13,988 bases of DNA, taken from Rhodospirillaceae bacterium (GTDB lineage: Bacteria; Pseudomonadota; Alphaproteobacteria; UBA828). The position numbers were made by a program, and so were the translations under genes. The notes under the pieces are model-generated. The model was not told the origin of the DNA and made no database searches. It saw only the letters and a list, made by a program, of their open reading frames with translations. Numbering within the stretch: position 1 is the first letter of the stretch; every line of letters begins with the position of its first letter. This document shows positions 1 to 13,988 of the stretch, piece after piece. Where the stretch lies: NCBI GenBank assembly GCA_028819955.1, contig JAPPKP010000161.1, forward strand, positions 1 to 13,988, written 5' to 3'.

Positions 1-327
1 GTCTCCGGTGAAGGTGAAGGCCTGCACCATGCCGTCGCCGTCGAACCAGTGGCCGTAGCGGTGGCCGAAGCGCTCGTGCTCGGCAGGCCCGTTGCGCCAG
101 AGCACGCCGGTGAGATCGGCCGGCAGGCGTCCGACAAGCGTCGTGAGCGGCGCGGCGAGCGTCTCGGCCAGTGCCGTGGCGAACGGGAGCCGGCGCTGCG
201 CGGCCGTGAGCGCCGGCGCGGGATCGGCGGCGTTACCGCTCGCCGCGCCCGCCCAGCCCGCAGCCAACACGACCGGCAGGGCCCCCAGCGCCGTCAGCAC
301 GGCGCGGCGGGAGGGTGCGGCCGTCAT
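1..327 (-). CDS. Carotenoid oxygenase family protein, N-terminal part (runs off the window)
   Basis: The visible 109 residues begin with a twin-arginine-like and hydrophobic leader (S-R-R-A-V-L-T-A-L-G-A, residues 6-16, then an Ala-rich stretch to about 30), so export is likely. From residue 70 the text matches the N-terminal signature of the carotenoid cleavage oxygenase/RPE65 family: G-V-L-W-R-N-G-P (74-81) followed by H-W-F-D-G-D-G-M (93-100). Members are Fe(II) enzymes that split carotenoid or stilbene double bonds with O2. The four iron-binding histidines lie further downstream and are outside the window, so activity cannot be judged. The ATG (327-325) overlaps the TGA of the DUF2141 gene as ATGA, indicating translational coupling in one operon. 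The family call rests on the two motifs. The substrate is unknown. Confidence 0.85.
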   Translation of the reverse strand, partial: MTAAPSRRAVLTALGALPVVLAAGWAGAASGNAADPAPALTAAQRRLPFATALAETLAAPLTTLVGRLPADLTGVLWRNGPAEHERFGHRYGHWFDGDGMVQAFTFTGD

Positions 328-803
328 TGTCCCGATCCCTCGGGATAGGCGATCGGCACCGAGACGGAGGGTGCGGCCTCCTCATCGTCCACGATCACCG
401 CAGCGTCCGCGAAGCTGGGCGGGCCCATGAAGCCCACCGCGCCGTTGGAGAAACCGTAGCCCTCCGCCGGCATTCCCAGGAAGTTCTGGTTGAGCTCGCC
501 GTCGCCGTCGGCGTCGTGGAAGGCCGCCACCGCGTAGGCGCCGGGCGCCACGTCCGCGAAAACCACGCGCACGGTGCCGGAGGCGGAGGGGCGCACGATC
601 GCGCCGACCACGCCGGCATCGCCGGGGAACTTCGCGTCCTCCATGTGCCGGTGCAGCGCGACGCGCACGTCGCCGTCGGTCGAGCGCAGGCCCTCGATAC
701 GGACCTCGAGGTCCGCCGCCTGGGCGCCGAACCCGAGCGAAACTGCAGAGGCAACAGTGGCCGCCAGTATGAGGCCCTTGATGGATGCGGTTCGAATGCT
801 CAT
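324..803 (-). CDS. DUF2141 family secreted protein
   Basis: This is a 159-residue protein with a clear Sec-type signal peptide: a basic start, a hydrophobic core at residues 9-25 and an A-Q-A cleavage site near 27-29. The mature part carries the DUF2141 hallmark: A-F-H-D-A-D-G-D-G-E-L-N (94-105), then F-L-G-M-P-A-E-G-Y-G-F-S-N (108-120) and G-P-P-S-F-A-D-A (127-134). The D-x-D-G-D-G-E stretch resembles a calcium-binding loop, but no biochemical function is established for the family. I chose the ATG at 803 because GGAGG (815-811) sits 7 nt upstream. A GTG one codon earlier (806) is in frame but too close to that site. The gene is followed without a gap by the carotenoid oxygenase gene, so the two are probably co-expressed in the periplasm or cell envelope. 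Confidence 0.9.
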   Translation of the reverse strand: MSIRTASIKGLILAATVASAVSLGFGAQAADLEVRIEGLRSTDGDVRVALHRHMEDAKFPGDAGVVGAIVRPSASGTVRVVFADVAPGAYAVAAFHDADGDGELNQNFLGMPAEGYGFSNGAVGFMGPPSFADAAVIVDDEEAAPSVSVPIAYPEGSGQ

Positions 804-810
804 CACATAT

Positions 811-815
811 CCTCC
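811..815 (-). promoter_or_regulatory. Ribosome binding site of the DUF2141 gene
   Basis: GGAGG on the minus strand lies 7 nt before the ATG at 803. It decides in favour of that ATG over the in-frame GTG at 806 and the out-of-frame ATG at 808. Confidence 0.7.
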
Positions 816-906
816 AAAGCATTGGGTTGGCTGACCGGGGCAGGGTGAGCAGGCCCGCGTCGCGCGTCACCGTCCGATACGCGAGAGCCACGGGATCATT
901 CGCGAA

Positions 907-1716
907 TTGCAGGATTCGCCGTTCACGCTTCGCGAAATGCGCCGCTCGTTGGCCGGTCAGGCGGTCGCGCTGGTCGCTCTGGTGGCTCTCTTCGCCTTCA
1001 TCGGCCCGTTCGGCACCTACGACTCGCTCGGCGTGTCCGGCCGCATCGGCTATTGGGCGGTGGCGATGGGCGGCAACTGGCTCGTCTGCGGCAGCATCAT
1101 GATGCTGACCCTGGTCACCGCAGGCGGCCACTCGATGCGAAGGCGCGTGCTGGTGACGGCGGCAGCGGCACCGGTCGCCGCCGCGCCCGGCACCGGGGTG
1201 GTGTTGGCCGCCGAAGCGCTGTTCCGCCCCGGCTACAGCGAGGCGATCGGCGTGCCGATGATCTACCTCTCGGTCGCCGTGCTGATGCTGGTGATTGGGC
1301 TCGCGGTGGTCGCCGTCATGGAGGCCCGGCGCGGTCTGGTCGAGCGGCGCGTCGGTGGACCCGCTCCAAAGGAGGCAAGCGAGTCAGGCGGCGGCCCCGC
1401 GCCCGGTGCGCGATTCCTCGACCGATTGCCGGAGAAGCTCGGCCGCGATCTCGTCTATCTCAAGACCGCGGACCACTACGTGGAAGCTTTCACCACGGCG
1501 GGCTCCACCCTGGTTCTGATGCGCTTCGCAGATGCCGTCGCCGAGCTCGACGGCGCGGGCGGGCTCAGGGTGCACCGCTCCTACTGGGTCGCGCGCCGCC
1601 ACGTGACGGGCGCCGCGCGCCAGGATGGCCGGACTACGCTGCGCCTCACCGGCGGCCACGAAGTGCCGGTGAGCCGGACCTACATAGCCGCCGTCCGTGC
1701 CGCAGGCCTGGTGTAA
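907..1716 (+). CDS. Membrane-anchored LytTR-domain transcriptional regulator
   Basis: This 269-residue protein has two parts. The N-terminal half contains four likely membrane helices (about 16-34, 48-70, 82-104 and 117-138), with P-F-G-T after the first. A Gly/Pro-rich linker (150-168) leads to a C-terminal LytTR DNA-binding domain (about 172-266). Its recognisable core is V-Y-L-K-T-A-D-H-Y-V-E (183-193), then V-H-R-S-Y-W-V-A (222-229) and V-P-V-S-R-T-Y (253-259). There is no phosphoacceptor receiver domain, so the input is presumably sensed in or at the membrane. The first available start is TTG at 907. An ATG at 937 (residue 11) is the alternative, and neither has a convincing Shine-Dalgarno site. 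I prefer TTG because the L-R-E-M text before the first helix looks like part of the protein. The gene is divergent from the DUF2141 and carotenoid oxygenase pair across about 100 bp and may control it (inference). Confidence 0.82.
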   Translation: MQDSPFTLREMRRSLAGQAVALVALVALFAFIGPFGTYDSLGVSGRIGYWAVAMGGNWLVCGSIMMLTLVTAGGHSMRRRVLVTAAAAPVAAAPGTGVVLAAEALFRPGYSEAIGVPMIYLSVAVLMLVIGLAVVAVMEARRGLVERRVGGPAPKEASESGGGPAPGARFLDRLPEKLGRDLVYLKTADHYVEAFTTAGSTLVLMRFADAVAELDGAGGLRVHRSYWVARRHVTGAARQDGRTTLRLTGGHEVPVSRTYIAAVRAAGLV

Positions 1717-1763
1717 GTGGTGCGAGTGGTGCGAGTTCCGATGAAGCAGCGGTGCGATGCCCC

Positions 1764-1870
1764 CCTTTTCACCCAGTCCCTCTCCTCCCCCGGTGGGAGG
1801 AGAGGGAGAAGAGGTCGGCACCGCCTATGTACACACCCCGAAGTCGGGTCGTTAGGACCGCAAAGTCGGG
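1764..1870 (-). repeat. Dispersed repeat, copy A
   Basis: Read on the minus strand, positions 1870-1828 match 12010-12052 of the plus strand at 34 of 43 positions by my count. In the last 24 positions 22 agree, including the shared block GGGTGTGTACA. Beyond a spacer of about 20 nt, both copies continue with a C-rich to G-rich palindromic block ending in TGGGTG (here about 1808-1764). The order of parts and orientation are the same, so these are two members of one repeat family and not a chance match. Confidence 0.7.
1777..1807. repeat. Strong 13-bp intergenic palindrome
   Basis: The left arm TCCCTCTCCTCCC (1777-1789) and right arm GGGAGGAGAGGGA (1795-1807) are perfect complements around the loop CCGGT. 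It lies 60 bp after the LytTR stop codon, so it could end or stabilise that transcript. However, no T-run follows on the plus strand, and pyrimidine/purine palindromes of this type are dispersed intergenic repeats in many proteobacteria. It also forms part of the larger repeat described separately. Confidence 0.7.
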
Positions 1871-2220
1871 TGTACGGCGATTTTGCCTGGATATAGACGG
1901 ATAGAGTTGGACATGGATGGACGGTGTGGGGCATTGGCTCAACAGACTTGGACTGAGCCGCCGCTGATGCTGTTTGGCAACGCTCCGGGACGAGGCCACC
2001 AGGGCTGGGAACTACGTCAGCCACTTCGCTGTGCCTCTGCGCCTTCGTCTGCGGCTGTGACCTCATCGGCAATGCCGGCGATGTCCCCAGCCTCGATCGC
2101 GACCCGGCTCGCCAAAGGCGCCACCATCCGCGCGCGCCGTGTTAGAGGAGGCTCTGTCGCGCCGCCGGACAAGGAACGATCCGCCAAGCATGTCGGGTAT
2201 GTCCGAGCTGGCAGGACCCT

Positions 2221-2274
2221 CTAACTCACGACGAGATATGCGATCTCCTCCGGCTTGCGCCGCTTCCTTGCCAT
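2221..2274 (-). pseudogene. IS3-family transposase OrfA, 5' stub
   Basis: Read on the minus strand from ATG (2274), the frame gives MARKRRKPEEIAYLVVS and then TAG (2223-2221). The first eleven residues (M-A-R-K-R-R-K-P-E-E-I) are the typical start of IS3-family OrfA, a helix-turn-helix subunit, in which the next residues are usually V-x-K-L-R-Q/E-V. Here the similarity breaks after P-E-E-I and a stop follows, so the rest of orfA and all of orfB are missing. The upstream bases include GGGGGACCACTG just before the ATG. Only a fragment remains, and it should have no activity. Confidence 0.65.
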
Positions 2275-2312
2275 CAGTGGTCCCCCTCGTTCCACAACCT
2301 AAGGGTGGACCA
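2221..2312 (-). mobile_element. Remnant of an IS3-family element, probable left end
   Basis: About 38 nt before the orfA stub (minus strand) the sequence begins TGGTCCACCCTTAGG at 2312, which fits the position and TG start of an IS3-family terminal inverted repeat. The matching right end was not found in the window, so the element is at best a relic. The boundary at 2312 is an inference from spacing to orfA. Confidence 0.45.
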
Positions 2313-2507
2313 TTTCGATGAGAGAGGATCAAACTGCTTAGCCGTTTGTTACTCAAGAGCATGCTTTGTTGAACCCTCGCAATCCAGCAACCTCAATGGA
2401 TTGCCGCGCCGATTGGCACCAAACCAGTGCGCCGATCAACAGGTGAGAACTTCCTCCGCTCAGTCCCACCGTTGTTGTGAGTTGAAGATTCAACACAGCT
2501 CCAGAGC

Positions 2508-3401
2508 TCAGCGATTTCTCGCCCTCTGCTGTCGCGACTTGCCCGCTTCCGGTGTGGCCCGGGCGAGGCGTGCGTCCCGGTAGTAGCCGAGAGCGATGAT
2601 AAGCGACTGCGCCAGCACGATGGGCGCCGCGAGGGGCCGGAACCGGTGCACCTCCGCGTCCCGGACCTCGAAGTAGAGACTGGAGTTGCGGGCGAGCGGG
2701 CTCGTCATGGAATCGGTGATGGCGAGCACGGGAACCTTGCGAATGTGGGCGTCGGAAACCACGTCCACGACCTGCTGCGCGTATTCGGCGAAGCTGACGG
2801 CGATGAGCAGGTCGTCGAGAGCGATGGTCGCCACCTGCTGAGGCAGCATGCCGCCGACCGAATCGAGCAGGTGGCAGCGGTACTCGAGCCGGATCAGCCC
2901 GTACGACAGATAGGCGGCAACCGGGAAGGCGCGGCGCTGGCCGATGACGTAGATCGTCTTCGCCTCGTCCATCATGCGGACCGCCTGCCTGAGGGCGTCG
3001 CCCTCGATGTCCGCCTTCAAGTGCTGGAGGGCCAGGACGGACGCGTCGGCGAACCCGTTCAGGATGGCGGCCGGATCGTCCGCGGCGGCCTCCTCGAGCT
3101 GGCCGCGGTGCTCGTGAATGCCGTCCCGGAATGACGTTGCGCCCTCGATAAGACGCAGCCTGAAGACGCGCTGCATCTCGGAGAAGCCCGAAAAGCCGAA
3201 CTCTTTCGCGAAGCGAATGACGGTGGAAGGCTGAACGTCTGTCTCCCGCGCCGTTTCCGCCACCGTCTGCAGCGCGAAGCGGTTGGGATCGCCCAGGGCG
3301 AAATGGGCGATGCGCTGCAGGTGGGGGCTCAACCCCTCGTAGTGGTGCTGGAACGCCTCGCGAAGGCGGTCGAAGTCCTGGGGCGGTTCGGCGCTCGCCA
3401 T
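2508..3401 (-). CDS. RpiR/MurR-family transcriptional regulator with SIS domain
   Basis: This 297-residue protein has the standard RpiR layout and length. The N-terminal HTH_6 domain spans residues 15-90, with the recognition region at 53-77 (V-Q-P-S-T-V-I-R-F-A-K-E-F-G-F). The SIS sugar-phosphate/effector domain spans about 145-270 (V-I-G-Q-R-R-A at 152-158, A-I-T-D-S at 227-231). Family members usually repress sugar, inositol or amino-sugar catabolic genes and respond to a phosphorylated or otherwise anionic intermediate. I use the ATG at 3401 because GGAGG lies 5 nt upstream. A TTG at 3440 would add 13 residues without a comparable site. It is divergent from the dehydrogenase gene, and the space between holds three dyads that suit a dimeric regulator of this type. 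The likely role is local repressor of the downstream operon (inference). Confidence 0.9.
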   Translation of the reverse strand: MASAEPPQDFDRLREAFQHHYEGLSPHLQRIAHFALGDPNRFALQTVAETARETDVQPSTVIRFAKEFGFSGFSEMQRVFRLRLIEGATSFRDGIHEHRGQLEEAAADDPAAILNGFADASVLALQHLKADIEGDALRQAVRMMDEAKTIYVIGQRRAFPVAAYLSYGLIRLEYRCHLLDSVGGMLPQQVATIALDDLLIAVSFAEYAQQVVDVVSDAHIRKVPVLAITDSMTSPLARNSSLYFEVRDAEVHRFRPLAAPIVLAQSLIIALGYYRDARLARATPEAGKSRQQRARNR

Positions 3402-3406
3402 GGCTT

Positions 3407-3411
3407 CCTCC
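3407..3411 (-). promoter_or_regulatory. Ribosome binding site fixing the RpiR start
   Basis: GGAGG on the minus strand sits 5 nt before the ATG at 3401, supporting it over the upstream TTG (3440). Confidence 0.7.
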
Positions 3412-3459
3412 AGCGCGTGATCGTCGCCGCTGTCATGCAACGGCGGACATTCCCATGAT

Positions 3460-3475
3460 TTGAATGAGAATTCAA
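3460..3475. promoter_or_regulatory. Putative RpiR operator 1 (GAA-N6-TTC dyad)
   Basis: TTGAATGAGAATTCAA is a near-perfect dyad with TTGAAT and ATTCAA arms. It lies closest to the regulator gene, about 59 bp before its ATG, so it may serve autoregulation. It shares GAA-N6-TTC with the two dyads to its right. Confidence 0.6.
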
Positions 3476-3495
3476 TTAATCCCCCCTAACCGTGA

Positions 3496-3512
3496 ATTGA
3501 ACGAATATTCGC
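3496..3512. promoter_or_regulatory. Putative RpiR operator 2, just upstream of the -35 box
   Basis: ATTGAACGAATATTCGC contains GAA-CGAATA-TTC and ends 2 bp before the -35 hexamer of the operon promoter. Thirteen of its 17 bases are identical to operator 3, with the four differences confined to the central spacer. Confidence 0.65.
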
Positions 3513-3514
3513 TC

Positions 3515-3544
3515 TTGACACCGGCAGCGAACCGGCATTGTAAT
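3515..3544 (+). promoter_or_regulatory. Sigma-70-type promoter of the transporter operon
   Basis: A perfect -35 hexamer TTGACA (3515-3520) is followed after 18 bp by TGTAAT (3539-3544), five of six matches to the -10 consensus. Transcription would start near 3551, giving a leader of roughly 57 nt before the dehydrogenase ATG. The expected start point falls inside operator 3, the classical position for repression. Confidence 0.65.
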
Positions 3545-3559
3545 TGAACGTACGTTCGC
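3543..3559. promoter_or_regulatory. Putative RpiR operator 3, over the transcription start
   Basis: ATTGAACGTACGTTCGC contains the perfect 12-bp palindrome GAACGTACGTTC. Its centre is 47 bp from that of operator 2, and it overlaps the end of the -10 box and the predicted start point. A degenerate further half-site (TTGAACGATCA) begins at 3574. Confidence 0.65.
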
Positions 3560-3607
3560 GCACGCAGAAATTCTTGAACGATCATGCAGATCGCGAGGAA
3601 GGGCATC

Positions 3608-4555
3608 ATGACGGAGCGCGTGGGGTTTGCCGGCACCGGGCTGATGGGGCGCGGTATGGTGAAGAACATCCTCGCTGCCCGCTTCCCGCTCGCCGTCGTG
3701 GCCCACCGCAACAGGGCCACGGTCGAAGACTTGGTCGGCCTAGGGGCGACCGAACTCCCGAACTATCGCCGGCTGGCCGCCGAATCCGACATCGTGTTCA
3801 TCTGCGTGACGGGGACCCCCGAGGTCGAGAGCGTCGTTCACGGACCGGACGGCCTTCTGGCGGGCGCACACGAAGGCCTGATCGTGGTCGACTGCTCGAC
3901 CAGCGAACCCGCGTCCAGCGCGGGCATCGCAAGCGCGCTCGCCGAGCGGGGCGCGTCCTTCGTCGATGCGCCGCTGGCCCGCACGCCGGCAGAGGCCGAA
4001 ACGGGCCGTCTCAACACCATGGTGGGCGCGTCGCAGGCCGACTTCGCACGGGTCCGGCCGGTGCTGGCGGCGTGCTGCGAGAACATCTTCCACATGGGGC
4101 CGGCCGGGGCCGGCCACAAGACGAAGCTCGTCTACAACCTTATCACCATGGGGTATGCCGCGCTCATCTCCGAGGCGCTCTGCGCTTGCGCGGCCACCGG
4201 GGTCGATCTGAGGCGTTTCGCAGACCTCGTGTCGGCAGGCGGGGCCAACAGCGGGATCTTCCAGCTGATCGTGCCGAAAGCGATCGAGCAAGGCGACTGC
4301 TCGGGCCTCAACTTCAGCCTGGCGAACGCCGAGAAGGACCTGCGCTACTACAACCGCATGGTGGACGCTGTTCCGCTCTCCGGACTTCTCGGACGGGCAG
4401 TCCAGCACGCACTCATCCAGGGGCTCAACCTCGGCTACGCCGACGGTCTCGTCGGCGACCTGCTGCGCGTGCAGGAGACGCTCAACGGGGTCGAGATCCT
4501 GAAGCGGCAACCGTCGGAACCGGTGTCTGCCGCCGGCGAACCGGAAGCGGCATGA
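3608..4555 (+). CDS. NAD(P)-dependent beta-hydroxyacid dehydrogenase (3-hydroxyisobutyrate dehydrogenase superfamily)
   Basis: This 315-residue cytosolic oxidoreductase interconverts a short hydroxyacid and its semialdehyde. The Rossmann glycine motif G-F-A-G-T-G-L-M-G-R-G-M is at residues 6-17, and the all-helical C-terminal domain fills the second half. The catalytic lysine motif is G-A-G-H-K-T-K-L-V-Y-N (167-177), with K173 and N177 in place, although the usual Asn at 176 is Tyr. The substrate loop is unusual: most relatives have D-x-P-V-S-G-G, whereas here it reads D-A-P-L-A-R-T (120-126). An Arg at this point is also found in the sulfolactaldehyde reductase YihU (V-G-R-T), where it contacts the sulfonate. 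I use the ATG at 3608 because AGGA lies 8 nt upstream. The ATG at 3584 has no such site. It is the first gene of the operon, and the stop is 51 nt before the binding-protein gene. The exact substrate is not determined. Confidence 0.88.
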   Translation: MTERVGFAGTGLMGRGMVKNILAARFPLAVVAHRNRATVEDLVGLGATELPNYRRLAAESDIVFICVTGTPEVESVVHGPDGLLAGAHEGLIVVDCSTSEPASSAGIASALAERGASFVDAPLARTPAEAETGRLNTMVGASQADFARVRPVLAACCENIFHMGPAGAGHKTKLVYNLITMGYAALISEALCACAATGVDLRRFADLVSAGGANSGIFQLIVPKAIEQGDCSGLNFSLANAEKDLRYYNRMVDAVPLSGLLGRAVQHALIQGLNLGYADGLVGDLLRVQETLNGVEILKRQPSEPVSAAGEPEAA

Positions 4556-4606
4556 GCCGCGTACCTTCGAATTCAGGAGAGTGATGTCACGAGAGGGAGA
4601 ACCAAG

Positions 4607-5902
4607 ATGCCACGGATGAAGCTCACACGGCGGTCATTGCTCAAGGGAGCGGGCCTGCTCTCGGCGGGCACCGCAGTCACCTTCATGGGGCCCTGGCGCC
4701 ACAACCGCGTCTATGCCGCCGCCTCGGACAAGCCGATCCTGATCGGCCTCACCTCCGATGCGTCGGGGCAATACGCCAACTCCGGCGCCTCGGACCGGCG
4801 CGGCATGCTGATGGCTATTGTCGAATTCAACAAGAAGGGGGGCGTGCTCGGGCGCACGGTGGAGACCATGCACCTCGACACCGAGACGACGCCGGCGACC
4901 GGCAGCCGCGTGGCGGAACGCATGATCACCCGCCACGAATGCGCCTTCCTCATCGGCGCAGTCAGCTCCGGGGTCGCCAACGCCATCTCGCAGGTCGCCC
5001 AGAAGTACGGCACCGTGTACCTCAACACGAACTCGAGCTCGCCAACCGAGTCCGGCAAGAACTGCCATCGGGTCAAGTTCGTGTGGGACGGCAACGGCAC
5101 CAACTTCGCCCAGGCGGCGGTCAAGAACGCCATCAGCGCCTACGGCAGCAAGTGGATGCTGATGACCAACGACTATGTCTGGGGCCACAACACCTCGGCC
5201 GCCACCCGCAAGCTTGTGGAGCAGTACGGCGGCGACATCGTGGACGAGATCCTGGTGCCGCAAGGCACGCGCGACTTTAGCGCTATGCTGCTCAAGGTGC
5301 AGCAGGATGCGCCCCAAGTGGTCGCGGCGGCGGTCGGCGGCGACGACCAGAAGGCGATGCGCCAGCAGGTCGCCGAGCTCGGGCTCGGCGAGAGCATGGC
5401 CTGGATCAACAACCAGCAGGACTGGCCCGACGTCTACGGCCTGCCACTGAAGAACCTCTTCGGCGTGTTCGGCACCACCTGGTACTGGAAGCTCGACCTG
5501 CCGGGTGTGGCAGAGTTCGTGCAGCGCTACCAGGCGGCCTATCCGGATACGCGGATGCGGGTGCCAGGGAACGTCTTTTACAACGGCTACATGGCCACGC
5601 GTGAGCTGCTGAGCGCGGTAGAACGCGCGGGCTCCACCAACAACCGCAAGGTGATCCAGGAGCTGGAGGGGCTGAAGGTCTCGGCCCAGGACCGCATGCA
5701 GCATCACGACGCCTGGATGAACCCTGCGACGCATCAGATGCAGCAGACGATCTATCTCGCGACCGCCAACAGCGGCACCGAGGACGCCGACGACATGTTC
5801 AGGATGCTGAGTCAGTCCAGCCCCGAGGAAATCCGGGACACCGGGGCGGACGCGGCCTGTATGATGGAGTCGCTGGACGAGACGCCGAGCTACGAGATGT
5901 AG
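4607..5902 (+). CDS. Tat-exported periplasmic substrate-binding protein of a LIV-type ABC transporter
   Basis: This 431-residue protein belongs to the Peripla_BP_6/LivK group. The leader has a twin-arginine motif (L-T-R-R-S-L-L-K-G, residues 6-14), a hydrophobic segment (15-28) and a probable V-Y-A cleavage near 35-37, so it is likely exported folded. The mature domain starts with P-I-L-I-G-L-T-S-D-A-S-G-Q-Y (43-56), the usual first strand and ligand loop, and continues with N-T-N-S-S-S-P (about 142-148) in the ligand-binding region. Ligands of this family include branched-chain amino acids, amides, urea, aromatic acids and other small carboxylates. The sequence does not say which applies here. 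A GGGAG-like site precedes the ATG, and a second in-frame ATG is at 4616. It delivers substrate to the permeases encoded downstream. A large hairpin after its stop codon may keep its mRNA more abundant than that of the membrane genes. Confidence 0.9.
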   Translation: MPRMKLTRRSLLKGAGLLSAGTAVTFMGPWRHNRVYAAASDKPILIGLTSDASGQYANSGASDRRGMLMAIVEFNKKGGVLGRTVETMHLDTETTPATGSRVAERMITRHECAFLIGAVSSGVANAISQVAQKYGTVYLNTNSSSPTESGKNCHRVKFVWDGNGTNFAQAAVKNAISAYGSKWMLMTNDYVWGHNTSAATRKLVEQYGGDIVDEILVPQGTRDFSAMLLKVQQDAPQVVAAAVGGDDQKAMRQQVAELGLGESMAWINNQQDWPDVYGLPLKNLFGVFGTTWYWKLDLPGVAEFVQRYQAAYPDTRMRVPGNVFYNGYMATRELLSAVERAGSTNNRKVIQELEGLKVSAQDRMQHHDAWMNPATHQMQQTIYLATANSGTEDADDMFRMLSQSSPEEIRDTGADAACMMESLDETPSYEM

Positions 5903-5916
5903 GGCCTTCCTTGTAC

Positions 5917-5952
5917 TGCCGCCGGCTTCCGGGCGGTCGGGGGCCGGCGGCA
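5917..5952 (+). promoter_or_regulatory. Long hairpin between the binding-protein and permease genes
   Basis: TGCCGCCGGC (5917-5926) pairs perfectly with GCCGGCGGCA (5943-5952). The intervening bases can extend the stem by two G-U and three further Watson-Crick pairs, leaving a six-base loop. No T-run follows. It starts 14 nt after the stop codon, which suits an mRNA-stabilising or partial-attenuation element inside the operon better than a full terminator. Confidence 0.65.
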
Positions 5953-6036
5953 CCTTGCTCAGGCAGGCGGACCGCAGGGCTCGTCTGCGTGCCACATGCG
6001 TTGGTTTAGTGCCGACATGCCCCGGACGGTCGCCCC

Positions 6037-6957
6037 ATGTCGCACCTCCTCCCCCATCTTCTGAACGGGCTGAGCCTCGGCCTCCTGTTCGCGCTGATCG
6101 CACTGGGCTTCATGCTCATCGTGAGCGTGATGGAGGTGATCAACCTTTCGCACGGCTCGCTCTTCGCGCTGGGCGCCTACTTCGCGCTGGTGGTCATCGA
6201 CCCGGACTTCGCCTGGCTCGGCTCGTTCGGCGAGGCGTACCGGGCGCTGCCGCTCCCGGCGCGCTACGGGCTGGCGTTCCTCATCGCTCCGGCGCTCGTC
6301 GCGGTCGTGGGCATGGGACTCGAAGTCTGCATGCGCCGGACCTACGGCAAGAAGGCGGAATATGGCCTGCTGCTCACCTTCGGCGCGGCCCTCGTCATCG
6401 AAGAGACCATCCGTGTCCTCTGGGGCCCGTCGGAGCAATACCTGCAGGTGCCGCGGGACATTTCCGGGGCATTTCTCTTCGGCGGGTTGATCTATTCCAA
6501 GTACAAGCTCTACGCGGCGCTCTTCGCGGCCATCGCCATCGGCTGCGTCTGGCTGTTCCTGGAACGCACGCCCTACGGCGCCATCATCAAGGCTGGCGCG
6601 CACGACAGCGAGATGGTGCGCGCGCTCGGCATCAACCTCACCCGGCTGCGCCTGCTAGTTTTCGGCCTGGGCGCCGGTCTCGCTGGCTTCGCGGGTATCG
6701 TGCTCACGCCGATCTGGGGCCTGAGGCCGCATGTGGGCATCGACGCCGTGATTCCCGCCTTCCTGATCATCGTGCTCGGCGGCATCGGCAGCTTCTGGGG
6801 CGCCGTGATGGGCGGCATCCTGGTGGGGCTCGCGGTGGGGATTACCGGCGCCTACGCCTCGGATTGGTCGCTGCTCTCCATGTACCTGCTGCTCATCGCG
6901 GTGGTGACGGTCCGGGCACGCGGTCTCTTCGGCAAGAAGAGCGTGCTGGAGGCGTGA
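6037..6957 (+). CDS. livH: LivH-type ABC transporter permease
   Basis: This 306-residue inner-membrane protein has about eight hydrophobic segments. It carries the family landmarks I-N-L-S-H-G-S-L-F-A-L-G-A-Y (35-48), a central cytoplasmic loop G-A-H-D-S-E-M-V-R-A-L-G-I-N (187-200) that contacts the ATPases, and G-G-I-G-S-F-W-G-A-V-M-G-G (248-260). It forms one half of the transmembrane channel with the LivM-type protein. Only a weak GGACGG site precedes the ATG, and no other start exists upstream in this frame. The preceding 134-bp gap contains the hairpin and no gene. The livH symbol denotes the family, not proven leucine transport. Confidence 0.92.
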   Translation: MSHLLPHLLNGLSLGLLFALIALGFMLIVSVMEVINLSHGSLFALGAYFALVVIDPDFAWLGSFGEAYRALPLPARYGLAFLIAPALVAVVGMGLEVCMRRTYGKKAEYGLLLTFGAALVIEETIRVLWGPSEQYLQVPRDISGAFLFGGLIYSKYKLYAALFAAIAIGCVWLFLERTPYGAIIKAGAHDSEMVRALGINLTRLRLLVFGLGAGLAGFAGIVLTPIWGLRPHVGIDAVIPAFLIIVLGGIGSFWGAVMGGILVGLAVGITGAYASDWSLLSMYLLLIAVVTVRARGLFGKKSVLEA

Positions 6958-6960
6958 GCG

Positions 6961-7989
6961 GTGGCCGGGTGGCAGTCGGTTGCAGGCCGCTGGGTCTCCC
7001 GCGAGATGGCGCTGCTGTTCGTCCTCATGGCGACGCTGCCGCTCTGGATCGGGCCGGTCGGCCTTTACCAGTATCTCGGCATCGAGATCGCGATCTGGAT
7101 GATCTACGGGTTGGGCTACAACCTGCTGCTCGGCTATTCGGGTCTGCCGAGCTTCGGCCACGGCGCCTTCTTCGGCATCGGCGCCTACGCCTTCGGCCTC
7201 TTCCAGCTTCGCGCCTTCGAGAGCCTCTGGCTCGGCATGGTTTGCGCCATCGTCGCGGCGGCCGTCGCGGGCGCCTTCGTCGCCTGCTTCCTGTCGCATC
7301 GACGCGGCATCTACTTCGCGCTGCTCACCATCGCCTTCGGCCAGGTGTTCTGGTTCGTCGCCATCAAGTGGCACGCCGTCACCGGCGGCGAGGACGGGCT
7401 GCTGAACATCCCGCGTCCGGCACTGGAATTCGGCGTTGTCTCGCCGGCGCTGGACGCGAACGGCGACTTCTTCTACTTCGTCCTGGCCGTGCTTGCCGTC
7501 GTGACCGTGCTGCTGTGGCGGCTGGTCCATTCGCCGTTCGGCAAGGTGCTGCAGGCGATCCGGCAGAACGAAGAGCGGGCGCGCTTCGTCGGCTACAACG
7601 TCTGGCTCTTCAAGTGGGCGGCGTTCACGCTGTCAGCCGCCATCGCGGGGCTCGCCGGCTCTCTCTTCTCCATGGCCCAGCAGAGCGCGTACCCCGACGT
7701 GATGAGCCTGCATGCGTCCGGCATCATCGTGATGATGACGCTCATCGGCGGCGGCTTCGTGAGCTTCTGGGGGCCGGTGATCGGCGTCGCGGTCTATTTC
7801 GTGGCGCGCGACGTGCTCGGCACGCTCACCGAGACCTGGCTGCTCTGGTTCGGGCTGGCGTTCGTGCTGGCGGTGATCTTCAAGCCCGAGGGCATCGCTG
7901 GCGCTTGGCAGGAGTTGACCGGCGCGGAAGGACGGCACGCGCTCGCACGGCGGGCGATGGTGGGACTGATATCCGCGGGGCGGAAGTGA
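6961..7989 (+). CDS. livM: LivM-type ABC transporter permease
   Basis: This is a 342-residue multi-span membrane protein. The diagnostic LivM text L-G-Y-S-G-L-P-S-F-G-H-G-A-F-F-G-I-G-A-Y lies at about residues 58-77. The cytoplasmic coupling region Q-A-I-R-Q-N-E-E-R-A-R-F-V-G (about 198-211) and the C-terminal F-K-P-E-G-I-A-G element (about 304-311) are both present. The start is GTG at 6961, 3 nt after the livH stop, with GGAGG 8 nt upstream (6948-6952). An ATG 15 codons later is the alternative. The gene is in tight succession with the livH- and livG-type genes, so the three products are made together. Confidence 0.92.
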   Translation: MAGWQSVAGRWVSREMALLFVLMATLPLWIGPVGLYQYLGIEIAIWMIYGLGYNLLLGYSGLPSFGHGAFFGIGAYAFGLFQLRAFESLWLGMVCAIVAAAVAGAFVACFLSHRRGIYFALLTIAFGQVFWFVAIKWHAVTGGEDGLLNIPRPALEFGVVSPALDANGDFFYFVLAVLAVVTVLLWRLVHSPFGKVLQAIRQNEERARFVGYNVWLFKWAAFTLSAAIAGLAGSLFSMAQQSAYPDVMSLHASGIIVMMTLIGGGFVSFWGPVIGVAVYFVARDVLGTLTETWLLWFGLAFVLAVIFKPEGIAGAWQELTGAEGRHALARRAMVGLISAGRK

Positions 7990-7992
7990 GCC

Positions 7993-8736
7993 ATGGCGTT
8001 GTTCGAGGCCCGGGGCATCCACAAGCGCTTCGGCCGCCAGGTCGTGCTGGAGCATATCGACCTCAACTTCGAGGCCGGCCGGCTCAGCGGGATCATGGGG
8101 CCGAACGGTGCGGGCAAGACCACCTGCTTCAACGTGCTCACGGGCCGCTACAGGCCCGACCGCGGCCGCGTCCTGCTCGACGGCGAGGACATCACCGGGC
8201 TCGCCCCCAACGCCATCGCGCGCAAGGGCATCGCGCGCTCGTTCCAGATCATGAGCCTCTTCGACGAGTACCCGGCGCTGGAGAACATCGTGATCGCACT
8301 GCCGGACGTCCGCGCACGCGGCTTCAACATGATCGACAGCCTGTCCGCGGACAGCGAGGCGGCGGACCGTGCCGCCGCCGTGCTGGCACGGGTTGGCCTG
8401 GTGGGCCGCGAGCACCGCCGCGCCGGCGACCTCGCCTACGGCGAGCGGCGCGCGCTGGAGATCGGCGTGGCGTTGGCGGCGGAGCCGCGCCTCCTCTTCC
8501 TCGACGAGCCTACGTCCGGGCTCGGTATCGAGGCGACCGCACGCCTCGCAGACCTCGTGCAGGACCTGAAGCGCGACCACTCGATCGTGGTGATCGAGCA
8601 CGACATGCAGTTCCTCTTCGGCCTCGCCGACACCATCTCGGTCATCCACTGGGGGCAGGTGGTCGCCGGCGGGACCCCCGACGCGCTGCGCGAGAACAAG
8701 TGGGTGCAGCGCTCGATTCTGGGGGCACCGTCATGA
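7993..8736 (+). CDS. livG: LivG-type ABC transporter ATP-binding protein
   Basis: This 247-residue ATPase has all motifs: Walker A G-P-N-G-A-G-K-T (36-43), Q-loop F-Q (84-85), the LivG-style signature L-A-Y-G-E (148-152, replacing LSGGQ), Walker B L-L-F-L-D-E (167-172), and the switch histidine in I-E-H-D (H203). It would pair with the LivF-type protein to power import. It starts 3 nt after the livM stop codon and ends in an ATGA overlap with the livF start. The length is normal for the family. Confidence 0.93.
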   Translation: MALFEARGIHKRFGRQVVLEHIDLNFEAGRLSGIMGPNGAGKTTCFNVLTGRYRPDRGRVLLDGEDITGLAPNAIARKGIARSFQIMSLFDEYPALENIVIALPDVRARGFNMIDSLSADSEAADRAAAVLARVGLVGREHRRAGDLAYGERRALEIGVALAAEPRLLFLDEPTSGLGIEATARLADLVQDLKRDHSIVVIEHDMQFLFGLADTISVIHWGQVVAGGTPDALRENKWVQRSILGAPS

Positions 8737-9431
8737 TCCTCGACGTCGCCGACATCGAGACCTTCTACGGTGAGACGCAGGCCCTCTTCGGCGTCTCGCT
8801 CGCAGTGGGCGAAGGCGAGGTGGTGGCGCTGCTGGGGCCGAGCGGCGCCGGCAAGACCACGATGCTCCGCTCGATCCTGGGGCTCACGCCGGCGCGCCAC
8901 GGCGCCATCAGCTTCGACGGACGCGACATCACGCGCAGGCCGACGCACGAGATCGCCCGGCTCGGAATCGGCTGGGTGCCGGACGATCGCCGCATCTTTC
9001 CGACGCTTACCGTGGCGCGGAACCTCTCCATCGCCCGCAAGCGCACCCGCTTCCGCGCCTGGTCGCTGGGCGAGATGTTTGAGATCTTCTCCGCGCTGGA
9101 GCACCTGATGGCGCGCGAGTGCGAGAACCTGTCCGGCGGGGAGATGCAGATGGTGGCGATCAGCCGAGCCCTGCTCGGCGCGCCTGGACTGGTGTTGTTC
9201 GACGAGCCGTCTCAGGGTCTCGCGCCCAAGGTGGTGCAGGACGTGATGGCGACGGTCTCGCGTCTCAAGGACGCGGGCCTCGCCGCTCTGGTGGTCGAGC
9301 AGAACGCCGCTACCGCGCTCGGCGTCAGCGACCGCGCCTATGTCATGGACCGGGGTCGCATCGTGCACGAAGGGCCCGCGGGCGACCTGCTCGCCGACGA
9401 CGACCTGCGGACGAGCCTGCTGGGGGTATGA
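8733..9431 (+). CDS. livF: LivF-type ABC transporter ATP-binding protein
   Basis: This 232-residue ATPase has Walker A G-P-S-G-A-G-K-T (35-42), signature L-S-G-G-E (133-137), Walker B V-L-F-D-E-P (154-159), and V-E-Q-N (188-191), the LivF-typical form in which the switch histidine is replaced by Gln. ATGA overlaps link it both to the upstream livG-type gene (8733-8736) and to the next ATPase gene (9428-9431), evidence of strict co-translation. Together with the LivG-type subunit it completes a canonical importer, which makes the extra ATPase gene that follows unexpected. Confidence 0.93.
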   Translation: MILDVADIETFYGETQALFGVSLAVGEGEVVALLGPSGAGKTTMLRSILGLTPARHGAISFDGRDITRRPTHEIARLGIGWVPDDRRIFPTLTVARNLSIARKRTRFRAWSLGEMFEIFSALEHLMARECENLSGGEMQMVAISRALLGAPGLVLFDEPSQGLAPKVVQDVMATVSRLKDAGLAALVVEQNAATALGVSDRAYVMDRGRIVHEGPAGDLLADDDLRTSLLGV

Positions 9432-10060
9432 GCGTGACGGTGCCGATCCTCGAAGCGCGCGGCCTAGTCAAGTGCTACGCGCGCGGCCTGATCCGGCGGC
9501 ACGAGACCTTCCGCTTGGAAGCGGACCTGACCGTGGCAGATTCGACCATCGTCGGCGTCATGGGGCCCAACGGGTCGGGCAAGACCACGCTGTTCGAACT
9601 GATCACCGGCTCGAACATGCCGAGCGCGGGCTCGGTCCACGTCATGGGCAGGAACATCCACAACGTGAAGTACGGCGAGCGTGACCGCCTTGCGATCCAC
9701 TACCACCAGTCCTACCAAGTGCGTCACTTCCGCCGTATCCGACCCTCGTTCCTGATGCAGCCGGCCGGCCACGACTACCCGATGGTGCATCTCTTCGACG
9801 AGCCGCAGTTCAACACCCAGGACGGCTACATCGGCTTCATGCTGGACTTCTTTCGCAAGCTCAGGCGGGAGGGCAGGCTCGTCTTCGTCTGTCTCCACCC
9901 GAACGAGCCCTATCATCTGGAGCTGATGGAGGAGGTCTGCGAGCGTTTCGTCTTCGTCCTCGCCGGGCGCATACGCGAATATCCAGATTTCCGCTCCTTG
10001 CTCGGTGAGCCCGATGTCCGCTCCTATCTGGGTGGCCTGGTGCCGCCGGACATGGCGTGA
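9428..10060 (+). CDS. Atypical short ABC ATPase, third nucleotide-binding protein of the transporter operon
   Basis: This is a 210-residue ABC-fold protein. Walker A is intact (G-P-N-G-S-G-K-T, 46-53). Walker B is recognisable (M-V-H-L-F-D-E-P, 119-126) and a switch-like histidine follows (V-C-L-H-P, H157). No LSGGQ/LSYGQ-like signature is present. Only about 65 residues separate the two Walker motifs, against roughly 110 in the adjacent subunits, so most of the helical subdomain that carries the signature and contacts permeases is missing. The frame is continuous and the codon use normal, so this is not an obvious frameshift. The ATG overlaps the livF stop as ATGA, and 67 nt separate it from the ThDP enzyme gene. 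It might be a regulatory or accessory nucleotide-binding subunit. Its role is unknown. Confidence 0.8.
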   Translation: MSVTVPILEARGLVKCYARGLIRRHETFRLEADLTVADSTIVGVMGPNGSGKTTLFELITGSNMPSAGSVHVMGRNIHNVKYGERDRLAIHYHQSYQVRHFRRIRPSFLMQPAGHDYPMVHLFDEPQFNTQDGYIGFMLDFFRKLRREGRLVFVCLHPNEPYHLELMEEVCERFVFVLAGRIREYPDFRSLLGEPDVRSYLGGLVPPDMA

Positions 10061-10127
10061 GCGCGACGGAACGGCAACGCCCTCGCCCGGGCTCGACCTG
10101 CAATAGCGACAAAAGGAACGTTGGCCG

Positions 10128-11822
10128 ATGGTGAAGCGCTCGGGAGGGGAAGTCCTGGCGGAGATGCTGCAGGGCTACGGCGTCACGCATGTCTTCATGG
10201 TGCCGTCGATCCTGCGGCGGGCCCTGGTCGAGATGGAGCGGCGCACCACCATCCAGCGCATCCAGGTGCATGCCGAGAAGTCCGCTGCCTACATGGCCGA
10301 CGGCTACGCGCGGGCCTGCGGCCGGCCCGGCATATGCATGGCCCAGGTGGTCGGCGCGCTCAACCTCGCCGCCGGCCTGCGCGACGCCTGGCTCGCCAAT
10401 GCGCCGGTGATAGCCATGACCGGCGGGCGCGACCCGCACACCAAGTTCCGCAAGGCCTATCAGGATCTGGACGACGTGCCGGCCTTCGAGCCGGTGACGA
10501 AGTTCAACGCGACCGTGGACGAGGTGACGCGCATTCCCGACCTGGTGCGCCAGGCGTTCCGGGTCGCCGTCTCGGGCAAGCCCGGCCCGGTGCACCTGCA
10601 GTTCCGGGGCAACGAGGGGCAGATCGACTACGAGGAAGCGGAGATGGAGCCCCTTGCCGAAGAAGTGTTCGCGCGGGTGCCGCCGTTCAGGCCCACGCCT
10701 GCGCCCGAGCACGCGCAGGCGGCGCTCGATGCGATTCAAGCGGCCGAGCGGCCGGTATTCGTCGCCGGCGGCGGCGTGCGCGCATCCGGTGCAGGCGTGG
10801 CGCTGGTGGCGCTTGCCGAGCGCCTCGCCGTCCCGGTCGCCACCTCGCTCCACGGCAAGGACACCATTTCCGGCGATCACCCGCTCTCCGTGGGAGTCGT
10901 CGGGACCTACTCGCGTGAGAGCGCCAACCGGGTCGTGGGGAAGGCCGACCTGGTCTGCTTCGTCGGCTCCGAGACCGGCGGCATGACCACGCATTTCTGG
11001 CAGGTGCCGCCCATCGGCACGCCCGCGGTGCAGATCGACATCGAGCCCCAGTCGCTCGGCCGCAACTACCCGCTCAAGGCAGCGGTCTGCGCCGATGCGA
11101 AGATGGCGCTCGACTGGATGCTGGAGCATGCCGATCCCCGATCGGCGGAGGGCCGCACGGACTGGACCGCCCGCGCGCGCGGGATGGTCGCGGAGTGGCG
11201 GGGTCGCTATCGCTCCCTCCTGGAATCCGACGCCGTGCCGATCCGGCCCGAGCGCGTCTGCCACGAGCTCTCGCGGCATCTGCCGGAGGACGCTATCGTC
11301 ATGGCCGACACCGGGCATTCAGGCATGTGGATGGGCGGGATGTACGACCTGCGCGCGCCCGCGCAGAGCTACATCCGAAGCGCCGGCCACCTCGGCTGGG
11401 CTTTCCCCGCCGGCCTTGGCGCCAAGTGCGCCGCGCCGGAGCGCCCCGTCTTCGTCTTCACCGGCGACGCGGGCTTCTGGTACCACCTCACCGAGATCGA
11501 GACCGCCGTGCGCTGCGGCATCAACACCGTCACTCTGGTGAACAACAACAGCTCGGGCAATCAGGGGTCGCCCGGCTTCGACCGCGCCTACGGTGGGCAG
11601 CAGTCGGAGCAGGGGCGCGAGCTCTGGACCTACAACGACGTCAACTTCGCCGCCATCGCCGAGGCTATGGGGGCGCTGGGTCTCCGCGTCGAGAACCCCA
11701 CCGACATCCCCAGCGCGCTCGAGACGGCCTTCGCCGCCGGCCGGCCGGCGGTGATCGACGTGGTCAGCGACATCGAGGCCCAGGCGCCGCTCGCCGTGAT
11801 TGCGGGGCCGTTGGACGGCTAA
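10128..11822 (+). CDS. Thiamine-diphosphate-dependent enzyme of the acetolactate synthase superfamily
   Basis: This 564-residue protein has the three-domain ThDP layout: Pyr domain (about 5-165), central domain (about 185-320, V-F-V-A-G-G-G-V at 209-216) and PP domain (about 370-550). The cofactor-activating glutamate is E50 in V-H-A-E-K-S-A, twelve residues before the Arg of A-D-G-Y-A-R, as in acetolactate synthase. The Mg/ThDP motif starts G-D-A-G-F (446-450) and ends N-N-N about 27 residues on. Such enzymes decarboxylate 2-oxoacids or join or cleave C-C bonds. The substrate cannot be assigned: it lacks the Val-for-Glu change of glyoxylate carboligase and the N-terminal text of sulfoacetaldehyde acetyltransferase. 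No small regulatory subunit gene is nearby. A plausible partner is the operon's dehydrogenase, handling the aldehyde made or used here (inference). Confidence 0.88.
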   Translation: MVKRSGGEVLAEMLQGYGVTHVFMVPSILRRALVEMERRTTIQRIQVHAEKSAAYMADGYARACGRPGICMAQVVGALNLAAGLRDAWLANAPVIAMTGGRDPHTKFRKAYQDLDDVPAFEPVTKFNATVDEVTRIPDLVRQAFRVAVSGKPGPVHLQFRGNEGQIDYEEAEMEPLAEEVFARVPPFRPTPAPEHAQAALDAIQAAERPVFVAGGGVRASGAGVALVALAERLAVPVATSLHGKDTISGDHPLSVGVVGTYSRESANRVVGKADLVCFVGSETGGMTTHFWQVPPIGTPAVQIDIEPQSLGRNYPLKAAVCADAKMALDWMLEHADPRSAEGRTDWTARARGMVAEWRGRYRSLLESDAVPIRPERVCHELSRHLPEDAIVMADTGHSGMWMGGMYDLRAPAQSYIRSAGHLGWAFPAGLGAKCAAPERPVFVFTGDAGFWYHLTEIETAVRCGINTVTLVNNNSSGNQGSPGFDRAYGGQQSEQGRELWTYNDVNFAAIAEAMGALGLRVENPTDIPSALETAFAAGRPAVIDVVSDIEAQAPLAVIAGPLDG

Positions 11823-11978
11823 CCCGCTGGTGGTCCCGGCCTTACACCAACACTGACCAGCATTCGACAGTAGCGAGCACCTATTCGCCGACGCCCTGCG
11901 CAACGCCCATATGCCGGCTGCCATGCCCGTCTATGTCGAGTGTAACTGACGGAAAGACGTGTCCCACGCGAGATTCCG

Positions 11979-12002
11979 CGAGATATAGAGAGACATATCT
12001 CG
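11979..12002. repeat. AT-rich hairpin upstream of the TPR gene
   Basis: CGAGATAT (11979-11986) and ATATCTCG (11995-12002) form a perfect 8-bp inverted repeat with an 8-nt loop, just outside repeat copy B. It is 157 bp after the ThDP gene, in a 200-bp gap with otherwise no gene. It could be an operator or part of the repeat. There is no T-run for a terminator. Confidence 0.45.
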
Positions 12003-12009
12003 GCGTTTG

Positions 12010-12107
12010 CCCGATATAGTGGTCATTGCGACCCGAATTCAGGGTGTGTACAGCCTACGTTCCCGCTCCGCCCTGCCGGGGGGAGGACAGGGGGAAGTGG
12101 GTGCGCG
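12010..12107 (+). repeat. Dispersed repeat, copy B (inverted relative to copy A)
   Basis: The plus strand 12010-12052 matches the minus strand 1870-1828 at 34 of 43 positions. It is followed by a C-rich to G-rich block (CCCTGCC then GGGGGGAGGACAGGG, 12071-12092) and TGGGTG, in the same order as copy A. It ends at the likely start of the TPR-like gene, so it may supply that gene's leader. Confidence 0.7.
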
Positions 12108-12109
12108 CG

Positions 12110-12850
12110 ATGCGGGCTGAGTCTCCGAAAGGCGGTGGAGGGATTCTGGGCGCCGAACAGCGCTGGGAAGCGCGGGTCCGCGACGGCCTCGCGGCGTTCC
12201 AAGCGGGACGCGTGGACAAGGCCTACGCCGCATGGCGCTCCGCCGCCGCGATTGCCAGAGCCTTCGACGCAGACGACCCACGCCGCGCGGCGAGCCGCAC
12301 GCACCTCGCCCTCTGCCATGCCGCCACCGGCAACGATGCAGGGGCGCGGCGAGCCTTTCGCCGGGCGCTGCGGGCCTGGGCAGCGTCGGACGCTTGGATC
12401 GCGCGCATGGCGCTGCCGCAGCGCGCGCGCAGCTCGGGCTTTCATCTGCGGCTGGAGCAAAAGAACCCGGGCGGATACGACGCCGTTGCACGCGCGGGCT
12501 ATGCGCGACTATTGGGAGCGGGGCGGGCTGCGGCGCTCGCCGGCGGCGCGTATCTCGCGCGCGATCCGGCGGCCGTGCTGGAGCAAGCGCAAGCCCTGCG
12601 GTCGGACGGGCTCGGCCGCCGCGACTTGGATCAGGCGCCGATCTGCCGTGCGCTTGCGGAACTCGCAGAGGCCGAGGGAGATGACACGGCAGCGTTGGAA
12701 GCGCGGCGGCGAGTCGAGGAAATCGAGCGCGACCCGGTGCGCTTCGGTCCGGAGCGCCTGGGTTCGCTCGCGGAGGACCAGGTGCCCAGCGACCTCAGGC
12801 GTCTCGAGGCGGCGGTCTATCTGACTCCGGTGGTTCTTCGTCGTCGCTGA
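12110..12850 (+). CDS. TPR-like protein of unknown function
   Basis: This 246-residue Ala/Arg-rich protein is almost wholly helical. Residues about 15-100 show tetratricopeptide-style spacing of small and aromatic residues (D-G-L-A-A-F-Q-A-G-R-V-D-K-A-Y-A-A-W, then T-H-L-A-L-C-H-A-A-T-G-N-D-A-G-A-R-R-A-F-R-R-A-L). A similar pattern occurs again near A-E-L-A-E-A-E-G-D-D-T-A-A-L-E. There is no signal peptide or catalytic motif, so a protein-binding role is the most one can propose. The start is uncertain: ATG at 12110, or GTG at 12101 with GGGGA 5 nt upstream. A TTG at 12026 is open too, but it would put repeat sequence into the protein. The 3' end overlaps the convergent livM-like gene by 56 bp. 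Confidence 0.65.
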   Translation: MRAESPKGGGGILGAEQRWEARVRDGLAAFQAGRVDKAYAAWRSAAAIARAFDADDPRRAASRTHLALCHAATGNDAGARRAFRRALRAWAASDAWIARMALPQRARSSGFHLRLEQKNPGGYDAVARAGYARLLGAGRAAALAGGAYLARDPAAVLEQAQALRSDGLGRRDLDQAPICRALAELAEAEGDDTAALEARRRVEEIERDPVRFGPERLGSLAEDQVPSDLRRLEAAVYLTPVVLRRR

Positions 12851-13838
12851 CCTGCGGCCGGCGTCCGTGCCGCGCCCATTCCCACCACTCCCTGGCCCGC
12901 CTCGGCAGGCTCTCGAGCCCATCGGGCAGGAACATCACGGTGAGAATCAGGATGGCGCCGTAGAACAGCGGGCGCCACTCATCGAGCCCACGCAATCCCT
13001 GGTCGACGACCGTCAACACGATAACGCCTACGATGGGTCCGGCGATGGTCCGTGTGCCGCCGACGATCACCCACACCAGCACGAAGAGCATGATGTGCAG
13101 GTTGAACTGCACCGGGTTGACGGTGCCGAGATAGTGGCCGAGCAGCGCGCCGGCGAGCCCGGCGAAGCCAGACGCCACCACCAGGGCGAAGGTCTTGTAC
13201 CACCAGATGTGCACGCCGACCGATTCCGCCAGCACGTCCTTCCAGTGGATCGCGTGCAGCGTGAGCCCGAAGCGCGAGTGCTCCAGCCGGTAGAAGATGA
13301 AGATCGTGATGACCACCAGCGCAAGGCACAGGAAGTAATAGGCGACGGGGTCCGCCGCGACGTCGAACAGGCCGAGGGCGGGGAGAGCGATTTCCGGCGA
13401 GGGAATGAACACCAGCCCTCCGGGCCCGCCGAAGGGGTCGCGGAAGCGGTTCCAGGTTAGGCGAATTGCCTCGCCTGCCGCGAACGAGCCGATCAGGAAG
13501 TAAAAACCCTTCATGCGGAAAAGCGGGAAGGCAAGCAGAAATGCGAGAAAGCCGGTGAACGCCATGGCCAACGGTGCGGCAAGCCAGACCGAGAGCCCGG
13601 CCTCCTTGGTGGCGAGCGCGCTGCCGTAGGCGCCCACGCCCATCATCACAACATGGCCGAGCGAGAACTCGCCCGCGAGCGTGAGGAAGCGGTAGCTCAC
13701 CGCCAGGATCACGTTGATCAGCAGGAAGATGAGGATGTCGATCCGGTAGATCGCAACCACGAAAGGCAGCACGCAGAAGACCGCCAGCACGGCCGTCAGC
13801 CCGCCGCCCGTCAGCAGGAGTCGGCTAGACCTTCTCAC
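12795..13838 (-). CDS. livM: Second LivM-type ABC transporter permease
   Basis: This 347-residue multi-span inner-membrane protein has LivM landmarks: L-A-G-E-F-S-L-G-H-V-V-M-M-G-V-G-A-Y (about 54-71), the coupling loop L-H-A-I-H-W-K-D-V-L-A-E-S-V-G (about 194-208), V-G-G-T-R-T-I-A-G-P-I-V-G (about 260-272) and F-L-P-D-G-L-E (305-311). A charged, Pro-rich tail (D-D-E-E-P-P-E-S-D-R-P-P-P-R-D) ends the protein. The start is GTG at 13838, overlapping the end of the upstream livH-like gene by 14 bp, with no strong ribosome site of its own. It belongs to a LIV cassette distinct from that at 6037-9431. Its 3' end overlaps the convergent TPR-like gene. Confidence 0.9.
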   Translation of the reverse strand: MRRSSRLLLTGGGLTAVLAVFCVLPFVVAIYRIDILIFLLINVILAVSYRFLTLAGEFSLGHVVMMGVGAYGSALATKEAGLSVWLAAPLAMAFTGFLAFLLAFPLFRMKGFYFLIGSFAAGEAIRLTWNRFRDPFGGPGGLVFIPSPEIALPALGLFDVAADPVAYYFLCLALVVITIFIFYRLEHSRFGLTLHAIHWKDVLAESVGVHIWWYKTFALVVASGFAGLAGALLGHYLGTVNPVQFNLHIMLFVLVWVIVGGTRTIAGPIVGVIVLTVVDQGLRGLDEWRPLFYGAILILTVMFLPDGLESLPRRAREWWEWARHGRRPQVSDDEEPPESDRPPPRDA

Positions 13839-13988
13839 CTTTACCCAGAAGGCCGGCGGGCCGCACGATCAGCACCAGCAGCATCAGGAGAAGGCCGAGG
13901 ATGCTCGCGATGGTCCCGTCGAGGTAAGTGGCCACGAAGGTGTGGAAGAAGGTGTAGAGCACCGCGGCCAGCACCGCGCCTTCGAGGC
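13825..13988 (-). CDS. livH: Second LivH-type ABC transporter permease, C-terminal part
   Basis: Only the last 53 residues or so are in the window. They contain a membrane helix (S-I-L-G-L-L-L-M-L-L-V-L-I) followed by the typical LivH ending V-R-P-A-G-L-L-G-K. The stop codon TAG (13827-13825) lies inside the start of the livM-like gene. The order H-M fits a LIV permease pair whose other genes lie beyond the right edge. Confidence 0.85.
   Translation of the reverse strand, partial: LEGAVLAAVLYTFFHTFVATYLDGTIASILGLLLMLLVLIVRPAGLLGKGEKV

Follow-up and report, generated by a model that had tools for sequence, protein, structure and literature searches.

The E. coli LivFGHMK importer and the urea importer UrtABCDE are built from a binding protein, two permeases and two ATPases, as is the importer described here. 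ABC ATPases are defined by a signature motif, which closes the ATP site of the partner subunit, and canonical members such as LptB, MetN and CbiO carry this LSGGQ signature together with a helical subdomain. The E. coli gcl/glxR route pairs its ThDP enzyme with a beta-hydroxyacid dehydrogenase in one gene block, an arrangement also found in this locus. The Caulobacter myo-inositol module has an RpiR-family regulator, IolR, with the motif GGAA-N6-TTCC (core GAA-N6-TTC), and the transporter IbpA-IatA-IatP, consisting of binding protein, ATPase and permease (PMC2597717).

Gene content and the recurring cassette

In the window (the whole stretch of DNA that was analysed, 13,988 nucleotides), a run of plus-strand genes extends from 3608 to 11822 in the order HIBADH, binding protein, LivH, LivM, LivG, LivF, ABCx and ThDP enzyme, with a divergent RpiR/SIS gene on the minus strand. 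Every gene has a top Pfam match with an E-value of 1.6e-11 or lower, and the gene content is far above chance.

2508–3401 (start at 3401 or TTG at 3440), minus strand: RpiR/MurR-type regulator (Pfam HTH_6, 2e-10; SIS, 1.3e-15)
3462–3473: operator-like palindrome GAATGAGAATTC, GAA-N6-TTC
3499–3510: operator-like palindrome GAACGAATATTC
3546–3557: operator-like palindrome GAACGTACGTTC
3608–4555 (ATG also at 3584), plus strand: beta-hydroxyacid (HIBADH/6PGDH-like) dehydrogenase, PLARTP subfamily (NAD_binding_2, 2.6e-37; NAD_binding_11, 1.8e-13)
4607–5902 (start at 4607 or 4616), plus strand: periplasmic binding protein (Pfam Peripla_BP_6, 4e-70)
6037–6957, plus strand: LivH-type permease (BPD_transp_2, 4.9e-33)
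6961–7989 (GTG at 6961 or later start at 7006), plus strand: LivM-type permease (BPD_transp_2, 3.2e-41)
7993–8736, plus strand: LivG-type ATPase (ABC_tran, 2.4e-29), signature-like LAYGE at residue 147
8733–9431, plus strand: LivF-type ATPase (ABC_tran, 1.5e-30), signature LSGGE at residue 133
9428–10060, plus strand: ABCx, a third ABC-like protein, which lacks the helical/signature segment (ABC_tran matched only over 4–56 of 137)
10128–11822, plus strand: ThDP-dependent enzyme (Pfam TPP_enzyme N, M and C), Glu50 kept, GGRDP at residues 99–103

The sequence-only reading had described this run, a translational coupling of several genes and a unit of uptake and catabolism with an RpiR regulator, and the gene content supports it on these points. 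Its count of seven genes has to be raised to eight because the third ABC-like gene (9428–10060), which it omitted, sits between livF and the ThDP gene. Coupling is seen in the 4-bp overlaps of LivG/LivF and LivF/ABCx and in the 3-bp gaps of LivH/LivM and LivM/LivG; wider gaps separate HIBADH from the binding protein (51 bp), the latter from LivH (134 bp) and ABCx from the ThDP gene (67 bp). The leader of the binding protein is one that we take to be twin-arginine-like from its motif. A single promoter had also been proposed; a sigma-70 consensus scan found 0 sites against a mean of 1.0 in shuffles, which is weak evidence either way, and an Rfam scan found nothing.

The unit that recurs across genomes is the importer with ABCx, usually accompanied by RpiR, and not the pair of ThDP enzyme and HIBADH. 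ABCx directly follows LivF in all 28 genomes carrying it, and the ThDP gene is adjacent to ABCx in none of the 28, as read in 24 genomes over flanks of about 1.5 kb and in 27 loci over longer stretches. An RpiR-type regulator, 35–64% identical, was present in 21 of the 27 relative loci; four of the other six end at contig edges, and the remaining two have a GntR/FCD (L094) or a LacI (L099) regulator at that place. At four loci (L001, L103–L105) the cassette is arranged in two divergent halves. Other copies sit with IolC, SDR, L-arabinonate-dehydratase, HpaI-like and ALDH genes, and queries with SDR, IolC, IlvD, HpaI and ALDH gave no match in the window. Since the neighbouring enzymes vary between loci, a common substrate is not required.

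The dehydrogenase and the ThDP enzyme

The ThDP enzyme was expected to keep its catalytic Glu and thereby to differ from glyoxylate carboligase, and both points were confirmed: Glu50 aligns with the catalytic-Glu column, which holds Val in E. coli Gcl. Glyoxylate carboligase was accordingly rejected as its identity, also on curated scores (257 of 791 and 209 of 711 bits). Acetolactate synthase (335.6 of 673 bits for the best subfamily model among the 25 models listed of 52; 308.8 of 538.35 for TIGR00118) and sulfoacetaldehyde acetyltransferase, Xsc (226.6 of 620 and 222.6 of 676.4 bits), likewise stayed below their cut-offs; all NCBIfam scores given here are drawn from the same 25 of 52 models, which include neither sulfopyruvate decarboxylase nor IolD. 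The closest solved sequence is BbmA (PDB 8x3x; 206 bits across almost the whole protein, with a Glu at the corresponding position), whose function was not evident from a literature search. Since its lead over the solved glyoxylate carboligase (205 bits) is marginal, no functional inference can be drawn from it. In a tree with five E. coli references, connected by very long branches, the enzyme was placed only within its own subfamily, a starred fork of 22 rows, and the nearest known family is not indicated by the tree. The structure model was poor (pLDDT of 60.3, 19 rows), and the best match among those listed in a plasmid search was 47.1% identical.

The dehydrogenase has an altered substrate loop, as had been noticed: DAPLARTP takes the place of the DAPVSGG found in GlxR and YgbJ of E. 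coli. The PLARTPxEA motif is present in all seven aligned dehydrogenases including that of the window, with DCP instead of DAP in two. Its best NCBIfam model among the 25 listed of 52 was tartronate semialdehyde reductase, at 152 bits versus a cut-off of 340.75, and the L-threonate dehydrogenase model gave 112 of 350 bits. Both identities were rejected on these scores and on the loop, and the proposal that the enzyme lies outside the curated tartronate-semialdehyde reductases was borne out. The residue at position 50, the loop and scores far below the curated cut-offs for both enzymes thus distinguish the window from E. coli gcl/glxR.

The two enzymes do not form a conserved unit of this importer type, given the absence of the ThDP gene next to ABCx and the occurrence of the PLARTP subfamily in 7 of 27 relative loci, four of them beside IolC and none with the ThDP gene. 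The co-location in other genomes on which the sequence-only reading depended therefore failed with the window's importer type and held, loosely, around some distant ThDP relatives. Among 20 loci around ThDP relatives of 49–73% identity, a HIBADH-like gene (24–32% identity) was found in three (L149, L153, L154) and a LIV-type set (29–35%) in two (L155 and L156, similar to each other), so such pairings recur loosely. In close metagenomic kin only, ThDP relatives also share contigs, five with HIBADH, two with ABCx and one with the full set of three, as deduced indirectly from equal sizes of the longest contigs (75 of 120 rows of the ABCx list, 63 and 106 of 120 rows of the other two). The ThDP genome scans scored 3–4 first-look candidates per genome, with overlapping samples, and misses are possible.

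We favour, with about even confidence, a reading in which an inducible LIV-type importer brings in a polyol, a sugar acid or a cyclitol and carries an accessory ATPase that lacks the signature, while HIBADH oxidises and the ThDP enzyme decarboxylates or cleaves. The two pathway enzymes would have been added in part of the window's clade. The PLARTP-type dehydrogenase would oxidise a hydroxyl on the acid once it is taken up; the ThDP enzyme would then decarboxylate the resulting 2-oxo acid or cleave the C–C bond beside the new carbonyl, and the order from oxidation to decarboxylation is one that we infer. Counting against the favoured reading are the changing neighbour enzymes of the cassette, the lack of SDR, IolC, IlvD, HpaI and ALDH matches in the window, the loci with another regulator or a split cassette, the amidase beside ABCx in L100, the labels of the PDB sequences closest to the binding protein and the incomplete match of the operators to the IolR motif.

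The steps may also run in reverse, with the ThDP enzyme decarboxylating an imported 2-oxo acid and the HIBADH-type enzyme reducing the aldehyde, which was the first option of the sequence-only reading, or with ligation of two such units followed by reduction as in the Gcl/tartronate semialdehyde route. This is unlikely, though it would account for tartronate semialdehyde reductase being the best model of the dehydrogenase (below cut-off, among the 25 of 52 listed), for a ThDP match to solved Gcl about as good as any other and for the HIBADH-like genes in 3 of the 20 ThDP loci. It is opposed by Glu50 in place of the Val of Gcl and by the seven cassette loci, four beside IolC, that have the dehydrogenase subfamily without a ThDP gene.

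A ThDP gene that was gained downstream as a unit of its own, with no part in the pathway, is rather improbable. The gene lies on the same strand as ABCx with no gene in between, its close kin apparently share contigs with HIBADH, ABCx or both, and HIBADH-like genes or LIV-like sets recur around its relatives, against which stand the 67-bp gap after ABCx, the lack of adjacency in 28 of 28 genomes and the TRAP (DctM) or TTT (TctC) transport genes adjoining several relatives of 65–73% identity.

Regulator, operator-like sites and solute

The regulator contains the HTH_6 and SIS domains of the RpiR/SIS family, and the RpiR intergenic region is enriched in GAA-N6-TTC palindromes, with three copies against a mean of 0.126 in shuffles, 0 of 2000 of which reached three. 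With the Caulobacter module the window shares the RpiR-family SIS regulator and the operator core, which it carries three times without the outer G and C. That module also recalls the cassette relatives, some of which lie beside iolC-type genes, but its IbpA-IatA-IatP transporter is unlike the LIV-type set. The window itself does not appear to encode a myo-inositol catabolic module, as searches for IolC and KduI/IolB-type proteins gave no match in it at 1e-15. An RpiR-type repressor would control the divergent operon through these IolR-like operators, and the importer at the core of the operon would carry not an amino acid but a solute with several hydroxyl groups, be it a polyol, a sugar acid or a cyclitol. 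The block as a whole probably imports and degrades a sugar-like or sugar-acid-like compound. GAA-N2-TTC was also over-represented (27 copies), which, like the missing outer G and C, counts against the favoured reading.

By architecture, the importer belongs to the LIV/HAAT type, with a binding protein, two BPD_transp_2 permeases and two ABC ATPases in one operon. LivFGHMK and UrtABCDE subunits are its best NCBIfam similarities among the 25 of 52 models listed, all below the cut-offs (LivF 185 of 441, UrtA 106 of 493, UrtB 161 of 250 and UrtD 204 of 304 bits). The closest PDB sequences to the binding protein are labelled as branched-chain amino acid, urea or amidase-regulator proteins; we know of no ligand for any binding protein of this importer type, which also counts against the favoured reading. 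Architecture, similarities and labels, together with an amidase adjoining ABCx in one locus (L100), would fit a literal importer of branched-chain or other amino-acid-type solutes, or of amides or urea, with the enzymes as bystanders or acting on the carbon skeleton. We regard this as improbable, since 21 of 27 loci have an RpiR/SIS regulator and carbohydrate-type neighbours are repeatedly seen in relatives; both features, with the extra ABCx, also set this importer type apart from LivFGHMK and UrtABCDE. The operators and neighbours suggest that some branched-chain-amino-acid-like importers may carry sugar-like compounds instead.

The signature-less ATPase ABCx

ABCx is the most unusual part of the block and was absent from the text of the sequence-only reading. 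It has in common with LptB, MetN and CbiO the ABC core fold, Walker A, Walker B with its Glu (DEP) and the His, whereas the helical subdomain and LSGGQ signature that complete a motor ABC ATPase are missing. The AF2 model had a pLDDT of 90.3. Walker A, DEP and the HP motif were found in all 97 rows of an alignment comprising the window, 84 of the best 120 of 5646 relatives and 12 loci, and no signature-like motif was seen in any of these rows or in the best 120. The distance from Walker A to DEP was 70 residues in every row and in all of the best 120, compared with 114 in LivF and 127 in LivG. The alignment has 61 invariant columns, including Walker A Gly/Lys/Thr, YHQ.YQ, HLFDEPQF, DGY and C.HP. 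Some proteins, among them P0041 with its N-terminal extension and two that look like fusions (P0048, P0058), were omitted from the alignment and are counted among the 120; P0048 has two Walker A motifs, the second of which gives the spacing of 70.

Since it has no signature, ABCx alone cannot complete an ABC ATP site, though ATP binding is expected, and with this incomplete site it is likelier to regulate or stabilise LivG/LivF as their partner than to serve as a third motor. In our favoured reading, it would be a dedicated accessory ATP-binding protein, reduced to the ABC core. With slightly less than even confidence, we propose that importers with ABCx form an ABC class of their own, LIV-type transporters in which a dedicated third nucleotide-binding subunit, devoid of the helical subdomain and signature, gates LivG/LivF via its incomplete ATP site. 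If this is true, the gating might, for instance, tie the import of carbohydrate-like solutes to the energy of the cell or to the state of the regulator. ABCx is conserved, keeps the ATP-binding residues and accompanies a single type of importer across several bacterial orders, which makes the capability of an incomplete ABC site directly testable. That ABCx is a decaying, functionless duplicate, as its lack of a segment required by motor ABC ATPases might suggest, is highly improbable against the constant spacing of 70 in the best 120 of 5646 relatives, the 61 invariant columns over 97 rows and the fixed position behind LivF, seen in all 28 genomes, although the relative lists were chosen by similarity to ABCx, so strongly decayed copies could be missed.

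Literature searches on a signature-less LIV subunit found nothing relevant among the papers listed. The ABCx genome scans scored 7–10 first-look candidates per genome, with overlapping samples and possible misses. A scan of genome contigs that drew on the ABCx alignment through a pair of short patterns, Walker A being one, kept 80 loci, of which L001 from Aquabacterium humicola (62%) was the only clear relative and the one that was read. In a plasmid search with ABCx, the 20 matches listed had identities of 22.7–30.5%, and one further record, outside those listed, was counted at 60–80% identity.

Gene content and candidate operator sites

In the 13,988-base window, gene calling and domain matches placed eight adjacent plus-strand genes at 3608-11822, where the sequence-only reading had counted seven. 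The features, with those upstream, are the following:

1-327, minus: start of an RPE65-family gene
324-806, minus: DUF2141 protein
907-1716, plus: LytTR-domain protein
2508-3401, divergent from the eight-gene run: RpiR/SIS regulator
First in the run 3608-11822, plus: beta-hydroxyacid dehydrogenase (HIBADH)
Second, plus: Peripla_BP_6 binding protein
Third and fourth, plus: LivH-type and LivM-type permeases
Fifth and sixth, plus: LivG-type and LivF-type ATPases
Seventh, plus: ABCx, a small third ABC-like protein
Eighth, plus: three-domain ThDP enzyme

LivG overlaps LivF, and LivF overlaps ABCx, by 4 bp each; LivH/LivM and LivM/LivG are each 3 bp apart, and 67 bp separate ABCx from the ThDP gene. 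A terminator-like site at 5986-6000, in the 134 bp that separate livH from the binding-protein gene, may be due to chance; seven such sites were found in 3400-12100, versus 2.9 expected. Beyond the run, a second LivM-type permease gene (12795-13838, minus; BPD_transp_2, 2.2e-39) may mark the border of a further LIV-type operon, and an ORF with weak TPR matches (12098-12850) converges on it with a slight overlap.

Three GAA-N6-TTC palindromes lie in 3441-3607, at 3462, 3499 and 3546, a number reached in none of 2000 shuffles of this region. The motif occurs 51 times in 21 of 22 RpiR intergenic regions, the window included, versus a mean of 3.3 and a maximum of 10 in 300 shuffles; other spacings from N3 to N12 gave 0-13 copies. 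Its density is 7.20 per kb within these regions versus 0.21 outside, where the DNA is largely coding. GAA-N2-TTC is also over-represented (27 copies, 16/22 regions), perhaps as copies nested in the same palindromes. From their constant place, the local RpiR is predicted to bind the palindromes. In PMC2597717, a GGAA-N6-TTCC motif is described for the Caulobacter myo-inositol module alongside an RpiR-family IolR; the window palindromes share its core, without the outer G and C.

Recurrence of the importer with ABCx

The two enzymes, like the importer, are variations on known types. The component without a match to a described system is the importer-linked ABCx family, which lacks the ABC signature; this holds for the literature searched, and a description may exist beyond it. 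ABCx relatives were found in 9/385 genomes of the class of G002 (locus titled Methylobacterium oxalidis), 4/300 of the order of G001 (titled Aquabacterium humicola), 6/36 of the order of G382, 5/398 in a phylum-level sample, and 1/1, 5/15, 1/15 and 5/18 in further samples; the samples overlap, and in the largest, scoring covered the top candidates only. Matches came from 28 distinct genomes (24 + 4); every one has ABCx immediately after LivF, with a gap of -4 to +26 bp where measured.

The binding protein occurs in 7/36 genomes of the order of G382, six of them the ABCx carriers. The seventh locus (L196, G711:C64:88000-105500) retains HIBADH, a cupin-like gene, the binding protein, LivH and LivM, followed by only the first 34 residues of LivG; LivF and ABCx are absent from this stretch, which contains a DDE transposase gene, and it is apparently a broken copy of the cassette. 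Two ABCx relatives from the database look like fusions: P0048 (289 aa) of a LivG N-terminal part with an ABCx C-terminal part, and P0058 of a LivF-like start with ABCx. Such joins possibly arose by recombination of adjacent ABC genes, or are artefacts of assembly.

Twenty-seven relative loci (18 + 9) were read at length, and neighbours were searched by tblastn at 1e-15 with queries each drawn from one of these loci. RpiR (at least 35% identity) is present in 21/27; four of the other six are cut by contig ends, while L094 has a regulator of GntR/FCD type and L099 one of LacI type. In the tblastn search, an SDR2-type dehydrogenase (at least 49% identity) was found in 15/27 loci, ALDH in 8, the window-type dehydrogenase and Gfo/Idh in 7 each, IolC in 5, and IlvD and HpaI-like genes in 4 each; the window's ThDP enzyme was found in none of the 27. 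NCBIfam cut-offs are passed by IolC (L001, L095) and L-arabinonate dehydratase (L094); the tested aldolase and ALDH neighbours fall short of theirs. L169, L170 and the damaged L196 share the window's arrangement, in which the dehydrogenase gene comes between RpiR and the transporter genes. L001 and L103-L105 carry a divided cassette, with RpiR-IolC-HIBADH-binding protein-LivH running in one direction and LivM-LivG-LivF-ABCx in the other. A 140 aa Cupin_2 protein is encoded directly upstream of the binding protein in L097 (15210-15632) and L169 (15253-15675), similar proteins occur in L094, L099, L171, L172 and L196, and no match was found in the window.

The ThDP enzyme and the dehydrogenase

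The ThDP enzyme was below cut-off in every one of the 25 NCBIfam models listed out of 52 matched; its best score among these was 335.6 of 673 bits, for an acetolactate-synthase subfamily, with 257 of 791 for Gcl and 227 of 620 for Xsc. Among solved sequences, BbmA and a Gcl come closest, level with each other at 205-207 bits. Alignment, also with solved structures, confirmed that the enzyme keeps Glu50, as had been proposed; the column holds Glu in IlvI, IlvB, PoxB and Oxc, and Val in E. coli Gcl. The dehydrogenase was likewise below cut-off in all 10 matched NCBIfam models (tartronate semialdehyde reductase, 152 of 340.75 bits). Its substrate loop is indeed changed, DAPLARTP versus DAPVSGG in GlxR and YgbJ. 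The window and 6/6 aligned cassette-linked relatives share DxPLARTPxEAxxGRLNTMVG, so the loop change characterises the subfamily.

Database kin reach 97% (ABCx), 91% (dehydrogenase) and 94% (ThDP) identity. Comparison of 75 ABCx, 106 dehydrogenase and 63 ThDP rows by equal length of the longest contig gave putative shared contigs: 14 for dehydrogenase with ABCx, 5 for dehydrogenase with ThDP, 2 for ABCx with ThDP, and 1 for the whole trio; therefore, the ThDP gene is an added component, present in part of the clade that includes the window. Among 20 loci around ThDP relatives (49-73% identity), five of six neighbour genes tested were of other transporter types, DctM (TRAP; L143, L145, L147) and TctC (TTT; L150, L151), the sixth (L155) being another type of solute-binding protein. 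HIBADH-like genes (24-32% identity) occur in 3/20 loci (L149, L153, L154), and a LIV-type set (29-35%) in two similar ones (L155, L156). These point to such ThDP enzymes being paired, loosely but repeatedly, with beta-hydroxyacid dehydrogenases; the unit of both enzymes put forward earlier survives in this form, and not as a conserved block.

Proposed mechanism and solute

The solute is probably a hydroxylated compound, because of the neighbours, the regulator type and the operator core. This compound or its metabolite would cause RpiR to leave the three palindromes; the binding protein would hand the solute to LivHM, with LivGF driving import and ABCx possibly modulating the LivGF motor. In the cell, the dehydrogenase would oxidise it, and the ThDP enzyme would then decarboxylate or cleave the product. 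The binding protein's relatives with solved structures bear labels of amino-acid, amidase-regulator or urea binders. Its leader is twin-arginine-like, with RR near the start in 10/16 sequences as called, the start sites being uncertain.
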